Positions 1 through 64,000 of a stretch of 64,000 nt of DNA are shown here, piece by piece. The stretch is from a virus. Under the pieces are notes generated by a model. That model was not told the DNA's origin. It worked only from the letters and a program-made list of their open reading frames with translations, and searched no databases. Each line of letters begins with the position of its first letter. Positions within the stretch are counted from its first letter, which is position 1. The position numbers were made by a program, and so were the translations under genes. The stretch is taken from positions 1 through 64,000 of IMG/VR virus record IMGVR_UViG_3300005613_000018; one strand, given 5' to 3'.

Positions 1-895
1 GATTCGTGAACCAGTTGCTGGTTCTCTCATGTATGGAAATAACATCATCTCTGGTGCTGTTGTTCCTTCTTCAAATGCTATCGGACTTCACTTCTACCCT
101 ATCTGGGAAGCAGCAAGTCTTGATGAATGGCTCTACAACGGTGGTCCTTACCAACTCGTTGTCTTCCACTTCCTCATCGGCGTCTTCTGCTACATGGGTC
201 GTGAGTGGGAACTTTCCTACCGCCTGGGCATGAGACCTTGGATCTGTGTTGCATACTCTGCACCTGTTGCAGCAGCATCTGCTGTATTCCTTGTCTATCC
301 TTTCGGTCAAGGTTCGTTCTCTGACGGTATGCCTCTTGGAATCTCTGGTACATTCAACTACATGCTTGTCTTCCAGGCAGAACACAACATCCTGATGCAC
401 CCCTTCCACATGTTGGGAGTCGCAGGTGTTTTCGGTGGTTCACTGTTCTCAGCGATGCATGGTTCACTTGTTACATCTTCACTCGTAAGAGAAACAACTG
501 AAACTGAGTCCCAGAACTATGGTTACAAGTTCGGTCAAGAAGAAGAGACCTATAACATCGTTGCTGCACATGGATACTTTGGTCGTCTGATCTTCCAATA
601 CGCATCGTTCAACAACTCACGTTCACTTCACTTCTTCCTGGCAGCATGGCCTGTCATTGGAATCTGGTTCACTGCACTTGGTGTTAGCACCATGGCATTC
701 AACCTCAACGGTTTCAACTTCAACCAGTCCATCATCGATGGTCAAGGTCGTGTCCTGAACACCTGGGCAGATGTCCTCAACCGTGCTGGTCTTGGAATGG
801 AAGTTATGCATGAGCGTAACGCACACAACTTCCCACTCGATCTGGCAGCAGCTGAGTCTACTCCTGTGGCACTCACCGCTCCTAGCATCGGTTGA
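1..895 (+). CDS. psbA: Photosystem II D1 protein, 5' end missing
   Basis: The open frame enters at base 2 and ends with TGA at 893-895, giving about 297 of the usual 359 or so residues of D1, so only the N-terminal sixth is outside the window. Typical D1 sequence is present: the [13 protein letters not shown] stretch, the [21 protein letters not shown] helix with the quinone-site histidine region, and a C-terminal tail with [13 protein letters not shown] before the processing site. D1 binds the P680 pigments, the manganese cluster and plastoquinone in the host thylakoid membrane. Phage copies are known to replace rapidly turning-over host D1 and sustain photosynthesis during infection. A strong terminator follows directly. 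Base composition looks richer in GC than the neighbouring phage genes, consistent with acquisition from a host. No intron is seen in the visible part. Confidence 0.97.
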
Positions 896-915
896 TACGA
901 TATACAACCTAACCT

Positions 916-942
916 TAGGGTCCTTCGGGACCCTATTTTTTT
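916..942 (+). terminator. psbA terminator
   Basis: An 8-bp perfect stem (TAGGGTCC with GGACCCTA) closed by a stable TTCG tetraloop is followed by seven T. It sits 20 bases after the psbA stop. Confidence 0.93.
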
Positions 943-1048
943 CTCCTCAAATGTAAAGTTATGATAACTTCGGAGACACCTTACAAATTTGCCGAGATCA
1001 TTCGTGATACTTGGCCACAACTGTTTTACTTAAGAAAGGAAAATAACA

Positions 1049-1153
1049 ATGGTAGCAAGCACTATGACTCCTCCAAGAAGGGGGTGGTTCGATGTCCTGG
1101 ATGACTGGCTTAAACGCGACCGCTTTGTCTTTGTGGGTTGGACTGCACTCTAA
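1049..1153 (+). pseudogene. psbD: psbD (photosystem II D2) N-terminal remnant
   Basis: A 34-codon open frame has a good ribosome site (aagaaaggaa, about 7 bases upstream). Its product matches the start of D2: [21 protein letters not shown]. The frame then runs into TAA where D2 normally continues into its first membrane helix. The rest of the roughly 350-residue gene is absent; about 75 bases later comes a terminator and an unrelated gene. In related phages psbD often lies next to psbA, so this looks like a deletion scar that kept promoter, leader and start. A short functional peptide is possible but unlikely. Whether an intact psbD exists elsewhere in the genome cannot be seen here. Confidence 0.85.
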
Positions 1154-1205
1154 CCTTTAATAAGGATTTCTCTTATTAAAGGAAACCCACTAAACCTTTA
1201 ATAAG
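1152..1205 (+). repeat. 11-13 bp repeats at the psbD break point
   Basis: CCTTTAATAAG occurs at 1154-1164, inverted at 1172-1182, and again in direct orientation at 1195-1205. The two direct copies share AACCTTTAATAAG. The first two copies can form an 11-bp hairpin with a 7-base loop, but no T tract follows, so it is not a standard terminator. The repeats begin exactly at the premature psbD stop codon. Confidence 0.8.
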
Positions 1206-1226
1206 ACCACTTCCACAACTGTCACA

Positions 1227-1262
1227 GCACTCCTTTACAGGGGTGCTTTTTTATTGTATAAT
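1227..1262 (+). promoter_or_regulatory. Composite terminator and early promoter
   Basis: Terminator stem GCACTCC (1227-1233) with GGGGTGC (1240-1246) and six T. Its loop is TTTACA (1234-1239), which lies 17 bases before TATAAT (1257-1262), so the loop doubles as the -35 box of the promoter for the gene at 1286. The same cassette recurs at 2249-2284. Confidence 0.8.
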
Positions 1263-1285
1263 ATTCTTATAGTCAATCAGGAACC

Positions 1286-1738
1286 ATGACCTACGAAGCA
1301 GAAGTTCAATTCAAGTTTGATGCCACTTACACTCACGATTATAATCGCGGGTTTGCATCTCACCTTGGTGATGATGACTTCCTACCTGAAGAGCATTTCC
1401 TGATCACTGCTCCTGCTGCTGACCTCAACTGTAAGCAGTATTTCAAACTGTTTGAGAAGTTCATGCTTTGTGTAGGAATGGATCCCGTATCCATTCGTTC
1501 TGGTGCTATGTCACTGGTCTTCAATGATATGGTACGAGAGGAAGATCAACGTAAGGTCTGTAAAGAGTATGAACTGACTATGGATGAAGACCTGGAGAAG
1601 AAATACCAAGAGTATAAAGAGCGTGATGCAGAATTGGCACGATTGAGTAAGAAAGAACCCAAGATCAAAGGTGATTATACCAAAGATGAATTCGGGCACA
1701 TTTCTGATGCATTTGATAGTGCTGATGGAGTAGCATAG
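1286..1738 (+). CDS. Conserved-looking cyanophage protein, function unknown
   Basis: This 150-residue acidic soluble protein has no domain I recognise. The start ATG is preceded by an AGGA ribosome site and lies about 17 bases after the likely transcription start of the promoter ending at 1262. The C-terminal third is rich in charged residues and likely helical (DEDLEKKYQEYKERDAELARL). Its stop codon shares a base with the GTG start of the next small gene, so the three genes 1286-2240 form a translationally coupled early operon. No signal peptide or membrane segment is present. Confidence 0.7.
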   Translation: MTYEAEVQFKFDATYTHDYNRGFASHLGDDDFLPEEHFLITAPAADLNCKQYFKLFEKFMLCVGMDPVSIRSGAMSLVFNDMVREEDQRKVCKEYELTMDEDLEKKYQEYKERDAELARLSKKEPKIKGDYTKDEFGHISDAFDSADGVA

Positions 1739-1896
1739 TGAGAGATAAAATCATTTTTATCCTCCCATTCTTTCAAGTTATCATTGCACTGGTAACTCTT
1801 TCTAAGATACCAGAACCTCCTCCACAGTATTTCTGTGAGCAAGGTAAAGACACTTATGGTAACGCATATCCAATTATTATTTGTAACCCACAATGA
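1738..1896 (+). CDS. Small membrane protein, GTG start
   Basis: This 52-residue frame starts with GTG overlapping the upstream TAG and ends in an ATGA overlap with the next start. Residues 5-20 (IIFILPFFQVIIALVT) form one membrane segment. The tail carries two cysteines (YFCEQGKD and IIICNPQ), which may suit an oxidising compartment. The tight overlaps at both ends support a real gene. No family is recognised. Confidence 0.65.
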   Translation: MRDKIIFILPFFQVIIALVTLSKIPEPPPQYFCEQGKDTYGNAYPIIICNPQ

Positions 1897-2240
1897 GCAT
1901 CCCCAATTTCAAATCTAATCACGACTGGGAAGCATTTACTCAGATCTTTGATCGTCAGTGGCATTGTAAGCTAGCACTGCTCAATCGTGTCAAGAATGAT
2001 TTGTTCCCTGAATATAAATCATGGGATCAACTTCAACCACAAACACTGGAAGTCATCAATGACATGGTACAATCTATGTTGTATGATGTAGATCGTCAGT
2101 TCAAAGAGACACACCAGGACTACAAGACTGATGATGATGAGATCTTTATTCCTCATCGTTCTTTCAAAGAGAATGTAACAGAAGCACTCAATGAAGCACT
2201 TGACAAACGTGGTGCTACTGATATTGTTTTAGATGACTGA
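1893..2240 (+). CDS. Hypothetical cyanophage protein
   Basis: A 115-residue soluble acidic protein, last gene of the 1286-2240 operon, with its ATG inside the stop of the preceding gene. Aromatic-rich N-terminal part (NHDWEAFTQIFDRQWHCKLALL), then a mostly helical, charged C-terminal part. No recognised motif. It is followed by the composite terminator at 2249. Confidence 0.65.
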   Translation: MSIPNFKSNHDWEAFTQIFDRQWHCKLALLNRVKNDLFPEYKSWDQLQPQTLEVINDMVQSMLYDVDRQFKETHQDYKTDDDEIFIPHRSFKENVTEALNEALDKRGATDIVLDD

Positions 2241-2248
2241 CCACAGAG

Positions 2249-2284
2249 GCACTCCTTTACGGGGGTGCTTTTTTATTGTATAAT
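2249..2284 (+). promoter_or_regulatory. Composite terminator and early promoter (second copy)
   Basis: Nearly identical to 1227-1262: stem GCACTCC (2249-2255) with GGGGTGC (2262-2268), T tract, loop TTTAC reused as -35 (TTTACG, 2256-2261), 17-base spacer, TATAAT at 2279-2284. It ends the upstream operon and starts transcription for the RimK-like gene, whose leader is only about 15 bases and lacks a Shine-Dalgarno sequence. Confidence 0.8.
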
Positions 2285-2306
2285 GACCCTGTAACTATCC
2301 AACTTT

Positions 2307-3197
2307 ATGAAACTCTGGATGCTTGGTAATCGTCTCACTACTGAGATGTATGAACGTAACAGATTTGTAGAAGAAGCAGATAAATATGGTATTGATTTCT
2401 CAGTAGTTTTTGCTGATGAAATCGACTTGATCGTTTCCCGTGATGACCGCAAATCCATTCGATATCGTAATGATATTGTCAGTCTCCCTGACTGTTTACT
2501 TGCTCGTACTGGGTCTGGTACTGGGTATTTTAATCTCAGTGTTCTCAGACAGTTTGAAAGACTGAATGTATTGACATTGCCCAACTCTGCTTCTATTGAG
2601 GCATCAAAGGATAAGATGTATGCTAACCAGATTATGGCACAAGCAGGACTTCCTATCCCAAAGACGATGCTGACAAGATTTCCTTGTAAATCGGAAACAG
2701 TTGAGAAACAAGTAGGATTTCCTTGTGTCCTAAAAGTGGTCACAGGATCTCATGGTGCTGGTGTTTTCCTTTGTGAAGATGCCAAACAGTTTGAGGATTT
2801 GTCAGAACTTATTTCTTCCCTTGAAGCAAAATCTTCTATGATTGTTCAGGAGTATGTGAAAGAATCAGAAGGAAGAGACCTTCGGGTCATTGTTATTGGA
2901 GGTAGAGTTGTTGGGGCAATGCAACGCAAGTCTACTGATGGTTCATTTAAAGCCAATATTTCCCGTGGAGGCAAAGGGGAAACATACGATGTTGATGACG
3001 AATTGGAAATGCTATCAATTCAAGTTGCAAAAGTTCTCGATCTTGATATTGCTGGTGTTGATTTATTATTTCACAGTGACGGATACCGAATCTGTGAAGC
3101 AAACTCAGCCCCAGGATTCCAAGGATTTGAAGAAGCACTAGGGATTAATGTTCCCCAGAAAGTTTTTGACTATGTTAAACTCAGATGTGGAGGGTGA
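2307..3197 (+). CDS. rimK: RimK-family ATP-grasp ligase
   Basis: The 296 residues match the length and order of RimK-type ATP-grasp enzymes, which add glutamate to protein C-termini (ribosomal protein S6 in E. coli) or make small peptides. Seen: a pre-ATP-grasp N-terminal domain (1-95), the SKDKMYANQIMAQAGLPIPKT segment (about 100-120), the ATP-binding region with VLKVVTGSHGAGV (about 145-158), IVQEYVKESEGRDLRVIVIGG (about 180-200), the NISRGGKGE loop, and metal-binding ICEANSAPGFQGFE near 265-280. RimK homologues occur in other cyanomyoviruses; the substrate in infection is unknown. The gene is expressed from the 2249-2284 promoter and has no evident Shine-Dalgarno. Confidence 0.85.
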   Translation: MKLWMLGNRLTTEMYERNRFVEEADKYGIDFSVVFADEIDLIVSRDDRKSIRYRNDIVSLPDCLLARTGSGTGYFNLSVLRQFERLNVLTLPNSASIEASKDKMYANQIMAQAGLPIPKTMLTRFPCKSETVEKQVGFPCVLKVVTGSHGAGVFLCEDAKQFEDLSELISSLEAKSSMIVQEYVKESEGRDLRVIVIGGRVVGAMQRKSTDGSFKANISRGGKGETYDVDDELEMLSIQVAKVLDLDIAGVDLLFHSDGYRICEANSAPGFQGFEEALGINVPQKVFDYVKLRCGG

Positions 3198-3401
3198 ATG
3201 CTTACAATTATTAATCATGTAACTGCATTTTGGACTGTGGTCGTGATGAATTGTATTCAACCAGTCAATTGGCAATACTGTTATCGTATTGATCAATGGT
3301 TATTGCTAGAATTGAGTCAGGGAATTCAGATATATTTTGACAAGAGAATGGATTTCCTGTATAAATCAGAGAGGGACTATCTAGATAAATTAATTAAGTA
3401 A
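3198..3401 (+). CDS. Small hypothetical protein
   Basis: 67 residues, starting directly after the rimK stop (TGA then ATG), so probably translated by re-initiation. Rich in aromatic residues and tryptophan (NHVTAFWTVVVMNCIQPVNW), ending in a charged helix. No recognised family. Confidence 0.5.
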   Translation: MLTIINHVTAFWTVVVMNCIQPVNWQYCYRIDQWLLLELSQGIQIYFDKRMDFLYKSERDYLDKLIK

Positions 3402-3417
3402 ATGTTTAGAAGATGTA

Positions 3418-3549
3418 ATGTCAGATAGAACACATCCTGTTTGCAATAAATGTGGTGGTAAAGGTTGCAATTACTGTCACGAAGGTTGGGAATGTGAAGG
3501 TCATAACTGCAAAAAGTGTAAAATATTTGGACCCATTAAAGGAGAATGA
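3418..3549 (+). CDS. Small zinc-ribbon protein
   Basis: A 43-residue frame with nine clustered Cys and His residues: CNKCGGKGCNYC, then HEGWECEGHNCKKC. The CxxCxGxGCxxC part resembles one repeat of the DnaJ cysteine-rich domain, so one or two structural zinc sites are likely. It lies between co-directional genes, with the next start three bases after its stop. Confidence 0.65.
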   Translation: MSDRTHPVCNKCGGKGCNYCHEGWECEGHNCKKCKIFGPIKGE

Positions 3550-3552
3550 CAT

Positions 3553-3735
3553 ATGCATATGTTTGATACCGATATTCAACTCTTAATGAAAGAGATAAAT
3601 GATCTTAAAGAAAGAGTTGAATTTTTAGAAAAAGAAAATATTTCACAGACTAATGAATTATATGAACTGATGAATGAGATAGATTCTAAAAGGTGGAGGC
3701 ATCCAGAATCATGTATTAATTCACTAGATCCATGA
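3553..3735 (+). CDS. Small coiled-coil protein
   Basis: 60 residues. Residues 5-45 have a clear heptad pattern (LMKEINDLKERVEFLEKEN), predicting a dimeric coiled coil. The stop overlaps the next ATG (ATGA). Function unknown. Confidence 0.55.
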   Translation: MHMFDTDIQLLMKEINDLKERVEFLEKENISQTNELYELMNEIDSKRWRHPESCINSLDP

Positions 3736-3821
3736 TTGAATTTTATATTCCATTTATACTTACTTTTGGTGTTTGCTTTTTTGGTATTTTTCTTTTCATC
3801 CTATCAGTATTATCAGAATAA
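3732..3821 (+). CDS. 29-residue membrane peptide
   Basis: Starts within the stop of the preceding gene (ATGA). Almost the whole product is one hydrophobic helix (FYIPFILTFGVCFFGIFLFI). The overlap is the main support; the size leaves doubt. Confidence 0.45.
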   Translation: MIEFYIPFILTFGVCFFGIFLFILSVLSE

Positions 3822-3899
3822 TGGTATCATACCTGTGGATGAAGGATTAATATTCCTAAATATTATTTAAACAGAATTTAAACAAATTCACATTCAATA

Positions 3900-4001
3900 A
3901 TGTCAGACCCATACAGTATTAAACCCCTGCTTTTAGAAGTGGGGGGTGTTTTTATATCTCTTTTAGTCCTTTCAATTCCATTAATAATAATCCTATTATG
4001 A
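3900..4001 (+). CDS. 33-residue membrane peptide coupled to glutaredoxin
   Basis: The product begins MSDPYSIKPLLLEVGG and then forms one membrane segment (VFISLLVLSIPLIIILL). Its TGA overlaps the glutaredoxin ATG at 3998. The frame crosses a terminator-like hairpin (ACCCC at 3923 with GGGGGGT at 3941, then TTTTT), so either the hairpin is only coincidental or this frame is not translated. Confidence 0.4.
   Translation: MSDPYSIKPLLLEVGGVFISLLVLSIPLIIILL
3923..3953 (+). terminator. Possible terminator or attenuator before glutaredoxin
   Basis: ACCCC (3923-3927) and an inner CTT pair with AAG and GGGG up to 3947; TTTTT at 3949-3953. The stem is imperfect and lies inside a possible 33-codon frame, so the call is tentative. 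Confidence 0.4.
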
Positions 4002-4240
4002 ATTTATCTTTTACTGTTTATTCTAAAATTGGTTGCCCCTTTTGCACAAAGATTATGAAATTGTTAGAAATGTCCGAAATCTACTATACTGAGTATAAAC
4101 TTGGAAGGGACTTTACAAAGGAAGAATTTTATTCTAAATTTGGAACTGGTTCAACTTTCCCTAGAGTTATGGTTGGAGATCAACTGATAGGTGGTTGTTC
4201 CGAATCTGTCAAATACCTCAGAGAAAATAATTTGGTGTAA
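3998..4240 (+). CDS. Glutaredoxin
   Basis: The 80 residues fit a complete single-domain glutaredoxin. The redox motif CPFC lies at residues 13-16 after the first strand (FTVYSKIGCPFC). The cis-proline loop TFPRV is at about 53-57 and GGCSES near 66-71 is the glutathione-contact region. In T4-like phages such proteins reduce ribonucleotide reductase and other thiol enzymes. The start overlaps the stop of the preceding peptide and the stop overlaps the next start. Confidence 0.9.
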   Translation: MNLSFTVYSKIGCPFCTKIMKLLEMSEIYYTEYKLGRDFTKEEFYSKFGTGSTFPRVMVGDQLIGGCSESVKYLRENNLV

Positions 4241-4596
4241 TGGACTACTACTGGGAACTCATTGATATTGTAGAAAAAACAGTTGACTATGCATTTGAAT
4301 GTAAATATAGACTTAACATGTATGAGTATCTCAAACGTGAAAAATTTACCAAAAATGATGTTGAAAAATTTATGAATAGTGATACTGTAAAAAGTATCAA
4401 TCTAATTATTCTTGACCTTGAACAATATCTTGAAGGTGGTAGTGATATTCATCATCAACAATTAAGAGAAGCTTATGGTCATTATGGTAAACCAGAAGCA
4501 AGAAAGATAAAAAATTATCTCAAAGAGTTATTACAAGATTGTTGGAAATATGGGAAAGAAAAAAGAACAAGAAAAAGAAGAAAACCATCTAAATAA
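4240..4596 (+). CDS. Hypothetical helical protein
   Basis: 118 residues, acidic N-terminal half and very basic C-terminus (KEKRTRKRRKPSK). Coupled to glutaredoxin by a one-base overlap. Its last 47 bases are shared in another frame with the gene at 4550. No recognised domain. Confidence 0.6.
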   Translation: MDYYWELIDIVEKTVDYAFECKYRLNMYEYLKREKFTKNDVEKFMNSDTVKSINLIILDLEQYLEGGSDIHHQQLREAYGHYGKPEARKIKNYLKELLQDCWKYGKEKRTRKRRKPSK

Positions 4597-4771
4597 TCAT
4601 GAAGATGATTCCCTGAAAATTAATCGGGGAGTTGAATTACTTCTTAGAAATAGAAGGAGGGAACCAACAAAAACTTTTCAGACGAAGTTTAGAAAAATGG
4701 TTTCTCTTTTTCATAAAGAATTCCATTTTTTCTTAGATATACAATTTGATATAAGAAAAAAGGAGGACTAA
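4550..4771 (+). CDS. Hypothetical basic protein overlapping its upstream neighbour
   Basis: 73 residues, charged N-terminus (MGKKKEQEKEENHL), then aromatic-rich FHKEFHFFLDIQFDI. It overlaps the previous gene by 47 bases in another frame, unusual among these tightly packed but mostly 4-base overlaps. The next gene starts two bases after its stop. Confidence 0.5.
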   Translation: MGKKKEQEKEENHLNNHEDDSLKINRGVELLLRNRRREPTKTFQTKFRKMVSLFHKEFHFFLDIQFDIRKKED

Positions 4772-4772
4772 A

Positions 4773-4997
4773 ATGTTAGCAGTCACACTCACTCTTTCAA
4801 CAATTATTTCGATTTTATTTTTATTAGTAGGATCAGTAATTGGATATCTTCTCAAAGAATATGTGATTGAAAGAAATTCAACATTTATTCCGACTCATCC
4901 AGAAATGTTTGATGAAAATGGTAACATTATACCTGACGAAGTAATGGCAGTCAGATTTGAAAACACTTTAGATGATTTTGAAGAAACGGACGATTGA
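4773..4997 (+). CDS. Small single-pass membrane protein
   Basis: 74 residues with a consensus ribosome site (AGGAGG) 7 bases before ATG. Residues 2-28 (LAVTLTLSTIISILFLLVGSVIGYLL) form one membrane segment; the acidic tail (ENTLDDFEETDD) is probably cytoplasmic. Function unknown. Confidence 0.65.
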   Translation: MLAVTLTLSTIISILFLLVGSVIGYLLKEYVIERNSTFIPTHPEMFDENGNIIPDEVMAVRFENTLDDFEETDD

Positions 4998-5043
4998 CAG
5001 ATCAATCTAAATATTATACACTGAATAAGTTGAGACAAAAATT

Positions 5044-5535
5044 ATGGTTACATCAACTACAACAAGAAAAAAATCTTCTACAACAATTAAAGAACTTCCA
5101 CCAAATCCATTCATTTCAGAAATTCTAAGTCTCGTTAGTAAACAGAGATCTAATGATAAGAAAGTGGAAGTTCTTAAGAAGTATAGAACTGATGCTCTCA
5201 CCGCTGTTCTAATTTGGAATTTTGATGAGAGTGTCATTTCTATGCTTCCTGAAGGTGAGGTTCCTTTTGAAAGGAATGAAGTCCCTGTTGGAACTGATCA
5301 CACTTCTCTTCGTAAAGAGTGGAAAAATCTTTATCATTTTGTCAAAGGTGGTAATGATAGCCTTTCTAAAACTCGTAGAGAATCTATGTTCATTCAGATT
5401 CTTGAAGGCCTTCATCCAGACGAAGCTGATATTCTTTGTCTTGTAAAAGACGGTAATTTGGATACCAAGTATAAAATTAGTAAAGCTGTGGTAGAGAAAG
5501 CTTTTCCTGATATTAAATGGGGAGATAGATCTTGA
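5044..5535 (+). CDS. Conserved T4-like phage protein (DUF6433-like)
   Basis: 163 residues. The central pattern, a helical stretch with KKVEVLKKYRTDALTAVLIWNFDESV and a following LPEGEVPF segment, resembles an uncharacterised family common in T4-like phages; the assignment is from memory. Basic, low-complexity N-terminus (TSTTTRKKSSTTIK). The stop overlaps the TTG start of the next gene. Confidence 0.55.
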   Translation: MVTSTTTRKKSSTTIKELPPNPFISEILSLVSKQRSNDKKVEVLKKYRTDALTAVLIWNFDESVISMLPEGEVPFERNEVPVGTDHTSLRKEWKNLYHFVKGGNDSLSKTRRESMFIQILEGLHPDEADILCLVKDGNLDTKYKISKAVVEKAFPDIKWGDRS

Positions 5536-5780
5536 GTAAAGTTAAAATTATTCGTGAAGATTGTGACAAATCTTTTTCTGAAAATAAAAGCCTTCCGAAT
5601 AATGCTTACCTCGTAACATATATTCTTAATGATGGTGTGAAGTATGATTTGGTGCAGTCCATCAAAGTAGTAGATATTTTTGATCATTATTATGACAAAT
5701 ATAGAACAGATCTGAAAGACATTAAACAGTCTGCAGGTACAGCAAATCCTAAACTTTGGAATGGTGAATTGAATGACTAA
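5532..5780 (+). CDS. Hypothetical protein with TTG start
   Basis: 82 residues from TTG inside the stop of the previous gene (TTGA overlap); no ATG lies nearby in frame. A YLVTYILNDGVKYDLVQS strand-rich part is followed by a charged helix. The end overlaps the ATG at 5773. Confidence 0.6.
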   Translation: MSKVKIIREDCDKSFSENKSLPNNAYLVTYILNDGVKYDLVQSIKVVDIFDHYYDKYRTDLKDIKQSAGTANPKLWNGELND

Positions 5781-5967
5781 AGGTTTTGATATTAATTTTG
5801 AAGGTCTTGACATGAATCCTGATCAGGTTCAAAGTCTTCTCAAAAAATATAAGAAGATCAAAAAGTATCAGAAATCAAGTTTGTTTGCTGTCAAAACTAT
5901 GGATGGGACAGAAGATTATGTGTCTCAGATGATCAAAGAGGGAGAAGAGTACGGGCCCCTTGACTAA
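5773..5967 (+). CDS. Small hypothetical protein
   Basis: 64 residues, basic middle (LLKKYKKIKKYQKSSLF). Last gene of the run 3998-5967. Its stop codon overlaps the -35 box (TTGACT) of the next promoter. Confidence 0.55.
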   Translation: MTKGFDINFEGLDMNPDQVQSLLKKYKKIKKYQKSSLFAVKTMDGTEDYVSQMIKEGEEYGPLD

Positions 5968-5988
5968 ATAGATACAGTGGTCTATAAT
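5960..5988 (+). promoter_or_regulatory. Early promoter of the riboswitch-endonuclease unit
   Basis: TTGACT (5960-5965), 17 bases, TATAAT (5983-5988). The -10 is embedded in the palindrome GGTCTATAATAGACC (5979-5993), a possible operator. The expected start near 5995 coincides with the first base of the riboswitch-like RNA. A CTAAATA late-promoter-like motif also overlaps (5964-5970). Confidence 0.75.
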
Positions 5989-5993
5989 AGACC

Positions 5994-6051
5994 TGTCGTT
6001 CATTCTCTATTTCCGAATAGAGAACGCAAGTAAGTCGCGGAACGGAGCGTT
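5994..6051 (+). ncRNA. Glutamine riboswitch-like RNA (glnA / Downstream-peptide class)
   Basis: CGTTC (5997-6001) pairs with GAACG (6040-6044) as P1. P2 is a perfect 9-bp stem, TTCTCTATT (6003-6011) with AATAGAGAA (6016-6024), and a TCCG loop. The junction carries ACGCAAGTA, like the conserved ACGGAAGUA of the glutamine aptamers, and a GGAACG closing strand. Those RNAs are known from cyanobacteria and cyanophages, usually before nitrogen-assimilation genes or short peptide genes. Here the first gene downstream is a GIY-YIG endonuclease. Consensus recalled from the literature; no covariance search was run. Confidence 0.72.
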
Positions 6052-6061
6052 AGCAATTAGA

Positions 6062-6634
6062 ATGATTTATTACACTTACTACTCTTACGAACCCTTTGGG
6101 AGAGGCTACATTGGTAGCAGAGGATGTGAGTGTAATCCAGTGGAGGATAATTATTTTGGTTCCTATGGAGACAAAACATTTAATCCTTCCTCTAAAATCA
6201 TTCTTACCGAACATGCTACGAGAGAGGAAGCAGTTGAAGCAGAAGTAAAACTCCATGAGTTTTATCAAGTTGATACTAATCCTCACTTTGCTAATAGGGC
6301 AAAGCAAACATCTTCTTCATTTTCTTTCTGTTCTCAGGGAGAACGAATTGGTAGAGGCAATCCCTGTTTTGGTAAAGTTCGTGTTACTGACGGTAAAAAT
6401 GAACGAGTAGTTTATGAGAATGACATTCCTTCTGGGTGGTGGAAAGGTAGAAGTCGTAATCCAAAAGAATACGCTACTACTAAATCCATAACATATACCA
6501 GAGGTAAAATGTATGATGACTTTCTAAAAGATGTAAGTAAAGATGAATCTATTTTATCTTTACCTATTAGAAAACTTGCAGAAATTTATCAAACATCTCA
6601 TACTTCTATTCGTCGCTGGAAAAAATCAATCTAA
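6062..6634 (+). CDS. GIY-YIG-like homing endonuclease
   Basis: 190 residues. The N-terminus has a GIY-YIG-type layout: YYTYYSY, then GRGYIGSRGC, the DNYFGSYGDKTFNPSSKIIL segment, and the glutamate-rich helix HATREEAVEAEVKLHEFY that would hold the metal ligand. The C-terminal 45 residues (LPIRKLAEIYQTSHTSIRRWKK) form a helix-turn-helix suitable for target-site binding. It is read from the promoter at 5960 through the glutamine riboswitch-like RNA and lacks an obvious Shine-Dalgarno. It stands between phage genes as a free-standing mobile element of the kind common in T4-like phages. Its stop lies one base before the second riboswitch-like element. Confidence 0.7.
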   Translation: MIYYTYYSYEPFGRGYIGSRGCECNPVEDNYFGSYGDKTFNPSSKIILTEHATREEAVEAEVKLHEFYQVDTNPHFANRAKQTSSSFSFCSQGERIGRGNPCFGKVRVTDGKNERVVYENDIPSGWWKGRSRNPKEYATTKSITYTRGKMYDDFLKDVSKDESILSLPIRKLAEIYQTSHTSIRRWKKSI

Positions 6635-6635
6635 T

Positions 6636-6841
6636 CGTTCATCCTATGTTTGAGTTAGCACTATTAGCAAATCTAAATCGTAATCCTGAGATGACTTGTT
6701 TACAAGTCAGAGAAATTGCAGAAACCGTAGTGGAATCTGAAATGAAGGATCGTGATAAAGAAATGTTTCTGACAAGATTATTTGGCAGATACATGACCTT
6801 AAAGTGCATCAAAGAATAGGACGCACACGACTGAAGGAACG
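6636..6841 (+). ncRNA. Split glutamine riboswitch-like RNA with a gene in its P2 loop
   Basis: CGTTC (6636-6640) can pair with GAACG (6837-6841) as P1, and TCCTAT (6642-6647) with ATAGGA (6816-6821) as a 6-bp P2. The 3' half GGACGCACACGACTGAAGG followed by AACG carries the conserved GAAGGAACG strand of glnA and Downstream-peptide RNAs. Everything between the P2 arms is a 57-codon gene whose start and stop codons lie in the stem. A DUF4278 peptide gene follows at 6900, the usual partner of these RNAs. The long-range pairing is inference. Confidence 0.5.
6646..6819 (+). CDS. 57-residue protein inside the riboswitch-like element
   Basis: Runs from ATG at 6646 to TAG at 6817-6819, exactly filling the space between the two halves of the riboswitch-like RNA. 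Helical, with a LQVREIAETVVESEMKDRDK stretch, and contains two cysteines. No Shine-Dalgarno; the start codon would be sequestered if P2 formed. No family recognised. Confidence 0.55.
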   Translation: MFELALLANLNRNPEMTCLQVREIAETVVESEMKDRDKEMFLTRLFGRYMTLKCIKE

Positions 6842-6899
6842 GAAAACGGATCCAGCGAAAGCTGAGAAGGTTAACTTTCCATTCTTTTAGGAGTCAATC

Positions 6900-7067
6900 A
6901 TGAACACACTTAATCTCATTCGTAAGCAGATTCAAAAAGCATCTGCTCTTCATGACGCACAAATCTTCCACACTTCATATCGTGGTGTAGAATTTAAAGT
7001 TGACAATCATGATTCAAAAGAAACTCATGGTAAATTTACTTATCGTGGTCATACTTATGAAAAATGA
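6900..7067 (+). CDS. DUF4278 peptide, PirA-like
   Basis: 55 residues with two YRG units, TSYRGVEFKV and FTYRGHTYEK, separated by a charged linker. This is the hallmark of DUF4278, the family of cyanobacterial PirA, a small protein made under glutamine-riboswitch control that binds the PII signalling protein and adjusts arginine synthesis. It follows a glutamine riboswitch-like 3' half by 58 bases, has a good ribosome site (TAGGAG) and is followed by a terminator. Known: the family and the riboswitch association. Inferred: the phage peptide interferes with host PII-dependent nitrogen control. Confidence 0.75.
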   Translation: MNTLNLIRKQIQKASALHDAQIFHTSYRGVEFKVDNHDSKETHGKFTYRGHTYEK

Positions 7068-7094
7068 AATTTAAATTAAGAGTATTGTTTTAGA

Positions 7095-7131
7095 GGGAAG
7101 AGTTGACACTCTTCCCTTTTTTGTTTAAAAT
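7095..7131 (+). promoter_or_regulatory. Composite terminator and promoter
   Basis: A 9-bp perfect stem GGGAAGAGT (7095-7103) with ACTCTTCCC (7108-7116), loop TGAC, then TTTTTT. TTGACA at 7103-7108 spans the loop; 17 bases later is TAAAAT (7126-7131). The structure ends the DUF4278 transcript and starts the next one. Confidence 0.82.
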
Positions 7132-7153
7132 AAGTCATGAATAATTTCTTCTT

Positions 7154-7315
7154 ATGGAAAAAGACAAAATTAAACTTATTGTAAGAAATTTAAGACTTTT
7201 AGTCGATGCATTAGAGTCAGAAGTCTATTCTGATATCAAATCTTATACAAATGATTTGGAAGAATCACTTCCACCCTTACCTGATTATGATGAGGTGTTT
7301 GAAGATGACGAATGA
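7154..7315 (+). CDS. Small acidic protein
   Basis: 53 residues, helical N-terminal half (KIKLIVRNLRLLVDALESEV) and acidic C-terminus (DYDEVFEDDE). First gene after the composite promoter, with a short leader and no Shine-Dalgarno. Its end overlaps the next start. Confidence 0.55.
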   Translation: MEKDKIKLIVRNLRLLVDALESEVYSDIKSYTNDLEESLPPLPDYDEVFEDDE

Positions 7316-7544
7316 TTGGAGATTCACTGAAGAAAAACTCAAATTGAGAAGTAGGTGTATTGAAATTCTTCTACAAAAATTTGGTGGGGTAAATATAGAT
7401 AAAGCTCCCTATAATACAAAAGAAATTTATGAGTGTGCCCATGATTGGGTATCACAAGGGAACAAAAATTCTAATGGTATTGTGGCTTATTTCAACGCTT
7501 ATTACAACCATGAAAACAAAACAAGCGATCAAGTACATACTTAA
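7305..7544 (+). CDS. Hypothetical protein
   Basis: 79 residues from the ATG at 7305 (MTNDWRFTEEK); a longer reading from 7251 is possible but would overlap the previous gene more. Pattern of a small helical domain with CIEILLQKFGGVN and a YECAHDWVSQGN segment. Overlaps both neighbours. Confidence 0.5.
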   Translation: MTNDWRFTEEKLKLRSRCIEILLQKFGGVNIDKAPYNTKEIYECAHDWVSQGNKNSNGIVAYFNAYYNHENKTSDQVHT

Positions 7545-7665
7545 ACATCCAGAACTTTTCACAGAAGGAGAACTCTCCTATGTTAAAAGGGTCAAAGAAG
7601 AACGTAAATTAAGGAAATTGAAAAGAAAACATGAATCAAGCGAATCTAATATCAGTGACACCTGA
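7510..7665 (+). CDS. Small basic protein
   Basis: 51 residues from the ATG at 7510 (MKTKQAIKYILKHPELF). Strongly basic C-terminal helix (RVKEERKLRKLKRKH). It overlaps the preceding gene by 35 bases and thyX by 35 bases. Confidence 0.5.
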   Translation: MKTKQAIKYILKHPELFTEGELSYVKRVKEERKLRKLKRKHESSESNISDT

Positions 7666-8263
7666 AGCAGAAAAACACATTGCTTACTGTGCTAGGGTTT
7701 CAAATCCTCTCAATCAAGACAATGAAAATTTTGCTGGTCTTCTGAAATATTGTATTAAACATAAACACTGGAGTATTTTTGAACAAGCGTTCATGACTCT
7801 TGAAATTTCAACAACAAGGGGAATTGCAGCTCAAGTTTTACGTCATAGAAGTTTTACTTTTCAAGAGTTCTCTCAAAGGTATGCTGACACAAAACTTTTG
7901 ACTGATATTGAACTTCCAGAACTTCGTCGTCAAGATACAAAGAATCGTCAAAATTCTATTGATGATCTTGACCCCGAAGTTGTGGAAAAATTGAATCGTC
8001 AGATGATAACGTTGTTTAGTTCTGCTTCTAGTCTTTATAATCAAATGTTAGAATCTGGTGTTGCAAAAGAATGTGCTCGATTTGTACTTCCTCTCGCAAC
8101 ACCAACTCGAATGTATATGACAGGATCTTTGAGAAGCTGGATTCATTATATTGATCTGAGAGCTGCTAATGGAACTCAGAAAGAACATATGGATATTGCA
8201 AATTCTTGTAAGAAAATTTTCAAAGAACAATTTCCTATAATTTCAGAAGCTTTGGAATGGTAA
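7631..8263 (+). CDS. thyX: Flavin-dependent thymidylate synthase
   Basis: The 210 residues are near the usual ThyX length. The signature RHRxxSxxxxSxRY appears as RHRSFTFQEFSQRY (about residues 75-88), and the C-terminal WIHYIDLRAANGTQKE segment carries the substrate-binding arginine. ThyX makes dTMP from dUMP using methylene-tetrahydrofolate and FAD/NADPH, supplying DNA precursors. ThyX is the form found in many cyanobacteria and cyanophages. The start overlaps the previous gene; no Shine-Dalgarno is obvious. Confidence 0.93.
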   Translation: MNQANLISVTPEAEKHIAYCARVSNPLNQDNENFAGLLKYCIKHKHWSIFEQAFMTLEISTTRGIAAQVLRHRSFTFQEFSQRYADTKLLTDIELPELRRQDTKNRQNSIDDLDPEVVEKLNRQMITLFSSASSLYNQMLESGVAKECARFVLPLATPTRMYMTGSLRSWIHYIDLRAANGTQKEHMDIANSCKKIFKEQFPIISEALEW

Positions 8264-8269
8264 TAAATA
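8262..8269 (+). promoter_or_regulatory. Late promoter-like box
   Basis: AATAAATA overlapping the thyX stop codon, 23 bases before the gene at 8293. Confidence 0.5.
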
Positions 8270-8292
8270 TTAACACATTATGAGGTGATGTG

Positions 8293-8544
8293 ATGGCAAC
8301 ATACCCTGTAAAAAATAAGGAAACAGGAGAGACCAAAGAAGTAGTTATGAGTATTCATGACTGGGATCAATGGTGTGGAGACAATCCCGATTGGGAAAGA
8401 TATTACACTCCAGATAATGCTCCTAAATTGGGACTTGAAATGGGAGAACCATTCAGTAAAATTTACACCAAACATCCAGGTTGGAAAGATGTTATTGGAA
8501 AGGCAAAAAAACAACCTGGATCAAATCTAAAACATTACGACTAA
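8293..8544 (+). CDS. Conserved small phage protein
   Basis: 83 residues from ATG 8293 with ribosome site GAGGTGA. The opening TYPVKNKETGETKEVVMS followed by a DNPDWERYY segment resembles small T4-like phage proteins sometimes compared with FmdB, but the zinc cysteines of FmdB are missing. Function unknown. It precedes phoH closely. Confidence 0.55.
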   Translation: MATYPVKNKETGETKEVVMSIHDWDQWCGDNPDWERYYTPDNAPKLGLEMGEPFSKIYTKHPGWKDVIGKAKKQPGSNLKHYD

Positions 8545-8550
8545 TCGAGT

Positions 8551-9315
8551 ATGCCAGCAAAGAAAAAATCGGGAATTGGAAGCACCAATCCAGTGCCATT
8601 CGGTATGAGTAATAGAGTTATGAAAAGGAAAAAACCAATCAATCTTGATTATATCAAGAAGATTGAACCATTGACTGACAATCAAGAAACTTTCTTTGAA
8701 AAATACAAACAAGATCAAAATCTGGTTGCTTACGGTTGTGCTGGTACAGGTAAGACCTTTATCACCCTCTACAACGCACTTCTAGATGTTTTAGACCCAA
8801 AGACACCTTACGAGAAGATTTACATCGTCAGGTCTCTTGTGGCTACCAGAGAGATTGGTTTCCTTCCTGGAGATCATGAAGACAAATCTTCTCTTTATCA
8901 GATTCCATATAAGAACATGGTGAAATACATGTTCGAAATGCCCGATGATTCTGCCTTTGAGATGCTTTATTCAAATCTTAAAGCTCAAGGTACAATTTCT
9001 TTTTGGTCTACCTCTTTTATTCGTGGTACGACTCTTGACAATTGTATTATCATCGTTGATGAATTTCAAAATCTCAACTTTCACGAACTCGATTCTATTA
9101 TCACTCGTGTTGGTGAAGGTTCTAAAATTATGTTCTGTGGTGACGCTACTCAATCAGACCTTGTGAAAGTATCTGAAAGAAGTGGTATCATGGATTTCAT
9201 TCGTATTCTTAGAAATATGCCTTCATTTGATATGGTTGAATTTGAAGCAGAGGACATTTGTAGAAGTGGTCTCGTTAAAGAATACATTATTTCAAAACTT
9301 GAACTAGGTATGTGA
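8551..9315 (+). CDS. phoH: PhoH-like ATPase
   Basis: 254 residues. Walker A is GCAGTGKTF near residue 63, Walker B is IIIVDEFQN near 165, and FCGDATQSDL near 196 is a sensor-like segment, all in PhoH order. PhoH is a widespread cyanophage gene; in bacteria it is linked to phosphate stress and RNA metabolism, but its exact phage role is unsettled. The stop overlaps the next start. Confidence 0.9.
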   Translation: MPAKKKSGIGSTNPVPFGMSNRVMKRKKPINLDYIKKIEPLTDNQETFFEKYKQDQNLVAYGCAGTGKTFITLYNALLDVLDPKTPYEKIYIVRSLVATREIGFLPGDHEDKSSLYQIPYKNMVKYMFEMPDDSAFEMLYSNLKAQGTISFWSTSFIRGTTLDNCIIIVDEFQNLNFHELDSIITRVGEGSKIMFCGDATQSDLVKVSERSGIMDFIRILRNMPSFDMVEFEAEDICRSGLVKEYIISKLELGM

Positions 9316-9986
9316 TGTTTAAACACATTGAAATTGATTATCCTAATCTCGAAAGAGAAACTATCGACGGTGTTAGATATTATGATACTCCTGATGGTCA
9401 AAAGTTAGTATCTATTACTTCTATAATTAGTCACTACAATCGAGAAACTTTTCGTAAGTGGAGAGAAAGAATTGGTAATGATGAAGCTAATAAGATAACA
9501 AAAGCTGCTACCAGTCGTGGTACAGATATGCATACTTGTGTTGAATATTATCTCAAAAATATTGAACACCCTAAAGTCCAACCTCTTTCGGAGTTCTTAT
9601 TTAAACAATCAAAACCCGATTTAGATAAGATTGATAACATTCACGCTCTTGAACAGTCTTTATTCAGTAAACAGTTAGGTGTTGCTGGTACTGTTGATTG
9701 TATTGCTGAATATAATGGTGAACTTGCTATTATTGATTTCAAGACCAGTAAGAAACCAAAACCAAAGAAATGGATTGAACACTATTTTGTACAATGTGCG
9801 GCATATTCTTGTATGTTGTATGAAATGTGTGGTATAATTGTTAAAAAGTTTGTCATCATCATGTCATGTGAGGATGGGGAATGTGTTGTTTATGAAGAGT
9901 ATGACAAAAGAAAGTACATCAACCTTCTCTCAGAATATATTAGAGAGTTTGTTGAATTCAAGTTACAATCCTATGAAAGAAAATAA
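9315..9986 (+). CDS. RecB-like PD-(D/E)XK exonuclease
   Basis: 223 residues from the ATG in TGATG (a GTG one codon earlier is also open). The nuclease core shows GVAGTVDCIAEYNGELAIIDFKTSKKPK (about residues 118-146): the catalytic aspartate in GTVD, then DFKTSK as the D/ExK motif. RGTDMHTCVEYYL near 73 is the helical motif before it, and QCAAYSCM near 160 the usual QxxxY motif. It resembles the single-domain exonucleases of cyanomyoviruses placed beside gp33 and gp59. Likely role: end processing during recombination-dependent replication. Confidence 0.8.
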   Translation: MFKHIEIDYPNLERETIDGVRYYDTPDGQKLVSITSIISHYNRETFRKWRERIGNDEANKITKAATSRGTDMHTCVEYYLKNIEHPKVQPLSEFLFKQSKPDLDKIDNIHALEQSLFSKQLGVAGTVDCIAEYNGELAIIDFKTSKKPKPKKWIEHYFVQCAAYSCMLYEMCGIIVKKFVIIMSCEDGECVVYEEYDKRKYINLLSEYIREFVEFKLQSYERK

Positions 9987-10239
9987 AGAAGACATCAATG
10001 ATTTGATCGAGTCTAAATTTTATTGTTCTAGGAAATTTTCTGAAGAAATTGAGAAAATTGTAAAGGAGAATAAAGATATGAAATACATTGACGCTATTGT
10101 CTTTTTTTGTGAAGAGAATAATGTTGATGTTGAATCAATTCCAAAATTAATATCAAAGCCACTTAAGGAAAGACTTAAGTGTGAAGCGATCGATTTGAAT
10201 CTATTGAAAAAAACTTCTCGAGCTAAACTTCCATTATGA
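9973..10239 (+). CDS. 33: Late promoter transcription accessory protein gp33
   Basis: 88 residues from ATG 9973, overlapping the exonuclease end. The product matches cyanophage gp33: SKFYCSRKFSEEIEKIV, YIDAIVFFCEENNVDVESI, and the C-terminal LNLLKKTSRAKLPL. In T4, gp33 bridges RNA polymerase and the sliding clamp to activate late promoters. The neighbours gp59 and gp32 support it. Confidence 0.8.
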   Translation: MKENKEDINDLIESKFYCSRKFSEEIEKIVKENKDMKYIDAIVFFCEENNVDVESIPKLISKPLKERLKCEAIDLNLLKKTSRAKLPL

Positions 10240-10844
10240 TACCAAAGGTGACACCTTTCGAAACCTACAAGTCTTATCTTGGACTTAAGAATCATTTTAC
10301 TAAACCAAAGTATGATTACCACAAATACTGTGGTAAGAGTCGTGCATCTCTTCAGAGTTTCTACAAAAGAAGGGATCGTTTTTTCTTTGAGAAGTTAAGC
10401 AGACAAAAGAATGATGAAGAAGTAATTGAATTTTTTGTTTCTAATTTCATTTCTTGTACTGATCCCAACTCTTTGTGGATTGGTGAGATTATGAATAATG
10501 GAGAAAAAAATTATTCTGATTGGAAAAAAAGAACTCAATCACTTACTTATATCTTCAAGAATGAATCTGAAAGTCTTTTTAGTGAACACAAAGTAGATGA
10601 AATTTTTGACTGTTCAAAAGGACATCCTTTAATTTTAAAAAAATACTTGAATGATGATATTTCTATCGAATTGATGGTAATTTATGATAGAATATTTTCT
10701 TATGTGAAAGATTTCGATAAAAAACTTGTAGACCCAGTGTGGGAATCCGTAAGTTCTAAAATTAAGAAATATTCTTCCTTCCTACATATAGATGTATTTA
10801 AATACAAGAAAATCTTAAAACAAATTGTAGTATCGGAGAGATAA
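10236..10844 (+). CDS. 59: gp41 helicase loader gp59
   Basis: 202 residues, close to T4 gp59 (217). Typical features are the N-terminal VTPFETYKSYLGLKNHF and the Y-K-aromatic-rich SRASLQSFYKRRDRFFFEKL segment. gp59 loads the gp41 helicase onto gp32-covered forks. It is coupled to gp33 upstream and, by ATGA-type overlap, to the DUF1825-like gene, giving the order 33-59-x-32. Confidence 0.85.
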   Translation: MIPKVTPFETYKSYLGLKNHFTKPKYDYHKYCGKSRASLQSFYKRRDRFFFEKLSRQKNDEEVIEFFVSNFISCTDPNSLWIGEIMNNGEKNYSDWKKRTQSLTYIFKNESESLFSEHKVDEIFDCSKGHPLILKKYLNDDISIELMVIYDRIFSYVKDFDKKLVDPVWESVSSKIKKYSSFLHIDVFKYKKILKQIVVSER

Positions 10845-11176
10845 TGAGTTTCTTTAAATCAAAATTAGTTCGAGAAGAAATTCAAGAAATTTCTAATCTT
10901 CAGGATCAGATCTATTCACATGTTTTTAGTTTTTCTGAGATGTCAAAGGATGAAAAACTTGGACATGTTGATTTGTTAGAGGAGTTGTTGAAGAAACAAC
11001 AAATTCTTTATACTAGATTGAGTCTTTCGGATGATCCTGAAGCAAAAACTATGAAAGAAAATATTCTCAATTCTGCAAAGTCTTTGGGATTTAATGAAGA
11101 TATTGATCTAAATTATCTCTTCAGAAATATGGAGAGTGTCATTGAGTCTATGAGAGATACCATTAAGAGGTCTTGA
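10844..11176 (+). CDS. DUF1825-like protein
   Basis: 110 helical residues. The MSFFKSKLVREEIQEISNLQD opening, central LLEELLKKQQILYTRLSLSDDPEA and the C-terminal NMESVIESMRDTI resemble DUF1825, a small cyanobacterial family also reported in cyanophages. The position between gp59 and gp32 suggests a link with replication; mechanism unknown. Confidence 0.65.
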   Translation: MSFFKSKLVREEIQEISNLQDQIYSHVFSFSEMSKDEKLGHVDLLEELLKKQQILYTRLSLSDDPEAKTMKENILNSAKSLGFNEDIDLNYLFRNMESVIESMRDTIKRS

Positions 11177-11201
11177 CACCTCTCCCAATCCGATCTATAT
11201 T
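11166..11201 (+). promoter_or_regulatory. gp32 early promoter, -35 in a hairpin loop
   Basis: TTGACA (11173-11178), 17 bases, TATATT (11196-11201). The -35 lies largely in the loop of hairpin AGAGGT (11166-11171) with ACCTCT (11178-11183), as in the other composite modules, although no T tract follows here. The expected start is around 11205-11208. Confidence 0.75.
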
Positions 11202-11203
11202 AT

Positions 11204-11235
11204 TGGGGTTCCCAGTTACCCCACCAAAAACTGGG
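11204..11235 (+). promoter_or_regulatory. gp32 mRNA pseudoknot (putative autoregulatory site)
   Basis: Stem 1 is TGGGGT (11204-11209) with ACCCCA (11218-11223). Stem 2 is CCCAGTT (11211-11217) with AACTGGG (11229-11235). Loops are 1 and 5 bases, a compact H-type pseudoknot 35 bases before the gp32 start, followed by an AT-rich leader. T4 gene 32 carries a pseudoknot in its leader that nucleates gp32 binding for translational self-repression. A promoter start near 11205 would clip stem 1 slightly, and CCCAAT (11184-11189) can compete for part of it. Confidence 0.6.
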
Positions 11236-11270
11236 AAATAGGCCAAATACACTTAATACGAGGTATACAA

Positions 11271-12209
11271 ATGGGTTTTTCAGACCTTAAAAAACAATCT
11301 TCTCTTGGTTCTCTTACTGCTAAACTGGTAAAAGAAGTTGAGAAACAAAACAACAATAGTGGTGGAGGAGTTGATGATCGACTCTGGAAACCTGAAATGG
11401 ATAAGAGTGGTAATGGTTACGCTGTAATCCGTTTTCTTCCTGCACCTGATGGGGAAGACCTTCCTTGGGTAAAACTGTTCTCTCACGCGTTTCAAGGACC
11501 TGGTGGATGGTATATCGAGAACTCACTGACTACAAACGGTGGAAAAGATCCTGTCAGTGAATTGAATCGTGAACTGTGGAATAGTGGTAACGAATCAGAT
11601 AAGGAGACTGTTCGTAAACAGAAACGTAAACTGTCCTATTACGCAAATATCTATGTTGTAAAGGATCCTGCCAATCCTCAAAATGAAGGTGGTGTATTCC
11701 TCTATAAGTTTGGTAAGAAGATCTTTGATAAGATCATGGGTGCTATGCAACCTGAATTTGAAGATGAAACACCTATCAATCCCTTTGATTTCTGGGAAGG
11801 TGCTAACTTCAAAATCAAACTGAAGAAAGTTGCTGGTTATTGGAACTATGATTCTTCCGAGTTTGATCGTCCTGGTCCTCTTTTGGATGATGATGACGCA
11901 ATGGAAGCAATCTGGAAGAAAGAATATTCTCTGACTGATCTTATTTCTGATGATAAGTTCAAGTCTTATGATGAATTGAAAAAGCGTCTTGATTATGTTC
12001 TCGGAACTAAATCTACTCGTTCAACTCCTGTTCAGGAAGAGACTGAGTATGATAACTATCAAGAATCTGAACGAAAGAAAGTCACTGAGGATGAAGTGAT
12101 GTCTAAACTCGAAGAGTCTTATAAGGCATCAAAGACTGTGGAACCAAGTAGTTCTTCTGATGATGACGATGATCCTATGAGTTACTTCGCTCGTCTCGCA
12201 GACTCCTGA
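11271..12209 (+). CDS. 32: Single-stranded DNA-binding protein gp32
   Basis: 312 residues against 301 in T4. Seen: a basic N-terminal cooperativity region (SDLKKQSSLGSLTAKLVKEVEK), an aromatic-rich OB core (NGYAVIRFLPAP, PWVKLFSHAFQGPGGWYIENS, KLSYYANIYVV), GKKIFDKIM, FEGANFKIKLK-like FWEGANFKIKLKKV, and a very acidic C-terminal tail (SSSSDDDDDPMSYFARLADS). The T4-type zinc cysteines are not evident, as expected for cyanophage versions. It covers single-stranded DNA in replication and recombination. A GAGG ribosome site lies 7 bases before ATG, and the leader can form a pseudoknot. Confidence 0.95.
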   Translation: MGFSDLKKQSSLGSLTAKLVKEVEKQNNNSGGGVDDRLWKPEMDKSGNGYAVIRFLPAPDGEDLPWVKLFSHAFQGPGGWYIENSLTTNGGKDPVSELNRELWNSGNESDKETVRKQKRKLSYYANIYVVKDPANPQNEGGVFLYKFGKKIFDKIMGAMQPEFEDETPINPFDFWEGANFKIKLKKVAGYWNYDSSEFDRPGPLLDDDDAMEAIWKKEYSLTDLISDDKFKSYDELKKRLDYVLGTKSTRSTPVQEETEYDNYQESERKKVTEDEVMSKLEESYKASKTVEPSSSSDDDDDPMSYFARLADS

Positions 12210-12257
12210 GAGAAAATCAACTTTTAATTCCAAAAAAGTCGGGAAAAAAATCCTGGC

Positions 12258-12300
12258 AAAAAAGAGTCCTATTACTTTTTATAGGACTCTTTTCTTTTTA
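12258..12300. terminator. Bidirectional terminator between gp32 and gp53
   Basis: A 13-base inverted repeat (AAAAGAGTCCTAT with ATAGGACTCTTTT, 8-base loop) has A-rich and T-rich flanks on both sides, so it can end the converging transcripts. Confidence 0.9.
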
Positions 12301-12966
12301 ATAAAGTCTAATATTATCTCCTCTTACAACTTTACTGGAGACATATTGAGAACTTCCTGATTCATATGGTAAGAGATTATTCATATCATCAAGAACAAGA
12401 TTAATATATTGATCTTTTAGAACATAGATATTTCTTCTTTTATTCTGAAGTCTTTCTTCATAAATGTAATTTGTAACTTCATTAGTAATTTGAGTAGCTG
12501 TTCTTTCGGTATTTGTTCCCGGATCATAAAAGGTTATAGAATAATTTTGAGGAACTTCTAAACCTTTTGGAAGAATAACTCTTCCTTGTGAATTCTTCAC
12601 TTCTTTTGATTCATAATGATGAGAAGAGTATATTCTTTCTTCATCTCCATATTTTGAGATGAGATAATTATAGAAAGATTGTTGTGTCAGTGGCCATTCG
12701 GTTTCAAGATTAACAATATTGTTTGACATCATAATTAACCAGTCAAAGTTAGAGTCATTATATACCTTGAAGGCTACATTATCTGGTCTTTCATCTCCAA
12801 TAATTGTATATTTTGTAAAATAAGAAGCATCATTAAAGATATCTGGTCTTACTTGAAGTCTCTTGAAGAGATTTTTGACTCTGACATAATCTCCAATACG
12901 TTTAGCTCCCTGAAGACGGCTAACGTAATCGAAATCTGGAACATATCTGAAAAAAGGTTTAGCCAT
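12298..12966 (-). CDS. 53: Baseplate wedge protein gp53
   Basis: 222 residues. MAKPFFRYVPDFDYVSRL, the YTIIGDERPDNVAFKVYND segment with FDWLIMMSNNIVN, and the C-terminal half with the NITNEVTNYIYEE-like stretch (here QITNEVTNYIYEERLQNKRR) match T4-like gp53. It caps baseplate wedge assembly. It is the last gene of the minus-strand virion block and starts two bases after the gp48 stop. Confidence 0.88.
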   Translation of the reverse strand: MAKPFFRYVPDFDYVSRLQGAKRIGDYVRVKNLFKRLQVRPDIFNDASYFTKYTIIGDERPDNVAFKVYNDSNFDWLIMMSNNIVNLETEWPLTQQSFYNYLISKYGDEERIYSSHHYESKEVKNSQGRVILPKGLEVPQNYSITFYDPGTNTERTATQITNEVTNYIYEERLQNKRRNIYVLKDQYINLVLDDMNNLLPYESGSSQYVSSKVVRGDNIRLY

Positions 12967-12968
12967 TT

Positions 12969-14462
12969 TTAGTACCCCATACCGGATGTTTGATCTTCTT
13001 CATAAATTGGTTCGATTTCACCGAAACTTAGTGATAAATTATACGCTGTCATAGAAGGAACATCTTTATAAGTCATATAAGAACCATCAGGTGTGTAGTC
13101 AACACTGAGGTTTGTCAATGCACATGGTTTAAATTTATGCATGAATGGATGTTGCCCACTTCCTTGATAAACATATTCTAATTTAAATATATCTGGGAAT
13201 TTTAAGAAAAGTTTCCCTTTAGTTTTCTTTGGTGCTGAAGCTCTTTTAAGTGTTAAGATAATGTCACGAATTACTTGAGCTTCTGCTGGTTCTCTAGGAG
13301 TAAGTTTAAAGTTAAAATTAAATTGTCTAAGTCGAGGGCCATTAAATAACAACTCAAGATTGGGGTTAATCACCTGTCCGGTAGATCTCCCTTGTACATT
13401 AGCTCCAACTATTTTTCCAGCAAAATAAGCTTTTACAAAACCTTCTAGATTTTGTTCATTCAAATATCCCGAAACATCTTGTCCGGCTCTTTTAAAGGTA
13501 TCAATCAAAGTTTGTTTCAACTGTTCATAACTTTGAGATTGTCCCAAGCCACCCATTGCACCCATAATAACATCAGAGGTTGCTCTTTGTAATTCATTTA
13601 ATCTATCTTCACCCCAATCAATAGAAGTTGTTTCACTTAAAGCTGGTTGCATTGGTAAGAAGATAGTTCCTTGACTTTGTGAATTTCGATACCTTCCTTG
13701 CCCACCTCCTGCACTAAGAGAAGGTATGTATTGAATAATGTCAATCTTTATATAATCTAAGCCAACAGGATCATTTAATGGATAACTTAAACGACCTCCA
13801 CCACCACTACTTGCAGGAGCTCCCCCAGCCCCACCTTGATCAAAAAAGTTTTGATTTAAATCAAACTCTGAACCATCTCCAAAAAAAGTACTATCTGGAA
13901 CAGTAAAAGGAGATCCTATATCTCCACTTTGATCGAAAAAGTTTTGATTCAAATCAAACGGAGAACCATTTTCTAATGTTTGGAAAAGTCCTCCTATATT
14001 AGGATCTGCAACTGATGTTCCTCCACTATTAATGACTTGCCCTGTGGTTGGATTTGTTACTCCAGGAATACCACTATTAAAGTGAGATTGTCTTATATTT
14101 TCTGCATCACCATCATAATTAGCATCACTGTTAAGAATTTGAGACCTTACTTCATTACCAAGAGCAGTTCCAGAATTACCAAGTCCAATACCTGTAGCAC
14201 CAGGAGTATTTCCAAAGAGAAATTGTTGTGAAAATTCGAGTTCTGTTAATTGATTTGTTGCACCTGGTCTTGAATTATAAGCATTTATAAATTCAGTTTC
14301 ATTTGGAAATTCCCAATTTAATTCAGGATTATTTGATCCAGCAGAAGTTGCCCATACTGTTCCTGATGTTGGATCTCTCCAAGTTGTATTTCCTGTGGCT
14401 GGATCAGTTCCAATTTCGACTCTCAGACCATTCCATATAGTTATTTGTTTTACTTCTGCCAT
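12969..14462 (-). CDS. 48: Baseplate tail-tube cap gp48
   Basis: 497 residues. The C-terminal 270 residues carry the tube-cap core: LDYIKIDIIQYIPSL, an ALSETTSIDWGEDRLNEL loop, the FNFNFKLTPREPAEAQVIRDI strand-helix and a closing ALTNLSVDYTPDGSYMTY sheet shared with tail-tube proteins. The first 220 residues are a Gly/Asn/Ser-rich extension with two FDLNQNFFDQ repeats, longer than T4 gp48 (364 residues). It links baseplate and tail tube. A late promoter (GATAAATA) is located 30 bases upstream. Confidence 0.88.
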   Translation of the reverse strand: MAEVKQITIWNGLRVEIGTDPATGNTTWRDPTSGTVWATSAGSNNPELNWEFPNETEFINAYNSRPGATNQLTELEFSQQFLFGNTPGATGIGLGNSGTALGNEVRSQILNSDANYDGDAENIRQSHFNSGIPGVTNPTTGQVINSGGTSVADPNIGGLFQTLENGSPFDLNQNFFDQSGDIGSPFTVPDSTFFGDGSEFDLNQNFFDQGGAGGAPASSGGGGRLSYPLNDPVGLDYIKIDIIQYIPSLSAGGGQGRYRNSQSQGTIFLPMQPALSETTSIDWGEDRLNELQRATSDVIMGAMGGLGQSQSYEQLKQTLIDTFKRAGQDVSGYLNEQNLEGFVKAYFAGKIVGANVQGRSTGQVINPNLELLFNGPRLRQFNFNFKLTPREPAEAQVIRDIILTLKRASAPKKTKGKLFLKFPDIFKLEYVYQGSGQHPFMHKFKPCALTNLSVDYTPDGSYMTYKDVPSMTAYNLSLSFGEIEPIYEEDQTSGMGY

Positions 14463-14487
14463 TTGATATGCATAAAACTGGTCTAGT

Positions 14488-14871
14488 TTAGTTATTTATC
14501 TTGAATTTTTGATATGGGATTGATCTCAAATCTTCCAATTCCATAGGATAAACTACATGAAGATTTCCAATGACTTCTGTCCATCTATAATTTCTATAGT
14601 CTCCCCAGTGATAATTTATTCCTCTAAATCCCCATCTGAAAAGACCAATACAAGCAATTAATGGATGTTCATCATATTCTATTCTTGGAGTGATGGGTTT
14701 ATATATGAATGTATAATATCTACCAACATCAGGGACAACAACAGTATCTGTCAGAGTTTCTATGATCGTAAGCATCATATCATCAGGGTCTGTTGTTCCT
14801 GATAATATGTCTATTAATTTCTCTGTTCTATCTGTTTCGTTTCTTAGATACTCTTCTTGTTCTTTGTCCAT
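14488..14871 (-). CDS. Conserved virion-cluster protein
   Basis: 127 residues, acidic N-terminus (MDKEQEEYLRNETDRTEKL), then an aromatic-rich domain (FIYKPITPRIEYDEHPL, FRWGFRGINYHWGDYRNYRW). It overlaps gp4 by 44 bases and sits between gp4 and gp48, so a structural or assembly role is likely. No family name recognised. Confidence 0.65.
   Translation of the reverse strand: MDKEQEEYLRNETDRTEKLIDILSGTTDPDDMMLTIIETLTDTVVVPDVGRYYTFIYKPITPRIEYDEHPLIACIGLFRWGFRGINYHWGDYRNYRWTEVIGNLHVVYPMELEDLRSIPYQKFKINN
14493..14500 (-). promoter_or_regulatory. Late promoter of gp48
   Basis: GATAAATA on the minus strand, 30 bases before the gp48 ATG, inside the end of the upstream gene. Confidence 0.7.
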
Positions 14872-15325
14872 AAGGTTTGATACCTAAATCGTTTTCTGTA
14901 AGAACTTTGAACTCTAAAGAGTTATCTTCTGCAAACTCTCGAGCATATTTCCACTTAGCTTGATTTACAGCGTATGTTTTCACTTCATTAATATAAGTTT
15001 TGGTCACTCTAGAAGGTTTTTTTGGTTCTAGAGTTTGTCTCAGAGGTTTAATTTCAACAATATATTTCTTTATTTCACCATTTGAATGTTTAATCTTAAC
15101 AAAACCATCAGGATAGTATCTATGAACTCTATTGTCTACTGGTGAAACATAGGGAATTGAAAATTCCTCACTAGCATATTCTAAAACATTATCATTTCTA
15201 TCACACCATTGAAGAAAATGTAACTCCCAAGAACTTCTATAAACAATATTATTAGGATCTCCTAGATATTTGTTTGGATTTTGTGGGTGAAATTTTCCTT
15301 GATGCCACTTACTATCTTTCGGCAT
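14828..15325 (-). CDS. 4: Head completion protein gp4
   Basis: 165 residues. NPNKYLGDPNNIVYRSSWELHF, the HRYYPDGFVKIK segment, YIVEIKPLRQT and the basic C-terminus match T4 gp4 (gp50). A PD-(D/E)XK-like core (YPDGF, then VEIKP) is visible. The protein completes DNA-filled heads before tail joining. First gene of the minus-strand block, with a TATAAATA promoter upstream. Confidence 0.88.
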   Translation of the reverse strand: MPKDSKWHQGKFHPQNPNKYLGDPNNIVYRSSWELHFLQWCDRNDNVLEYASEEFSIPYVSPVDNRVHRYYPDGFVKIKHSNGEIKKYIVEIKPLRQTLEPKKPSRVTKTYINEVKTYAVNQAKWKYAREFAEDNSLEFKVLTENDLGIKPYGQRTRRVSKKRNR

Positions 15326-15353
15326 TTCATATACATAGTAATATCAATAAGAG

Positions 15354-15361
15354 TATTTATA
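15354..15361 (-). promoter_or_regulatory. Late promoter of the gp4-gp48-gp53 block
   Basis: TATAAATA on the minus strand, 28 bases before the gp4 start. The divergent plus-strand gene starts only two bases from it. Confidence 0.8.
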
Positions 15362-15362
15362 G

Positions 15363-16001
15363 ATGGCAGGACCAAGGCCAAATAAATTTTCAGCTTCTCA
15401 GATAAAAAGTAGATTATTACATAATGCTCAGACATCTGTTTATCAGGTAAAACTGAAACCACCTCTTTCTGTTATTGATTTTTTGAACAGTAGGGGATTT
15501 AATTATTTTGGTCAAGGTGAAGATGTTGAATTGAGATGTGAATCAGCATCTTTACCTGGAAGTTCATTTTCAACTCATTCACAAGAAAATGACTATCATG
15601 GTGTGAGTGAGAAAATGGCATATAGAAGGTTATATGATTCGACCACTGATTTTACCTTCTATGTTGGTAGAGATTATGGTGTTATTGAAATGTTTGATGG
15701 TTGGATGGATTATATTTCTAATGTTAATCCATTGGATGAATTTAGAGGTGAGTTTGCTCATCATAGAATGAATTATCCTCTTGGTGGAACTGGATATCAG
15801 AGTAATGTTTTTATTAGTAAGTTTGAGAAAGATTTAGATCGACCAGGATACAATAGTAGAAGATACTTAGAATATGAATTTGTAAGAGCATTTCCACTGA
15901 ATATGATTGCAACTCCAGTTTCATATGCACCAAGTGACACACTAAGATGTACAGTTTCTATGTCATATATTCGTTATGTAAAACAAAGAAAAAATGGCTA
16001 A
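15363..16001 (+). CDS. Tail-tube-like baseplate protein
   Basis: 212 residues with the tube-fold pattern of gp19/gp54 relatives: VELRCESASLPGSSF (about 57-71), a RRLYDSTTDFTFYVGRDYGVIEMFDGWMDYI strand-helix (about 87-117), NPLGG-like MNYPLGGTGYQSNVFISKF, and a final YEFVRAFPLNMIATPVSY sheet. The place beside gp26 and opposite gp4/gp48 suggests the tube initiator gp54, but it is shorter than T4 gp54 (320 residues). Confidence 0.65.
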   Translation: MAGPRPNKFSASQIKSRLLHNAQTSVYQVKLKPPLSVIDFLNSRGFNYFGQGEDVELRCESASLPGSSFSTHSQENDYHGVSEKMAYRRLYDSTTDFTFYVGRDYGVIEMFDGWMDYISNVNPLDEFRGEFAHHRMNYPLGGTGYQSNVFISKFEKDLDRPGYNSRRYLEYEFVRAFPLNMIATPVSYAPSDTLRCTVSMSYIRYVKQRKNG

Positions 16002-16009
16002 TAAGTTGA

Positions 16010-16017
16010 AATAAATA
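16010..16017 (+). promoter_or_regulatory. Late promoter of gp26
   Basis: AATAAATA, 28 bases before the gp26 ATG. Confidence 0.65.
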
Positions 16018-16045
16018 AAACAACTGAACTTGTTATCAAGACATC

Positions 16046-16765
16046 ATGCCATTACCAAAAATTGCTGCACCAACATATGAGTTGGAATTGCCTTCTACAA
16101 AAGATACGATTAAATATAGACCATTTTTAGTTAAGGAAGAAAAACTCCTGGTTCTTGCATTGGAAAGTGAGGATACAAAAGAAATTACGACAGCAATTAA
16201 ATCTGTTATTAAGAATTGTATTCAGACAAGAGGAATTAAAGTAGAAACACTTCCTACATTTGATATTGAATATTTGTTCTTGAATATTCGTGGTAAATCA
16301 GTAGGAGAAGAGGTTGAGGTTAATATCATTGCACCAGATGATGGTGTGACACAAATTCCCGTAACTATTGCTCTCAATGATATTAAAGTTGTAGAACACG
16401 AAGATCATAACAAACAAATCAAACTTGATGATAATTTAATGATGGAGATGAAGTATCCTTCTCTCGATCAATTTATCAAGAATAATTTTGATTTTGACCA
16501 AAGAAATAATATTGACCAATCATTTGAATTGATTTCTACTTGTATTGATAAGATTTATAGTGAAGATGAGGTTTGGTCTACTTCTGATGTTTCAAAGAAA
16601 GAAGTTATTGAATTCTTAGAACAGATGAATTCTCTTCAGTTCAAACAGATTGAGAAGTTTTTTGAGACGATGCCTAAACTTTCACATACTTTGAATGTTG
16701 TGAATCCAAAAACAAAAGTGAAGAGTAGTGTCGTTCTGGAGGGATTATCCAGTTTTTTCGCATAG
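16046..16765 (+). CDS. 26: Baseplate hub assembly protein gp26
   Basis: 239 residues against 208 in T4. LPKIAAPTYELELPSTKDTIKYRPFLVKEEKLLVLALES and FDIEYLFLNIRGKSVGE are typical of the T4 gp26 family; the C-terminal half is helical (KEVIEFLEQMNSLQFKQIEKFFETM). In gene order it corresponds to the G-type chaperone that precedes the tape measure in other phages. It ends in a slippery T_TTT_TTC followed by stop, with gp51 in the -1 frame. Confidence 0.85.
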   Translation: MPLPKIAAPTYELELPSTKDTIKYRPFLVKEEKLLVLALESEDTKEITTAIKSVIKNCIQTRGIKVETLPTFDIEYLFLNIRGKSVGEEVEVNIIAPDDGVTQIPVTIALNDIKVVEHEDHNKQIKLDDNLMMEMKYPSLDQFIKNNFDFDQRNNIDQSFELISTCIDKIYSEDEVWSTSDVSKKEVIEFLEQMNSLQFKQIEKFFETMPKLSHTLNVVNPKTKVKSSVVLEGLSSFFA

Positions 16766-16783
16766 GATTGATCCATATGGATC
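16753..16783 (+). promoter_or_regulatory. Putative -1 ribosomal frameshift site joining gp26 and gp51
   Basis: T_TTT_TTC (16753-16759) lies in the gp26 reading frame two codons before its stop. A -1 slip continues CGC ATA GGA TTG ATC CAT ATG and enters the gp51 frame without a stop. Ten bases after the slippery site the palindrome GATCCATATGGATC (16770-16783) can form a short hairpin. Confidence 0.6.
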
Positions 16784-16950
16784 TTGAGAACTACTTCAGA
16801 TTAAATTTTGCTCTGATGCAGTACCATAAATATTCATTGACTGAGATTGAAAATATGATGCCATGGGAACGTGACATCTATGTTATATTACTTCAACAGC
16901 ATCTTGAGGAAGAAGAACTGAAACAAAAACAACGAAATGGCACGACGTAA
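16777..16950 (+). CDS. 51: Baseplate hub assembly catalyst gp51-like
   Basis: 57 residues from ATG 16777 (a TTG at 16768 is also open). Compact helical protein: YFRLNFALMQYHKYSLTEIENMMPWERDIYVILLQQHLEEEEL. The MPWERDIY motif is common in phage tail chaperone C-terminal parts. Alone it may start at ATG; as a fusion it would be the extension of gp26. It overlaps the next gene by 14 bases. Confidence 0.7.
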   Translation: MDLENYFRLNFALMQYHKYSLTEIENMMPWERDIYVILLQQHLEEEELKQKQRNGTT

Positions 16951-19468
16951 TTTACGAAAAGCTTACGAGTTCAAACTTGGTAAAGAACGTGCCAGTAAAT
17001 TGTCTGATGAGCAAATAAATTTGCTCTCAAAGTATTACAACTCTTTAAGTGAATCTGAACAGAGTTCGATTGATAATGCCATTTCACAAGGAAGAACTAA
17101 TGATCTCTCCGAAATGGCTGATGCATTTATTGCGGAGAGTGAGGAAAGTGTTGTAACCGAATCTCCGGAAGAAACCATTCCAGAAGGTCTTGATGATCTT
17201 CTCAAGAGTATACAAGAAGTCAAAGAAAAAGTAGAAGATAAACCAGGTGCTCTTGTTGTATATGAACCAACAAGAGATGAAGAACTAGTTGATGAAGAAG
17301 TAGATGAGAGAATTTTAAATATTCTTGGTTTAGATGATACAGTAGGTATTGACTACGGAACTTATAAAACTCTTCTCAAAGAGAAGATGGTTGCTGGTAG
17401 AATGGCTGATAGTCAAATGCCAACAGAAGAAGTAGAACTTCTCACTAATGAATATAAAAGGGTTAAGTCAGAAACTGGTAGATTTAAGATTAGAAAGAAG
17501 AAAATATCTGTAGAATCTTTTACTGAAGAACCACAAAAGGCAGAAACAAAACCACAAAAGGCTCAAGTAACTCCTCTTCTTCCTGGTGTTAACTTAAAAA
17601 GGGAAGAAGAGGAAAAGGAAGAACAGAAAGAAGAAGATAAAAAACAGACAGATTCAATTGAAGATTTAAAGACATTTGTAGAAAGATCTCTTGTTCCTGC
17701 TTTATCAAAAATTGAAAAAAATCTGGAAGGAATTATTTCTACCATAGAAAAACAGGTTGAACTCGAATCCAAACAAGAGAAAAAAGAAAGAATTGCTGCT
17801 GAAAAAACTAAAAAGAGAGTAAGAGAAGAAAAATCGGAAACACCAAAAGAAAATAAGTTTGCAAAAACTCTTGACAAAATTACAAAACCTGTAAAAGGAT
17901 TCATTGAAAGAATTATAGAAATTCTTAGTTCTTTTCTTATTGGTTCTGGTCTCTTACGATTGATTGATATTCTCAAGGATCCAATGGGATATCTTGATAG
18001 AATAGTTGATTGGGCAAATGGAATTATAAAAGGTATAGAAGATCAGATTAAAAAATTAATAACTCCTTTTTACGATTCTGTTAATTTTGTAATATCACAA
18101 ATTAATAATATAGGACAAAATATAGAAGATACTTTGAATTCTGTTAGGAGGCTTTTTGGCCAACAACCTGATGACAACATTTTTACTCCCATTGATCCTG
18201 TAAAAATCCCGGATACAATTCTCCCAAGAATACCGGACCCAAATCCAAAAACTGGGCCTAATGCTAAAAATCCTCAACAATCTAGTAGCCAATCATCTCA
18301 ACCACAACCATCTAGTAGCCAACCAGCTCAACAATTGGCTGGTGGTGGTGAAGTGATTAATATTCAAAATATTTCTTATCAAGGTGGTGGAGATGTAAAT
18401 AAGGATTCTGGTATCACTATTACTGGAATGGGTCCTGATACTCAACTCATTGCGGCACAACCTGGTGAAATTGTAATGAGTAAAAAGGCAGTTGATGCCT
18501 ATGGTGCTGATACTCTTCTTTCTATGAACAAAGAGGCTGGAGGAACTAATATACCAAAGTTTGGAAAAATTAAAGGTTTCCAAGGTGGTGGACAAGTCGG
18601 TAAAGGTGGTGATGGTAAGTATTCATCACTACTCAGTTTTATATCTAAAGGTGAAGGTGGGTATAATTCGATGAATCAAGGTACTATTAATAATAGAATT
18701 GTTGGTAGTACTAATAATGCATCAACAAAAGTTGGCAAAGATTTAACTGATATGACTATTGGTGAAATTATAAAACGTCAAGATTTTTTAATGAATCCAA
18801 ATAATCCACAGGTGAGTGATTATGGACTTTTTGCTGTTGGTAGATATCAAATAATCCCACCCACAATGAAAGAGATTTTACCTAAGAGTGGATTAAGTAC
18901 GAGTGACAAATTTACTCCAAAAAATCAAGATAAACTTGGCATAACTTTAATTACTAAAAAACAACCTAGAGTAGGTGCATATTTGTCTGGTAAGAATAAT
19001 GATATATTCGGTGCAATGGATGCACTATCAAATGAGTTTGCTTCGATGCCAGATCCAAGGACTGGTAATTCTAAGTATGGTAGCGGTAATAGAGCCTTAC
19101 ATACCGTACAGGAAGTTAGATCCGCATTACTTCAAGCTAGAGGTGAGATTCAGCAATCAAAAACAGAACAAAATAAACCTATTCCTAAATCAACTCCTAC
19201 ACTACCTCCAACTCCTACACTACCTCCAACTCCTACACCGATAGAAGTTACTCCACAAACACCACCAAGTAGGAGTATTACACCACCTAGTAGTAGAAGT
19301 AGAGTAATTCCACTTCCTATTCCTTCTGCTGGTGGAGGTTCACAAAAAAGTCCAATTCTTAGTGGTTCTGGGGCCAATCAAAAACAAGCACCATCATTTA
19401 GTTCTACAGATGTAAACAATCCTGAACTTATCGTCGTTAAAGCAATATACAACATAGTAGGTAATTAA
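16937..19468 (+). CDS. Large tail protein with lambda-R-type lysozyme domain
   Basis: 843 residues. Residues 1-330 are charged and coiled-coil-like (EEEEKEEQKEEDKK), then a hydrophobic segment (FIERIIEILSSFLIGSGLLRLIDIL, about 320-345), Ser/Gln- and Gly-rich linkers, and a lysozyme-like domain at about 565-735. That domain has SFISKGEGGYNS with the likely catalytic glutamate, AVGRYQIIPPTM, FTPKNQDKLGITLI and the NEFASMPD helix, the order seen in the lambda R transglycosylase. A Pro/Thr-rich tail (TLPPTPTLPPTPTP) follows. Placed after gp26/gp51, it is a candidate tape-measure or hub protein that opens the peptidoglycan, replacing the lysozyme domain T4 carries in gp5. Confidence 0.75.
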   Translation: MARRNLRKAYEFKLGKERASKLSDEQINLLSKYYNSLSESEQSSIDNAISQGRTNDLSEMADAFIAESEESVVTESPEETIPEGLDDLLKSIQEVKEKVEDKPGALVVYEPTRDEELVDEEVDERILNILGLDDTVGIDYGTYKTLLKEKMVAGRMADSQMPTEEVELLTNEYKRVKSETGRFKIRKKKISVESFTEEPQKAETKPQKAQVTPLLPGVNLKREEEEKEEQKEEDKKQTDSIEDLKTFVERSLVPALSKIEKNLEGIISTIEKQVELESKQEKKERIAAEKTKKRVREEKSETPKENKFAKTLDKITKPVKGFIERIIEILSSFLIGSGLLRLIDILKDPMGYLDRIVDWANGIIKGIEDQIKKLITPFYDSVNFVISQINNIGQNIEDTLNSVRRLFGQQPDDNIFTPIDPVKIPDTILPRIPDPNPKTGPNAKNPQQSSSQSSQPQPSSSQPAQQLAGGGEVINIQNISYQGGGDVNKDSGITITGMGPDTQLIAAQPGEIVMSKKAVDAYGADTLLSMNKEAGGTNIPKFGKIKGFQGGGQVGKGGDGKYSSLLSFISKGEGGYNSMNQGTINNRIVGSTNNASTKVGKDLTDMTIGEIIKRQDFLMNPNNPQVSDYGLFAVGRYQIIPPTMKEILPKSGLSTSDKFTPKNQDKLGITLITKKQPRVGAYLSGKNNDIFGAMDALSNEFASMPDPRTGNSKYGSGNRALHTVQEVRSALLQARGEIQQSKTEQNKPIPKSTPTLPPTPTLPPTPTPIEVTPQTPPSRSITPPSSRSRVIPLPIPSAGGGSQKSPILSGSGANQKQAPSFSSTDVNNPELIVVKAIYNIVGN

Positions 19469-19470
19469 TC

Positions 19471-22422
19471 ATGGTGTTACCACTTCTTCTCAGAGCGGCT
19501 ACTTCCAGTATTGTAAAGTCAACGGCTAAAAACGCTGTAAAAGGTGCTGTAAAGAGTAAAGCAAAAGATTTTATAAGAGGAAAATCTAAGAAGAAATCTG
19601 GTGCTCTTGTAAAAGATGGTGCCTCAAAAACTGAAGTAAGACCAATATCATCTGCTCTGGTTCCTATCAAAAAGATAGATGAAAAACCAGATATTGTAGA
19701 TACTCCAACAAAAGCAAAAGTATCAAAAACTGAATCAAGAACTGATGTTATTGAGAAACAACTCAATAACATTGTAAATCTGACTTCGACACTTAATTCA
19801 CTTGTATTATCACAATATAATCAAAAGAAGAAAACAGAAGAAAAGAGAAGAAAAAAATTAGAAAAGGAAAAGAAAAGGAAAAGAGAAGAAGAACAAGAAA
19901 CAGAAAAACCAGGTAGTGGGATTGTTGGTGGAGCTGTATCAAAGGCAAAACAATTTAATATTTTTGATGCTCTCTTAAATTTCTTTCTTGGAGCTGGTCT
20001 TTTAAGATTAATATCTTTCTTAAAGGGTAATGTTGATGAAAATGGAAAACCAAAAGGATTATTTAAATCATTATCTGAAGGACTTGGAAATGTTCGAAAT
20101 TTATTTTATGGTTTTAAGTTAGCTAAAGCTGCTCTTGGTTCTTTAGTAAACACCATTGGTAGGGGATTTAAAGCAATTCCAAATTTATTTAAATCTGTTG
20201 TTGGTGTTGCAACAAAAGCTGTAAAAGGAATTGGTGGTTCTTTAGTAAAAGGTTTTAAAGGATTACTCGGTGGTAATGGAAAAATATTTACTTTTTTTAA
20301 AGGAATTGTCGATAAGGCTAAAAAACTTGCATCAGCTGCAGCAAGACTTAGTGGAATTGATACAAGAACGGATGATGTAAAAAATGCCAGAAAACGTTTG
20401 AAAGAATTGGAGAAATTGAGAAAATTAGATCCTCAAATTTCAAGAACTCTTTCAAAACCTGGAGTAAGTAGAGTTGGTGATCTTGGACGTACTTTAGGAG
20501 ATAGTAAACCTGGTTATAAATCTCCTGATAGATATCGTGCTCCTGGACAAGCTCGTGCTGGTGGATTTCAATTAGAACAAGCACGTAAGGCACGTCAGGC
20601 CCTCTCACAAACTGTTCAACCAACTGTTCCAAAAGCAGGAAATCTTGCTGGAGGTATTAGAGGAAGTTCTTTAACATCTAGAGGTCTTAAAAATGTTCCT
20701 GGTCGTCTTGCAACAAGGGTCATTGGAAGAGGTGGAAGAGAAAGTTTAAGAGGAGTATCGAGAGCTGTTAGTCCTGCTTTCAAGTTTGGCAGAAGAGTTC
20801 TGGGTAGAATACCTCTCATTGGACCATTACTCGTTGGTCTTGAAACGTATTTTGAAGATGCTAATGGTGATGGTAAACCAGATCTAAACCTTGATAAGTC
20901 ATTATTCACATCGGGTGGTGCTGCAGTTGGTGGTGGTATTGGTGCTGCTTTAGTTGGTGGTGCTACTGTTGGATTTGGAGCAATTCTTGGTGGAATTGTT
21001 GGTGAAATTATTGGCAAATATCTAGGTGAACTTCTCTATATTGGAGTTAAAGGTGGTGGCATTAACGAAGTTGGTAAAAAAATAAAGGAGGATATGATTA
21101 AGGCCTTAACTAAAGGTGCTAAGTATGCTGAAATGGTGAAGAATTGGGCTAAAAAAGGATTTGAAAGATTGTATGAAGGACTTCCAAAAATAAATTTCTT
21201 TGGAAAAGAAATATTAGAACCTAATTTGGCAAAAATTATAGTCAGTGCCGTGACGAATATTCCAAAGGCATTTTTCAGTGATGATTCTATGAAACCGGGT
21301 GAAGTTGATAAAAAGGATGACAAAAAAGATGAAGGCAAAAAACCTAAAGTAGGAACTAAGGATATTTTAGGTGGAAAACCTGTAATTTGGGCAGGTGATA
21401 ATTATGGGTGGCAATCTCCTGAGAGTTATAAGAAATTATATCCTTCCGGAACACCATCAACATCTGAAACTAATTTTGATAATGCACAAGGAAGATCACC
21501 TCAACCACAAACACCAATGTCACTCAGAGGTAGAACTGATAATCCATATGAAATGGTTGTTACCTCAGATTTTGGTAAGATGAGAGGGCTAGCGATATCA
21601 CCAGGAAAACACATGGGTGTTGATATTGCTGGACCTCAAGGTGTCCCATTACAAGCATTTACTGACGGTGAAATAACTGCAACTTCACCGCCAGGTGCCG
21701 GATATGGAAACTGGGTAGCTTGGAAAGATGATCAAGGTATCGAACATTTTTATGGTCATATGGTAAGTCCAACTACATTTAAAGTAGGTGATAAAGTTAA
21801 AAAAGGAACTAAACTCGGTGAAGTGGGCAATACCGGTAACTCAAGTGGACCACACTTACATTGGGAAGCTGCTACTGTTCCTGGTGATACTGGAAGACCT
21901 AAAAGTGCGGTTCTTTCTAGATTTAATCCATTATCAAAATATAGTGAATGGGCACCATTTGGTGGTAAATCAAATCCCAGATCAGATGTTACTGACAATG
22001 CAACTGGTGTTTCTAAAGAATCAGAAACACAAACACGTAAGTCAACTTCATCAACAATTGGAACTTTGGATACTGGAGCTCTAGATAGTTTGACAAGGGC
22101 CTTAGGTGGAAATCCAGATGTTGCCCCCGAAACAGATAAAATCACTGGTGCTGGAGAATCACGAGTGACACCAACACCAGCACAAGTAACACCAGGAGGA
22201 ACATCACAAAATACTGAAGTTCTGGAACAATATACAGAATATGAAAATGGTGGAGAAGAAAATGTAGTTGTCCCAATTCCTGTTGGTGGTGGAGGTGCAC
22301 CAGTCATTATTGGCGGTGGTGGTGAACAAGTTCCTTTAATCACTCCAGGAGTGTCTCCAGAAACTATGGTAAATAATTGGTGGAGAGTACAACTCTTAGG
22401 TTTCTTATATAAACAAGGATAA
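19471..22422 (+). CDS. Large tail protein with M23 peptidase domain
   Basis: 983 residues. The plan parallels the gene before it: basic coiled-coil-like N-terminus (KKTEEKRRKKLEKEKKRKREEE), then FLGAGLLRLISFLKG (about 173-187), matching the FLIGSGLLRLIDIL motif of its neighbour, Ala/Gly-rich hydrophobic helices (about 480-520), and an M23 metallopeptidase domain at about 690-815. Zinc ligands are visible as HMGVD (HxxxD) and HLHWE (HxH). M23 enzymes cut peptidoglycan cross-links. It is probably a tape-measure-like or hub-associated protein working with the lysozyme-bearing neighbour, from which it may have arisen by duplication and domain swap. Confidence 0.78.
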   Translation: MVLPLLLRAATSSIVKSTAKNAVKGAVKSKAKDFIRGKSKKKSGALVKDGASKTEVRPISSALVPIKKIDEKPDIVDTPTKAKVSKTESRTDVIEKQLNNIVNLTSTLNSLVLSQYNQKKKTEEKRRKKLEKEKKRKREEEQETEKPGSGIVGGAVSKAKQFNIFDALLNFFLGAGLLRLISFLKGNVDENGKPKGLFKSLSEGLGNVRNLFYGFKLAKAALGSLVNTIGRGFKAIPNLFKSVVGVATKAVKGIGGSLVKGFKGLLGGNGKIFTFFKGIVDKAKKLASAAARLSGIDTRTDDVKNARKRLKELEKLRKLDPQISRTLSKPGVSRVGDLGRTLGDSKPGYKSPDRYRAPGQARAGGFQLEQARKARQALSQTVQPTVPKAGNLAGGIRGSSLTSRGLKNVPGRLATRVIGRGGRESLRGVSRAVSPAFKFGRRVLGRIPLIGPLLVGLETYFEDANGDGKPDLNLDKSLFTSGGAAVGGGIGAALVGGATVGFGAILGGIVGEIIGKYLGELLYIGVKGGGINEVGKKIKEDMIKALTKGAKYAEMVKNWAKKGFERLYEGLPKINFFGKEILEPNLAKIIVSAVTNIPKAFFSDDSMKPGEVDKKDDKKDEGKKPKVGTKDILGGKPVIWAGDNYGWQSPESYKKLYPSGTPSTSETNFDNAQGRSPQPQTPMSLRGRTDNPYEMVVTSDFGKMRGLAISPGKHMGVDIAGPQGVPLQAFTDGEITATSPPGAGYGNWVAWKDDQGIEHFYGHMVSPTTFKVGDKVKKGTKLGEVGNTGNSSGPHLHWEAATVPGDTGRPKSAVLSRFNPLSKYSEWAPFGGKSNPRSDVTDNATGVSKESETQTRKSTSSTIGTLDTGALDSLTRALGGNPDVAPETDKITGAGESRVTPTPAQVTPGGTSQNTEVLEQYTEYENGGEENVVVPIPVGGGGAPVIIGGGGEQVPLITPGVSPETMVNNWWRVQLLGFLYKQG

Positions 22423-23840
22423 TGACAAACGGTAGACCAGTAACAGCGGCTGATCCAGGTGATATCAGAAGGTTTGAAATTTTTTCAAACGTTGGTGAAG
22501 GATCTGTAGATGTAAGTTCTGGAGTTGCTGAATTCAATTACTATGAAAGTATTCTTTCAAATAACTACACAGCAAATGCAGTTATAATGGATACTGGATT
22601 TCAGGGTGAGAATGAAGCTAGTAGTAAAGAACTTAAAAGAACGATATCAGAATCTGGTGTCATCGATGCTCTTCCGATGAGAGGTGGTGAAAGATGTCTT
22701 ATTGAAGTAGTAGATGCACGAGGGAATGTTCTTGACTTTGATCCTGGTGAAATTTATATTAACAGAGTAAGAGATAACGCTGTTGATAGTCAAAAAGAAC
22801 TTTTTCAACTTGACTTTTTTTCGAGAGATGCTGTTTCTAATCATCTCACAAGAGTGATAAAACGATATGAAGGAAAAATCAATCTTCATGTTGAAGATAT
22901 CTTGAAAAATGTTCTAGGAACACCAATGCCTCTCAATATTGATGAGACAATAGGAACTGGTCATAATACTGATTATAATTTTATAGGTAATGATAGAAAA
23001 CCATTTTACACTTGTACTTGGTTAGCACAAAAATCTGTTCCACCTTTAACCAATACAGGTGGTGGTGATGGTGAGGGGACAAATGATGCACCAAAAATTG
23101 GTAGTGGTAATAAACCAGCTGGATATTTATTTTATCAAACTCATGATGAGTACTGCTTTAAGTCAATTGATTTGTTATTTGACCAAACTCCAGTGAAAAA
23201 ATATATCTATCATGATGTTGAAAAAATTCCAGAGGGATATGATGACAACATTATGCAAGTGACAGTTGATGATGATGTTGATATTCATAATAACTTATCA
23301 CTTGGAATGTATCATAACAGATCAATTTTCTTTGATTTCTGGGCAATGAACTACATTGTAAGAGAATACAATATTGACTATCAACAAGATGGTATCAATC
23401 CGGCTGGATCTAAATTTGTTGGATTGATTGTTGATGAGAAACTTAGACAATCACCGTCTAGATTAATGTCTCATGTGTTAGATGTTGGAACTCATCCAGA
23501 TAAAGTTGGTGACGAACAACTTGATTATTGGAAACAAGATCCATATAAACCAAACTATGATGCTGCTAATAGAATGGTTCAGGGAATTATGAGATATAAT
23601 GAACTATTTACGGTTAAGGTTGACATCACAATACCTGGTGATTTTAGTTTAAGGGCTGGACAATTAGTTGAATGTGATTTCCCAAAACTGTCTCAAACCA
23701 CAGAAGAGGAAGAGACGAGAGGTATATATATGATATGCAGTGTGTGTCATAGATGTACACCAAGAGACACTTTCACAACTCTAACTCTGGTTAGGGATGC
23801 ATTTGATAAGAAAACTGGACTCAACCGTAGAATTTCATGA
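22422..23840 (+). CDS. Baseplate hub protein (gp27-like)
   Basis: 472 residues. RRFEIFSNVGEGSVDVSSGVAEFNYYESIL, the mid-part YTCTWLAQKSVPP and YLFYQTHDEYCFKSID, and the final LRAGQLVECDFPKL strand follow the hub fold of gp27 and related GpD proteins. It would form the torus that holds the gp5 spike. It overlaps both neighbours by a few bases and lies directly before the gp5-like gene. Confidence 0.75.
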   Translation: MTNGRPVTAADPGDIRRFEIFSNVGEGSVDVSSGVAEFNYYESILSNNYTANAVIMDTGFQGENEASSKELKRTISESGVIDALPMRGGERCLIEVVDARGNVLDFDPGEIYINRVRDNAVDSQKELFQLDFFSRDAVSNHLTRVIKRYEGKINLHVEDILKNVLGTPMPLNIDETIGTGHNTDYNFIGNDRKPFYTCTWLAQKSVPPLTNTGGGDGEGTNDAPKIGSGNKPAGYLFYQTHDEYCFKSIDLLFDQTPVKKYIYHDVEKIPEGYDDNIMQVTVDDDVDIHNNLSLGMYHNRSIFFDFWAMNYIVREYNIDYQQDGINPAGSKFVGLIVDEKLRQSPSRLMSHVLDVGTHPDKVGDEQLDYWKQDPYKPNYDAANRMVQGIMRYNELFTVKVDITIPGDFSLRAGQLVECDFPKLSQTTEEEETRGIYMICSVCHRCTPRDTFTTLTLVRDAFDKKTGLNRRIS

Positions 23841-26557
23841 TAGAACAAGGATTATTTAAAAGACACTTTGTCGGTAGAGATGGTTTCTATTGGTGGATAG
23901 GACAGATTGCTCCAGAAGAAACTTGGAAAAATAACCTACCAGGAATTCCTAGTCCAAGTAATGAGGCTCAGAGAGGATTTGCTGAAAGATATCGTGTCCG
24001 TATTATGGGACATCATACTGCAAATCCAGGAGACCTTCCCGATGAAGTTCTTCCATGGGCCCATGTGATGTATCCACCTACTGCTGGAAGTGGTAACAGA
24101 GATTCTTCTCAATCAGCTAACTTAGCACAAGGTGATTTTGTATTTGGATTTTTCCTAGATGGTGAAGATGCTCAACAACCCATTATTATGGGTTGTTTGG
24201 GGAATAATGATTACCAAGCGGTAATGAAAAATATTCCACCAGCTCGTTTTATTCCATTTAGTGGTTATGTAGTAGATGAAACTAGATCAACTAGTGGTGT
24301 GAAAAAAATACTTGATCCAGGTCTTGTTGCTCAAAACGAATATAGTGCTAAAAATTCGGGTTCTGTTATTAATCCTTTTGGACACGAATCTGCAAATTCC
24401 ACTACAACCATCAGTTCATTGGCTGATGATGCTGCTCGTAGAATTGGTGAATTGTCAACTACATTACCACAAACAGAAGAATGTGAGAAACTTCCTTTAG
24501 GTAAAATTCAAAAAGAAATTCAAAGAATAATTCAATTAATTGAAAACGCTCAGAAAAGTATCTCTGATTATAGATATATCTTAACAGGACTTCAGGGGCA
24601 AGCAGAAGCAAAGATTAAGTATTATATTGATGAAGCTTCTAGAATTATATCTGGTGCTTTAAAGTGGGTATTTGCTCAAATAGAAAAATTTGTCTTAAAA
24701 AATGTAAATGATACTCTGAAAAACTTTTATTATTTTTTATTTCCCGATCAACGACCAGGACTTAAATTTACTGTTGAAACTATTAATGATTTAATCGCTT
24801 GTGCTTTTAAGAAATTGATTGCATCTTTATTTGATATGGTTTCTAAATTTATTGCAAGCTCTATTTCAAAGGCAGTGAATATTGGAACCTCTTTTGTTGG
24901 AGGATTTTTAGGTCAAATACTCGGACAAATAGGTGGTATCTTAAAAGGTGTCATTAATTCAGCTTTGGGCCCTTTTACTTCTCTCGTTGGTCAAGTTGCA
25001 AACTTGTCTGGAAGTGTACTTGGAATCATCACTGATGTTTTAAATTTTCTTTTATGTGAAGAAAGACCCAAGTGTGCAACTATTGGTGAATGGAGTCCTT
25101 GGTTGGGTGGTAATAAATTACCAAAATTTAATCTTGATTCTATTATCAATCAAGCAAACTCAATAGCCGAAACTTTTAATGATGTTGTAGATGGAGTACA
25201 AGTTACCATTGAGAATTTTGAATTTAATATTGATTTTGAATCGGTTTTTAATACTTCTGTTGAAATTGCTACAAATCAGGCAAATGATATTATTAACAAT
25301 GCACCAAACAATGTTGTTAATCTTGTAAACTATCCCGCAACTCAGACAGTTTCCAGAGCATTTGCAGGGGGAACTCCATCACAAACAACTTCAAATTTAG
25401 TAACTACATCTGAAGTCTCTCCCAATGAAACATCTACCACTGATGAAAATCCTTCATCATTACGACCAATAGCTACAGTTATTCCAACTGTTCAACCTGG
25501 TACAAATCCGACAGGTGCTCGAGCAGCTGGTCCTCCGATTGCCGTATTTATTGATAGTGAGGGTGAAGGTGCTTCTGGAAATTTGATTATTTCACCTTCG
25601 GGAGAAATTATAGGTTATGATGTAATTAGTACTGGTGTAAATTATACTCCATTTACACTTGGATATGTAGAAGATGATTGCGGAAAAGGAAGAGGTGGGG
25701 CATTGACACCAATTTTAGGGCCAGTCAAAGTCAAAAAAGACCCAGATAATGATTATTGGGTGGATGAAAATGGTTTTTCAATCTTAGATAGTGAAGGTCT
25801 TCCCATTACAATTCTTGATTATGATGGAAATATGATTACTGATCAGGGTGAAACGAGAGGAGTCATAGGTATCTTGATAGAAGAATCGGGAACAGATTAT
25901 CTTACACAACCTGATGGTAGTTTTGGTGGAGATGGTAGAACTTGGTCAAATCCCGAAGATACTATTTTAGAAAGAGTAGATAAAACTTTAGAAGTCATTC
26001 CTCCTGGAAGAGTTGTAGATCTCGTTCCGGATGATATAATTACTCTCCCCCCAAAAACTTTGGAAGTAACTGAACCACTTGAAGATTCTGAAGAATCTGG
26101 TGAAGAAGAGATTAGAGGAGGTGCACCATATCTCATGAAAAAATCGGGTAGAATTACAACACCTTCCGTTACTTATGAGAAAGGTGAAAGTCCATATCCA
26201 ATTAGTTCAAATGGATCATATCCTGTAGTTCTTTACCTTTGTAGAGTATTTGTCAAACAATCCGGAATATCTTATAATGAAGGTGATGAAATTGTGATAG
26301 AACCAAATCATGGAGCAAAAGCTGTTCCTGTTCTTGGTGAATCTGGTCAAGTATTATCCGTAAAGGTTACAGAATCTGGAGAAGGATTTACCGAAAGACC
26401 TACAATTTACATCCGTTCTGAAACTGGATTTAATGCAGTTCTCATTCCAAAATTCTGTATAGATAGAATAGGTCAAGACCAACTCAAAGAACCATCTGAA
26501 GTTGAAAGACTTCAAGGAAAGCTTATTTCCGTAATAGATTGTGTAGGTAAGGTTTAA
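23837..26557 (+). CDS. 5: Baseplate hub OB-fold protein gp5-like, no lysozyme domain
   Basis: 906 residues. The first 140 (GRDGFYWWIGQIAPE, YRVRIMGHHTANPGDLPDEVLPWAHVMYP, GDFVFGFFLDGEDAQQPIIMG) are the OB domain of gp5. A helical, glycine-containing region with amphipathic stretches follows (about 330-400), then strand-rich repeats (SGEIIGYDVISTGVNYTPF and a related PVLGESGQVLSVKV unit). The T4-type lysozyme domain is absent; that activity appears to sit in the tail proteins at 16937 and 19471. The spike is encoded by the next gene. Confidence 0.75.
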   Translation: MIEQGLFKRHFVGRDGFYWWIGQIAPEETWKNNLPGIPSPSNEAQRGFAERYRVRIMGHHTANPGDLPDEVLPWAHVMYPPTAGSGNRDSSQSANLAQGDFVFGFFLDGEDAQQPIIMGCLGNNDYQAVMKNIPPARFIPFSGYVVDETRSTSGVKKILDPGLVAQNEYSAKNSGSVINPFGHESANSTTTISSLADDAARRIGELSTTLPQTEECEKLPLGKIQKEIQRIIQLIENAQKSISDYRYILTGLQGQAEAKIKYYIDEASRIISGALKWVFAQIEKFVLKNVNDTLKNFYYFLFPDQRPGLKFTVETINDLIACAFKKLIASLFDMVSKFIASSISKAVNIGTSFVGGFLGQILGQIGGILKGVINSALGPFTSLVGQVANLSGSVLGIITDVLNFLLCEERPKCATIGEWSPWLGGNKLPKFNLDSIINQANSIAETFNDVVDGVQVTIENFEFNIDFESVFNTSVEIATNQANDIINNAPNNVVNLVNYPATQTVSRAFAGGTPSQTTSNLVTTSEVSPNETSTTDENPSSLRPIATVIPTVQPGTNPTGARAAGPPIAVFIDSEGEGASGNLIISPSGEIIGYDVISTGVNYTPFTLGYVEDDCGKGRGGALTPILGPVKVKKDPDNDYWVDENGFSILDSEGLPITILDYDGNMITDQGETRGVIGILIEESGTDYLTQPDGSFGGDGRTWSNPEDTILERVDKTLEVIPPGRVVDLVPDDIITLPPKTLEVTEPLEDSEESGEEEIRGGAPYLMKKSGRITTPSVTYEKGESPYPISSNGSYPVVLYLCRVFVKQSGISYNEGDEIVIEPNHGAKAVPVLGESGQVLSVKVTESGEGFTERPTIYIRSETGFNAVLIPKFCIDRIGQDQLKEPSEVERLQGKLISVIDCVGKV

Positions 26558-27237
26558 TGCAAAAGAATTATCATCAAATAAGGTATGGAACTAAAGATGG
26601 TGAAATACAATTTGGCCATCTACATGATGATAATAATTTATCATCATGCATGTTAAGAAATGGGCATAGTGATAATCATTACATTTCTCTCGATGTGACA
26701 GGGCCAGAACATCGTAAAAATTCTACGATGTGTATGTCTCCTGGTTCTTTTCAGGTAAGAGCCGGTCTTAATCCTCTTATAGATGGCTACACTCTCGAAG
26801 AAGGAGCCGAGTCCATTGGACTAGCAGCTGCTGGATTGGGTGATGATAGTAGACCAGGTGTTCCAGCAATACTTTTAGATGCAGAGAGTGGTGATGTTGT
26901 CATCAGAGCTCCAAATGGTAGAATTAGAATTGAAGCCATCGATGTTCATGTCAAGGCTAGTGGATCAAATAATGAAAGAGGAGTTCTCACTTTAGAGGGA
27001 AATGAAAAGATTGTAGCCATAAGTCAACATATTGAACTTGATTCAAAAGTTTCTGCAAGAATTTTCTCAGAAAAAACTGTAGATATAATTGGAAATGGTA
27101 TATTAGACATTTATGGTGGATTAGTTGATATTGCTGACGGAGCAACTAAAATTAAGGGATCAAAAGGTGGTTCCACAAATGAAGTTAAAAACGGTGCATC
27201 AGCAATAGGAGCAGTAGCAGGAGCAATAGGATTGTAA
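26557..27237 (+). CDS. Tail spike protein (gp5 C-terminal / VgrG-like beta-helix)
   Basis: 226 residues. About 110-200 repeat short strands (ILLDAESGDVVIRAPNGRI, VLTLEGNEKIVAIS, DIYGGLVDIADGATKIKG) typical of the triple-stranded beta-helix of gp5C and VgrG. A Gly/Ala-rich tail follows. It is separate from the gp5 OB gene here, whereas T4 has one polypeptide that is cleaved. Likely membrane-puncturing needle. Confidence 0.75.
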   Translation: MQKNYHQIRYGTKDGEIQFGHLHDDNNLSSCMLRNGHSDNHYISLDVTGPEHRKNSTMCMSPGSFQVRAGLNPLIDGYTLEEGAESIGLAAAGLGDDSRPGVPAILLDAESGDVVIRAPNGRIRIEAIDVHVKASGSNNERGVLTLEGNEKIVAISQHIELDSKVSARIFSEKTVDIIGNGILDIYGGLVDIADGATKIKGSKGGSTNEVKNGASAIGAVAGAIGL

Positions 27238-27240
27238 TTT

Positions 27241-28005
27241 ATGACTAAACTATCAGATGTATATGTGGGGAAAAGGCTTTTTACGGGAAAAAGTCTTATT
27301 CCTCAAATTAACTTAGGTGTAGGACCAACCGAAGCGAGAGGTTCTGCATACTTTGAAGGACCTACGGTCACTGGTCTTTTTCCAAGTGCATGGCCATACG
27401 CAGCAAGTATGGTTGGTCCTAATGTAAATTTAGATGCACCATTTACATATACACCAGGAGGATTGTATAATCCATATTCTCAAATGGTGTTAGGTAATTC
27501 AGGTGTATTGGGAAATCTCGATATTGGTTTAAATATTACCGCAAGGGGTTTAATCGTTGGACTAGATGTTGTTTCTATTGCTGGTGGAAGAAGATTATCT
27601 ACCTGTAAGACATTTGACATTTCTCACCCATCAAAAAAAGAATATAGATTGAGACATAGTTGTCCAGAAGGTCCACAAAATGATGTCTATGTTCGTGGTA
27701 AATTAAAGAATAAAAAAGAAATTACTCTTCCTGAATATTGGAAAGATCTCGTAGACATTCAATCCATCAGTGTCACTATCACTCCAATTGGTGCACCACA
27801 AGATATCTTTGTCAAGAGAATTGACAAAGATAAAGTTTATTTACAAACTAATAGTGGTATTCCAATTAATTGTTATTATCATATATTTGGTGAGAGAAAG
27901 GATGTCACTAAATTAATCCCAGAATATAAAGGAGAAACTCCAGCAGATTATCCAGGTAATAATGATGAATACTCAATTGCCGGATACCATTATGATGTCA
28001 AGTAG
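27241..28005 (+). CDS. Virion structural protein, tail block
   Basis: 254 residues. The N-terminal half (VYVGKRLFTGKSLIPQINLG, then a Gly/Pro-rich part with AYFEGPTVTGLFPSAW) looks like a spike or fibre attachment protein; the C-terminal half is strand-rich. It is located between spike and fibre-like genes. No family recognised. Confidence 0.6.
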   Translation: MTKLSDVYVGKRLFTGKSLIPQINLGVGPTEARGSAYFEGPTVTGLFPSAWPYAASMVGPNVNLDAPFTYTPGGLYNPYSQMVLGNSGVLGNLDIGLNITARGLIVGLDVVSIAGGRRLSTCKTFDISHPSKKEYRLRHSCPEGPQNDVYVRGKLKNKKEITLPEYWKDLVDIQSISVTITPIGAPQDIFVKRIDKDKVYLQTNSGIPINCYYHIFGERKDVTKLIPEYKGETPADYPGNNDEYSIAGYHYDVK

Positions 28006-28013
28006 AGGAAATT

Positions 28014-28733
28014 ATGTCAGTTAATGAAAATCAAAAAAATAAATTAGAAAAAAACACTACTAGAATTCCTTCATCAGAAGATTTGGGGAATAATAGTCAA
28101 CTTTCTGATGATTATATTGATGAGATTGATGTCCAACTTAAAGGATTTGGACCTGTAAAAATCGAAGAAACTTGTCCAAGTGATACCCAGAATTGGGGTG
28201 ATTCTTCTACGATTTACTCTTACATTTTTAAGGGTCAATTGAGTCAAGAAGATCATGCAAAATCTGGAAACCCTTGTGATCCATGGATTCACACAACTGC
28301 AAAAATTGATAGTTTGAGAATTCTTAACGATATTCAAGGTCCTGATGGAACTGGTGCATTTAATGTAAACTCTACTAATGTTACTTTCAGTGGTGATATT
28401 ACAGTTATTGGTAATATTAATGGAGATATTGTTGGAAATGTAACTGGAAATTCTGGAACTTCCACTTCTTTAGAAACTGCTAGAACAATCGGTGGAGTTT
28501 CTTTTGACGGAAGTGCCAATATCAATTTGCCAGGTGTTAATACATCTGGAAATCAAAATACTTCTGGAACGGCAGGAGGATTGACTGCTAGTGCGGATAT
28601 TTCAACAGACACAACAGATGATCCAACTAATAATAAAGAGATTGTCTTCAATTATGTAAATGACACTACACTCAAAATTAAAATGAGAGGTGCTGATGGA
28701 ACTGTAAGATCTGTTAACCTGACTCTGGCTTGA
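28014..28733 (+). CDS. Small tail-fibre-like protein
   Basis: 239 residues with GGAAAT ribosome site. The C-terminal half is fibre-like: NINGDIVGNVTGNSGTSTSL, then ARTIGGVSFDGSANINLPGV, a motif repeated in many phage fibres. The N-terminal acidic part (SDDYIDEIDVQLKGFG) is likely the docking region. Last gene of the hub block. Confidence 0.65.
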   Translation: MSVNENQKNKLEKNTTRIPSSEDLGNNSQLSDDYIDEIDVQLKGFGPVKIEETCPSDTQNWGDSSTIYSYIFKGQLSQEDHAKSGNPCDPWIHTTAKIDSLRILNDIQGPDGTGAFNVNSTNVTFSGDITVIGNINGDIVGNVTGNSGTSTSLETARTIGGVSFDGSANINLPGVNTSGNQNTSGTAGGLTASADISTDTTDDPTNNKEIVFNYVNDTTLKIKMRGADGTVRSVNLTLA

Positions 28734-28758
28734 CAAGGGTCTTGGTCTCCTCTATACT
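28730..28758 (+). promoter_or_regulatory. Early-type promoter
   Basis: TTGACA (28730-28735), 17 bases, TATACT (28753-28758). It overlaps the stop of the fibre-like gene and drives the small genes and tRNA at 28782-29513. Confidence 0.78.
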
Positions 28759-28781
28759 AAAAAAGTCGTCAAATTCACTCA

Positions 28782-28997
28782 ATGTCATTTCAAGAAAATC
28801 AAGAAGACGAGTATCTGACTCGTGTTGTAATCGATACCTGTTCTAGAAAATTTTATCTCTATTCGAATGAAGGTGACGACCGAGTTGTAGATTGTGATAA
28901 TGTTGATGAGTTCATGAATGTTCTAGAACTCGTTCGAAGAGTTGTTGATGAGGATATTATCGCTTACAGTGGACCACTAGTATCAAATCAAAAATGA
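28782..28997 (+). CDS. Small acidic protein
   Basis: 71 residues. One segment, TRVVIDTCSRKFYLYSNEGDDRVV, forms a strand pair; then a helix (DEFMNVLELVRRVVDED). First gene after the promoter at 28730, with ATGA overlap to the next gene. Function unknown. Confidence 0.6.
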   Translation: MSFQENQEDEYLTRVVIDTCSRKFYLYSNEGDDRVVDCDNVDEFMNVLELVRRVVDEDIIAYSGPLVSNQK

Positions 28998-29149
28998 GAA
29001 AAGAAACTCGTCAGTCAATGGAAATGTTATTTTCATCTAAATGGAATATTCCTAAAGCAGCTAAAAACTGTGGATTGACAAATAAAGAGATGAAGATTAC
29101 ATTCAATGAATACTGTCGTCTCAATCAACCAACGTATGAAACTGAATAA
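28994..29149 (+). CDS. Small helix-turn-helix-like protein
   Basis: 51 residues. SSKWNIPKAAKNCGLTNKEMKITFNEY reads as a helix-turn-helix (helix, CGLT turn, recognition helix), so it may bind DNA. It starts in the preceding stop (ATGA) and overlaps the next gene by 14 bases. Confidence 0.55.
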   Translation: MRKETRQSMEMLFSSKWNIPKAAKNCGLTNKEMKITFNEYCRLNQPTYETE

Positions 29150-29426
29150 TCTAAAAATCTATTGTCAAAATCAAGAGGATCAATCTGAAGTTTTTGATTT
29201 CATTTTTTACGAATATCAAAATGATGTTTCCATTGCAACTTGGGAGCCAGATGGTGATGATGAAAATCCTGGATCATGGGGAATTTTTGTTGATGATTTT
29301 CCTTTAGAACTATGGGACAAATTAGTAAATTATCTTGACAGTGATGATTCTTGGACTATTGATGAATCGGTAGAGATGGTTTTGGAATGTGAAGAACCCA
29401 AGATTTATAAAGAATATGGGTTCTGA
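29136..29426 (+). CDS. Hypothetical acidic protein
   Basis: 96 residues from ATG 29136 (a start at 29106 would overlap the previous gene more). Aspartate/glutamate and tryptophan rich (ATWEPDGDDENPGSWGIF). It ends two bases before the tRNA. Confidence 0.55.
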   Translation: MKLNNLKIYCQNQEDQSEVFDFIFYEYQNDVSIATWEPDGDDENPGSWGIFVDDFPLELWDKLVNYLDSDDSWTIDESVEMVLECEEPKIYKEYGF

Positions 29427-29428
29427 AT

Positions 29429-29513
29429 GGGAGTGTGGTGGAATCGGTAGACACACCAGACTTAAAATCTGTTGACCATTAAGGTCGTGGGGGTTCAAAT
29501 CCCCCCACTCCTA
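29429..29513 (+). tRNA. tRNA-Leu (anticodon TAA)
   Basis: 85 bases. Acceptor GGGAGTG with CACTCCT, anticodon loop CTTAAAA with anticodon TAA at 29463-29465, long variable arm as in class II tRNAs, and T arm GGGGG-TTCAAAT-CCCCC. The 3' CCA is not encoded. It reads UUA, frequent in AT-rich phage genes and rarer in GC-richer hosts. Confidence 0.95.
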
Positions 29514-29537
29514 CTTACTTAAACTTAAGAGGTAAAA

Positions 29538-29708
29538 ATGAAAATAAATCTCTGGTACTCAAAATATTCAAAAGAATGGAGATGGACACTCACTAGTGAG
29601 GAAGATATTCATCTTCAAGAAAGTGGTGGTCAACGTCATTTGGAAGATGCTATGTCCGATGTAGCAAAAACAGTTAAATATGTGCTTGACAATCAACCAC
29701 CAGAGTGA
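29538..29708 (+). CDS. Small hypothetical protein
   Basis: 56 residues, ribosome site AGAGGT. Tryptophan-rich start (MKINLWYSKYSKEWRWTLTSEED) then a helical tail (LEDAMSDVAKTVKYVLDN). It is downstream of the tRNA and its end carries the possible sRNA promoter. Confidence 0.55.
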   Translation: MKINLWYSKYSKEWRWTLTSEEDIHLQESGGQRHLEDAMSDVAKTVKYVLDNQPPE

Positions 29709-29714
29709 TAAGAT
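29686..29714 (+). promoter_or_regulatory. Possible promoter of a small RNA
   Basis: TTGACA (29686-29691), 17 bases, TAAGAT (29709-29714). No gene starts between it and the terminator at 29761. Confidence 0.45.
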
Positions 29715-29785
29715 GTAAATACCGTGTGAAGGAAGTACACCACTATCTGTACATCTTAACCTCCTCTCTTGAGGAGGTTTTTTTG
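29709..29785 (+). ncRNA. Structured RNA ending in a terminator
   Basis: TAAGATGTA (29709-29717) pairs perfectly with TACATCTTA (29750-29758), enclosing a smaller GTGT/ACAC hairpin. Terminator CCTCCTC-TCTT-GAGGAGG with seven T follows at 29761-29785. It is either the 3' end of the tRNA operon or a short RNA of about 65 bases. Confidence 0.45.
29761..29785 (+). terminator. Terminator of the tRNA operon
   Basis: 7-bp stem CCTCCTC/GAGGAGG, TCTT loop, seven T. Confidence 0.9.
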
Positions 29786-29788
29786 TGG

Positions 29789-29796
29789 ATAAATAA
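29789..29796 (+). promoter_or_regulatory. Late promoter of the giant fibre gene
   Basis: GATAAATA, 28 bases before the ATG at 29825, directly after a terminator. Confidence 0.75.
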
Positions 29797-29824
29797 TCCA
29801 TAATAGATTTATAGTGCGAGTAAA

Positions 29825-32800
29825 ATGCCTCTCAGTCGCTTAGATAATTTCCTGAAAAACGTTCGTGGTAACATTCTCTATGTTGACCCAAACAGTTTAG
29901 ATTCTACTGATGTTGTTGAAAATCAAGGCAACTCAATGGCACGTCCATTTAAGACGTTGCAAAGAGCACTCATTGAAGCTTCGAGATTTTCATACCAAAA
30001 AGGGTTAGACAATGATAGATTTGAAAAAACTACTATCATGTTGGCTCCAGGTAATCATTATATTGACAATAGACCTGGTTTGATTCCTGATGGACCTAAT
30101 AATTTTAAGACTAGAGCGGGAACAACAACTGATGACTTAGCTCCATTTACATCATCTTCTGTATTTGATATTTTTGACGCTAACAATATTCTTTATAAGT
30201 TAAACAGTATCTACGGTGGTATAGTTGTACCAAGAGGTGTTTCGATTGTTGGACAGGACTTAAGAAAGTGTAAGATTCGTCCTTTATATGTTCCAAGTCC
30301 AACTAATGATGATATCGAAAGATCTGCTATTTTTAGAGTAACTGGTGCAACTTATTTTAATTCTTTTTCAATATTTGATGCCGATCCAACCAAGAATGTT
30401 TACACTGATTATACTACATCACAATTAGCTCCTAATTTTTCACACCATAAGTTAACAGCATTTGAATATGCTGATGGTGCTAATGATGTATCTATCGATG
30501 ACGCTTTTATCACAAATTACAACACTGATAGAAGTGATTTGACAATGTATTATGAGAAGGTTGGTCTTGTTTATGGACCAGGTTCTGGTAGAGAAATTGA
30601 ACCTGATTATCCATCTTCTGGTGTAGATATTCAAACAAAAACTGATGAGTTTCGTATTGTTGGACCAACAGGTGGTTCAATCGGAATTACCAGTATCAGA
30701 GCTGGTGATGGTTCTACATCGACTAATACAATTACAGTTAATCTTCAAGAAGGTTTAGATGGTCTTAATGTTGACACCAGAGTCATTATTGATGGTGTCA
30801 CAAGTTCCGGTTATAATGGTTCTTTCCTTGTTACGGAAGTTTTATCAGTTGATAGTGATGGTGATCCGACTTCATTTACATATGAAGCACCAAATCCACC
30901 AACAAACGCATTACCTTCACCATCTGGTTCTACAGTATCACTTTCCACTAATACCGTATCTTCTGCTTCTCCATATATCTTCAATATCTCAATGAGATCT
31001 GTTCTTGGTCTCTGTGGAATGCATGCAGATGGTTCAAAGGTGACCGGATTTAAGTCCATGTCTGTTGCTCAATTTACTGGGGTAAGTCTTCAGACAGACA
31101 ATAATGCTTTTGTAAAATATAATTCTACTTCTGGTTCTTATGATGATAGTACAACAGTAGATAATCTACAGAATGATTCTGGTGCAAGATACAAACCATC
31201 ATATTCCAATTTCCATATCAAAGCATCAAATAAAGCTTTTATTCAGTTAGTTTCTATATTTGCTATTGGTTTCTCCGAACAATTTGTTGTTGAATCTGGT
31301 GGTGACTTCTCGGTAACAAACTCCAACTCAAACTTTGGACAAAGTGCACTTCGAGGTGAAGGATTTAGAGATCAGGCTTTCACTCAAGATGATGTTGGAT
31401 ACATTACAAATATTATTCCACCACAACAAAACATTGCTGAAAATACAACTTTAGAATATAATTCTATTGATGTATCAAAAACTGTAAGTGTTGGTGATAC
31501 TACTAGATTATATCTTTATAATGAAACTAATTTTGATTCACCACCACCATCAGTAATTCAGGGATACAGAATCGGTGCAAAAGTTGATGATAAAATCAAT
31601 CTTCTTATCCCAAGTGGTGGTTCTCTGAATAATTATTATGCAAAAATCATAATGCCAGATACCCAATCTGGTATTAGTTCCGTAACTTCCACTAAGATTT
31701 CTACTGTTGGTAGAAACGTATCGACAGGTAATAGTATTAGTGCAAATACCCTAACATTTACTGAAAATCATAATTTCTTGAACGGTGAAACCGTTAGAAT
31801 TTTTAGTGACAATACAAGAATTCCCGATGGATTGGAAAATAATAGAGTATATTTTGCAATTACTGATGGAGTTGATCCTGATCAGATAAAGTTTGCTCAG
31901 ACATTTACAGACGCTATTAATGGAAATCAAATTAATATTAACAATTTTGGTGGAATTTTAACTGTCGAAAGTAGAGTGAGTGATAAGAAAAGTGGAGATC
32001 TTGGTCATCCTCTTCAATTTGATACTACAAATAATCAGTGGTACTTAAATGTATCAAATTCACCTACAGATAATACTCTATTCTCTATCATTGATAGTCT
32101 TGGAGTAAGTGGGTTAGGTGATGCCACATCAAGAACTTACATTGAAAGAACACCTGACAAAAGAGGTTCTGAAGATAGAATTTATAAGTATCGTTATGTT
32201 ATTCCATCTCAGTCTGGAATTACTTCGGCTAGACCACCTCAAGATGGATTTATCTTAGAGAAGTCAAATGATGTGACTGGTGCTACTGACACCGAAGTTG
32301 AACTTCAGTTCAACCCCAATGTTGTTACTATGAATAATTTGTCTGAAATGAGAAACTTTAGTTTCTTATCTGGGGCTGAAGCTTCTTCTGGAAGTATAGA
32401 GTTCCAAACTGAACTCCCACACAAACTTTCCATTGGAAATAAAGTTACAATTAATAATGTAACAAGTACAAACTTTCCTACAGGAACTAATGATTCTGGT
32501 TTCAATGGTGAATATACTATCACTGGTATCAGTAGTGCAAAGTCATTTACAGTTTCTACAGATAAAACTGGAATAGGATCATTTACCAATAACACTTCAC
32601 AAAGAACTACATCTCTTCCAACATTTAAGATATCAAACCTTCAAGATAATTTTTATATTTACAGATCTCAACAGGTTAGTGAGTATATCAAAGGAGAACA
32701 AGATGGTGTCTATTATCTGACGTTGTTGAATTCTTCCAACAAACCATCAGTATCACCATTTAACGACGACTTTTATAATTTCACTCAACCAGTCTCAAAT

Positions 32801-35674
32801 CTTTATCCACAATATGATAGAGATAACCCAAATTCTGATCCTGAACCTTCTATTTCATATGCACTTCCAGATAGACTTGGAGAAGTAGTTATTAATGATC
32901 CAAAAGATAGTATTACTAGTGAAACTGTTCAAAAATATTATTTTGACACTAAAGTTGGTACTGCAATCACTGATTTTGCAGTCAATACAACCGGAACTGG
33001 TGGAACGATATTTACTTCCATTGATCATGGAATGAATCGTATTACTAAAGTTAGTATCGCTTCTAGTGGAAGTAATTATGGTAATGGAACTGGTTTATCA
33101 GAAAACTTATATAACGCAAAACTCACAGGATCTTCTACAGGTGTAAATGCTACCGCAAGAGTTACAGTTGATTCTTCTGGTGGACTTACAGATGTTGAAA
33201 TTATGGATGGTGGTACATCTTATGTTGTTGGTGACACTCTTTCGGTTGTAGGTATTGCAACTACAACAGGTTTTACTGCAGGAACTGTTACTGTTGATAA
33301 TATCTACAATAATGTTGGTGATGCACTAGTGGTTCAAGGTATCACATCTACTTCATATTCACAATACAACCAGGTTTACAAAATTACTGGTATTAGTACA
33401 AGTAGAGAAATACAAGTCAATACATCCAGTACAATAACAACAGGAATATCTGGTTCTGGAATTGGAAATACTGTCACAAGTGAATCACTATCCTATTTGG
33501 TTGGCCCAACTTTAGATATTGTCGATCTTACATATGATAGTAGTACTGGAATTTCTACTGTAAGAACATCCCAAAGACATGGACTTAGGTCTAATAATAA
33601 AATTAAGATTTCTGGAAGAAGTAGTGAAATTTTAAACGATGAATTCTTAGTTTTAAGTGTTGACAATGATTTCCCACTGACCAGATTCCAAATTAACGTT
33701 GGTGTTACAACAACTACTGTTTTAACTGGAACTGGAGGAATTGTTTTCCCTCTTGGACTTTCAGCTCAGGGTGGATCTCTCGGACTGTATGATGAAAACT
33801 TTGGTGGTAGAGTTATCAATACTTACGCTGGAATTACAACAGCACTTTCTGTTCAGGTTACTTCTACAACATCTGATCAAATTTCTATTGAAAATCTAGA
33901 TGATTTTGACTTTAAGATTGGTGATTATTTGAGAATTGATGACGAGATTATGAGAATCAAGTCAACTGTTACAACTAATCCTGTAAGTGTTTTCAGAGGT
34001 ATTTTTGGAACTATTCCAGCAACACATGATAGATTTAGTACGGTCAGAAAAATAAATATTGAACCAATTGAATTCCGTAGACCATCAATCATTCGTGCTT
34101 CTGGACATACATTTGAATATCTCGGTTTTGGCCCTGGCAACTATTCCACAGCATTACCACAGAAACAGGATAGAGAATTAACATTAAAAGAAGAACTCAA
34201 CGCACAATCACTTCAAACTAATGGAGGTATTACTAACTTTACTGGAATGAATGATGATGGTGACTTCTTTATTGGTAATAAGAAGACATCTTCTGTTACG
34301 GGTACTGAAGAAGTTTATGATACTCCAATTCAAACTGTTACTGGTGAAGATGTAAGTTCTATCGGTGTTCAAGAAGGTTCTTCCTTTAATGTTGGTAATT
34401 TCTCATCACTTGCTATTTCTAATAGTATTAAGATTGAAGGTGGAAGAAATAAGACACTTCTTTCAGAATTTGATGGGCCAGTTGTGTTCACTGAAAAAGT
34501 GACTTCTACTTCAGAAAGGGGTATTGAAGCTAACTCTATTTTCTTACAAGGTGATACAACAGTTTCGAGAAATGTTACCGTAGGTATTTCAACACCTACA
34601 AGTGCAGGTAATCCTGGAGATGTTGTTTTTAACGCTAACCCAACAAGAGGAAATGAAGTTGGTTGGGTTTATACTCTAGAAAATGACTGGTATCCATTTG
34701 GTAATATCAATGTCAATACTGAAACAAATTCAGTAACCTTTGACAGTGTTGGAATTGCTACAACATCATCCGGTGATTGTACTCTTAAAGTTGGTTCTGG
34801 AACTTCATTGTTCTGTGTCGATTCTACTGGTGTTGGTATTGGAACTACCGCTAATGGTTATAAGTTACATGTAGATGGAACTATAAAAGGTTCATTTGTT
34901 GGTGATGGTTCCGGAATTCTCAATCTTCCAACAGATTCTCTTTGGACTTTAGATTCTGGTAACATTTATCCAAACGAAAATCGCCCAGTTGGTGTTGGAA
35001 CAACAGTACCAACAGGACTTTATTCTCTTGAACTTGGAACAACTGGAACTGATAAAACAGATCTTTATGTGAGAAACAAATCTAGATTTATCGGTGAGGT
35101 TGATTTTGACGATAAAGTTACCATTGATGGAAAACTAACTTCTAGTAGTTTTGATCTTGATGATACGAGTGGAGATATTAGAACTGGAATTATTACAACA
35201 ACAACTCTCAAAGTTGGAACTTCTGATCTTTCAGCAGGATCATCTGGTGTTGGAATTGGAACAGCTTCTGTAAGATCCGCAAAACTTGATATTGAAGGAG
35301 CTACAAGATTTAAAACATATTATGAAATCCCAAGAACAGTTTCTTCATCGAGTGGTGTTTTTACAGTTGATCTCTCATTAGCTCAAACATTCTTAGTCAC
35401 AACAACTGAAAATATTACTCAGTTTAGATTAATCAATGTTCCATCCTCATCATCAACAGCCTTTACTATTAAAATTACTCAGGGATCAACTGGCAGAACA
35501 GTTGATATAGATAACTTTAGAAATGCTTCATCATCTCCAATCCCACTTTATTGGCCAGGTGGAGTTGCACCAACTGTCACGATTATAGGTGGAGCAACTG
35601 ACATTTATTCGTTTATGACATTTGATGGTGGTAATTCTCTTTACGGTGTTGTCGGAGGTCAGAACTTCTCATGA
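29825..35674 (+). CDS. Giant virion structural protein (fibre/baseplate)
   Basis: 1949 residues, the largest gene here. The N-terminus (LDNFLKNVRGNILYVDPNSLDSTD, then RPFKTLQRALIEASRFSY and IMLAPGNHYIDNRPG) looks like the start of a pectate-lyase-type beta-helix common in phage fibres. The middle repeats short strand units rich in Ser, Thr, Gly and Asn; the C-terminal part has TTLKVGTSDLSAGSSGVGIGT-like fibre strands shared with the gene at 37377. No enzyme motif is seen. It is placed as first gene of the late fibre block and likely forms a long baseplate-attached fibre or side structure. A specific T4 equivalent is not assigned. Confidence 0.75.
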   Translation: MPLSRLDNFLKNVRGNILYVDPNSLDSTDVVENQGNSMARPFKTLQRALIEASRFSYQKGLDNDRFEKTTIMLAPGNHYIDNRPGLIPDGPNNFKTRAGTTTDDLAPFTSSSVFDIFDANNILYKLNSIYGGIVVPRGVSIVGQDLRKCKIRPLYVPSPTNDDIERSAIFRVTGATYFNSFSIFDADPTKNVYTDYTTSQLAPNFSHHKLTAFEYADGANDVSIDDAFITNYNTDRSDLTMYYEKVGLVYGPGSGREIEPDYPSSGVDIQTKTDEFRIVGPTGGSIGITSIRAGDGSTSTNTITVNLQEGLDGLNVDTRVIIDGVTSSGYNGSFLVTEVLSVDSDGDPTSFTYEAPNPPTNALPSPSGSTVSLSTNTVSSASPYIFNISMRSVLGLCGMHADGSKVTGFKSMSVAQFTGVSLQTDNNAFVKYNSTSGSYDDSTTVDNLQNDSGARYKPSYSNFHIKASNKAFIQLVSIFAIGFSEQFVVESGGDFSVTNSNSNFGQSALRGEGFRDQAFTQDDVGYITNIIPPQQNIAENTTLEYNSIDVSKTVSVGDTTRLYLYNETNFDSPPPSVIQGYRIGAKVDDKINLLIPSGGSLNNYYAKIIMPDTQSGISSVTSTKISTVGRNVSTGNSISANTLTFTENHNFLNGETVRIFSDNTRIPDGLENNRVYFAITDGVDPDQIKFAQTFTDAINGNQININNFGGILTVESRVSDKKSGDLGHPLQFDTTNNQWYLNVSNSPTDNTLFSIIDSLGVSGLGDATSRTYIERTPDKRGSEDRIYKYRYVIPSQSGITSARPPQDGFILEKSNDVTGATDTEVELQFNPNVVTMNNLSEMRNFSFLSGAEASSGSIEFQTELPHKLSIGNKVTINNVTSTNFPTGTNDSGFNGEYTITGISSAKSFTVSTDKTGIGSFTNNTSQRTTSLPTFKISNLQDNFYIYRSQQVSEYIKGEQDGVYYLTLLNSSNKPSVSPFNDDFYNFTQPVSNLYPQYDRDNPNSDPEPSISYALPDRLGEVVINDPKDSITSETVQKYYFDTKVGTAITDFAVNTTGTGGTIFTSIDHGMNRITKVSIASSGSNYGNGTGLSENLYNAKLTGSSTGVNATARVTVDSSGGLTDVEIMDGGTSYVVGDTLSVVGIATTTGFTAGTVTVDNIYNNVGDALVVQGITSTSYSQYNQVYKITGISTSREIQVNTSSTITTGISGSGIGNTVTSESLSYLVGPTLDIVDLTYDSSTGISTVRTSQRHGLRSNNKIKISGRSSEILNDEFLVLSVDNDFPLTRFQINVGVTTTTVLTGTGGIVFPLGLSAQGGSLGLYDENFGGRVINTYAGITTALSVQVTSTTSDQISIENLDDFDFKIGDYLRIDDEIMRIKSTVTTNPVSVFRGIFGTIPATHDRFSTVRKINIEPIEFRRPSIIRASGHTFEYLGFGPGNYSTALPQKQDRELTLKEELNAQSLQTNGGITNFTGMNDDGDFFIGNKKTSSVTGTEEVYDTPIQTVTGEDVSSIGVQEGSSFNVGNFSSLAISNSIKIEGGRNKTLLSEFDGPVVFTEKVTSTSERGIEANSIFLQGDTTVSRNVTVGISTPTSAGNPGDVVFNANPTRGNEVGWVYTLENDWYPFGNINVNTETNSVTFDSVGIATTSSGDCTLKVGSGTSLFCVDSTGVGIGTTANGYKLHVDGTIKGSFVGDGSGILNLPTDSLWTLDSGNIYPNENRPVGVGTTVPTGLYSLELGTTGTDKTDLYVRNKSRFIGEVDFDDKVTIDGKLTSSSFDLDDTSGDIRTGIITTTTLKVGTSDLSAGSSGVGIGTASVRSAKLDIEGATRFKTYYEIPRTVSSSSGVFTVDLSLAQTFLVTTTENITQFRLINVPSSSSTAFTIKITQGSTGRTVDIDNFRNASSSPIPLYWPGGVAPTVTIIGGATDIYSFMTFDGGNSLYGVVGGQNFS

Positions 35675-37323
35675 GTCCTATTTCAATAAACATTTTCAGA
35701 AAAATTAAAACTCAACTAGAGTTAGATCCACCGGAATTATCATTTTCATCACAACCAACATCACAGTCAAATGATCCTGGTGAAAGTGTAACGTTTACAG
35801 GAACTGCAATAGCTGATGGTGATGGAACAATTTCATATCAATGGTATGAAAATGGAACCGCATTAAGTGATGGTGGAAGAATATCAGGTTCTTCCACTAA
35901 TTCATTAACAATCACTAACTTACAAAGCCCTAGTGATAGTGATAGATCATTTTTTCTTAGAGCAACTTATACACCTGGAGCAACTTCAGGTAATGCTACA
36001 AATAGTCCTATAGATTCAAATACAGTTTCACTAACTGTTTGGCCATCACTTTCTATCACAACACAACCAACAGATCAAACAACGACTGTAGATACGACCG
36101 TTACATTTTCAGCGGCTGCTTCAATTTCCGACAGTTCTTATGGCCCCATCAATTATCTTTGGACAAGAGATGGAACTACGATTCAAACTAGTACTAGTAA
36201 TAGTGTTACCATCACTCCAACAACAGATGGTACATTTGATATTCAAGTAACTGCCTATGTTGACACTGACGATGGTAGAAAACAAGTAGTATCCAATACT
36301 GCAACATTAACTGCTTTAGCTATTAAAAGAAACATATTAGTTATTGAGGCTATAAAATCAGGTACTGGAGGAGATACCATAAGAACTGAAGTTGATTTTG
36401 ACCCAGAGGGAACTGAATACACTATTGACGGAAGTACACAGGGTTTTCCGTATGGTATTATTCAATTTTATGCAAAAGAAAAAGATCTTACTGTAGATTT
36501 AACTATGAGAGGTGCTGCTGGAGTTGTAACTGGAGATCCTGTAAATCGACGAAGGACAGCAGGAAGAGGTGGTGTTTCTACAATTAGATTTACTATGGAA
36601 AAAGATGTAGAATATACACTTCTAGGAATAAGTCCAGCTTCGGCATTATTTCTTTATAGAGGATCAGTTTTACTTGCAGTTGTCGGTCAAGGTGGCAATA
36701 AAAGTGATTTTGAAAGTGAAATAGCTGGAGATGGTGGTGGAGTGAATGTAGCAGGGGGAGAGGGAAAATCTGGTTTTTATCCCGGTACATCTACAACGAA
36801 TGAAAGAGCATCTGGTGGTTCCTTAATTCCAATTGGAGAACTTACACTAAATGGTATCTGGAGTCCTATTCCCGATCAGCCAACATTGCAACCTGGTGAT
36901 AGTTATCCGGAGAGAGAACTTGGAATACCAGGTCGAACAATCTCATGTACCAAAGGAACCTATTGGTTGAATCAAGGAATATCACCTTGTTCAAATAATA
37001 GTTCATCAAAAATTAAATATAGAAGCACCAGTGGTCGTGAAGAACCAAAAAGTTCTCCATTAATAAGAGGATTTAAACCAGGTTATACGATTACTAGTAC
37101 TGCTGGTGATCCAATAGTTATTCGGAATGGTAGAACCTTCATATCAAGAGGTTCTGCTGGTGGAAACGGAGCTACAGGAGGATCGGGGTCAATAAAAGGA
37201 GTTGGTGGTGGAGGAGGAAGTGGTTACTCAAATGGTGAAGTTGAAATTATACAAACACGACGAGGTGGAAATAATTCTTTAAAATCTTCAGTGACTTTTA
37301 CAATATTAGAAGAAAATAAATAA
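35671..37323 (+). CDS. Ig-like domain adhesin with glycine-rich tip
   Basis: 550 residues, starting in the stop of the giant gene. Two Ig-like domains: about 28-125 (SFSSQPTSQSNDPGESVTFT, ISYQWYENGTALSDGG) and about 128-212 (SITTQPTDQTTTVDTTVTFS, INYLWTRDGTTIQ), each with the W of the Ig core. The C-terminal half is a glycine-rich domain (GGNGATGGSGSIKGVGGGGGSGY), as in the receptor-binding tips of T4-like short and long fibres. Likely a host-surface adhesin. Confidence 0.75.
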   Translation: MSPISINIFRKIKTQLELDPPELSFSSQPTSQSNDPGESVTFTGTAIADGDGTISYQWYENGTALSDGGRISGSSTNSLTITNLQSPSDSDRSFFLRATYTPGATSGNATNSPIDSNTVSLTVWPSLSITTQPTDQTTTVDTTVTFSAAASISDSSYGPINYLWTRDGTTIQTSTSNSVTITPTTDGTFDIQVTAYVDTDDGRKQVVSNTATLTALAIKRNILVIEAIKSGTGGDTIRTEVDFDPEGTEYTIDGSTQGFPYGIIQFYAKEKDLTVDLTMRGAAGVVTGDPVNRRRTAGRGGVSTIRFTMEKDVEYTLLGISPASALFLYRGSVLLAVVGQGGNKSDFESEIAGDGGGVNVAGGEGKSGFYPGTSTTNERASGGSLIPIGELTLNGIWSPIPDQPTLQPGDSYPERELGIPGRTISCTKGTYWLNQGISPCSNNSSSKIKYRSTSGREEPKSSPLIRGFKPGYTITSTAGDPIVIRNGRTFISRGSAGGNGATGGSGSIKGVGGGGGSGYSNGEVEIIQTRRGGNNSLKSSVTFTILEENK

Positions 37324-37328
37324 TAACT

Positions 37329-37335
37329 CTAAATA
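37329..37335 (+). promoter_or_regulatory. Late promoter of the collagen-like fibre
   Basis: CTAAATA, 42 bases before the ATG at 37377. Confidence 0.55.
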
Positions 37336-37376
37336 AGAGGGTATAACTCTAAGGTGAGGAGTGCTCCCTTTCTACT

Positions 37377-40300
37377 ATGTCGATTAATAAGAAGTTTGTT
37401 GTTAAGTACGGAATTGATGTAGCTGATGAACTTTTAATTGCATCTACAGATCTTGGAGGAGTTGGAATTGGTTCAACTCTTCCGAAAGCAAATTTAGATG
37501 TCGCTAACAATATGAGAGGTGTAGATGGTCTCTATACCGGTATTTTGACTGCCAATAATGATTTTCATGTTGGTTCTGGTGGAACTGTCTTAACTGTTGA
37601 CAGTGGAACTTCAAATGCTGGATTCGGGATAACAAATTCTGAGTATAAATTATCTGTAGTTTCATCAGGTAACACAGCTCTTTATGTTGATGGATCTTTT
37701 GAAGTTACCGAAAATGTAAAAATTGTTGGACTAACTACATTTTCCAGTGGTATAATAGTAGTAAGTGGTGTTTCTACATTAGGTGTAACAACTGTTACTG
37801 ATTTAACGTCACAACAACTTATTGTCTCTGGTGTTTCTACATTAGGTGTAACAACTCTCACCGACTTAACATCACAACAACTTATTGTAAGTGGTGTTTC
37901 TACATTTACAGGAAATATTGACGCTGATGGTGATTTAGATGTAGATGGGCATACGGAACTTGATGACTTAAATGTTTCTGGAGTATCTACATATTCTGGA
38001 TTAGTTGATATGGATGGTGGTGGAAGATCCACAACATTCAAAGTAGAAGATTTAACAGATAATCGTGTTGTGATATCTGGAACTGGTGGTGAACTTGAGG
38101 ATGACGCTAACTTTACCTTTGATGGTAATCAATTAACACTTGGTGCTAGATTAAATGTTTCTGGTGTAACCACTACTGGTGGTTTACTTGATATCAATGC
38201 TGGTGGTCAGGCAAACACATTTAAGGTTGAAGATCTCACAGATAATCGTGTAGTAATTGCTGGAACTGGTGGTGAACTTGAGGATGACGCTAACTTTACC
38301 TTTGATGGTAATCAATTAACACTTGGTGCTAGATTAAATGTTTCTGGTGTATCTACTTTTGCCTCCAATTTAGATGTTGATGGTCATACAGAACTAGATG
38401 ATGTAAACGTTTCGGGTGTTTTAACCTCATCTGCAATTAAAGTAGGCTCAGCAGTTACTATTAACTCCTCAGGTCTAGATGTTCTCGGAATTGTAACAGC
38501 GATTGGTTTTATTGGTGATGGTTCTGGATTAACTGGTGTTGCTAATACTGATGTTATCACCTCGGACTTTATTCTGACTGGAATTCTAACTGCTAGAGAT
38601 AACTTATATGTTGGTAATCCAGTTAGTCCAGGTATTGGAATTACTCTTAATAGTAATGGTAGTGCTGTTTACAGTGGATCTATTACAGCATCTTCATTTT
38701 CCGGAGATGGTTCTAATTTAACTGGTGTAACTGCTGGATATTGGGAAAAAACAGACGTTGGTATTAACACAATATCAAGTGTTGGCATTGGAATTACAAG
38801 TCCATCAAGAAATTTAGATATTAATGGTGATATTAGAGTTCGTGGAGCTTTTTATGACACTAATAATAGTGTAGGTACTGCTGGTTCTGTCATAGCTTCT
38901 ACTGGTTCAGGTTGGGAATGGGTAGTTGCTGGTTCTGGTCCTACTGGCCCTCAAGGAACCACAGGTCCAACAGGTCCAACAGGTCCTACTGGCTCAACAG
39001 GTCCAACAGGTCCTACTGGTGCTCAAGGAACCACAGGAACTGCAGGATCTACCGGTCCTCAAGGAACTACAGGAACAACAGGAAATACAGGTCCTACTGG
39101 TGCTCAAGGAACCACAGGAACTGCAGGATCTACCGGTCCTCAAGGAACCACAGGATCAACAGGTCCAACAGGTAGCACTGGCCCCACAGGTCCTCAAGGA
39201 ACCACAGGATCAACAGGTCCAACAGGTAGCACTGGCCCCACAGGTCCCACAGGTCCTACTGGTCCTCAAGGAACACAAGGTAGACAAGGAACCACAGGAT
39301 CGACAGGTCCAACAGGTAGCACTGGTCCCACAGGTCCCACAGGTCCTACTGGTCCTCAAGGAACACAAGGTAGGCAAGGTAGACAAGGGACAACAGGATC
39401 AACAGGTCCAACAGGTAGCACTGGTCCCACAGGTCCCACAGGTCCTACTGGTCCTCAAGGAACACAAGGTAGGCAAGGTAGGCAAGGAACTACAGGTCCT
39501 ACAGGTCCTACAGGATCAACAGGTGGCACTGGTCCTCAAGGAACACAAGGTAGACAAGGGACAACAGGATCAACAGGTCCTGCCGGGCCCTCCAATGTTG
39601 TTAATGTGTCAACAACAACAGACACTACTACATATCCAGTGCTTGTTGGTTCTTCTACAGCTGGTAATAAAACACCATTAATTGATAGTGGTTTTGAATT
39701 CAATACTTCAACTCCAATGTTGGAGGTGAAATCTACTAGCTCCTCTGGTGGTGTGGTTGCTGGTACTTATGGATCTGGTAGATATTCACATATGTCCGCA
39801 GGTTTGCTCAATTTCTATACAGATGCTTCCTCTTATACATTTTTACAAGGAAGATCTACTGGTGGGGCAATTCGACTCTCCCTTTCATTTGATTCCAGTA
39901 AGTCGTATATAAACAGTGCTAGTACTAACTTATTGCAATTCCAGCCATCAGGTGGCACCACACTTAACACAGGTAATTTTATTCCAACAGTTGATAATTC
40001 CTACTCACTTGGAGGTTCTGGCAACCGATGGACTGCGGTATATGCTGTAAATGGAACAATTCAAACTTCAGATCAAAGACAAAAAACAAATATCACTTCT
40101 TCCAATCTTGGTTTAGACTTTATCACTAGACTCAACCCTGTTTCATATAGATGGATTGAAGGTGGTAAAGTAGTTCAGCGTGAAGAAGATGGAGAGGTAT
40201 CTAAAGATGAAAATGGAGAAATCATCACAACTTCAGTTGCGGGTGTAAGAACTCATTATGGTTTAATCTCACAAGAAGTAAAATCAACTCTTGATGAATT

Positions 40301-40469
40301 AAATGTTAGTGACTTTGCTGGTTGGGTTCTTTCAGATACAAGTGATTCTAATTCTGAACAAGGTCTTCGTTATACTGAGTTTATTTCACCAATGATTAAG
40401 GCAATTCAAGAACAACAAACAACCATCGAATCACTTACATCAAGAATCGAAGCACTTGAAGGTTCTTAA
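37377..40469 (+). CDS. Collagen-like tail fibre with S74 intramolecular chaperone
   Basis: 1030 residues. N-terminal strand repeats ([11 protein letters not shown] units, about 125-185, and two near-identical 61-residue blocks at about 220-330), a collagen-like shaft of about 72 Gly-X-Y triplets (about 520-738, mostly GPT, GST, GPQ), and a C-terminal head. The end is a peptidase S74 domain: [10 protein letters not shown] with the catalytic Ser-Asp/Lys dyad region, [25 protein letters not shown], then a coiled coil ([19 protein letters not shown]). S74 domains trimerise the fibre and cut themselves off. Likely a distal host-binding fibre. Confidence 0.85.
38079..38351 (+). repeat. In-frame duplicated block in the fibre gene
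   Basis: About 90 bases starting GGAACTGGTGGTGAACTTGA recur almost unchanged at 38079-38168 and 38262-38351, spaced 183 bases (61 codons). This is recent duplication or gene conversion inside the fibre. Confidence 0.85.
38938..39588 (+). repeat. Collagen-coding repeat tract
   Basis: About 650 bases of degenerate 9-base units (such as GGTCCAACA) encode Gly-X-Y triplets. Larger blocks of 100 bases or more repeat nearly exactly, so length variation by slippage or recombination is likely. Two shifted frames also stay open across the tract because of the repeat. Confidence 0.9.
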
Positions 40470-40493
40470 ACCACTTCATAAACCGTCTACAAG

Positions 40494-40522
40494 AACCCTC
40501 ACAGTCTTCTGTGGGGGTTTTA
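40494..40522 (+). terminator. Terminator of the fibre block
   Basis: 10-bp stem AACCCTCACA with TGTGGGGGTT (one T-G pair), loop GTCTTC, then TTTT. Confidence 0.88.
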
Positions 40523-40589
40523 TAGTATCTGAGTTCTATCATTCTCTGAGAGGTCTCTATGGTCGTCTGTGAGGGTTCTAATCATTCTC

Positions 40590-40618
40590 TTGACAAGTAT
40601 CATTATCATGAGTAGAAT
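40590..40618 (+). promoter_or_regulatory. Early promoter of the small-gene array
   Basis: TTGACA (40590-40595), 17 bases, TAGAAT (40613-40618). Promoters with the same -10 occur at 56557 and 57582. Confidence 0.78.
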
Positions 40619-40655
40619 ACCTTTGTTAGGGATGATAAGAATGGCTTTGCGTTAT

Positions 40656-40690
40656 TGTTAGTAACCTTTAAAGTTCTCCTGTAATGTATC
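40656..40690 (+). promoter_or_regulatory. Array element 1 (AAAGTT-type promoter-like repeat)
   Basis: TTGTTAGTAACCTTTAAAG then TTCTCC and TGTAAT in the -10 position. It precedes the gene at 40700, which has no Shine-Dalgarno. Confidence 0.6.
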
Positions 40691-40699
40691 CAACTGACT

Positions 40700-40894
40700 A
40701 TGAAACCTAAATTCATTTGTGTTCAACCAAAATCAAGTAAAGCAAAGAACAGATTTGCAAACTTGATGTATAATCTACATTCATGTAGAATTGAACAGGA
40801 AGATGGTGATAAGATTTTTCTTTCATCTATCACTGGCAAATACCACTTCTGGATGAACAAAATCAACGATGAAAACTGGACGGTAATCAAATGA
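40700..40894 (+). CDS. Small protein of the early array
   Basis: 64 residues, basic N-terminus (KPKFICVQPKSSKAKNRFANL), tryptophans near the end. First gene of an operon of overlapping small genes reaching 43841; the stop overlaps the next ATG. No family recognised. Confidence 0.6.
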   Translation: MKPKFICVQPKSSKAKNRFANLMYNLHSCRIEQEDGDKIFLSSITGKYHFWMNKINDENWTVIK

Positions 40895-41259
40895 CCATTT
40901 CATACAACAAAACTTGGGAAGTAATGAATGGTTTGGAAGAATCATTCAATCGAATCTCAACTCTAGAGTTTATGATTGAACAACTGGGAGAAGCAGTTGA
41001 TAACGAAGATCAACGATCAGTGATTAATTTGACTCGTGCTCTTCAAAGTTTCATGCCTGTTTATGTTAATCAGTATGAAAAAGCATCACAGCGAGCATGG
41101 AATAACACTGTTGGTGAAGTTCGTAAACTAGATAATCCTTATCATAGTTACGAAACTGACAAATCTACATCTAGTCTAGAAGATGTGGACATTGATTATA
41201 ATGAACTTCAAAAGTTTTTTGAAGATGACATCACCGAACAAACTTCCGAAAGAGAATGA
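40891..41259 (+). CDS. Hypothetical helical protein
   Basis: 122 residues, almost all helical, acidic. NGLEESFNRISTLEFMIEQLGEAVDNED is a strong amphipathic stretch. ATGA overlaps at both ends. Function unknown. Confidence 0.65.
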   Translation: MTISYNKTWEVMNGLEESFNRISTLEFMIEQLGEAVDNEDQRSVINLTRALQSFMPVYVNQYEKASQRAWNNTVGEVRKLDNPYHSYETDKSTSSLEDVDIDYNELQKFFEDDITEQTSERE

Positions 41260-41405
41260 TTAATCATCGTATTTTCGAACACATTGAGCCTCAAGATGTT
41301 GAGGCTTTTCTTCAAGATTGTTCCAGTGAAGCCAATAAACTTGGAATCAATCTCGAACATTACATTGAAGAATATGTAATTCTTGAGGAAATTAATTATG
41401 ACTAA
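41256..41405 (+). CDS. Small acidic protein
   Basis: 49 residues (MINHRIFEHIEPQDVEAFL start) with overlaps at both ends: ATGA with the previous gene and 8 bases with the next. Confidence 0.55.
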   Translation: MINHRIFEHIEPQDVEAFLQDCSSEANKLGINLEHYIEEYVILEEINYD

Positions 41406-41568
41406 AGTTCAAGATCTTATTATTGCACTGAATCAAATTGAAAACTTGGTATCACTTCTCGATGAAAATCCAGAGAAAACATTTATGTTCAATCAGCTGA
41501 TTCCTGTGAAGTATGAACTTCAGAAACAAATTCAAAGTCTGACAAAAAAAGAAGTTGACATTGATTAA
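41398..41568 (+). CDS. Small helical protein
   Basis: 56 residues from ATG 41398; a TTG at 41383 is less likely. One long amphipathic helix pattern (VQDLIIALNQIENLVSLLDEN). Its 3' end contains the next promoter. Confidence 0.55.
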   Translation: MTKVQDLIIALNQIENLVSLLDENPEKTFMFNQLIPVKYELQKQIQSLTKKEVDID

Positions 41569-41583
41569 TTTTTAAGTTATAGT
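41555..41583 (+). promoter_or_regulatory. Internal early promoter
   Basis: TTGACA (41555-41560), 17 bases, TATAGT (41578-41583). The -10 equals that of the array elements, here paired with a real -35. Confidence 0.7.
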
Positions 41584-41605
41584 TTGATTGTAATTTACTT
41601 TACTG

Positions 41606-41839
41606 ATGAAATACTTCTTTGTTGTTGACCATTTTGTTCCGTTTCCAACTTCCGAATACGGTGGAATTTGGAATGTAATTGCTGAAAATGAGGAAGAATG
41701 TTTTGACTTAATTTCTCATGAAGATGATGCATTTCATTTTGAGTATTATGGTAAATTAAGGGAAAATATTAGAAAATCCTCTAAATATTCCTTAGTTGAT
41801 GAACTAGAGTCAAAAGTTGTAACCTCATTCCTTACCTAA
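41606..41839 (+). CDS. Hypothetical protein
   Basis: 77 residues, aromatic N-terminal strand (KYFFVVDHFVPFPTSEYGGIW) then acidic helix. No Shine-Dalgarno. The next gene starts two bases after the stop. Confidence 0.6.
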   Translation: MKYFFVVDHFVPFPTSEYGGIWNVIAENEEECFDLISHEDDAFHFEYYGKLRENIRKSSKYSLVDELESKVVTSFLT

Positions 41840-41840
41840 T

Positions 41841-42002
41841 ATGGAAAGTACAAGAGCAATATCCATCATTCAACAACTCAACACTCACATTGCAGAATTA
41901 GAGAAAAAAATTGTCTCTCAAAAAGAAGAGATTTTGGGACTTGAAAATCTTATTAAATTACTTCGAGCAGACATGCCAGACAATAGGGAATTTGATGAAT
42001 GA
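41841..42002 (+). CDS. Small coiled-coil protein
   Basis: 53 residues. Heptads across IIQQLNTHIAELEKKIVSQK and further leucines predict a coiled coil. ATGA overlap to the next gene. Confidence 0.6.
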   Translation: MESTRAISIIQQLNTHIAELEKKIVSQKEEILGLENLIKLLRADMPDNREFDE

Positions 42003-42181
42003 GTGAAAAAGAAAAACTTGCACTCGGTCTTATGATTGAGAGTGTTTTGAAACCTGATACAAAACTTCGAAGTTGTGCATTCAATCAAGGATGTTATGAT
42101 GAGTTGATGGAGTGGAGGAAGAAAATTCTAAATCTACTCTATCAATACGAAGTTCATGAAAATTCTTTTGATATTCGATGA
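41999..42181 (+). CDS. Small hypothetical protein
   Basis: 60 residues, helical, with two cysteines (LRSCAFNQGCYDELMEW). Overlaps both neighbours by four bases. Confidence 0.6.
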   Translation: MSEKEKLALGLMIESVLKPDTKLRSCAFNQGCYDELMEWRKKILNLLYQYEVHENSFDIR

Positions 42182-42459
42182 AATTTCCTTTCAAAGCTCC
42201 TCTAAACCATGAATATTGGACAGATGATTATTCTCAAACTGTCACAAGAATATGGATAAAAAATAAATCGATGGAGTTTACTTATGGTGATGAGAAACAT
42301 CCAAGTTCTGTTTGGGGGTTTTGGGATAAAAAGAAAAAAGTTTTTCTGTCACCGATTAATCATAAAAAACCTGGTAAAGTTGTAAATATTGAAAATTGCA
42401 CTCCATATTCTGCAATGCAACTTAATCTAAATCCACTGATGTCAGCTTTTAACTCATGA
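42178..42459 (+). CDS. Hypothetical aromatic-rich protein
   Basis: 93 residues, several tryptophans (NHEYWTDDYSQTVTRIWIK, SSVWGFWDKKKK), likely a small beta-barrel. ATGA overlaps with both neighbours. Function unknown. Confidence 0.6.
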   Translation: MKFPFKAPLNHEYWTDDYSQTVTRIWIKNKSMEFTYGDEKHPSSVWGFWDKKKKVFLSPINHKKPGKVVNIENCTPYSAMQLNLNPLMSAFNS

Positions 42460-42695
42460 CAAAATACGAGCCAGAAGTAAATGATTACGTTCAGTGGAGA
42501 AATCATCAAGGATGGGTTTATTTCAAGGATGAGGAACATATTACCATTGAAATTGGTGTCAAAGAAAAACCACATTGTGAATATGTAAAAAATAGTTTAC
42601 ATTGTAAAGACCATATTTTGATTGTTTGTCAAAATTGGTATTGGCATGAACTTAAATATGTAAAATCAAGAAAATCAATTTATGAGGAACAATGA
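42456..42695 (+). CDS. Hypothetical SH3-like small protein
   Basis: 79 residues with a barrel-like pattern (YEPEVNDYVQWRNHQGWVYFK) and clustered Cys/His (HCEYV, LHCKDHILIVC). ATGA overlaps at both ends. Confidence 0.58.
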   Translation: MTKYEPEVNDYVQWRNHQGWVYFKDEEHITIEIGVKEKPHCEYVKNSLHCKDHILIVCQNWYWHELKYVKSRKSIYEEQ

Positions 42696-42916
42696 AATCA
42701 TCCGATATAGAGTTGTCAACAACATATAGACAATTTGCTTTTGAGAGAATTTCAAGAGAGATTGAAAGTTGTAATGATATTGTAATTCTGAAGGAAGCCC
42801 TTCGTTCTTACGTTAAATTGTTTTTCAAACAACAAGAGACAATATCAAACATTGATGATTTTGAAATAAACATCGGTGGTGATATTCCTCCAGAATTTGA
42901 TGACCCTTTAATGTGA
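42692..42916 (+). CDS. Hypothetical protein
   Basis: 74 residues, helical (YRQFAFERISREIESCNDIVIL), acidic end. ATGA overlap upstream; followed by the secreted HEGWH protein. Confidence 0.6.
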   Translation: MKSSDIELSTTYRQFAFERISREIESCNDIVILKEALRSYVKLFFKQQETISNIDDFEINIGGDIPPEFDDPLM

Positions 42917-42921
42917 GAGAA

Positions 42922-43620
42922 ATGAAAAAAACTTTATTTGGAATTGGTATTTTATTGGCATCTTTATCGATGCCAACAATTAGTAGTGCAAATAATCAAA
43001 ATGATTTTCAACAGAACCCACTTGAATATCCTAATGATTACTATTCTATGCATTCGTTGGGTTGTTTACTTCTCCAAGAATGTAAAGGTGGTATTACAAA
43101 AGTTACCTCACAGTCGGATCTGGAAAACTATTATGATTATACCATTAATGTTGGGGAAGAACTTAATCAGATGTTTAAGTCTTTCGACAAGTTAGGAATC
43201 GAAGTTTATATTGCACCTGAGGAATATTTCCCTGTTGGGCATCGTGGTGTTTACCATACGGTTTCAAATAATTTTTATTTGAATGAAAGATATATGTCTA
43301 AACCTCATGTTTTGATGTCTGTAATTAGACATGAAGGTTGGCATGCTGCTCAAGATTGTATGGCTGGAAGTTTAGACAATACTTTTATTGCAGTCATTAA
43401 AAATGACAATGAAATTCCTCAGTTATGGAAAGACATTGCAAAAGATACTTATCCTTTAAATGCACTTCCTTGGGAACAAGAAGCGATGTGGGCAGGTAAA
43501 GTGGAAAATATGACTGCAAATGCCCTGAAAGCATGTGAAACTGGTGCTATGTGGACGATTTATCCTCCCACACCATTAACTAAAAAGTTTTTAATCGACA
43601 AGGGTTATATTCAGGAGTAA
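42922..43620 (+). CDS. Secreted HExxH protein, putative zinc peptidase
   Basis: 232 residues from ATG 42922 (GTG 42913 also open). Residues 1-24 are a signal peptide: KK, a hydrophobic core (LFGIGILLASLSMP) and an SSAN cleavage site. The mature part has VIRHEGWHAAQDC near residue 140, an HExxH zinc motif, with a conserved-looking EQEAMWAGKVEN near 190 as candidate third ligand. Four cysteines suit a periplasmic fold. It is found inside an early operon of otherwise cytoplasmic small proteins, which is unusual. Catalysis is inferred; a structural zinc role is possible. Confidence 0.7.
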   Translation: MKKTLFGIGILLASLSMPTISSANNQNDFQQNPLEYPNDYYSMHSLGCLLLQECKGGITKVTSQSDLENYYDYTINVGEELNQMFKSFDKLGIEVYIAPEEYFPVGHRGVYHTVSNNFYLNERYMSKPHVLMSVIRHEGWHAAQDCMAGSLDNTFIAVIKNDNEIPQLWKDIAKDTYPLNALPWEQEAMWAGKVENMTANALKACETGAMWTIYPPTPLTKKFLIDKGYIQE

Positions 43621-43841
43621 TGTGGAGAATTTGGTGTTACGCCTTAGGTAAGAAAGAGGGTAGAGATGATAAAGATGCAGATAAGATTGCATTTGTCAGA
43701 ACCATAATTATGGTTCAGTTAGTAATCACTAACATGTTCATCATTTCTGGTAACATAAAGAACTTATGGTTTGATAATTCACCTAGATGTATTATACATA
43801 GTCGAAATGTGACACTTTCTGAAGTGTCCACGACCCCTTGA
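43620..43841 (+). CDS. Small membrane protein
   Basis: 73 residues starting on the last base of the upstream stop. A membrane segment (FVRTIIMVQLVITNMFIIS, about 26-44) follows a charged N-terminal part. Last gene of the operon; the stop lies at the next promoter. Confidence 0.55.
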   Translation: MWRIWCYALGKKEGRDDKDADKIAFVRTIIMVQLVITNMFIISGNIKNLWFDNSPRCIIHSRNVTLSEVSTTP

Positions 43842-43866
43842 CTTCTAGGTCATTATCAAATATATT
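43811..43866 (+). promoter_or_regulatory. Hairpin plus early promoter
   Basis: GACACTT-TCTG-AAGTGTC forms a perfect 7-bp hairpin at 43811-43828 without a T tract. Then TTGACT (43838-43843), 17 bases, TATATT (43861-43866); the -35 lies in the loop of a weak GACC/GGTC pair. Confidence 0.75.
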
Positions 43867-43893
43867 ATCAAAGTAGTCACCAGGAGTTCAACA

Positions 43894-44064
43894 ATGTCCT
43901 TCACTTACATTCCACAAAAGTCAAAGTATCGGGTTACTCTTGAAATTGATGCAATGGATGATTTCAACCCTCATCAAATTGATTGGGAAAAAATTCTTGA
44001 CCTTCAAGGTTCTGAAAAAGTTGAATCTTATGTGGAGGATCTGAGCACTCCTGATTTCTGGTAA
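43894..44064 (+). CDS. Small acidic protein
   Basis: 56 residues, good ribosome site (CAGGAG). SKYRVTLEIDAMDDFNPHQIDW suggests strand then helix. Function unknown. Confidence 0.6.
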   Translation: MSFTYIPQKSKYRVTLEIDAMDDFNPHQIDWEKILDLQGSEKVESYVEDLSTPDFW

Positions 44065-44070
44065 TTTACT

Positions 44071-44229
44071 ATGAACACTGTCACTATTCAAAATCCTATG
44101 TTTGATGAAATTAAGGATCTTCCTGGTGAGATCTTCGACATTGACGAATCTGTTTTTGATGACATTGTAAGTGAAGTCATTACAGATGACTGGTCAAATG
44201 TGATTGAAGTTGATTTCAATCAAGATTGA
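44071..44229 (+). CDS. Small acidic protein
   Basis: 52 residues, 15 of them Asp or Glu; may mimic nucleic acid charge. It starts six bases after the preceding stop and lacks a clear ribosome site. Confidence 0.55.
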   Translation: MNTVTIQNPMFDEIKDLPGEIFDIDESVFDDIVSEVITDDWSNVIEVDFNQD

Positions 44230-44238
44230 TAAAAACAA

Positions 44239-44276
44239 GAGGAGAACTAAATAGATCTAGGTTTAGTTCTCCTCCA
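44239..44276 (+). promoter_or_regulatory. Late promoter nested in a start-blocking hairpin
   Basis: Perfect 13-bp arms GAGGAGAACTAAA (44239-44251) and TTTAGTTCTCCTC (44262-44274) end two bases before the ATG at 44277. The late box CTAAATA (44247-44253) straddles the 5' arm. Early read-through RNA would fold and block initiation; late RNA starting near 44260 would lack the 5' arm. Confidence 0.7.
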
Positions 44277-44906
44277 ATGAAAACTTTTTCACAATTTATG
44301 ATCGAAGCAAATTATGATCCCGAAATTCAGGGTCGTAGTCAAATTCGTAAATCTGGAGAAGGTGGAAGATTATATCCATCAAAGAAAAAAACTAAACCCG
44401 AAATCCGCAGAATGAAAGCGGTTGGTGGCGGGAAAATGGAACCGGTAGGATATAAAGATAGAAAAGATATTGGTCAACAAAAACCAAAAAGTCAAACTCA
44501 ACAACAACCTCAACAAGAAAGAGGTAGTAAAGAAGTCAAACAAACATACGCAGATAAAATAAAAGCTGAAAGAAGAGCTGCAGCAAAAGCAAGAGCAGCA
44601 GCTAAGAAATCTGGTGGTGAAGTTCAGAAATCTACAACATCTTCAAGGGGAACTGAAAAACAAGCTACAAAACTCCTGAGTACAAAGAAACCTGAGAAGA
44701 AAGTATCACCTAACTATAAACCCCAAAAAGCGTCAGGATATACACGTCAGGAACGCATGAAGATTACTCGTGCTGGTGAAAGAGAACTCTCCAAAGAGTT
44801 CAAGAGACAAGAGTTAGGTAAAGTTGAGAAAGAAACTGGTAAAAAAGCAACTGGTAAGTTGAAGACTATTGCTCTCGCTCGTGCACATCAAAGAATGAGT
44901 ACATGA
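44277..44906 (+). CDS. Very basic protein, late expressed
   Basis: 209 residues from ATG 44277. N-terminus MKTFSQFMIEANYDPEIQG resembles the conserved start of several cyanomyovirus virion-associated proteins. The rest is lysine- and arginine-rich with Ala/Lys repeats (ERRAAAKARAAAKKSGG) and Gln-rich patches, suggesting nucleic-acid binding or a disordered scaffold. An open TTG start at 44226 would place the regulatory hairpin inside the gene and is rejected. Confidence 0.6.
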   Translation: MKTFSQFMIEANYDPEIQGRSQIRKSGEGGRLYPSKKKTKPEIRRMKAVGGGKMEPVGYKDRKDIGQQKPKSQTQQQPQQERGSKEVKQTYADKIKAERRAAAKARAAAKKSGGEVQKSTTSSRGTEKQATKLLSTKKPEKKVSPNYKPQKASGYTRQERMKITRAGERELSKEFKRQELGKVEKETGKKATGKLKTIALARAHQRMST

Positions 44907-45061
44907 TTTTTAATGTTAAAGGTAGATGGACTGACTTTCGTGGAAGAAGTCATAATTTTACTATGCAATCGGATAGTGCAGATAGAGATTTGATTCGACA
45001 ATTAGTTGAATCAAGATACCCTGCAGAAAAAGTTTATATCAATAACGTAAGTCAGAATTAA
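44903..45061 (+). CDS. Small basic protein
   Basis: 52 residues, ATGA overlap with the previous gene. Strand-rich start (MIFNVKGRWTDFRGRSHNFTM), then helix. Its stop codon is the first base block of array element 2. Confidence 0.55.
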   Translation: MIFNVKGRWTDFRGRSHNFTMQSDSADRDLIRQLVESRYPAEKVYINNVSQN

Positions 45062-45100
45062 AGTTAGTAACCTCCAAAGTTCTACTGTATTGTAACCACC
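45058..45100 (+). promoter_or_regulatory. Array element 2
   Basis: AAAGTTAGTAACCTCCAAAG then TTCTAC, TGTATT (45086-45091) and GTAACCAC. It overlaps the upstream TAA. Confidence 0.65.
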
Positions 45101-45108
45101 ACTAAATC

Positions 45109-45309
45109 ATGAACAATTCTTCTCAAATCCTTCGTGAACTTCAAGATCTCAAGAAAACTCACAAAGTTCAGGGATTTCGTTACACGAATGAACAACAGGA
45201 ACGTTATGATGAACTGATGGGTCTTCGTCGGGCTTTCATTCAATACTGGAATGAAAATGGTATGGTCTGGGTTGGTCCTTCTAACGCTGGGAGTAATTTT
45301 GAAGAGTGA
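45109..45309 (+). CDS. Small protein of the array
   Basis: 66 residues, helical N-terminal part (SQILRELQDLKKTHKVQGF), no Shine-Dalgarno, leader of about 10 bases. Function unknown. Confidence 0.6.
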   Translation: MNNSSQILRELQDLKKTHKVQGFRYTNEQQERYDELMGLRRAFIQYWNENGMVWVGPSNAGSNFEE

Positions 45310-45334
45310 TTGAAAACCTTATCTGAATAAAATT

Positions 45335-45640
45335 ATGAAATTTAACACTAAAAAGTGTGACGTTTTCCAAGACGGAGAACATCTGTTTGAATTCAATCAT
45401 CAAAGAATTAAATATCTTTCGAAAGATATTTTGAAAAGTTATCAAAAACAACTTGATAAACTTGCAAAAAGATACAAAAAATGTAACAGTAGTTCAAAAT
45501 TTGAAAGAGCTGAAGACATGGCATCATTGTATTATGAATGGAACGCAACCACTGATGGAAGTACCATTTACATCGTACAATCAAAAGATGATCCAAATAC
45601 TTTCACCTATGTTGAAACTGGAGATGAACTTTACGTCTGA
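45335..45640 (+). CDS. Hypothetical protein
   Basis: 101 residues, lysine-rich helical middle (LKSYQKQLDKLAKRYKKCN) and strand-rich end (STIYIVQSKDDPNTFTYVET). Followed at once by a strong promoter. Confidence 0.6.
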   Translation: MKFNTKKCDVFQDGEHLFEFNHQRIKYLSKDILKSYQKQLDKLAKRYKKCNSSSKFERAEDMASLYYEWNATTDGSTIYIVQSKDDPNTFTYVETGDELYV

Positions 45641-45643
45641 CAC

Positions 45644-45671
45644 TTGACACCTCTAGATGAGGTGTTATAAT
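45644..45671 (+). promoter_or_regulatory. Strong promoter with palindromic spacer
   Basis: TTGACA (45644-45649), 16 bases, TATAAT (45666-45671). The spacer region contains ACACCTC-TAGAT-GAGGTGT, an inverted repeat that may be an operator or read-through attenuator. The 90-base leader downstream carries two TAACATTAC copies. Confidence 0.8.
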
Positions 45672-45767
45672 AACAATGTCGAAATAACATTACTTTTTCG
45701 ATCCGTCTCTGATCTAACATTACCTGATCAAAAGAGATAAAAACACACATTATTTTGAGGTATCCTC

Positions 45768-46973
45768 ATGTCTAACAAAAAGAATTTTCTGAAGGTTTTC
45801 CCTGTCAAGAAGTCACCAAAGGTGAAAACTATTCGTAACGTAATCTCCGATTATTGTGGAGTGATTGAAGAATCTGAAGGATTTGGATTGGTTGATCCTG
45901 CTGGAAGACCGAAGTATATTGCTCCAGAAAACTGTCAGCGCCCTGAATCCTGGAATGATGAAGATCGTAAGTATTGCTTTGAGTCTATCCTGATGGACCA
46001 ACTAGAAGGTAATCTTATCTTTATCAATTTGAAGGTTGCTATCTCTAAACTAAAAGATCTTGCTCCTGAAGATCCTGCCCTTGAAGAACTTGAAAAATAT
46101 GTACGTCAAAAATATGGATATATTGTCCTGGATGGAAATAATCGAATCTCTTTCCTGACTAATCTTATCACGAACCAGTATAAACTCCCTCGTGGATCTT
46201 TTCCCTATGTTTGTGATGGCAAAGTAAAAACTCTTACCATTGCAAGTAATACATACTTCTCTAACTTGAAAGAAGATGTTCAAGAACTGATCCTTGAACG
46301 TGAATTAGTTATCAGTGAATATACTCAGATCAATGGTCAGAGTATGAGTAATGTTTTCCTTGCTGCTAATGCAGGTTGTCCTCTTAATCATCAAGAACGT
46401 CGCAATGCTCGGTATAATTCTTGGGCATCATGGATTCGCAGTATTCGTCACAACAACAACGATCTGTGTATCAAAGCAGAAGGAATTAACCACAATAAGC
46501 GTCTGAAGGGTGATGAGTTTCTAACTCGAACAATTAATCTTGCTCTTCGTCTCAAATTTATCGAAGAGAGTGAAAATGTTCCTACCGTGACACAACACAC
46601 CATGAACCAAATGTATAGGGGAGACTTCGTAACTGATGAACAAAAAGAATCCTTTGAGGCTAACTTCAACCTCTTGGATAATTGGATGGATCGTCTCAGT
46701 AAACAAGAAAGAATCACTGATAAGATGCTTACAGCATCCACGATGCAAAATCTTTATTGGATGATGACAAATGGATTGACTGAGTATGAAGATGTTGTTA
46801 ATGTTGTTCAAATGCTCCATAAAGCAAAAACCATGTCCAAATATGTTAATGAAGATGGTAACAACTTTGCATGGGCATGTGGAGGCACCGGTTCTAAACA
46901 CAATCAGATGCGACTGAAAGTTTTCTCCGATATTTTTGATAAACTAGGGTCAAAATCAAAGATTTCCTCCTAA
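45768..46973 (+). CDS. DUF262-like protein
   Basis: 401 residues. IVLDGNNRISFLTNLI (about 119-134) resembles the DGQQR motif of DUF262/GmrSD and ParB-Srx folds, and NVFLAANAGCPLNHQERRNARYNSW (about 196-220) the matching N-x-G-x-x-L-x-x-Q-E-x-R motif. The C-terminal half is helical without an HNH motif. DUF262 proteins act as NTP-dependent sensors or nucleases, often in defence against modified DNA. The gene has the strongest promoter in the array, a long leader and a GAGGT ribosome site. It is followed by a terminator-promoter module and an SF2 helicase, suggesting a two-gene system. Confidence 0.6.
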   Translation: MSNKKNFLKVFPVKKSPKVKTIRNVISDYCGVIEESEGFGLVDPAGRPKYIAPENCQRPESWNDEDRKYCFESILMDQLEGNLIFINLKVAISKLKDLAPEDPALEELEKYVRQKYGYIVLDGNNRISFLTNLITNQYKLPRGSFPYVCDGKVKTLTIASNTYFSNLKEDVQELILERELVISEYTQINGQSMSNVFLAANAGCPLNHQERRNARYNSWASWIRSIRHNNNDLCIKAEGINHNKRLKGDEFLTRTINLALRLKFIEESENVPTVTQHTMNQMYRGDFVTDEQKESFEANFNLLDNWMDRLSKQERITDKMLTASTMQNLYWMMTNGLTEYEDVVNVVQMLHKAKTMSKYVNEDGNNFAWACGGTGSKHNQMRLKVFSDIFDKLGSKSKISS

Positions 46974-46995
46974 TAGACACTTTCTAAACTGTCCA

Positions 46996-47031
46996 CCACT
47001 CCTTGACGGGGGTGGTTTTTTCATGTATATT
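46996..47031 (+). promoter_or_regulatory. Composite terminator and promoter
   Basis: Terminator stem CCACTCC (46996-47002) with GGGGTGG (47009-47015) and six T. The loop TTGACG (47003-47008) serves as -35; TATATT (47026-47031) follows after 17 bases. Confidence 0.8.
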
Positions 47032-47052
47032 GATTTTATTGATTGATTTTTG

Positions 47053-48234
47053 ATGACTGTTTCTCTTCGTCCTCACCAAAAAGAAGCTCTTGAAGCCTTG
47101 ATGAGTAATGATAAAGGACAGTGTATCTTTCCAACTGGTGGCGGTAAGACACTGGTCGGAATTATGGATGCAAAGAAACGATTTGAGTCTGATACTCCTC
47201 GGACTATTGTTGTTGTTGCTCCTCGTATTCTGTTGGCAGAACAATTGTCTTCAGAGTATCTGGAACATATTACTAATGCAAATGTTCTTCACGTTCACAG
47301 TGGAGAGACTAAACATTTCAAGACAACAAAGTCTGACCGTATCAAATTGTTTGTTGATATGTGTCACTCTGTGAGTGAACATGTGATTATCTTCACCACT
47401 TACAATTCCCTCCATCGTGTTCAGGAGTCTGGAATTGATGTAGATACGATTTACTTTGACGAGGCACATAACAGTGTCAAACGTAACTTTTTTGGGCCCA
47501 CTGAGTATTTCTCTGGTCATGCAGATCGTTGTTTCTTCTTTACAGCAACTCGTAAGACTTCCGTCACTATCAACAAACCAGGAATGAATGATCGTGATGT
47601 TTATGGTGATGTGATTTCTCGTGTTTCTGCACCTACACTTGTTGAGGGTGGTTACATTCTTCCTCCTAAAGTGAAAGTGATTGACATGGAAAAACATTCC
47701 ACTAAAGCTATCACTCCTGATATTGACAATGATAACATTTTGACCACGATTGATGATATTGGAATCAAAAAGATTCTGGTATGTGTGAAGACCTCTAAAC
47801 AACTCATCAATCTGTTTCAAACTGACTTTGCAGATGAGTTGACTCAACGGGGTTATTCTTACCTTTATATCACATCTAAGACTGGTGCAGTTATTGATGG
47901 TCAGAAAGTCAATCGTGAGGTGTTTTTCAACACTCTGAACACTTGGGGTAAAGATCCCAACAAGAAGTTTGTTGTTCTTCATCGTTCAATTCTGTCCGAA
48001 GGTATCAACGTGTCAGAACTTGAGGCTGTTATCTTCCTTCGTAACATGGATGTAATCGAAATGACCCAAACTATTGGACGTGTTATCAGAAAGGGTACTG
48101 AGTCCAAAACATTTGGATTTTGTATTGTTCCGAGTTACTCTAAAGTCGGAGTTTCCACCGAAAAGTCACTTCAAAGGTGTGTGGACATTGTGTTTGAAAA
48201 AGGTGAAATGTTGGATTCTGTGGTTCGTAAATGA
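47053..48234 (+). CDS. SF2 DEAH-box helicase
   Basis: 393 residues from ATG 47053. Motif Q-like LRPHQKEAL, Walker A PTGGGKTL (about 30-37), motif Ia VVVAPRILLAEQL, DEAH box YFDEAHNS (about 137), motif III FTATRKT, and motifs V-VI as SEGINVSELEAVIFLRN and MTQTIGRVIR. The layout matches type III restriction and UvsW/RAD25-like helicases. No nuclease domain is visible. Placed next to a DUF262-like gene, it may form a DNA-processing or exclusion pair; a UvsW-like replication role is the alternative. Confidence 0.85.
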   Translation: MTVSLRPHQKEALEALMSNDKGQCIFPTGGGKTLVGIMDAKKRFESDTPRTIVVVAPRILLAEQLSSEYLEHITNANVLHVHSGETKHFKTTKSDRIKLFVDMCHSVSEHVIIFTTYNSLHRVQESGIDVDTIYFDEAHNSVKRNFFGPTEYFSGHADRCFFFTATRKTSVTINKPGMNDRDVYGDVISRVSAPTLVEGGYILPPKVKVIDMEKHSTKAITPDIDNDNILTTIDDIGIKKILVCVKTSKQLINLFQTDFADELTQRGYSYLYITSKTGAVIDGQKVNREVFFNTLNTWGKDPNKKFVVLHRSILSEGINVSELEAVIFLRNMDVIEMTQTIGRVIRKGTESKTFGFCIVPSYSKVGVSTEKSLQRCVDIVFEKGEMLDSVVRK

Positions 48235-48443
48235 CCTTCAATAATTCTCACATTCTTGATCCTAATCCAGGAGTGATTGGGTTTGTTGTTGACAATGGAA
48301 AGTATGCAGCAATTCCTATTGTTGGGAATGACAAAAAACTTATGGTCATTTACAATGACTGTAAAAGTATGAAGGTATGTAGAAACAAACAATCTGCAAT
48401 AAACTTCATCGAGAAGGAGAGAAAACGAAAGAATAAAAGTTAG
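48231..48443 (+). CDS. Small hypothetical protein
   Basis: 70 residues, ATGA overlap with the helicase. Strand-rich first part (GVIGFVVDNGKYAAIPIVG), basic C-terminus (KERKRKNKS). Confidence 0.6.
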   Translation: MTFNNSHILDPNPGVIGFVVDNGKYAAIPIVGNDKKLMVIYNDCKSMKVCRNKQSAINFIEKERKRKNKS

Positions 48444-48475
48444 TAACCTCTAAAGTTCTTCTATAGTGTAACCAC
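48436..48475 (+). promoter_or_regulatory. Array element 3
   Basis: AAAGTTAGTAACCTCTAAAG, TTCTTC, TATAGT (48462-48467), GTAACCAC. It overlaps the stop of the gene before. Confidence 0.7.
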
Positions 48476-48487
48476 TTCTTTTTTATC

Positions 48488-48676
48488 ATGGCTCGTTACA
48501 AAGTAAATGTTGACAACATTCCTGGACATGGTGCAGGTTCTCGGAATGTAATTGTTGAAGCCGATTGTACTCAAGAGGCAAAAAACATCGCAGAAAACAT
48601 CACTGGAGGAACAGCATATAATTGTTTCCTTCAACGTGAATCTGGTCGTGGTCTTTTTGGTCTTCTTTTTGGTTGA
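48488..48676 (+). CDS. Small protein of the array
   Basis: 62 residues; RYKVNVDNIPGHGAGSRNVIV is strand-rich, then a helix with EAKNIAENI, and a Phe/Leu end. No Shine-Dalgarno. Function unknown. Confidence 0.6.
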   Translation: MARYKVNVDNIPGHGAGSRNVIVEADCTQEAKNIAENITGGTAYNCFLQRESGRGLFGLLFG

Positions 48677-48679
48677 TTC

Positions 48680-48847
48680 ATGATTCAAAACAAATCACAA
48701 ATTATCAAAGTTGTTCGTGAAGTTTCTAAATCACACAAATTCACAAGAGAAGAAAAGTTCACGATTTTTGTAAATGTCTGTGACAACATGTTAGAATCAG
48801 GTAAGATCACACAAAAACAACATCACTCCTGGACAAATGTGTTCTGA
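48680..48847 (+). CDS. Small basic protein
   Basis: 55 residues (IIKVVREVSKSHKFTREEKF), helical. Starts three bases after the preceding stop. Confidence 0.55.
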   Translation: MIQNKSQIIKVVREVSKSHKFTREEKFTIFVNVCDNMLESGKITQKQHHSWTNVF

Positions 48848-48849
48848 TT

Positions 48850-48889
48850 AAAGTTAGTAACCTCTAAAGTTCCCCTTTACTGTAACCAC
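48850..48889 (+). promoter_or_regulatory. Array element 4
   Basis: AAAGTTAGTAACCTCTAAAG, TTCCCC, TTTACT (48876-48881), GTAACCAC. Confidence 0.65.
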
Positions 48890-48900
48890 TGATTTCAAAT

Positions 48901-49785
48901 ATGCCACTCACTCACATCGAACATCCTGAAGATACCATCCTCACGGGTGATATGACCGCCATTAATGTTCTTTATGGTCGTGGAAATGTTTCTGTGAAGG
49001 TTGATGGAGCTCCTGCAATTGTGTGGGGAATTGATCCTAACAATGACAAGTTCTTTGTTGCAACCAAGAGTGCATTTAACAAGAAAAAGATAAAGCGTTG
49101 TTACAGTATTGAAGACATTTACACACTTTATGATGAGAAAACTCATGGTAGTTTGATTAAAGTTCTGGTTGCATGTTACAAACATCTTCCTGTAACAATC
49201 GGTGTCTTTCAGGGTGATTTTATTGGTTTCGGTGGTAGTGATACTTACACTCCAAACACTTTGACATACAATTTCCCTGAAGTTGTGTCTGAGGATATTA
49301 TCATCGCTCCTCACACTTACTATCTTGGTGATGACTTTCCTACAATGGAAGCTTATCCTATAGAGGGTGAACTTATCAGCACTGATTCTTGTAAATTCGT
49401 TCAACCAATTGTTGATAGAGTTTTTGGTAATAGTCGAGCTCCAAAGATTAACACCGACATGATTGACTTCCTAAGTGAGAAGGAATCAAAACAGGCAAAG
49501 ATGTCAATCAACGCCATCATTCGTTCTGGTCAGGAACTTGATGAAGAGACCTTAATTGACATTGTTGGTTCTCCAATGTTGGCAAATCTTTACATGTTTG
49601 TGTTAGAGATGAAGTATGATTTGATGGAAACTTTCATCATTTACGATTCTCCAGATTGTTATCTCAATGGTGAAAAGATTATGGGTGAAGGTTTCGTAAT
49701 GACTTCTGAAGATGGTAACACAATTAAACTTGTTGATCGTCCTCAGTTTGCATACGCTAACATGACTCAAGGTCGTTTCAATTAA
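48901..49785 (+). CDS. DNA/RNA ligase-fold nucleotidyltransferase (DUF6267-like)
   Basis: 294 residues. NVSVKVDGAPAIVWG near residue 33 has the KxDGxP motif I of covalent nucleotidyltransferases (lysine is the adenylated residue). Later motifs fit too: FFVATKSAFNKK near 57, GVFQGDFIG near 101, EGELIS near 155, GEGFVM near 260 (motif IV) and IKLVDRPQF near 273 (motif V). No OB domain is evident. T4-like phages encode similar uncharacterised proteins. Likely activity: ligase or nucleotide transfer to RNA, DNA or protein; no substrate can be named. Confidence 0.7.
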   Translation: MPLTHIEHPEDTILTGDMTAINVLYGRGNVSVKVDGAPAIVWGIDPNNDKFFVATKSAFNKKKIKRCYSIEDIYTLYDEKTHGSLIKVLVACYKHLPVTIGVFQGDFIGFGGSDTYTPNTLTYNFPEVVSEDIIIAPHTYYLGDDFPTMEAYPIEGELISTDSCKFVQPIVDRVFGNSRAPKINTDMIDFLSEKESKQAKMSINAIIRSGQELDEETLIDIVGSPMLANLYMFVLEMKYDLMETFIIYDSPDCYLNGEKIMGEGFVMTSEDGNTIKLVDRPQFAYANMTQGRFN

Positions 49786-49823
49786 AGTTAGTAACCTCCA
49801 AAGTTCCACTGTATTGTAACCAC
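49784..49823 (+). promoter_or_regulatory. Array element 5
   Basis: AAAGTTAGTAACCTCCAAAG, TTCCAC, TGTATT (49810-49815), GTAACCAC. It overlaps the upstream TAA. Confidence 0.65.
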
Positions 49824-49834
49824 GTTTTTTGATT

Positions 49835-50272
49835 ATGAGCACTCGTTCACGAATTGGTATTGAACTTGCTGACAAATCTATTCTCAGCATCTATCAACAT
49901 TGGGATGGTTATCCTGAGTGGACTGGTCGCATTTTGAACACACATTACACCAATAAAGAGAAAGTTTCTGAACTGATTGATGGTGGTGATTGTTCATCTA
50001 TCTGGACAAAAGATCGTTGGACTGGTAAACAACTTGCCCCATATGTGATTGAACAGAAAGAATCAAAGGAATATGGCCCACAACATTACTCTGGACGTGG
50101 TGAGGATTGTCCTCCTCGTCTTGATAATAATGTGAAAGAGTTTCTCTCTGATGGTGAAGAATACTCTTACATTTTCCGTGATGGTGAATGGATCTGTTAC
50201 AACATGCACCAGTTTGATGAGAGAAAATCTCCTGAAGTTGTTGAGATTCCAAATGGGGCACTTGCCTGTTGA
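49835..50272 (+). CDS. Conserved phage protein of unknown function
   Basis: 145 residues from ATG 49835. MSTRSRIGIELADKSILSIYQHWDGYPEWTG is a well-known start of a family spread over many phages and some plasmids, with an HWDGYPE core and an IDGGDCSSI segment. A tyrosine- and acid-rich C-terminal part follows. Function unknown. Confidence 0.7.
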   Translation: MSTRSRIGIELADKSILSIYQHWDGYPEWTGRILNTHYTNKEKVSELIDGGDCSSIWTKDRWTGKQLAPYVIEQKESKEYGPQHYSGRGEDCPPRLDNNVKEFLSDGEEYSYIFRDGEWICYNMHQFDERKSPEVVEIPNGALAC

Positions 50273-50273
50273 T

Positions 50274-50313
50274 AAAGTTAGTAACCTCCAAAGTTCCACT
50301 GTATTGTAACCAT
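50274..50313 (+). promoter_or_regulatory. Array element 6
   Basis: AAAGTTAGTAACCTCCAAAG, TTCCAC, TGTATT (50300-50305), GTAACCAT. Its first 40 bases are nearly identical to element 5. Confidence 0.65.
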
Positions 50314-50319
50314 TGAACT

Positions 50320-50658
50320 ATGATGATCACTCAAACCAAACCCGAATTTCTGACTGAAGCACTGATTGAAGTTTTGAACAACGATCAGAAAGTCAACGCT
50401 ATCGAATCTTCACGAAATACTTATACCAACTTTGAGTATGAAGTGGGTCGAAAGTATATCAAAGTTTGGTCTTATTTGATCTCTGATGGTGAACGTCTTC
50501 GTGGCCGTTCTTGTTACATGTTCGTTGATAAGAACACTGGTGAAGTGTTCAAACCAGCGTCATACAAAGCACCAGCTAAAGGTGTGAGGTATCTTATCAC
50601 TCAACTGGCAGATAATCCTCACATTTGTGATCCTTACGGTTCTTTTCTTTATCTCTGA
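50320..50658 (+). CDS. Hypothetical protein
   Basis: 112 residues, one domain: FEYEVGRKYIKVWSYLISD, then CYMFVDKNTGEVFKPASYKAPAKGVRYLI. The DKNTGEVFKPASYK motif is common to a small phage family. Its stop and the next ATG form TGATG. Confidence 0.62.
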   Translation: MMITQTKPEFLTEALIEVLNNDQKVNAIESSRNTYTNFEYEVGRKYIKVWSYLISDGERLRGRSCYMFVDKNTGEVFKPASYKAPAKGVRYLITQLADNPHICDPYGSFLYL

Positions 50659-50735
50659 TGTTTATGTTTCGAGCATTGTATTACTTTTTTCTGGGAACAT
50701 TCTTTATGATTATCATTCGAGTTTTCTCGAATTAA
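50658..50735 (+). CDS. 25-residue membrane peptide
   Basis: MFMFRALYYFFLGTFFMIII then RVFSN. The start overlaps the previous stop by one base (TGATG) and the stop lies at the next array element, which supports translation. Confidence 0.45.
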   Translation: MFMFRALYYFFLGTFFMIIIRVFSN

Positions 50736-50773
50736 AGTTAGTTACCTCGAAAGTTCCCTTATAGTGTAGGAAC
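50734..50773 (+). promoter_or_regulatory. Array element 7
   Basis: AAAGTTAGTTACCTCGAAAG, TTCCCT, TATAGT (50760-50765), then GTAGGAACCAC. Confidence 0.65.
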
Positions 50774-50789
50774 CACACTCTTAAAAACA

Positions 50790-51056
50790 ATGTCTGATTA
50801 CATGGTCAAGATGGGTTCGAAACCTGAAACTTACGAAGATCATTGTCATGATACAATGAGTAAAATGTTGTCGGTAATTCGTTACCTTATGAAGGGTGAG
50901 AATGATCGTGCAAAGTATTGGTTTGAAGAGTTTGTTCTTCCTGGACTTGAAGAAGTGTATAAAGGTCAAGATCCTAAGTATGGTGTAAGTTCCTTCTCTA
51001 TGTTATATCGTGAAGGTAACTTTGACTGGGATCTAATCTGTTCCTCTCCTCTCTGA
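50790..51056 (+). CDS. Small protein of the array
   Basis: 88 residues, His/Met-rich start (DYMVKMGSKPETYEDHCHDTM), helical centre. No Shine-Dalgarno. Function unknown. Confidence 0.6.
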   Translation: MSDYMVKMGSKPETYEDHCHDTMSKMLSVIRYLMKGENDRAKYWFEEFVLPGLEEVYKGQDPKYGVSSFSMLYREGNFDWDLICSSPL

Positions 51057-51059
51057 ATT

Positions 51060-51091
51060 AAAGTTAGTAACCTCTAAAGTTCCCCTATAGT
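51060..51091 (+). promoter_or_regulatory. Array element 8, abutting a start codon
   Basis: AAAGTTAGTAACCTCTAAAG, TTCCCC, TATAGT (51086-51091). The ATG of the next gene follows with no gap. Confidence 0.65.
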
Positions 51092-51253
51092 ATGAACAAC
51101 AACTATCTCACTGATTACATCGAATCCAAAGGTTACACTGTAAGAGAGTGTTACCGTCCAGCTAAAAAGGAAGTTCCTGACAACATGAAAGATCGTTATT
51201 CTTCCTATGAAGAGTATCAAGAAGCACTGTACGATTTCCTCAACGGTCAATGA
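51092..51253 (+). CDS. Small protein, start codon fused to the array element
   Basis: 53 residues (MNNNYLTDYIESKGYTVREC start). The ATG is directly after TATAGT; no other early start exists in frame. ATGA overlap with the next gene. Acidic C-terminus. Confidence 0.6.
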   Translation: MNNNYLTDYIESKGYTVRECYRPAKKEVPDNMKDRYSSYEEYQEALYDFLNGQ

Positions 51254-51441
51254 AAACAACAACAGCAACTTATCAGATTGAAGTGACAACTGATGAAGGA
51301 TATTTGGCATTCATCAAAGTCATGCCCACACGTCCAAAAACACATAAGGGCATTCAATCACAGAACAATAAGTTATCAAAATGGGTAGAAAAAAAATATC
51401 CTAACTTTACTTCTTACGACATTTCTCTTCTCGAATTATGA
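51250..51441 (+). CDS. Small basic protein
   Basis: 63 residues; strand-rich start (ATYQIEVTTDEGYLAFIKV), basic centre. ATGA overlaps on both sides. Confidence 0.58.
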   Translation: MKTTTATYQIEVTTDEGYLAFIKVMPTRPKTHKGIQSQNNKLSKWVEKKYPNFTSYDISLLEL

Positions 51442-51638
51442 ATTCAATCTCAGAAAAGTTTATCGAAGATCGTCTTGTTTATCTGATTGAAAGACTGAAT
51501 AGTGCAGTGAAAGTTTGTCATGAAGCAGTCGAGATTGAAGATCAAGGTTATCCTTACGCAACAGGATATAGTCGGTCAGCAATGCAATCAGTATCAGAAG
51601 AACTTCAAAACATTGTGAAGGAGATTCAACAGAATTAA
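51438..51638 (+). CDS. Small helical protein
   Basis: 66 residues, amphipathic helix (LVYLIERLNSAVKVCHEAVE). Last of a three-gene unit from element 8. Confidence 0.58.
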   Translation: MNSISEKFIEDRLVYLIERLNSAVKVCHEAVEIEDQGYPYATGYSRSAMQSVSEELQNIVKEIQQN

Positions 51639-51676
51639 AGTTAGTAACCTCCAAAGTTCTCCTATAGTGTAACCAC
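51637..51676 (+). promoter_or_regulatory. Array element 9
   Basis: AAAGTTAGTAACCTCCAAAG, TTCTCC, TATAGT (51663-51668), GTAACCACTACGTGACCCAC, a leader sequence also found at 52613 and 53041. Confidence 0.7.
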
Positions 51677-51696
51677 TACGTGACCCACTGATTCCC

Positions 51697-51867
51697 ATGA
51701 CTGAAATGACCTACTATGTGATGTTTCAATCTGAAGAACTGGAAATTCCTGAATACATTGGGCCTTTCTATTCTGAAGAGGACGCATCAGATTACGCTGA
51801 TTACAACAATCAAGGATTAGCTAACAATGGTGTTCCTGGATGGAAATCATCTTATGGAGTTGTCTAG
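51697..51867 (+). CDS. Small acidic protein
   Basis: 56 residues, aromatic and acidic (YYVMFQSEELEIPEYIGPFY). No Shine-Dalgarno. Function unknown. Confidence 0.58.
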   Translation: MTEMTYYVMFQSEELEIPEYIGPFYSEEDASDYADYNNQGLANNGVPGWKSSYGVV

Positions 51868-51872
51868 GAATT

Positions 51873-51904
51873 AAAGTTAGTTACCTCGAAAGTTCCCCTA
51901 TAGT
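51873..51904 (+). promoter_or_regulatory. Array element 10, abutting a start codon
   Basis: AAAGTTAGTTACCTCGAAAG, TTCCCC, TATAGT (51899-51904), then ATG. Confidence 0.65.
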
Positions 51905-52147
51905 ATGAACAACACTCAAATGACTCTCACAGAACGAAACGAAAGGCTTTACGAACTTCGTCAGAAACTTAACAAGGCTCGTGCAGAAGTTGCATGGATT
52001 GAACAAGAAATTTGGTTGGTAAAAGATCAATACGATCGTCAAGGTCGTGACATTTATCAAGAAATGTTTGGTGAAAAGAACACTTTATGGGATCATCTTG
52101 ATCGTATGAGTGACACTCCCATGGCTGAAGCAATTTACGGAGGTTGA
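51905..52147 (+). CDS. Small coiled-coil-like protein
   Basis: 80 residues; heptads in RNERLYELRQKLNKARAEVA. The ATG abuts TATAGT; a second in-frame ATG is at 51920 and could be the true start if transcription begins at the usual distance from the -10. Confidence 0.58.
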   Translation: MNNTQMTLTERNERLYELRQKLNKARAEVAWIEQEIWLVKDQYDRQGRDIYQEMFGEKNTLWDHLDRMSDTPMAEAIYGG

Positions 52148-52150
52148 ATC

Positions 52151-52351
52151 ATGACTCTTCACGAACAACAACTCGATCAACTCAAACTCAATTACGCCGA
52201 GATGATTGTTGATGGTATGGATATGAATACTCTCATCACTTTTGCAGTTGAGAGTATTGAACAGAACATGAAAGATTGGGATGAAGAGGATGTTAAGTCT
52301 GAAATCTTAGATCTTTATGGTGAAGAAACATGGGAAAGTCTTCAGGAATAA
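52151..52351 (+). CDS. Small acidic protein
   Basis: 66 residues, acidic helix (IEQNMKDWDEEDVKSEILDL). Starts three bases after the preceding stop; its TAA overlaps array element 11. Confidence 0.58.
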   Translation: MTLHEQQLDQLKLNYAEMIVDGMDMNTLITFAVESIEQNMKDWDEEDVKSEILDLYGEETWESLQE

Positions 52352-52381
52352 AGTTAGTTACCTCTAAAGTTCCCTTATAGT
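52350..52381 (+). promoter_or_regulatory. Array element 11, abutting a start codon
   Basis: AAAGTTAGTTACCTCTAAAG, TTCCCT, TATAGT (52376-52381), then ATG. Confidence 0.65.
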
Positions 52382-52576
52382 ATGAACAACATTCAAACGA
52401 CCATGAAGAACACTATCGAACCTAAGTTTCTTATCTACGGTGAATTCATTCGTCCGAATGGTCATCAGAAATATGACATCTTGGGTTACATCGCTTCAAC
52501 AAGAGAGGAGGCAATTCTCAACTGTCGTCGTAACAATCCTCACTTCCACATTATCACTGTACGGGAAGAATCCTGA
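52382..52576 (+). CDS. Small protein of the array
   Basis: 64 residues; strand-rich (IEPKFLIYGEFIRPNGHQKYD). Starts directly after TATAGT; an ATG at 52403 is the alternative. Confidence 0.55.
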   Translation: MNNIQTTMKNTIEPKFLIYGEFIRPNGHQKYDILGYIASTREEAILNCRRNNPHFHIITVREES

Positions 52577-52582
52577 CTATTA

Positions 52583-52622
52583 TTGTTAGTTACCTCGAAA
52601 GTTCTTCTATAGTGTAACCACT
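52583..52622 (+). promoter_or_regulatory. Array element 12
   Basis: TTGTTAGTTACCTCGAAAG, TTCTTC, TATAGT (52608-52613), GTAACCAC, then ACTACGTGGC and ACTACGTGAC in the leader. Confidence 0.65.
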
Positions 52623-52655
52623 ACGTGGCACACTACGTGACCCACTAATTTCATC

Positions 52656-53003
52656 ATGAGAAAGATCGAATCTCAAATGTGTCAGGCAATTCAGTCAAGT
52701 CAGAACTGGCAATCAGCTAACACTTGTGTCACATTTGACGAGAAAACTTCCACCTCTTCTGTTTATCTTCATGGTAATCTGATCGCTACTGTGACAGATA
52801 ATGATATGACGATTTATGATGGTGGCTATCAATCAAACACCACAAAATCACGATTAAACGCATTATGTAATGAATTTTGTATTTCTGGTGAAGGAGTTTT
52901 TCAAAAGAATTTCAATTGGTATGTAAGAAAGTTTGTCGGATGTATCAATGGAGAGAATATCTTTCAGACTGAAGAATTCACTGATGGTTACATCTTCACC
53001 TGA
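52656..53003 (+). CDS. Hypothetical protein
   Basis: 115 residues, strand-rich (TSSVYLHGNLIATVTDNDM, RKFVGCINGENIFQTEEF). No Shine-Dalgarno. Function unknown. Confidence 0.6.
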   Translation: MRKIESQMCQAIQSSQNWQSANTCVTFDEKTSTSSVYLHGNLIATVTDNDMTIYDGGYQSNTTKSRLNALCNEFCISGEGVFQKNFNWYVRKFVGCINGENIFQTEEFTDGYIFT

Positions 53004-53008
53004 CTATT

Positions 53009-53048
53009 AAAGTTAGTTACCTCCAAACTTCCCCCATTACATAACCAC
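53009..53048 (+). promoter_or_regulatory. Array element 13, degenerate
   Basis: AAAGTTAGTTACCTCCAAAC, TTCCCC, and CATTAC in the -10 position, then ATAACCACTACGTGACCCAC. The weak -10 suggests low activity. Confidence 0.5.
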
Positions 53049-53074
53049 TACGTGACCCACTACGTTCAATCATT

Positions 53075-53407
53075 ATGTTCACAACTGAAATGACCTTTGA
53101 AGTTATGAATCCTGAATTTGCTGGATGTTATCTGGCTGTGTGTGATGGTGATATTTCTACCACTAAGTTCTTTGACACTAAGAATGAAATGTTTGGTTGG
53201 ATTCTTGATATGTTAGAGAATAAAGGTTATGATGAAGTTCAAACTACTGTTATGGGTAAAAATGGTGAAGTAGAAGAAAAACTTCTCTGTAAAAAAGTGA
53301 CCTATCTTCGTGATGAAGATTGTTATAAAGGTGGAAAATATGAACCTGAGATTGGTACTGATATTCGAGCAATTTACCATTATGAAGATAAGTTCTCTTG
53401 GGTCTGA
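53075..53407 (+). CDS. Hypothetical protein
   Basis: 110 residues, acidic, with GCYLAVCDGDISTTKFFDTK and a helical middle (MFGWILDMLENKGYDEV). No domain recognised. Confidence 0.6.
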   Translation: MFTTEMTFEVMNPEFAGCYLAVCDGDISTTKFFDTKNEMFGWILDMLENKGYDEVQTTVMGKNGEVEEKLLCKKVTYLRDEDCYKGGKYEPEIGTDIRAIYHYEDKFSWV

Positions 53408-53436
53408 TTTATCTCTTTTAATGTAACTCAAACTAT

Positions 53437-53524
53437 CTAAATAACATTGCTTGTGTGTAGTTACCGAGCAGACTTGGGAGGCTTTGGGCCTCCTTTGTCG
53501 TATAAATAAGTATAACTACACACA
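53437..53524 (+). promoter_or_regulatory. Late promoter inside an inverted repeat before a homing endonuclease
   Basis: Perfect 12-bp arms TGTGTGTAGTTA (53452-53463) and TAACTACACACA (53513-53524); the ATG at 53529 is five bases after the second arm. Between them lie a terminator-like hairpin GGAGGC/GCCTCC and the consensus late promoter TATAAATA (53501-53508). A CTAAATA box is upstream of the first arm (53437-53443). RNA started at TATAAATA lacks the 5' arm. Confidence 0.75.
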
Positions 53525-53528
53525 CGGC

Positions 53529-54146
53529 ATGAATAACTTTTACACTTACGCTTTTTTGCGTGAGGATGGTTCTCCTTACTACATTGGCAAAGGTAGTGGA
53601 TGTAGAGCTACAAAAAAGAGATATGTGGGTGCAAAACGACCCAAAGATAAGAGCAGGATTATTATACTCAAAAACAACTTATCAGAGGAAGACGCATTTA
53701 AGCATGAAATTTATATGATCAACATATATGGTCGTAAGAACAATCATACGGGCATTCTTCATAACTTCACAGACGGAGGTGAGGGATGTAGTGGTATGAA
53801 ACACACCGAAGAGTTCAAGAGAATTAGAAGTGAAAAATATACAGGAAAAAAGAGACAACCTCACACAGAGGAGACTAAACAAAAGTTGAGGATTTCTCGC
53901 TCCAATCAAACTGACCCCCGATTAGGTACAACACACACAGAGGAGACAAAGAAGAGACTGAGTGAACTTAAATGCAAATATGTGTATGAGTTGACATCAC
54001 CTAAAGGGCGGAAATATGTTGCCAATAGTTCTAATTTATTCTGTAAAGAATACCCTGACTTAGAGTTAAATCCCGTTTGTATTCGTCGTGCCTCAACATC
54101 ATCAAACATGTATAAGGGTTGGTATATCATAAGACGAGAGAGATAG
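53529..54146 (+). CDS. GIY-YIG homing endonuclease with NUMOD3-type repeats
   Basis: 205 residues. FYTYAFLREDGSPYYIGKGSG gives the GIY-YIG motifs, with R and E ligands in KKRYVGAKR and SEEDAFKHEIYMI. Two HTEETK-type NUMOD3 repeats (RQPHTEETKQKLRISRSNQ and TTHTEETKKRLSELK) follow, then a NUMOD1-like helix-turn-helix end (SSNLFCKEYPDLELNPVCI, TSSNMYKGWYII). A free-standing homing endonuclease on phage DNA. Its control region resembles that of I-TevI. Confidence 0.88.
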   Translation: MNNFYTYAFLREDGSPYYIGKGSGCRATKKRYVGAKRPKDKSRIIILKNNLSEEDAFKHEIYMINIYGRKNNHTGILHNFTDGGEGCSGMKHTEEFKRIRSEKYTGKKRQPHTEETKQKLRISRSNQTDPRLGTTHTEETKKRLSELKCKYVYELTSPKGRKYVANSSNLFCKEYPDLELNPVCIRRASTSSNMYKGWYIIRRER

Positions 54147-54184
54147 AGTTAGTAACCTCTAAAGTTCTTCTATAGTGTAATCAG
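54145..54184 (+). promoter_or_regulatory. Array element 14
   Basis: GAGTTAGTAACCTCTAAAG, TTCTTC, TATAGT (54171-54176), GTAATCAG. It begins at the endonuclease stop, so the endonuclease is inserted between two array units. Confidence 0.65.
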
Positions 54185-54194
54185 TTATGCACTC

Positions 54195-54461
54195 ATGATT
54201 GAATCTAACCTCTCCAAAATCAAACCTTGCTTAAGAACAACTGGCCAAGTAACTGGCAATTGGGGAAGACCAAAAGTTAGGACTCATGGTAACACTGACT
54301 TAGGATTTACCACTAAAGAGAACATTACTATGACAACACAAGATGATTATTTGAAGAGAATGTATCAGGCTTTTGATAGAACTGATGACCCTAAAATGAA
54401 GAAATTCATTTATAATGAGATCCGAAAGATTATGGTTCAAAGAGGATTGTGGAATGACTGA
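54195..54461 (+). CDS. Hypothetical protein
   Basis: 88 residues, Gly/Thr-rich first half and helical second half (MYQAFDRTDDPKMKKFIYNEIRKIM). It converges with the minus-strand endonuclease, whose end is one base away. Confidence 0.58.
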   Translation: MIESNLSKIKPCLRTTGQVTGNWGRPKVRTHGNTDLGFTTKENITMTTQDDYLKRMYQAFDRTDDPKMKKFIYNEIRKIMVQRGLWND

Positions 54462-54462
54462 T

Positions 54463-55284
54463 TTAAGGTAAAAGAGAGGAAGGTTTTCTTCCTCTTCTTC
54501 CACATTTTGTTCCTTGTAATCTTGCAGCTTTTTTGGCTGTTTCTGAATTAAATCCACATTTTGATGGTGTCCAATTTGATGGAACTTCATTTCTCCACAG
54601 ATACCAACCTTTACAACTATGTTTGTTATCATCTGGTGAATTTATAGAAAGGTGGATATTACCATTTGATGTCCTTTGACCTGATATAAACTCAGCACAA
54701 TCAGCCTGAGTTGGCCATTCACCACGTTCACCATTTTTATGTAATCCGTATATTTTACCTCTTCTATTCACTCTTGATTTTTTATCAACTAAGTTCTCAT
54801 TTTTCCAACTCCATCTATATCCACCAGCTTGAAATGTAGTTCCTTTAATGCACGCAGTAATTGATGATTTCATCACACCTAATTCTTTTGATGCTATTCC
54901 TCTACTATCATAATCACGAATATGTTCTCCCTCTAATGTATAACAACTGATAGGTTTAATGTTACTATTAGAGAGGTTATAAAGGTCTCTTAATACACCA
55001 CTACCACCTAATGTTGAGTTGTATCCATTGTGATAACTATCTAACTTTTCTATCCAGTATTTCTCTCTCTCACTTACAACATCTTCATTACAGGTTTCTA
55101 TTACATAGAAGGTAAAATTATCAACTCCTTCCTCACATATTGCATTACAGATGTCCATATTATTATAAGGTGATGTAGCGTTGTAGATGTGTTCTTTCCA
55201 CCTAATATGAGGGTCTTTCTTTCTCGTTAGACCGACATATTTCCTATTGGTTTCTTTATGCTGAATGACATAGATTGAAGCCAT
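54463..55284 (-). CDS. GIY-YIG homing endonuclease, minus strand
   Basis: 273 residues. ASIYVIQHKETNRKYVGLTRKKDPHIRWKEH has the GIY-YIG motifs and first arginine, with the catalytic glutamate in SEREKYWIEKL (about 90-100). Then GGSGVLRD and NUMOD-type helices (ISCYTLEGEHIRDYDSRGIA, ITACIKGTTFQAGGYRWSW, a NUMOD1/IENR1 pattern), and a basic end. It is the only minus-strand gene between 15.3 kb and the right edge, as expected of a mobile gene. Confidence 0.88.
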   Translation of the reverse strand: MASIYVIQHKETNRKYVGLTRKKDPHIRWKEHIYNATSPYNNMDICNAICEEGVDNFTFYVIETCNEDVVSEREKYWIEKLDSYHNGYNSTLGGSGVLRDLYNLSNSNIKPISCYTLEGEHIRDYDSRGIASKELGVMKSSITACIKGTTFQAGGYRWSWKNENLVDKKSRVNRRGKIYGLHKNGERGEWPTQADCAEFISGQRTSNGNIHLSINSPDDNKHSCKGWYLWRNEVPSNWTPSKCGFNSETAKKAARLQGTKCGRRGRKPSSLLP

Positions 55285-55294
55285 TGGATAATAC

Positions 55295-55346
55295 TCAATT
55301 AGATTTATTTATATAGGGTAAGTGTTAAAAATAGACCCCTAATTGA
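55295..55346 (-). promoter_or_regulatory. Late promoter inside an inverted repeat (minus strand)
   Basis: TATAAATA on the minus strand at 55306-55313, 22 bases before the endonuclease ATG. It is flanked by 8-bp arms TCAATTAG (55295-55302) and CTAATTGA (55339-55346), the same arrangement as at 53437-53524. Confidence 0.65.
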
Positions 55347-55412
55347 TTAAAGAAAGGTAAAGTTCTATTTTATACATTGTGGAAAAACCTGTGGAAAACT
55401 ATGTTAATGAAG

Positions 55413-55515
55413 GAGTTAATCTTCTCTTTTATCTTATAAACCTCTGAGTTAATGTTCTCTTTTATCTTATAAACCTTCGAGTTAATGTTCTGGAAACTCT
55501 TATAAACCTTCGAGG
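55413..55515. repeat. 33-base tandem repeats
   Basis: Units start with GAGTTAAT at 55413, 55446 and 55479. The first two are almost identical; the third differs in its middle but keeps CTTATAAACCTTC. They could be iterons or protein-binding sites. Confidence 0.85.
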
Positions 55516-55859
55516 CCTTGTGATCTAAGATGTTCTAACATAAGGAGAACGATTTGTCAACCCCCAGACTCTGAAATCCTCACAATCCCCCCTCTCAAAG
55601 TGTCATAAAGACACACAGATTTCTTATGATTCTAAGCACTAAAAAAACCAATTAAGGGTGAGTTTTTTATAACTCCTTGGCAACCCTTTGATATTCAGTT
55701 GTCTGCTATTTGTCGATCCTTGAGTGTTAACCAGTTTATGTGGAGTTTGTGTCTGACCATTGACCCCGTAGGATGGTTCAGTGTTATAAACTCAACGACC
55801 AGTTATTGAACACAGTGGAACAAATAACTCAACTATTTATAACAAACTCATTTTGAATT

Positions 55860-55899
55860 AAAGTTAGTAACCTCCAAAGTTCCCTTATAGTGTAGGACA
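55860..55899 (+). promoter_or_regulatory. Array element 15
   Basis: AAAGTTAGTAACCTCCAAAG, TTCCCT, TATAGT (55886-55891), then GTAGGACATC. Last copy. Confidence 0.7.
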
Positions 55900-55910
55900 T
55901 CAATCACCAA

Positions 55911-56165
55911 ATGACAACCACTTTCCAAACCAATCTTACCGACACCAGCTACAACGGTTGGACGAATTATGAGACTTGGAATGTAGCCCTTTGGATCAAC
56001 AATGACGAGGGTTTGTATCACTTGGCTCAGGAAGCAGGTAGTTATGAAGATTTCGTAGATTACCTGGAAGCATGTTCTTTCAACAAATTATCTACGAAAG
56101 ATGGTGTTAACTACCGTGATCCTAAAGTTAACACTCTCGAACTGAATGAAGACCTCTTTGATTGA
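55911..56165 (+). CDS. Conserved small phage protein
   Basis: 84 residues. SYNGWTNYETWNVALWINNDEGLYHLAQEA is the core of a small family widespread in phages (YNGWTNYETWNVALW). The C-terminal half is acidic. Function unknown. Confidence 0.68.
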   Translation: MTTTFQTNLTDTSYNGWTNYETWNVALWINNDEGLYHLAQEAGSYEDFVDYLEACSFNKLSTKDGVNYRDPKVNTLELNEDLFD

Positions 56166-56209
56166 CACTTACTCTCAAGACAGTTAATCACACTTTTTCT
56201 CCTTATTTC

Positions 56210-56326
56210 ATGACTTCCTATCAACAACTCCTACAGTCCATTGATGAGATTCAGGCAAGTGGCAAGAAAGTAACAGTGAAGGTTCTTCCTTCAGCTACAC
56301 GTCGGAAACGTAAATCGATGATCTGA
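56210..56326 (+). CDS. Small basic protein
   Basis: 38 residues (MTSYQQLLQSIDEIQASGKK start, SATRRKRKSMI end). A weak TTGACA/TAATCA pair lies at 56162-56190. No Shine-Dalgarno. Confidence 0.45.
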   Translation: MTSYQQLLQSIDEIQASGKKVTVKVLPSATRRKRKSMI

Positions 56327-56397
56327 TCACACTTACATCTTGACCTGATGATGTCATTAAACTCATCAACAGTTCCATACACTTTTCTCTTTTGATT

Positions 56398-56532
56398 ATG
56401 TCCAAGTCCATCATGATCTCTCTGCTTCGTAAGGGTCACACTGGTAACGAAATCCTTGAGATTCTTGAAGCTATTGTCTCTGAAGATATGAGTCAGGTGA
56501 ATGAGCCTACTCTGGAGGAATTGGAGTTCTGA
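56398..56532 (+). CDS. Small acidic helical protein
   Basis: 44 residues; ISLLRKGHTGNEILEILEAI is an amphipathic helix. Followed by a hairpin-promoter module. Confidence 0.5.
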   Translation: MSKSIMISLLRKGHTGNEILEILEAIVSEDMSQVNEPTLEELEF

Positions 56533-56540
56533 TATACACA

Positions 56541-56585
56541 TAAGGGGGGACAGTAGTTGACACTCTTCTCCCCTTATAGTAGAAT
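56541..56585 (+). promoter_or_regulatory. Promoter with -35 in a hairpin loop
   Basis: TAAGGGG (56541-56547) pairs with CCCCTTA (56570-56576). TTGACA (56557-56562) lies in the loop and TAGAAT (56580-56585) follows after 17 bases. Confidence 0.68.
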
Positions 56586-56928
56586 GACAGTATAATCGAA
56601 TCGACAGGCTTATGGGGGTTTGTGTGTAACCCCGTGGATCGTGTAACGTGATATAAGTATAAGGGTTTAAGGTATAATGGCCTGTAGGGGTTCTGAGTGG
56701 GGTCTGAAAGGGTTATAATATATGACCCCCCCGAATAAAAATCGCTAACTTCCCTAACCTACAGAGGTGACAAAAACCGCGCGTTATTTTCCGCTCAATA
56801 AAAAATTCCCCCAGGATTTTTTGAACCTCTCAGACCTTTTTCATAAAAAATTTCCCCCGGCAAAATCCCCCTTTCAGAGAATATGTGAGTCATATATAAA
56901 GTGAAATTCATTCAAAAAATTTTTAGAA
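56586..56928. other. Gene-free region with several -10-like boxes
   Basis: No credible gene over about 340 bases. TATAAT occurs near 56592, 56672 and 56717, and GGGGTT-TGTGTGT-AACCCC forms a hairpin near 56615. C-rich stretches before A/T runs occur at 56800-56875. Transcription from 56585 would produce a structured leader or RNA. Confidence 0.5.
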
Positions 56929-57561
56929 ATGATTAAGTATCGAATGTATGAAAGAGAATTGACAGGAGGTGGTGTCTGGCAAGATCATGATTGTGTTGAT
57001 AATTTTGAAGAATATAATATAAATTTGGACAAGTATGGTCTTGGTAGAACATCGAGTAATGAGACATCACCTCATAATTATATTCATGTATTTGCTACTC
57101 ATGAATATGTAAAGACATTAGAACAACATGTATTAGATTTTTTCGATATATCTGTCAACTTTCCTGTCACGTTCTTCACAAGAAAGGTTCCATTTACCTC
57201 AGATTTTAGATGTGGATTTAGTTTTGATACTTATGAGACATTTAATTCAACATATTATGATCAGGCTATAATGACACGTAACATGTTAAATGGATTATAT
57301 GAGAGTATAAACTTATCAGGGGATTTTACAAGTACTGGTGACTTTATTGATGATTCAATTCATATTGAAATCAATCCCATACAAACTCAGGAAACTTACA
57401 ACAGAATTAAACAAATAATTACTGATACATATGGAGTCAGTAATTTTGTATATCCTGACAGTGTGTTTGCCAATGGACTTCCAGTTTACTTCCATTTCAA
57501 GATAAAATATGGAACAGATGGATTAGTCATTAAATTTTATAATTTAGATAAGAATGTATAA
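56929..57561 (+). CDS. Hypothetical protein
   Basis: 210 residues, acidic and aromatic (NINLDKYGLGRTSSNETSPH, FFTRKVPFTSDFRCGFSFDT). No signal peptide or recognised domain. The leader is AT-rich without Shine-Dalgarno. Confidence 0.65.
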   Translation: MIKYRMYERELTGGGVWQDHDCVDNFEEYNINLDKYGLGRTSSNETSPHNYIHVFATHEYVKTLEQHVLDFFDISVNFPVTFFTRKVPFTSDFRCGFSFDTYETFNSTYYDQAIMTRNMLNGLYESINLSGDFTSTGDFIDDSIHIEINPIQTQETYNRIKQIITDTYGVSNFVYPDSVFANGLPVYFHFKIKYGTDGLVIKFYNLDKNV

Positions 57562-57581
57562 GTTTCTCAGAGAAATGGTTC

Positions 57582-57610
57582 TTGACAGGAGAGATAAATC
57601 TAAGTAGAAT
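57582..57610 (+). promoter_or_regulatory. Promoter of the DruA-like gene
   Basis: TTGACA (57582-57587), 17 bases, TAGAAT (57605-57610). Confidence 0.78.
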
Positions 57611-57639
57611 GAAGTGATGATTGGAGTGTTTATCAGAGG

Positions 57640-58764
57640 ATGATTTTATCACCAGATGATGCAAGATATGTTGCAAAGAAATTTAAAGAATATTATCTCA
57701 AATTTGAAAGTATTTCTGATTATCAATTAGAATGTCTGAAGTATCGAAACTTTGAGAATTCATTGTTTAGTGATAATGATTATGTCTTTGATAATTTTGA
57801 CATGAGCCCTGAAGATATGAACTTCAAGATTCATAGTATTGATACAATGGAACAGGGAAAAGAAAAGTATCATTTACTTTTCAGTAATCTTCTTGAGCTC
57901 ACTGGAAGTAATCAGATTGAGAGAAGTATTCCAGGAAGAAAGTTAAGGTGGTTAATTGAAGAAACGAATACAGGAAAGTATGTCGGAATGATCCGAATGG
58001 GTTCACCGACCACTTATTCAAAACCACGTAATGATCTATTAGGTGAAGTTGTAGATCTGAAGAACTTAAATCATAGAATGGTGATGGGATTTAATATTGT
58101 TCCGACACAACCATTTGGGTACAATTATCTCGGTGGCAAGTTGCTCTCGTTACTCTGTTGTTCACATGAGATGAAGAGACAGTTTGATGAAAAGTATCAG
58201 ACTGATCTAGCCTTCTTTGAGACCACATCTCTCTATGGAAGTAGTAAATCATCATCACAGTATGATGGGTTAAAACCTTATATCAAATACATTGGTCTCA
58301 GTGTAAGTGATTTAGTACCCTTAATTCAGGGCGAACTCTATGATGAGTTATGTGATTATTTCAAAGTTCGAAATCATAACAAACATCTTGTCCCATTGAC
58401 TGCATCATCTCGTAAGAGAAAGATGCAAACTAAATGGGTATCTGAAGTGAAAAAGAGTCTCAAGGAGTTTCCTGATGAAAAGGAAGACTTTATGAAAACA
58501 ATTGATTATGCAAAAAATCTGACAGAACGAAAGAGAACTTTTAGTTGTAATTATGGATTTATGAATTCAAAAGAAGTTATTATAGGTAAGGAAGATAAAC
58601 TGATTCCAAATCCTGAAAACTATCATAAGTTTGAATTGAATAATCTCATTGAGTATTGGCGTAAAAAGGCCACAAAACGATATGAGAAACTGAAAAAAGA
58701 AGGTCGATTGAGAACTGAAATTGAGACATGGACATCTCAAAAATCAATTGATATGATCCGTTAA
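57640..58764 (+). CDS. DruA-like DUF4338 protein
   Basis: 374 residues, ribosome site AGAGG. The middle follows DUF4338: GRKLRWLIEETNTGKYVGMI (about 108-127), PRNDLLGEVVDLKNL, the FNIVPTQPFGYNYLGGKLLS segment (about 151-170), then FFETTSLYGSSKSSSQYDGL and YIKYIGLS (about 194-225). DUF4338 is the fold of DruA in the Druantia defence system. No large DruE-type helicase is next to it, so a stand-alone DNA-acting or exclusion role is inferred. It has its own strong promoter. Confidence 0.6.
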   Translation: MILSPDDARYVAKKFKEYYLKFESISDYQLECLKYRNFENSLFSDNDYVFDNFDMSPEDMNFKIHSIDTMEQGKEKYHLLFSNLLELTGSNQIERSIPGRKLRWLIEETNTGKYVGMIRMGSPTTYSKPRNDLLGEVVDLKNLNHRMVMGFNIVPTQPFGYNYLGGKLLSLLCCSHEMKRQFDEKYQTDLAFFETTSLYGSSKSSSQYDGLKPYIKYIGLSVSDLVPLIQGELYDELCDYFKVRNHNKHLVPLTASSRKRKMQTKWVSEVKKSLKEFPDEKEDFMKTIDYAKNLTERKRTFSCNYGFMNSKEVIIGKEDKLIPNPENYHKFELNNLIEYWRKKATKRYEKLKKEGRLRTEIETWTSQKSIDMIR

Positions 58765-58800
58765 TGAAAACTATATAATCAAGAGTCTTAAGAAAATTAT

Positions 58801-58962
58801 ATGAAAGAATTAAGATATCATATCTATGTGAACAATAAATGTGTATCACATAATCTCGATGAAGAGAGTTTCATAGGTCTTTTTGAATATTACAATCATG
58901 TATCAAATCATGTAACGTATGAAGTTGTGGAAGTTTCACAATATCAAGAGGCAAGTTACTAG
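58801..58962 (+). CDS. Small hypothetical protein
   Basis: 53 residues; strand then helix (ELRYHIYVNNKCVSHNLDEE). Leader TAAGAAAATTAT lacks a clear ribosome site. Confidence 0.5.
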   Translation: MKELRYHIYVNNKCVSHNLDEESFIGLFEYYNHVSNHVTYEVVEVSQYQEASY

Positions 58963-58969
58963 ACAAAGA

Positions 58970-58976
58970 CTAAATA
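58970..58976 (+). promoter_or_regulatory. Late promoter-like box
   Basis: CTAAATA, 41 bases before the gene at 59017; a TATAAT also lies at 58983-58988. Confidence 0.5.
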
Positions 58977-59016
58977 TCCAAGTATAATGAAATTTGAAAT
59001 GGAGTGACTCTAATTC

Positions 59017-59826
59017 ATGGCTAAAGGATTTACCGTAAAAGCATCAGCACCAAAGAAACAAGAAAAAACTGAACTTTGGGATTATGATGCAATCAAACAA
59101 CGAATGAAAGGAAAGGCAATTGTATTCTGTCTTCCTGGACGTGGTGTATCATATATGTTTTTGAAGAATTTTGTACAACTTTGTTTTGATCTTGTACAAA
59201 ATGGAATGAGTATTCAAATTAGCCAAGATTATTCTTCTATGGTTAATTTTGCTCGTTGTAAAGTTCTTGGAGCGAATGTTCTTCGAGGACCTGATCAAAT
59301 TCCTTGGGATGGTAAGCTTCATTATGATTACCAACTTTGGATTGATAGTGATATCATCTTTGATAGTAATAAGTTTTGGCAGTTATGTGATCTTGCACTT
59401 CCAGCTGAAGCAATTGATGAAGATGGTAATGAAATTGAAGGAGCTGATAATCCAATCAGTGCTGGATGGTATAGTACAGAAGATGGACGTACCACATCCG
59501 TTGCACATTGGTTGGATGAAGATGACTTCCGTAACAATGGTGGAGTCATGAATCATGAAATGGTTGATGGTATTACCAAACGTAAGAAACCCTTTATGGT
59601 AGACTATACTGGTTTCGGTTGGGTTATGATTCGTAACGGTGTCTTTGAGAATGAGAAGATGAAGTATCCTTGGTTTGCTCCCAAGATGCAAGTCTTTGAA
59701 TCTGGAGCTGTTCAAGATATGTGTGGTGAAGATGTTTCATTCTGTCTCGATGCAATTGAGGCTGGTTATGAAATCTGGTGTGATCCACGTATTCGTGTAG
59801 GACATGAAAAGACAAGGATTATCTAA
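59017..59826 (+). CDS. Glycosyltransferase-like protein (GT-A fold)
   Basis: 269 residues. KAIVFCLPGRGVSYMFLKNF forms the first nucleotide-binding strand, and YQLWIDSDIIFD (about 106-117) is a DxD metal motif. PFMVDYTGFGWVMIRNGVFE and GEDVSFCLDAIEAGYEIWCD are the acceptor-side segments typical of GT-A enzymes. Cyanomyoviruses carry similar genes; the substrate (phage DNA, capsid or host glycan) is unknown. Confidence 0.65.
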   Translation: MAKGFTVKASAPKKQEKTELWDYDAIKQRMKGKAIVFCLPGRGVSYMFLKNFVQLCFDLVQNGMSIQISQDYSSMVNFARCKVLGANVLRGPDQIPWDGKLHYDYQLWIDSDIIFDSNKFWQLCDLALPAEAIDEDGNEIEGADNPISAGWYSTEDGRTTSVAHWLDEDDFRNNGGVMNHEMVDGITKRKKPFMVDYTGFGWVMIRNGVFENEKMKYPWFAPKMQVFESGAVQDMCGEDVSFCLDAIEAGYEIWCDPRIRVGHEKTRII

Positions 59827-59942
59827 TGTTCGGTAAAAGAAAAAAATCAAAAGTGAATTGGAGTTCGGGAGACAAAAGAAAAAGAAAAGGAGGATCTCGA
59901 ACCTCTTCTCAAAAATCAACTTCTAGAAAACGTCGAAAGTAA
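59826..59942 (+). CDS. Very basic 38-residue protein
   Basis: One-base overlap with the glycosyltransferase stop. More than a third Lys/Arg (KRKKSKVNWSSGDKRKRKGG). Possibly nucleic-acid binding or a virion minor protein. Confidence 0.55.
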   Translation: MFGKRKKSKVNWSSGDKRKRKGGSRTSSQKSTSRKRRK

Positions 59943-59950
59943 AATTAATT

Positions 59951-60097
59951 ATGGCAAAATTCAAAAAATCTCTGATGGGTTCGGCATTCATTGAACCTCA
60001 ACCAAAGAAAACTCGTCAAGGATCTGGCAAACATACAAAGTGTGCAGCATCTAGTCGAAATGGAAAACCAAAGCGTTATAGGGGTCAAGGACGATAA
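59951..60097 (+). CDS. Conserved 48-residue basic protein
   Basis: MAKFKKSLMGSAFIEPQPKK then KHTKCAASSRNGKPKRYRGQ. I recall near-identical short proteins in other cyanomyoviruses. Function unknown. A terminator follows. Confidence 0.62.
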   Translation: MAKFKKSLMGSAFIEPQPKKTRQGSGKHTKCAASSRNGKPKRYRGQGR

Positions 60098-60107
60098 GTT
60101 ATATTTC

Positions 60108-60132
60108 AACCAGGTTTTTAACCTGGTTTTTT
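60108..60132 (+). terminator. Terminator
   Basis: AACCAGG (60108-60114) with CCTGGTT (60122-60128), then six T. Confidence 0.9.
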
Positions 60133-60180
60133 ATTGCCAGACCTTATACATAAAGCATAGTGATTATCATTAGGAGACTT

Positions 60181-60342
60181 ATGGAAAAAGAATTTCTTAG
60201 GGAGATTAGTAATGATGATCGAACACCAAAAAGAAAAAAATCTCAACTTGATGAAGATGGGTTTTTTTTGTCAGACGATTGTTCTAGTCCTGATCATAAG
60301 TGTACTTGTAATTCTAAACAAGTAGTCATAACTGAATTTTAG
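60181..60342 (+). CDS. Small Cys-containing protein
   Basis: 53 residues from ATG 60181 with ribosome site AGGAG. Basic then acidic; CSSPDHKCTC may bind metal. A longer TTG start at 60160 is not needed. Confidence 0.55.
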   Translation: MEKEFLREISNDDRTPKRKKSQLDEDGFFLSDDCSSPDHKCTCNSKQVVITEF

Positions 60343-60345
60343 TCT

Positions 60346-60353
60346 AATAAATA
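60346..60353 (+). promoter_or_regulatory. Late promoter of the gp25-gp6 block
   Basis: AATAAATA, 24 bases before the GTG start of gp25. Confidence 0.68.
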
Positions 60354-60377
60354 AATCAGGTTTGTTGCAACTAGTCA

Positions 60378-60779
60378 GTGCCTCTTGAACGTGTCAGTAA
60401 AGGTTTTAAAGACATCAGTGCTACTTTTCAGATCAGTCCAATCAACTCTGATCTGATTTCACTGAAGAACGCTAACGCCATCGCAAGATCAGTTCGTAAT
60501 CTTGTATTTACACAACCCGGTGATAAACCTTTCCAACCCACAGTTGGTTCAAGAGTATCTGAATTATTATTTGAGAATTTTGATAAATTAACTGCCACTT
60601 CAATTCGAAGTGAAATTGAAAATACAATCAATGAGTATGAACCTCGGGTCAAATTGAATGAAGTCATAGTAGAACCAGACTTCGATAGTTATGAGTTTAA
60701 TGTGACTATAAAATATTTCATTGTAGGTATTGATGTACCAGTTCAACAACTCACATTCATCTTGGAACCCACTAGGTAA
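60378..60779 (+). CDS. 25: Baseplate wedge protein gp25
   Basis: 133 residues, same length class as T4 gp25 (132), with a GTG start. VSKGFKDISATFQISPINSDLISLKNANAIARSVRNLV, the TQPGDKPFQPTVGSRVSELLFENFD core and the YEPRVKLNEVIVEPD strand are the gp25/GpW lysozyme-related fold. It joins the wedge to gp6 and the sheath. It ends directly before the gp6 ATG. Confidence 0.93.
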   Translation: MPLERVSKGFKDISATFQISPINSDLISLKNANAIARSVRNLVFTQPGDKPFQPTVGSRVSELLFENFDKLTATSIRSEIENTINEYEPRVKLNEVIVEPDFDSYEFNVTIKYFIVGIDVPVQQLTFILEPTR

Positions 60780-62870
60780 ATGCCTTTAGTTAATTTTAGC
60801 AATCTAGACTTTGATCAGATTAGAGACTCTATCAAGAGTTATCTTCGATCAAATTCCAATTTTACAGATTATGACTTTGAGGGATCTAATCTTTCAACGA
60901 TTATCGATACTCTTGCATATAATACTTACATAACCTCATACAACGCCAACATGGTGACGAATGAGGTGTTTATTGATAGTGCGACTTTAAGGGAAAATGT
61001 AGTTTCCCTAGCTCGTAATATAGGATATCTTCCAAGATCAAGAAAATCAGCTGTAGCAAATATATCTTTTAGTGTTGATGCATCAAATACAACAGCTGTC
61101 ACCGTCACATTAAAAGCTGGAACGGCATTTATTTCAAGTCGTGCTTTTGGTAATGAAAGTTATATATTCTCAATTCCTGATGATATTACAGTTCCTGTAG
61201 ACTCCACTGGAACTGCCAACTTCACCAACATTGATATTTACGAAGGAACATATATTAAAAACACTTACACTGTAAATTCAAGAACTCCAAATCAAAAATT
61301 CATTATACCAAATAGTGGATGTGATACTTCTCTGATTAGAGTTATTGTAAAAACTTCTCAAAGTGCTATAGATGTTGGAACTTCGGAAAAGTTTTTACAA
61401 TATGATAATCTTTATGAAATTGGGCCAAATTCACCGATTTACTTTTTAGAAGAAATTGATAGTGAAAGATATGAGTTGTTATTTGGTGATGGTATATTTG
61501 GAAAGAAACTAGAAGAACCAAATTTTGTTGAAGTCAGTTATATCGTTTCTAATGGTGAGAATGCAAACAATATATCCAATTTCACATTTTCAGGAACACT
61601 TAGAGATAATAGTGGAAACTCTATTACATCGGGAGTTTCATTAATTGCTACAAATTATCAGTCATTTGGTGGCAAGTCTATTGAAAGTGTCGAATCGATT
61701 AAAAAATACGCTCCTAGAATTTACGCTTCTCAAAATAGAGCAGTTACTTCTTCCGACTATGAAGCATTGATTCCTAAAATTTATCCAGAATCTGAATCCG
61801 TATCTGCCTTTGGTGGGGAAGAACTCACACCACCTTCATATGGGAAAGTCTTTATCAGTATTAAACCATATAATGGTGTATATCTATCTTCAACCATAAA
61901 AAGTAATATACTCTCAGAACTCAGAAAATATACTGTAGCTGGAATTATCCCAGAAATTATTGATCTGAAATACCTTTACATAGAATCAAATTCTAATGTT
62001 TATTATAATACAAATCTCGCACCATCTTCATCATATGTAAAAGACACTATTGTCCAAAACATCACAAATTACTCCAACTCGTCGGATCTTAATAAGTTTG
62101 GAGCTAGATTTAAGTACAGTAAATATCTCAACATCATTGATAATAGTAATGAATCAATTACATCTAATATTACAACTGTCAACATAAGAAGAGATATGGC
62201 AGCTTTTTTAAATCAGTTTGCTGAATATGAGATTTGTTTTGGTAATAGATTTCATATCAAAAATCATGGACATTCCTCTACTTACGATGGTAATGTTATT
62301 GGATATAATATCAAATCATCTGGATTTACCGTGAGTGGAATTTCTGGAACAGTTTATCTTGGTGATGTTCCAAACAGTGATTTGGAAACTGGAACTATTT
62401 TCTTATTTAAATTGAATTCACCTACAGAACCAGTAGTTATAAAAAAAGGTATTGGTACAATTGATTATATTAAAGGGGAAATTAAACTTAACCCTATAAA
62501 AATACTATCGACAAAAGTTAACAAAGATATTCCACTAGTTGAGATATCTGCAACTCCATATTCAAATGATGTTATTGGTTTACAAGATTTATATCTACAA
62601 CTCGATCTAAGTTCTGTTTCGGTTACTATGGTTCCAGATCAAATTGCATCTGGAGATGATATTTCGGGTACAAATTATAAAGTAAGTTCTAGTTATTCTA
62701 ATGGTAGTTTAGTTCGTGGAACACCAGTATTCACTTCTCCGACATCTACCTCTTCAACGACCTCTTTAACGTCCACTTCTTCAGTATATACTACTACCAG
62801 TACTTCAACTTCTCCTTCTACAAGTATGGTAAATAGTAGTAATAATGGTTCAACAACCTCCACTTATTAA
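60780..62870 (+). CDS. 6: Baseplate wedge protein gp6
   Basis: 696 residues against 660 in T4. MPLVNFSNLDFDQIRDSIKSYL, FEGSNLSTIIDTLAYNTYITSYNANMVTNEVF and LRENVVSLARNIGYLPRSRKSA are the conserved gp6 N-terminal region; DRYELLFGDGIFGKKL-like SERYELLFGDGIFGKKLEE and SSDYEALIPKIYPESESVSAFGGEE are the gpJ-like core. The C-terminal 50 residues are a Ser/Thr tract. It forms the inner baseplate ring with gp25 and gp53. Confidence 0.92.
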   Translation: MPLVNFSNLDFDQIRDSIKSYLRSNSNFTDYDFEGSNLSTIIDTLAYNTYITSYNANMVTNEVFIDSATLRENVVSLARNIGYLPRSRKSAVANISFSVDASNTTAVTVTLKAGTAFISSRAFGNESYIFSIPDDITVPVDSTGTANFTNIDIYEGTYIKNTYTVNSRTPNQKFIIPNSGCDTSLIRVIVKTSQSAIDVGTSEKFLQYDNLYEIGPNSPIYFLEEIDSERYELLFGDGIFGKKLEEPNFVEVSYIVSNGENANNISNFTFSGTLRDNSGNSITSGVSLIATNYQSFGGKSIESVESIKKYAPRIYASQNRAVTSSDYEALIPKIYPESESVSAFGGEELTPPSYGKVFISIKPYNGVYLSSTIKSNILSELRKYTVAGIIPEIIDLKYLYIESNSNVYYNTNLAPSSSYVKDTIVQNITNYSNSSDLNKFGARFKYSKYLNIIDNSNESITSNITTVNIRRDMAAFLNQFAEYEICFGNRFHIKNHGHSSTYDGNVIGYNIKSSGFTVSGISGTVYLGDVPNSDLETGTIFLFKLNSPTEPVVIKKGIGTIDYIKGEIKLNPIKILSTKVNKDIPLVEISATPYSNDVIGLQDLYLQLDLSSVSVTMVPDQIASGDDISGTNYKVSSSYSNGSLVRGTPVFTSPTSTSSTTSLTSTSSVYTTTSTSTSPSTSMVNSSNNGSTTSTY

Positions 62871-62882
62871 GATATATTAGAA

Positions 62883-64000
62883 ATGGCAGTAGATAGAGTA
62901 AAGTTCCAAAATATTGTCGCTAGTCAACTTCCAAGATATGTACGAGAAGATTTTCCTCTTCTCGTAGATTTTCTTGAGCAGTACTATCTCTCTCAAGAAG
63001 TTCAAAGTGGAACTCTTGATTTAATTCAAAATATTGATCAATATGTAAAAGTTGAAGAACTTACAAATCTTAAGAACTCTACAGTTCTTGGTGCCGATCT
63101 TTCCATCACAGGAACAACCATTACATGTTCTTTAGATGATAACTTTACTGAAGGATTTGTAGACACTAATGGATTGATTAAAATTGATGATGAAATAATT
63201 TTTTATGAAACTAAAACTGATACTACATTTGAAGGTTGTGTAAGAGGTTTTAGTGGAGTAACCTCTTATCAAAAATCGAATACACCAGATGAGTTAGTTT
63301 TTAGTAATTCTTCAATTACATCTCATAAATCAGGTGCTATAATTTATAATTTGAACGTTATTTTTCTACAGGAATTTCTTAAAAAACTGAAAAATCAGAT
63401 CACACCAGGATTTCAGGATAGATCTTTAGCCTCTAATTTAAATCAGAAGAATTTTATCTATAATGTTGACAGTTTTTACAAAACTAAGGGAACTGATAGA
63501 TCCTTTAAAATTCTTTTTGGTGCTTTGTATGGAGAGGATGTAGAAGTCATACACCCAAGTGAATATCTTTTTAGGCCATCAGATGCAGACTATCGAGTTA
63601 CTCAAGATTTTGTTGTGAAGGCAGTTCGAGGAAATCCACTCGAACTTAAGAACTTAACTCTATATCAAAATACTACAGGAGCTAGAGGATCTGTATCCGA
63701 TGTAGAAAAAATTAATTATAGTGAAGGAGATTACTATAAAATAAGTGTTGACTATGGATATCAAAGAGATATTGATGTTGATGGAACAATTTACAGTCAA
63801 TTTTCTCCAAATCCAGTTACAAAAATATTGAATGATGTAAGTATAAATTCTACTACTATTGATGTAGACTCGACCTCATCATTCCCAGAGGCCGGTTCTC
63901 TTGCAGTTAAGGACATTGATAATAATGATCTACTCTTATCATATAGTGGAAAAAATATTACTCAATTTTTAAATGTTACTGGTGTAAGAAATAGGATCAG
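62883..64000 (+). CDS. Large baseplate-cluster structural protein, 3' end missing
   Basis: The frame opens at ATG 62883 and stays open to the window edge (372 codons seen). MAVDRVKFQNIVASQLPRYVREDFPLLVDFLEQYYLSQE begins it; about 50-140 contain LIKIDDEIIFYETKTD and CVRGFSGVT, a unit that also occurs as YLRIDDEIMRIK and VFRGIFGT in the giant protein at 29825. FYKTKGTDRSFKILFGALYGEDVEVIHPSEYLFRPSD (about 198-235) is the wedge-type motif of the protein that follows gp6 in cyanomyoviruses. Confidence 0.75.
   Translation, partial: MAVDRVKFQNIVASQLPRYVREDFPLLVDFLEQYYLSQEVQSGTLDLIQNIDQYVKVEELTNLKNSTVLGADLSITGTTITCSLDDNFTEGFVDTNGLIKIDDEIIFYETKTDTTFEGCVRGFSGVTSYQKSNTPDELVFSNSSITSHKSGAIIYNLNVIFLQEFLKKLKNQITPGFQDRSLASNLNQKNFIYNVDSFYKTKGTDRSFKILFGALYGEDVEVIHPSEYLFRPSDADYRVTQDFVVKAVRGNPLELKNLTLYQNTTGARGSVSDVEKINYSEGDYYKISVDYGYQRDIDVDGTIYSQFSPNPVTKILNDVSINSTTIDVDSTSSFPEAGSLAVKDIDNNDLLLSYSGKNITQFLNVTGVRNRI

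Follow-up and report, generated by a model that had tools for sequence, protein, structure and literature searches.

A putative GIY-YIG-type homing endonuclease gene within a conserved glutamine-riboswitch-like leader of T4-like cyanophages

Genes and signals at the locus

The window, that is the whole stretch of 64,000 nucleotides analysed, is part of a 99.6-kb virus contig which carries psbA, ThyX and PhoH genes and was therefore assigned to a T4-like cyanophage. One predicted transcription unit was delineated in it (Table 1), in which a promoter region is followed by one half of a glutamine-riboswitch-like RNA (half A, 5997-6044), an endonuclease ORF, the second half of the RNA (half B, 6636-6841) and a DUF4278-like gene. 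Half B is itself split by a 57-aa ORF into the pieces CGTTCATCCTATG (6636-6648) and ATAGGACGCACACGACTGAAGGAACG (6816-6841). Since promoter, half A and half B recur in this order in more than 100 related loci, the arrangement is not due to chance. A first-pass annotation had described an aptamer and then an endonuclease; the order holds, but the aptamer does not end before the endonuclease, and its second half had been missed.

Table 1. Features of the transcription unit, in window coordinates
Feature	Position	Strand	Basis
Sigma-70-like promoter, TTGACT-17-TATAAT	5960..5988	+	Sequence; same TTGACT and 17-nt spacer in 50 related loci
T4-late-like CTAAATA, overlapping the sigma-70-like promoter	5964-5970	+	92/112 loci versus 7% in shuffles
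Palindrome/hairpin around TATAAT, directly 5' of the aptamer	5979..5993	+	Arm of at least 5 in 88/112 loci
Outer P1, 5' strand CGTTC (partner 6837-6841)	5997..6001	+	Nested pairing in 249/249 loci
Outer P2 hairpin, 9 bp, TCCG loop	6003..6024	+	Sequence; P2 statistics
P3, 5' strand AGTCG (partner CGACT, 6828-6832)	6033..6037	+	Covariation, 0/5000 shuffles
Inner P1, 5' strand GAACG (partner CGTTC, 6636-6640)	6040..6044	+	Compensatory CAACG/CGTTG, nine variants
GGAG, likely Shine-Dalgarno sequence of the gene after it (endonuclease)	6044-6047	+	
Inserted homing-endonuclease element, apical loop of inner P1	6048..6635	+	Occupied/empty comparison; end pairing
190-aa ORF, apparent GIY-YIG-type homing endonuclease	6062..6634	+	PHROG 314; model and fold comparison; alignment
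Inner P1, 3' strand CGTTC	6636..6640	+	Nested pairing
Inner P2, 5' strand TCCTAT (partner ATAGGA, 6816-6821)	6642..6647	+	Sequence; P2 statistics
57-aa ORF within the inner P2 loop	6646..6819	+	Homologues in the same place in Sf-FS3, S-T4 and S-CAM9
Aptamer 3' core CGCACA-CGACT (P3)-GAAG-GAACG (outer P1 3' strand)	6822..6841	+	
55-aa DUF4278-like gene (PHROG 545), usual gene downstream of the leader	6900..7067	+	PHROG 545, 1.9e-31
Intrinsic-terminator-like hairpin and T run, end of the unit	7095..7122	+	Read from sequence

The last gene of the unit is matched by PHROG 545 and scores 20.1 bits against Pfam DUF4278 (PF14105), under the gathering threshold of 25.3; it is therefore named DUF4278-like. 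That such a gene comes after the aptamer, a point which the first-pass annotation had asked to be checked, was borne out: 230 of 233 ORFs downstream of the leader in related loci have the YRG-type motif. Rfam matches at 6989-7150 (sau-63, rliF and others) were rejected as far under gathering and largely on the terminator region.

The canonical promoter proposed earlier was confirmed, with TTGACT at 5960-5965, a 17-nt spacer and TATAAT at 5983-5988, the latter within a perfect palindrome (GGTCTATAATAGACC). The start of the RNA at the first base of the aptamer, which had been proposed together with the promoter, is less certain, a conserved hairpin and the late-like CTAAATA lying upstream; use of the latter would place the start upstream of that base. 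Among 112 loci the palindrome arms differ in sequence, and a hairpin or palindrome is found directly 5' of the aptamer even in loci without TATAAT. A T4-late-like motif, XTA[AT]ATA, ends 25-27 nt 5' of the aptamer in this set, so that the hairpin would mark the start of a late transcript.

Half A, which reads CGTTCATTCTCTATTTCCGAATAGAGAACGCAAGTAAGTCGCGGAACGG from position 5997, has a perfect 9-bp P2. Its Rfam covariance scores were weaker than its earlier description as a well-formed glutamine aptamer-like RNA implied: half A of the window alone reached 24.5 bits with RF01739 (gathering threshold 35) and 22.3 bits with RF01704 (threshold 33), for which reason it is called glutamine-riboswitch-like here. 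The composite of the window is not scorable as one RNA, being split by the insertion. Four endonuclease-free composites were above the RF01739 gathering threshold (L105, 46.4; L016, 43.6; L025, 39.6; L098, 35.6 bits), several other relatives falling under it. By their lengths these four matches span halves A and B, and in the alignment of L105 the 5' half of A is joined to the 3' half of B. The P1/P2/P3 topology of RF01739 with its conserved junctions was recovered in the related loci, with nested P1 and covarying P3 as set out below. As to a cellular counterpart, the B core was found on three contigs only among the matches listed for bacterial and archaeal genomes, which at this sensitivity gives no evidence for one. 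A PhotoRC-II RNA above gathering was observed at L016:1021-1116, on a contig which also carries a short-P2 leader.

Fold of the leader and reading frames in its loops

The fold was analysed in 249 distinct related loci among the matches listed. Its four strands, A5 (CGUUC), A3 (GAACG), B5 (CGUUC) and B3 (GAACG), can be paired in tandem (A5:A3 and B5:B3) or nested (A5:B3 as outer and A3:B5 as inner helix). Tandem glutamine riboswitches have been widely described, with 157 doublets reported in one survey (PMC9481103; also PMC2864571), and the tandem helices are pairable in 240 of the 249 loci, which would suit two ordinary glutamine aptamers with the endonuclease in the linker between them. Both nested helices, however, are intact in all 249 loci, including nine variants in which both tandem helices are broken. 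All nine combine CAACG with CGUUG, and in four CGUUU also occurs with AAACG, changes which are compensatory under nesting only; the nine represent perhaps six lineages, judged by their flanks, the CGTTT/AAACG outer P1 occurs in one lineage, and the parser allowed each P1 to vary at its fifth base pair alone. P3 (AGUCG of A with CGACU of B) is common to both halves and covaries across lineages, 131 of 178 cells being paired against a shuffled maximum of 122 (0/5000 shuffles) and at most 49 of 178 when the register is slid by one or two positions. In the 45 short-P2 loci the nested fold was more stable by a median of 2.9 kcal/mol and was predicted as the optimal structure for 26 of them, against one for the tandem fold. 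Two simple tandem aptamers were rejected on the compensatory P1 variants and, with the common P3 and the fold energies also against it, an ordinary tandem pair carrying the endonuclease in its linker is quite improbable.

The leader is thus best read as one composite RNA with its two halves nested. Its outer aptamer would consist of outer P1, outer P2, P3 and the canonical junctions CGCAAGUA and GAAGGAACG, with P3 opening into an inner, circularly permuted copy made of inner P1 and inner P2. It follows from the nested helices that the endonuclease gene occupies the apical loop at the tip of the inner helix.

As a rule the P2 loops contain small ORFs, which are under purifying selection and whose start and stop codons are situated within the P2 stem or next to it. 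The inner P2 is long in 188 of the 249 loci. Among 113 long-P2 B halves, the ATG is found at one offset in 107, and the stop codon lies inside the aptamer core in 97 (92 TGA, 5 TAA) with a TAG directly before the core ending the ORF in a further 10; when loci were chosen independently of the B core, this in-core codon was TGA 71 times and TAA 26 times. In the window, the ATG of the 57-aa ORF overlaps the 5' strand of P2, and its TAG stop (6817-6819) falls within the 3' strand. A different ORF of 65-79 aa (PHROG 6471) is carried in the outer P2 loop by 32 A halves of other phages, where the stop codon tracks the opposite P2 strand (UCUU/UAA 8/8, UCUC/UGA 5/6, UCCU/UAG 4/5). In this outer-P2 family (MLSILLALTLAHH...WHMSCER...C; L001, L006 and 30 more A-type loci) the N-terminus is hydrophobic and two cysteines are conserved, features which suggest a small exported protein.

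The loop ORFs are missing from some genome annotations (S-T4, S-CAM9), as might be expected if they were spurious and the long P2 spacings were chance recurrences of aptamer halves around intergenic DNA. That explanation is very improbable indeed, in view of the fixed positions of starts and stops, the assignment of the ORFs to PHROGs 6471, 504 and 13397, their variation at third codon positions with median dN/dS of 0.15, 0.27 and 0.21 in three families (approximate near saturation), and the existence of versions of the same aptamer in which a short P2 hairpin stands in place of the ORF. Enforcing P1 and P2 around the ORFs cost a median of 0-0.3 kcal/mol, against 1.0-2.1 with shuffled interiors; computed with the tandem-type P1, these costs support closure of P2 and not the choice of P1 partner.

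The endonuclease and its insertion site

The first gene had been described as a GIY-YIG endonuclease. The ORF at 6062-6634 was confirmed and matches PHROG 314, annotated "homing endonuclease" (1.5e-8), but Pfam and NCBIfam profiles gave no endonuclease match at the thresholds used. A PDB sequence search gave no useful match, and Foldseek alone no significant one for the model. Residues 1-80 of the AlphaFold model align to UvrC GIY-YIG domains with Z scores of 5.5-6.2, below the secure level, and these were the only fold found for this region among the matches listed. In an alignment of 29 sequences Y4/Y6, Y16-I17-G18, R20, E61 and N73/N78 are invariant, which gives the two tyrosine motifs and the conserved Arg, Glu and Asn of GIY-YIG enzymes; the invariant residues would have catalytic roles. 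Based on these residues and the modest structural match, the protein appears to be a GIY-YIG-type nuclease, and the model comprises an N-terminal nuclease domain and a C-terminal helix-turn-helix (145-190). Where relatives share no more than the first ~95 residues, their C-termini differ and aptamer flanks are absent, so that site choice goes with the C-terminal half. At L202-L239 the same N-terminal domain was found with different C-termini at other, aptamer-free sites. A nuclease-domain relative with 58% identity, S-PM2 ORF178 (L157:1501-2130), lies beside F-CphI between psbA and psbD; F-CphI itself was rejected as the closest relative, the match being to this neighbour.

The apical loop of the inner hairpin measures 3 nt (GAG) and is filled by the endonuclease gene. 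A abuts B with ~3 nt between them in the endonuclease-free S-T4, S-CAM9, S-B05 and Sf-FS3, and A lies 3-5 nt upstream of B in 105 of 105 endonuclease-free B halves examined among the IMG/VR matches listed. All endonuclease copies with readable flanks, among the matches listed, are at the A/B junction, and full-length relatives down to 52% identity occupy the same site in marine and apparently freshwater phages. The flanks of RB11-B (occupied) and S-B05 (empty) are 98.3% identical over 2.2 kb and 99.96% identical over 2.4 kb. Sf-CH5, with an unrelated gene context (transaldolase/JmjC), is 98.7% identical to the window over 6024-6657 only, and this identity starts and stops inside the aptamer. 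Fixed-site insertion with occupied and empty alleles, as expected of a free-standing homing endonuclease, was thus observed; independent contexts are few, several occupied loci having upstream genes in common and origins being judged by flanks. The empty 34-nt site was found in at least 417 phage records, once per record and nearly all from phages of Synechococcus and Prochlorococcus, and the leader without the endonuclease is its common state. Insertion between an existing aptamer and its peptide gene had been offered as an alternative to metabolite control; insertion is borne out, but the gene lies within the aptamer itself, where it occupies the inner hairpin loop.

The ends of the element form a stem (6056-6068 with 6623-6635, 12 of 13 pairs) which encloses the start and stop codons. 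Element ends pair in register with the inner helix in all lineages tested, their sequences differing; the end stem of the window is not exceptional in energy, 30% of random internal pairs being equally good. In the apparently freshwater group L191-L201 (e.g. L194:2001-2582) the endonuclease frame reads on into half B, so that the C-terminus of the enzyme is encoded by the aptamer, and in L191, L194, L195 and L199 it ends at a TGA inside the B core.

These observations are best accounted for, with a probability of roughly 0.8, by a homing endonuclease which, in T4-like cyanophages, has homed into the conserved, glutamine-riboswitch-like leader upstream of a DUF4278-like gene. The gene of a free-standing GIY-YIG-type endonuclease would have inserted into the inner hairpin at its apical GAG loop, the enzyme would cut the A/B junction of endonuclease-free genomes, and repair would copy the element in. 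Conserved through the RNA structure, the junction DNA would offer a conserved target, and the RNA may still fold because a hairpin loop accommodates the element, whose ends pair with each other.

Control of the endonuclease and relation to known systems

The first-pass annotation proposed that the endonuclease is driven by a glutamine riboswitch. Of this proposal, the shared transcript stands as a prediction: the endonuclease would be transcribed from the promoter of the leader, and no separate control region for it was found in any relative read. It probably uses, judging from its sequence context, the GGAG with which half A ends and which lies ~14 nt before its ATG, or 7 nt in L130-type alleles. 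Glutamine control of the endonuclease is thus putative: it is possible, but the position of the gene is explained by insertion.

In its strongest form, such control would be a selected trait, with half A as a complete switch and homing gated by the nitrogen state. The constant position of the endonuclease directly after A without control sequences of its own, the close GGAG spacing of the L130-type alleles and an association with A kept across 52-98% identity would all agree with this. Against these stand the poor Rfam score of half A alone and its want of the 3' junction GAAGGAACG, which is supplied by B; moreover, if the gene inserted at the A/B junction, no selection for control is needed to account for the order, and the same leader is commonly found without the endonuclease. 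Selected control was accordingly regarded as unlikely, and the riboswitch-like RNA appears to be a landing site for the endonuclease more than a proven control switch.

Beyond homing into the leader, we lean somewhat towards a nested, pseudo-symmetric double glutamine aptamer with genes in its outer P2, inner P2 and inner P1 loops, which would serve as a near-universal homing site and in which start and stop codons would be built into the helices, so that translation and ligand-dependent folding would compete directly. In the nested state the GGAG lies within the inner hairpin or next to it, and P2 contains the start codon of the loop ORF. Ligand-stabilised folding would therefore be expected to reduce initiation of the loop ORF, and possibly of the endonuclease; this is an even bet, and the direction is a guess.

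Endonuclease ORFs are carried in the peripheral loops of group I introns, and the folded RNA tolerates them there. The present gene is likewise in a peripheral RNA loop, but no splicing is involved and the host RNA is a riboswitch-like leader. As with the Seg enzymes of T4-like phages, an optional gene lies between conserved sequences with present and absent alleles, and a GIY-YIG-type nuclease domain is joined to a separate DNA-binding domain; unlike theirs, the target is a structured regulatory RNA and not a protein gene, and the element lies in a hairpin loop. SegF, one of these free-standing homing endonucleases, is cited in PMC3037559. F-CphI of cyanophage S-PM2 is also a free-standing cyanophage homing endonuclease, with an Endo VII motif and psbA as its target (PMC6083498), whereas the protein described here differs from it in site and, apparently, in nuclease fold.

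The leader shares P1 (CGUUC/GAACG), P2 and the junctions CGNAAGUA and GAAGGAACG with the glnA RNA (RF01739) and the Downstream-peptide/Glutamine-II RNA (RF01704). Glutamine riboswitches have been reported from cyanobacteria and marine samples, where they precede small genes and include doublets (PMC2864571, PMC9481103), and long gaps and intervening ORFs were dropped from the earlier doublet survey (PMC9481103). In contrast to those tandem doublets, the copies in the leader are nested with a common P3 and have genes in their P2 loops. Among the open-access papers searched, none was found to describe ORFs within the loops of glutamine aptamers, endonucleases at riboswitches or the present homing site.

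If the nested reading is true, the loops of a riboswitch aptamer can contain complete protein genes, some codons of which also serve as strands of its helices, and a regulatory RNA can provide the conserved target of a homing endonuclease. Doublets of the cyanophage kind would need re-reading as a nested structure. The interplay of ribosome traffic and metabolite binding on one RNA becomes testable, and PHROGs 504, 545, 6471 and 13397, uncharacterised families of cyanophages, are placed in a possibly nitrogen-linked control unit.

Follow-up and report, generated by a model that had tools for sequence, protein, structure and literature searches.

The window, 64,000 nt of DNA corresponding to positions 1 to 64,000 of the IMG/VR record IMGVR_UViG_3300005613_000018, is part of a T4-like cyanophage (virus record of 99,609 bases), and its closest database matches are Synechococcus phages. 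At the locus studied here, a sigma-70-like promoter precedes a structured RNA, within which lie a homing endonuclease gene and a gene of 57 codons; a small peptide gene follows (Table 1). The promoter-before-RNA layout was also seen in the relatives examined. An earlier note on this DNA had placed the 57-codon gene in the loop of a glutamine riboswitch-like RNA. The strands on which that proposal was built, CGTTC (6636-6640) and GAACG (6837-6841), are present and lie 196 nt apart, and the other pieces of sequence it quoted were all found in place. TCCTAT and ATAGGA form a stem that holds the A and the T of the start codon (ATG, 6646-6648) and the whole stop codon. The DUF4278-like partner gene that the note had announced does follow downstream (phrog_545, E=1.9e-31; PF14105, 20.1 bits, under its cutoff of 25.3). 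What had been overlooked is the aptamer's 5' half (5997-6044), upstream of the endonuclease gene.

Relatives were collected from viral contigs by two scans, one for a sequence pattern and one based on peptides, with phage records added, and are counted as distinct units. A second set, referred to as RNA-blind, consists of loci picked solely by similarity of the inner protein.

Table 1. Features of the RNA locus, in window coordinates.
Feature	Coordinates	Strand	Partner, evidence or remark
Sigma-70-like promoter, TTGACT-17-TATAAT	5960..5988	+	8 nt 5' of first aptamer nucleotide; sequence
P1 5' strand, CGTTC-1	5997..6001	+	partner 6837-6841; present in 51/51 RNA-blind loci
P2 hairpin, 9 bp, TTCTCTATT/AATAGAGAA	6003..6024	+	sequence, relatives
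CGCAAGTA, ligand-strand CGC and loop E 5' half	6025..6032	+	RF01739 alignment
P3 5' strand, AGTCG	6033..6037	+	partner 6828-6832; 2/795 cells mispaired
H1 5' strand, GAACG-1	6040..6044	+	partner 6636-6640; covariation
GGAG in H1 loop; in relatives, candidate Shine-Dalgarno for the hairpin gene	6044..6047	+	
Homing endonuclease gene in H1 loop	6062..6634	+	phrog_314, E=1.5e-8
H1 3' strand, CGTTC-2	6636..6640	+	partner 6040-6044
H2 5' strand, TCCTAT, overlapping the start codon	6642..6647	+	covariation
57-codon gene in H2 loop; two-cysteine helical small protein	6646..6819	+	
H2 3' strand, ATAGGA, holding stop TAG 6817-6819	6816..6821	+	covariation
CGC, ligand-strand equivalent of the inner core	6822..6824	+	after H2 in 158/159 units
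P3 3' strand, CGACT	6828..6832	+	159/159 units
GAAG (loop E 3' half) and P1 3' strand GAACG-2; conserved strand GAAGGAACG	6833..6841	+	
AGGAG, Shine-Dalgarno of downstream gene	6889..6893	+	sequence
Downstream peptide gene, DUF4278-like / phrog_545	6900..7067	+	

The RNA was compared with the two glutamine aptamer classes in Rfam, RF01739 (glutamine-I, glnA; cutoff 35 bits) and RF01704 (glutamine-II, Downstream-peptide; cutoff 33 bits). The P1 helix CGUUC/GAACG with an A after its 5' strand is found at 5997-6002 and 6837-6841, and in every unit whose 5' strand was located (151/151). The A is followed by the P2 hairpin, which covaries across relatives, and then by CGC, in agreement with the CG(G/C) of the class. 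The loop E halves AAGUA and GAAGG are represented at 6028-6032 and 6833-6836, with P3 (AGTCG/CGACT) directly adjoining. When four gene-less relatives (L157, L177, L187, L212) were read from CGTTC-1 to GAACG-2, each as a single element of 88-92 nt, they scored 45.0-46.2 bits against RF01739; their 3' half alone reached 34.5 bits or less. For the window, a score against this model comes from the upstream half alone (24.5 bits, below cutoff), and the gene-bearing form is scored only in part rather than whole because the Rfam models cannot span the inserts. A covariance model built from gene-less 3' halves was set aside: the penalty for the insert was too high, and in the window the model picked up only a wrong short-range partner at 6803 that breaks two P1 pairs.

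An assignment to glutamine-II was dropped, as the scores stayed under the cutoff (22.3 bits in the window, 25.5-27.5 in relatives). The RNA shares with that class identical ligand-contact nucleotides and a position before small peptide genes. In contrast to glutamine-II, no conserved pseudoknot helix was seen 3' of GGAACGG: by eye, the 3' sequences that would enclose this motif are neither conserved nor complementary across relatives. On these sequence and structural features, the RNA is assigned to the glutamine-I (glnA, RF01739) type and would be expected to bind glutamine.

Since half of the aptamer lies upstream, the RNA could fold in two ways, as a pair of small aptamers in tandem or, with partners swapped, as a single large aptamer. 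The H1 arms read GAACG/CGTTC in 172 units and CAACG/CGTTG in 27, and no mixed pair occurs among these 199 units. The switch between G-C and C-G took place about 15-16 times on each of two trees (ORF and downstream DNA); CGTTC-1 and GAACG-2 are invariant across units. The large fold has 0/755 and 0/795 mispaired cells, compared with 9/755 and 10/795 when two separate aptamers are assumed. Unaided folding gave probabilities of 0.83 for P1, 0.65 for H1 and 0.75 for H2; the small aptamers reached 0.04 and 0.005. P3 is weak in this calculation (0.27), and in two units its strands are AGCCG and CGACT, which pair with a single mismatch and are extended by three bases on each side. The co-switching of H1 and the 45-46 bits of the gene-less relatives therefore argue for one aptamer, 5997-6841. 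Three independent lines, the Rfam reading, H1 covariation and unaided folding, favour this large fold. The P1 helix of the earlier note (6636/6841) is disfavoured by covariation, Rfam score and folding energy, and GAACG 6837-6841 pairs better with CGTTC 5997-6001. Consequently, the gene is not in P2 of a small aptamer, as that note had it; its hairpin sits in the P3 arm of the large one, which in the window encloses both the homing endonuclease gene and the 57-codon gene.

A gene at this hairpin is the rule in the family sampled, far beyond chance. The idea that a glutamine riboswitch-type RNA bears a complete gene in one of its hairpin loops thus holds well outside the window: among 154 distinct 3' halves with a partner strand, 142 carry a complete ORF in the hairpin, and the remaining 12 are gene-less with a short loop of 3 to 13 bases. 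The offset of the ATG is identical in 136/142 gene-bearing units. The stop codon lies within the 3' strand of H2, as TAG, in 13 units including the window; in 126 units it is found some codons past H2, at a constant spot in the conserved strand (GACTGAAGG or GACTAAAGG), and there the C-terminal residues DAND or DAHD are encoded by the aptamer strand itself. In the RNA-blind set, 57/57 distinct loci retained the two flanking strands along with 4 bp or more of the H2 stem; a gene kept without both strands, the case that had been named as speaking against the nesting, was absent. The loop E strand and the P3 strand were kept in 56/56 loci and the upstream CGTTCA in 51/51.

One metagenome contig (L004, 2820-3166) is without the 5' strand and looks damaged, deleted or chimeric. 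Among L004 and L081, one contig joins the 5' half of the P2 gene to the 3' half of the H2 gene, with loss of H1, by recombination or as an assembly chimera. The complete genomes of S-T4 and S-CAM9 contain a gene of the 57-codon type that is not annotated. In cellular genomes, the inner protein is encoded in only three MAG contigs (L218, L219, L220), binned as Saprospiraceae and Euryarchaeota; the two examined carry the phage-type locus and resemble stray phage contigs.

The H2 stem covaries at every pair. Over the units, bp1 is TA in 155 and GC in 3, bp2 is CG in 155 and AT in 3, bp3 is CG in 149, TA in 8 and TG in 1, and bp4 is CG in 114, TA in 31, GC in 4 and AT in 3, plus TG in 5. In L205 and other loci, TCC/GGA is swapped for GATTATGG/CCATAATC, a stem of 8 bp that still contains the ATG. 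The inner genes are under purifying selection, with a median dN/dS of 0.19 over 293 pairs. Exactly two cysteines are present in each of the 175 proteins encoded in the loops of either arm, and most of these proteins have a hydrophobic, mostly uncharged N-terminus; a disulfide-stapled helical hairpin at the membrane is possible. These proteins match phrog_504, 13397 and 6471, all of unknown function, and searches of Pfam and PHROGs gave no function for them. The 57-residue protein of the window is predicted, with moderate confidence, to be helical (pLDDT 74.6), and a PDB structure search with the predicted model returned no significant match.

The coding sequence is also fitted to the RNA. The tail codons GAC GCA (A/C)AC GAC are fixed in 124 units, whereas the bodies of the ORFs use GAT 281 times and GAC 60 times. 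Natural codons close H2 with a probability of 0.75, compared with 0.36 after synonymous shuffling (mean rank 0.85), and similarly long control genes from these loci, placed in the same stem, ranked at 0.43. By this measure, the synonymous codons of the inner genes favour stem closure, a mutual fit of gene and RNA. This stem-closure test with controls superseded a duplex test of first versus last codons, which was positive for P2 genes (rank 0.87) but did not separate H2 genes from control genes (0.59 versus 0.64). The H1 loop contains GGAG (GAG loop), a Shine-Dalgarno sequence about 10 nt 5' of the ATG, in 132/143 gene-bearing units and in 1/15 gene-less units, which mostly have GGAT (p=1.6e-12; such p-values overstate independence because the sequences are related, and the tree counts of H1 switches and of double changes at bp3 in the class with a P2 gene are safer). 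Evolutionary comparison of the sequences thus makes evident the fold, the nesting of the genes, their coding capacity and selection for closure of the stem.

Genes are also found in the other two loops. The P2 loop holds another gene in 35 distinct relatives (phrog_6471 and others; for example, gp196 of Syn9). These P2-loop genes, seen for instance in the upstream half of L011 and L013, represent a second two-cysteine family with TAA, TGA or TAG as stop. In this class the bases before the ATG follow the stop codon, with TCTTA and TAA in 8/8, TCTCA and TGA in 6/6 and TCC and TAG in 14/14 cases, and five double changes at bp3 were counted on the tree. In most relatives the H1 loop is a GGAG or GGAT turn only. 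A homing endonuclease has entered at the identical point of this loop in several phages (window 6045-6635; L010, L011, L069), with inverted ends ATTAGA/TCTAAT; in L069 just a 63-nt deletion remnant is left. In the window these ends (6056-6061 and 6630-6635) close the endonuclease gene, and the 3' strand contains its stop codon. Sf-CH5 carries a near-identical endonuclease stretch (98.7%) and has three genes within one aptamer.

Owing to the endonuclease, the H1 arms of the window are about 590 nt apart, and GGAG now precedes the endonuclease gene. As the endonuclease has taken this GGAG, the 57-codon gene (ATG at 6646) may have to rely on coupling with the stop codon of the endonuclease (TAA, 6632-6634). 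With the H1 arms separated and GGAG taken, the switch may be weakened or broken in the phage of the window. Between aptamer and downstream Shine-Dalgarno, a subset of phages has an extra module, in the window at 6842-6885: a GNRA-like hairpin, CGGATCC-AGC-GAAA-GCT-GAGAAGG, closed by GGAAA/TTTCC, which is a possible expression platform.

Within the P3 arm, H1, A6641, H2 and CGC hold the glutamine-contact nucleotides in circularly permuted order, as compared with the crystal structure of glutamine-II (PMC6698751). The equivalents of G35, G41 and A6 are invariant (55/55), and only the equivalent of C5:G36 flips, one of two PK pairs that are not highlighted as conserved in the structure paper (PMC6698751). 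Because the permuted contact nucleotides are kept, a second glutamine site nested inside the P3 arm is likely.

We propose the following mechanism. A single transcript starting just 5' of 5997 would fold as a glutamine-I-type aptamer consisting of P1 (5997-6001/6837-6841), P2 (6003-6024), loop E (AAGTA and GAAG) and P3 (6033-6037/6828-6832), and the P3 arm would carry H1 (6040-6044/6636-6640) and H2 (6642-6647/6816-6821). At high glutamine the RNA would be closed. The start codon of the inner gene, which by covariation and folding lies in H1/H2, would be shut in, in relatives together with the GGAG just 5' of it, and the gene would be off. At low glutamine, or with a ribosome already loaded, the arm would be open, and ribosomes translating the inner gene would hold the aptamer apart; the RNA could either fold as an aptamer or have its inner gene translated, but not both at once. 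The downstream DUF4278-like gene would be set by the opposite state of the same RNA. The computed accessibility of its start hardly changed on opening or closing P1 (0.41 versus 0.37), with no clear direction, and the sign of downstream control is not predicted because this change is too small. According to a passage of PMC6698751 that cites Klahn 2018, glutamine-II acts on its downstream gene as an ON switch.

A large aptamer with nested genes, a glutamine-set clamp and opposite control downstream is, as a whole, the best explanation and, in our judgement, a fairly probable one. Here, glutamine as ligand of the gene-bearing form, the second site, and the sign and strength of control are what we infer. 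More tentatively, and as something possible rather than probable, we suggest a gene clamp gated by a metabolite: a double glutamine aptamer, nested and with its inner part circularly permuted, would close the helix in which the start of the gene faces its stop, so that glutamine silences up to three internal genes and the gene after the sensor is set oppositely.

The fold may also be real and the response to glutamine lost or secondary, with H1/H2 acting as a constitutive clamp on translation that is set by ribosome occupancy. Folding favours closure without ligand, and the direction of downstream control cannot be predicted. Gene-bearing loci vastly outnumber gene-less ones, and the RNA could mainly serve the genes as a translation-control hairpin. 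A plain hairpin, however, does not need the ligand-core nucleotides that are kept in both the outer and the inner core, and gene-less relatives retain the core above the Rfam cutoff; we consider a purely constitutive clamp unlikely. It is more doubtful still that the aptamer controls the downstream peptide gene only and that its loops are tolerated docking sites for short genes and homing endonucleases, comparable to peripheral loops in group I introns, with unregulated inner genes. Three loops (P2, H1, H2) do take genes, one of them holds an endonuclease, and P2 and H2 loops are tiny in some other phages, but mere docking sites account poorly for start and stop codons at fixed stem offsets in 136/142 units, codons tuned for stem closure and a GGAG that tracks the presence of the gene. 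Hardly credible are two small tandem aptamers, the second (CGTTC 6636/GAACG 6841) with the gene in its P2 loop: both halves show CGTTC-A-hairpin-CGC...GGAACGG and either alone is a weak match to RF01739 or RF01704 (18-34 bits), but each has just one loop E half, units with flipped H1 mispair in both small aptamers and nowhere in the large fold, and the joint Rfam score and the folding probabilities speak against them.

The large, gene-bearing aptamer can be set beside several known systems. With glutamine-I (RF01739) it has in common P1 CGTTC/GAACG, the P2 hairpin, CGC, loop E AAGTA/GAAG and P3. Unlike glutamine-I, its P3 is a branched arm with H1 and H2 in which a second, permuted core is nested, and it has complete genes in the P2, H1 or H2 loops. 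Group I introns bear homing endonuclease ORFs in peripheral loops. The phage RNA resembles them in having an ORF, here that of the endonuclease, in a peripheral loop of a structured RNA, but it is without splicing, most of its inner genes are not endonucleases, and their start and stop lie within the closing stem. A reading frame is likewise embedded in structured RNA in HEARO / OMEGA-type RNAs and in tmRNA; in contrast to the phage RNA, these neither serve as metabolite aptamers in the leader of an mRNA nor have a second gene downstream on the same switch. Riboswitches are usually described as leaders that control the following gene. In the literature searched, which lay mostly outside subscription papers, no description of a riboswitch aptamer that contains a gene was found. 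Glutamine aptamers in cyanophages as such are already known (PMC9964418, PMC2864571, PMC9004378).

With complete genes in the aptamer and their start and stop codons in its stems, the same nucleotides would serve ligand sensing, coding, and the start and stop of translation. Gene-bearing elements escape annotation because the Rfam models do not span the inserts, and the family is rich in natural variants suitable for testing. Like intron loops, the arms of an aptamer can accommodate genes, among them those of homing endonucleases. Judging from the genomes and contigs sampled, many viruses of ocean cyanobacteria carry complete small genes in folded arms of a putative glutamine-sensing RNA, with start and stop in the closing stem, and the sensor may lock or release them in addition to the gene downstream. 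This suggests that marine cyanophages read the nitrogen status of their host by means of an RNA with two outputs.

Follow-up and report, generated by a model that had tools for sequence, protein, structure and literature searches.

A T4-like pseudoknot in the gp32 leader of some cyanophages

The gp32 locus and the fold of its leader

The window, a 64,000-nucleotide stretch of viral DNA, carries a gene for a 312-residue single-stranded DNA-binding protein. Matches to PF08804 (E 2e-50) and to PDB entries 8GME, 2A1K and 1GPC identify this protein as a true gp32. The gene is preceded, in the same direction, by a phrog_468 gene and by a gene for a gp59-type helicase loader. On its 3' side, positions 12260-12293 hold a strong terminator-like hairpin with a T-run, located between the convergent gp32 and baseplate-wedge genes. 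The leader and the gene comprise the following features.

11173-11178, + strand: -35 box (TTGACA), sigma-70-type promoter (from the sequence; 207 of 215 unique gp32 leaders have it)
11196-11201, + strand: -10 box TATATT, after a 17-nt spacer (promoter match)
11204-11209, + strand: stem 1 (S1), 5' strand UGGGGU (sequence, T4-geometry scan, alignment)
11210, + strand: loop 1 (L1), U (sequence)
11211-11217, + strand: stem 2 (S2), 5' strand CCCAGUU (sequence, alignment)
11218-11223, + strand: S1, 3' strand ACCCCA (sequence, alignment)
11224-11228, + strand: loop 3 (L3), CCAAA (sequence)
11229-11235, + strand: S2, 3' strand AACUGGG (sequence, alignment)
11247-11250, + strand: leader repeat AUAC, copy 1, at -24 (motif counts)
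11256-11259, + strand: leader repeat AUAC, copy 2, at -15 (motif counts)
11260-11263, + strand: Shine-Dalgarno sequence GAGG (sequence)
11265-11268, + strand: leader repeat AUAC, copy 3, at -6 (motif counts)
11271-12209, + strand: gp32, single-stranded DNA-binding protein, 312 residues (PF08804 and PDB matches)

The promoter is a near-perfect sigma-70 site, TTGACA-17-TATATT matching at 11 of 12 positions. Inverted repeats were seen around the gp32 promoter of other phages. In S-PM2, AGGCACAGGGG/CCCCTGTGCCT flanks the -35 box; in two further loci (L043 and L059), the arms GGGCACTTGC/GCAAGTGCCC flank the -10 region.

An H-type pseudoknot can form at 11204-11235. Its stems of 6 and 7 bp abut with no base in between, its loops are of 1 and 5 bases, and 35 nt (11236-11270) separate it from the gp32 AUG at 11271. 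Direct reading of the letters thus reproduces exactly the fold and the spacing proposed in the initial annotation. The RNA downstream was there called AT-rich, a fair description that in detail corresponds to three AUAC repeats 9 nt apart.

We searched both strands of the 64 kb with a scanner built for T4 geometry, whose control, the known T4 pseudoknot, was recovered. The pseudoknot of the leader is the top-scoring one, with a stacking energy of -26.8 kcal/mol against -20.4 for the next. The second-best candidate of the window, at 24173, falls within a long ORF and was not considered further. No dinucleotide shuffle of the leader out of 2000 reached the pseudoknot of the window. The ordinary nested minimum-energy fold of the leader is unremarkable (z -0.4), so that the evidence resides in the pseudoknot topology and in covariation. 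Because either stem folded alone reaches about -11 kcal/mol and the summed stacking of both is -26.8 kcal/mol, the pseudoknot should be favoured over single stems provided that its entropic cost stays below about 15 kcal/mol.

Distribution and covariation among gp32 leaders

Loci gathered by gp32 similarity (80 loci) and by leader DNA patterns gave 215 unique leaders, which sort into three classes: family A, the type of the window; family B, a sister type; and leaders having no pseudoknot. The gp32-similarity sample alone contains 70 unique leaders, 2 of family A, 6 of family B and 62 without pseudoknot, the automatic classes counting a B-like leader with GUC/GAC (L010) among the latter. P-TIM68, Bellamy, S-SM2 and P-SSM4 have no pseudoknot in their leaders. 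Pseudoknot matches that overlap the promoter, those of S-PM2 and Syn2, are excluded from the leader structures. A wide scanner, run over the class without pseudoknot as a recheck, found no possible pseudoknot in 89 of its 96 leaders. Among the others, three (L161, L163 and L193) are family B leaders with AAGA replacing AAGC. Two more (L112 and L140) have a third type of pseudoknot about 60 nt before gp32, in which GUGU/ACAC is combined with GUGUG/CACAC and an L3 of AACAAAA. Since 62 of the 70 gp32-sampled leaders lack it, the pseudoknot is restricted to some cyanophage lineages, and the suggestion of conserved autoregulation in cyanophages does not hold as it was worded. The literature searched yielded no report of cyanophage gp32 start sites or pseudoknots.

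Family A leaders consist of a G-run, a 1-nt L1, a long S2, CCCC, ACC[CA]AA and the S2 complement. Five isolates have such leaders. Those of RN05-S and S-H68 were read directly; those of S-B05, S-B43 and RB11-B align to the leader of the window exactly like that of S-H68. In 19 sequences, S2 occurs as CCCAGUU/AACUGGG, CUCAGUU/AACUGAG, GGUUAGG/CCUAACC, GGUCAGG/CUUGACC and GGUGAGG/CUUCACC; CCCAGA/UCUGGG is a further form in this family. In the alignment, 93.4% of the cells are paired, whereas slid registers never exceed 63%, and the covariation score is 0.359 against 0.167 in shuffles, which ignore the relatedness of the sequences (0 of 500). The search pattern fixed the loop bases and CCCC, leaving the G-run and every S2 base free. 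As no S2 base was fixed in the scans for either family, S2 pairing is an independent test. S1 of family A is less well proven than S2, because four of its five pairs are invariant and because CCCC was part of the pattern.

Extra genes are present between the DUF1825 gene and gp32 in S-H68 (positions 1052-1713 of its locus) and likewise in RB11-B, S-B05 and S-B43. In the last three, they are annotated as HNH or other endonucleases. These insertions recall segG, located beside the T4 gene 32 pseudoknot.

Family B leaders follow the layout NNGG-CU[AG]-NNN-[AG]A[UA]-CCNN-(L3)-AAGC-NNN-NNN', with an S2 of 3 bp. The search pattern fixed loop bases, GG and CC and no S2 base. Across 41 distinct gp32-linked leaders, all 123 S2 cells are paired, by nine pair sets (CCC/GGG, CCU/AGG, GGG/CCC, CCU/GGG, GCU/AGC, GGA/UCC, GAC/GUC, UCC/GGA and GCU/AGU); permutations pair 75 cells on average and 96 at most. 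The two S1 positions adjoining GG/CC are paired in 82 of 82 cells, and S1 covaries as GAGG/CCUC, GCGG/CCGC and GGGG/CCCC. The alignment is 100% paired, well above every slid register, and scores 0.640 against 0.130 (0 of 500 shuffles). Outside gp32 leaders the pattern has nine matches, at least eight of them chance-like, with pairing at about the chance level. Blastn of family B leaders against named phages returned only gp32-start or chance matches, so that family B could not be assigned to any cultured phage.

Given how the shuffles treat relatedness, safer evidence is provided by the gp32 tree and by pairs of near-identical proteins. On the tree, family A is nested within a B-rich clade and the S2 type changes at least 16 times among family B. 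The gp32 proteins of RN05-S and S-H68 (L206 and L207) are 99.7% identical and their S2 sequences are unrelated. RN05-S and a further locus (L268) have gp32 proteins 99.1% identical and share the rest of the leader; the pseudoknot differs, with a different S2. Thus, the shape is kept and the letters are not. The compensatory changes for which the initial annotation proposed to look are present in both stems in related phages, strongly in S2 and, for family A, more weakly in S1. We conclude that the fold exists and that selection maintains it as a pseudoknot.

Comparison with the T4 operator

The gene 32 mRNAs of T4 and RB69 have a pseudoknot and that of RB49 has none; the autoregulation mechanism is described for T4 and RB69 (PMC535899, PMC3014915). 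The reference structure for the autoregulatory pseudoknot of T4, T2 and RB69 is PDB 2TPK. In T4, S1 has 4 bp, L1 1 nt, S2 7 bp and L3 5 nt, and 39 nt lead to the AUG. The scanner used on the window recovered pseudoknots of T4 layout in T4, in the RB69-like phage JK45 and in a Klebsiella phage, and found none in the leaders of RB49-like TB34, RB43-like CfP1, KVP40 and P-SSM4. For the T4-like phages, its outcome agrees with the literature.

The window shares with T4 the gp32 gene, the H-type fold, the 1-nt L1, the 7-bp S2, the absence of an inter-stem base and the 5-nt L3, together with single-stranded repeats between the pseudoknot and the start. The distance to the AUG is 35 nt in the window, 39 in T4 and 47 in JK45. 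Hence the T4 gene 32 layout recognized in the initial annotation is borne out by the geometry, obtained with one and the same scanner. Its remark that the sequences are unrelated is also correct: the T4 stems (UGCC/GGUA and GCUAUGA/UCAUAGC) have nothing in common with those of the window, whose S1 is longer and nearly all G-C. Considered as a T4-type element, the window has a pseudoknot in the gp32 5' leader with a 1-nt L1, an S2 within 6-7 bp, 0-1 nt between the stems and an L3 within 5-7 nt, as well as compensatory changes and unstructured repeats before the ribosome site. It has neither UUAA(A) repeats nor sequence homology to the T4 pseudoknot. The window further differs from T4 in the strong sigma-70 promoter that adjoins or overlaps S1, and gp32 is here a putative ligand.

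In place of the T4 UUAAA repeats, the window has AU[A/C][C/U] repeats at intervals of 9-10 nt. In cyanophage gp32 leaders, these are found with or without a pseudoknot. Among gp32-sampled leaders, which are homologous and therefore do not give independent counts, 97 of the 122 distances between successive copies equal 9 or 10 nt; at 9 nt, about 1.5 are obtained from shuffles. P-SSM4 has AUAC at -35, -26, -17 and -8, and KVP40 has six copies. Over 54 ORF leaders of the window, AU[A/C]C motifs average 0.41. The T4-like phages devoid of a pseudoknot (TB34, CfP1, KVP40 and most cyanophages) resemble the window in that their ribosome site lies in a single-stranded leader, which carries AUAC/AUCC repeats in the cyanophages and AUAC repeats in KVP40. 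The AU[A/C][C/U] repeats could be the counterpart of the T4 UUAAA repeats and, as such, a candidate gp32-binding array.

By analogy with T4, the leader is probably a translational autoregulatory operator of gp32, made of the pseudoknot and the AU[A/C][C/U] repeats. The trigger would be gp32 in excess of the available single-stranded DNA. One gp32 molecule would bind the pseudoknot by its shape, and further molecules would spread cooperatively along the unstructured repeats, spaced by 9-10 nt. The protein would then cover the Shine-Dalgarno sequence and the AUG, turning off its own translation. The identity of the gene, the pseudoknot, covariation under a near-constant gp32, the gp32-only family B motif and the periodic repeats argue for this proposal. 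Against it count the predicted +1 inside S1, the invariant S1 pairs of family A and the fact that most cyanophages manage without the pseudoknot.

Transcription start and alternative readings

The canonical +1 is expected seven bases past the -10 box, at 11208, within the 5' strand of S1. It coincides with the last G of that strand in 37 of the 39 family A leaders. Consequently, family A transcripts from the local promoter may lack the S1 5' strand, and read-through RNA retains it. This bears on the objection foreseen in the initial annotation, a transcription start downstream of stem 1, and is the chief difficulty for the operator. In family B, the -10 box is followed by S1 after 0-1 nt in 26 leaders; in 16 others S1 starts at the canonical +1, and in the remainder mostly downstream of it. 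Late motifs of the TAAATA type were seen no more than 32 nt upstream of S1 in 4 of 39 family A and 15 of 75 family B leaders. Only RNA continuing from the gp59 genes upstream is certain to contain the complete S1; we infer its presence in the relevant mRNA.

The position of the predicted +1 is what one would expect if the mRNA were short and only an S2 hairpin near its 5' end were conserved, guarding the message from decay or spacing the ribosome site. The G-run of S1 would then be a promoter discriminator or start region, and there would be neither pseudoknot nor autoregulation. RNA without S1 indeed folds into a stable S2 hairpin (-10.8 kcal/mol, z -3.1). However, the G-run is in place to pair with CCCC in every gp32-linked family A match, even though the pattern left it unfixed. 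Moreover, the family B S2, with 3 bp and a loop too long for a lone hairpin, is nevertheless completely paired, and the family B S1 covaries. We regard this explanation as unlikely.

A start inside S1 can also be accommodated in a promoter-gated form of the operator, to which we assign a similarly low likelihood. The local transcript would start inside S1 and form no pseudoknot, and read-through RNA from the gp59 operon would form it. If so, regulated and unregulated gp32 mRNAs would be produced from one site. In the same reading, the compact family B fold, with its 3-bp S2 and conserved CU[A/G] and AAGC loops, would be a second RNA architecture recognized by the same protein.

A pseudoknot riboswitch, or a site for a host or phage protein other than gp32, is less probable again. 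The conserved loop bases of family B (CU[A/G], [A/G]A[U/A] and AAGC) are reminiscent of a specific binding site. The PreQ1-I riboswitch (RF00522) is likewise a small pseudoknot of H type whose third loop is A-rich, and positions 11199-11239 match this family below threshold. However, the match has 16 bits for a gathering threshold of 39 (E 0.5), family B loci show no PreQ1 match, and no Rfam family reaches threshold; relaxed thresholds gave nothing credible, and family B matches no Rfam family. A metabolite riboswitch, considered on account of the PreQ1 match, was rejected. Family A keeps its geometry while its S2 letters change freely, and the family B motif, unlike PreQ1-I, is restricted to gp32 leaders. 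Finally, short G+C-rich stems next to a promoter might raise the suspicion that the bases pair by chance, or that an operator or terminator repeat acting in the DNA has been taken for an RNA fold. Such an explanation is made highly improbable by the shuffles of the leader, by two interleaved covarying helices and by the absence of a T-run after the stem.

Returning to the T4-like operator, the leaders described here display, in a cyanophage clade, the T4 architecture with an unrelated and fast-changing sequence over near-constant gp32 proteins. Some of the carriers are cultured phages (RN05-S and S-H68), and nature has supplied the controls by exchanging the stem among phages whose gp32 proteins are 99% identical. 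A long-standing question, by what means a single-stranded-DNA-binding protein indifferent to sequence locates its own mRNA, thereby becomes directly testable. That the shape is kept in related phages while the letters change suggests, by analogy, that some ocean phages control gp32 as phage T4 does.
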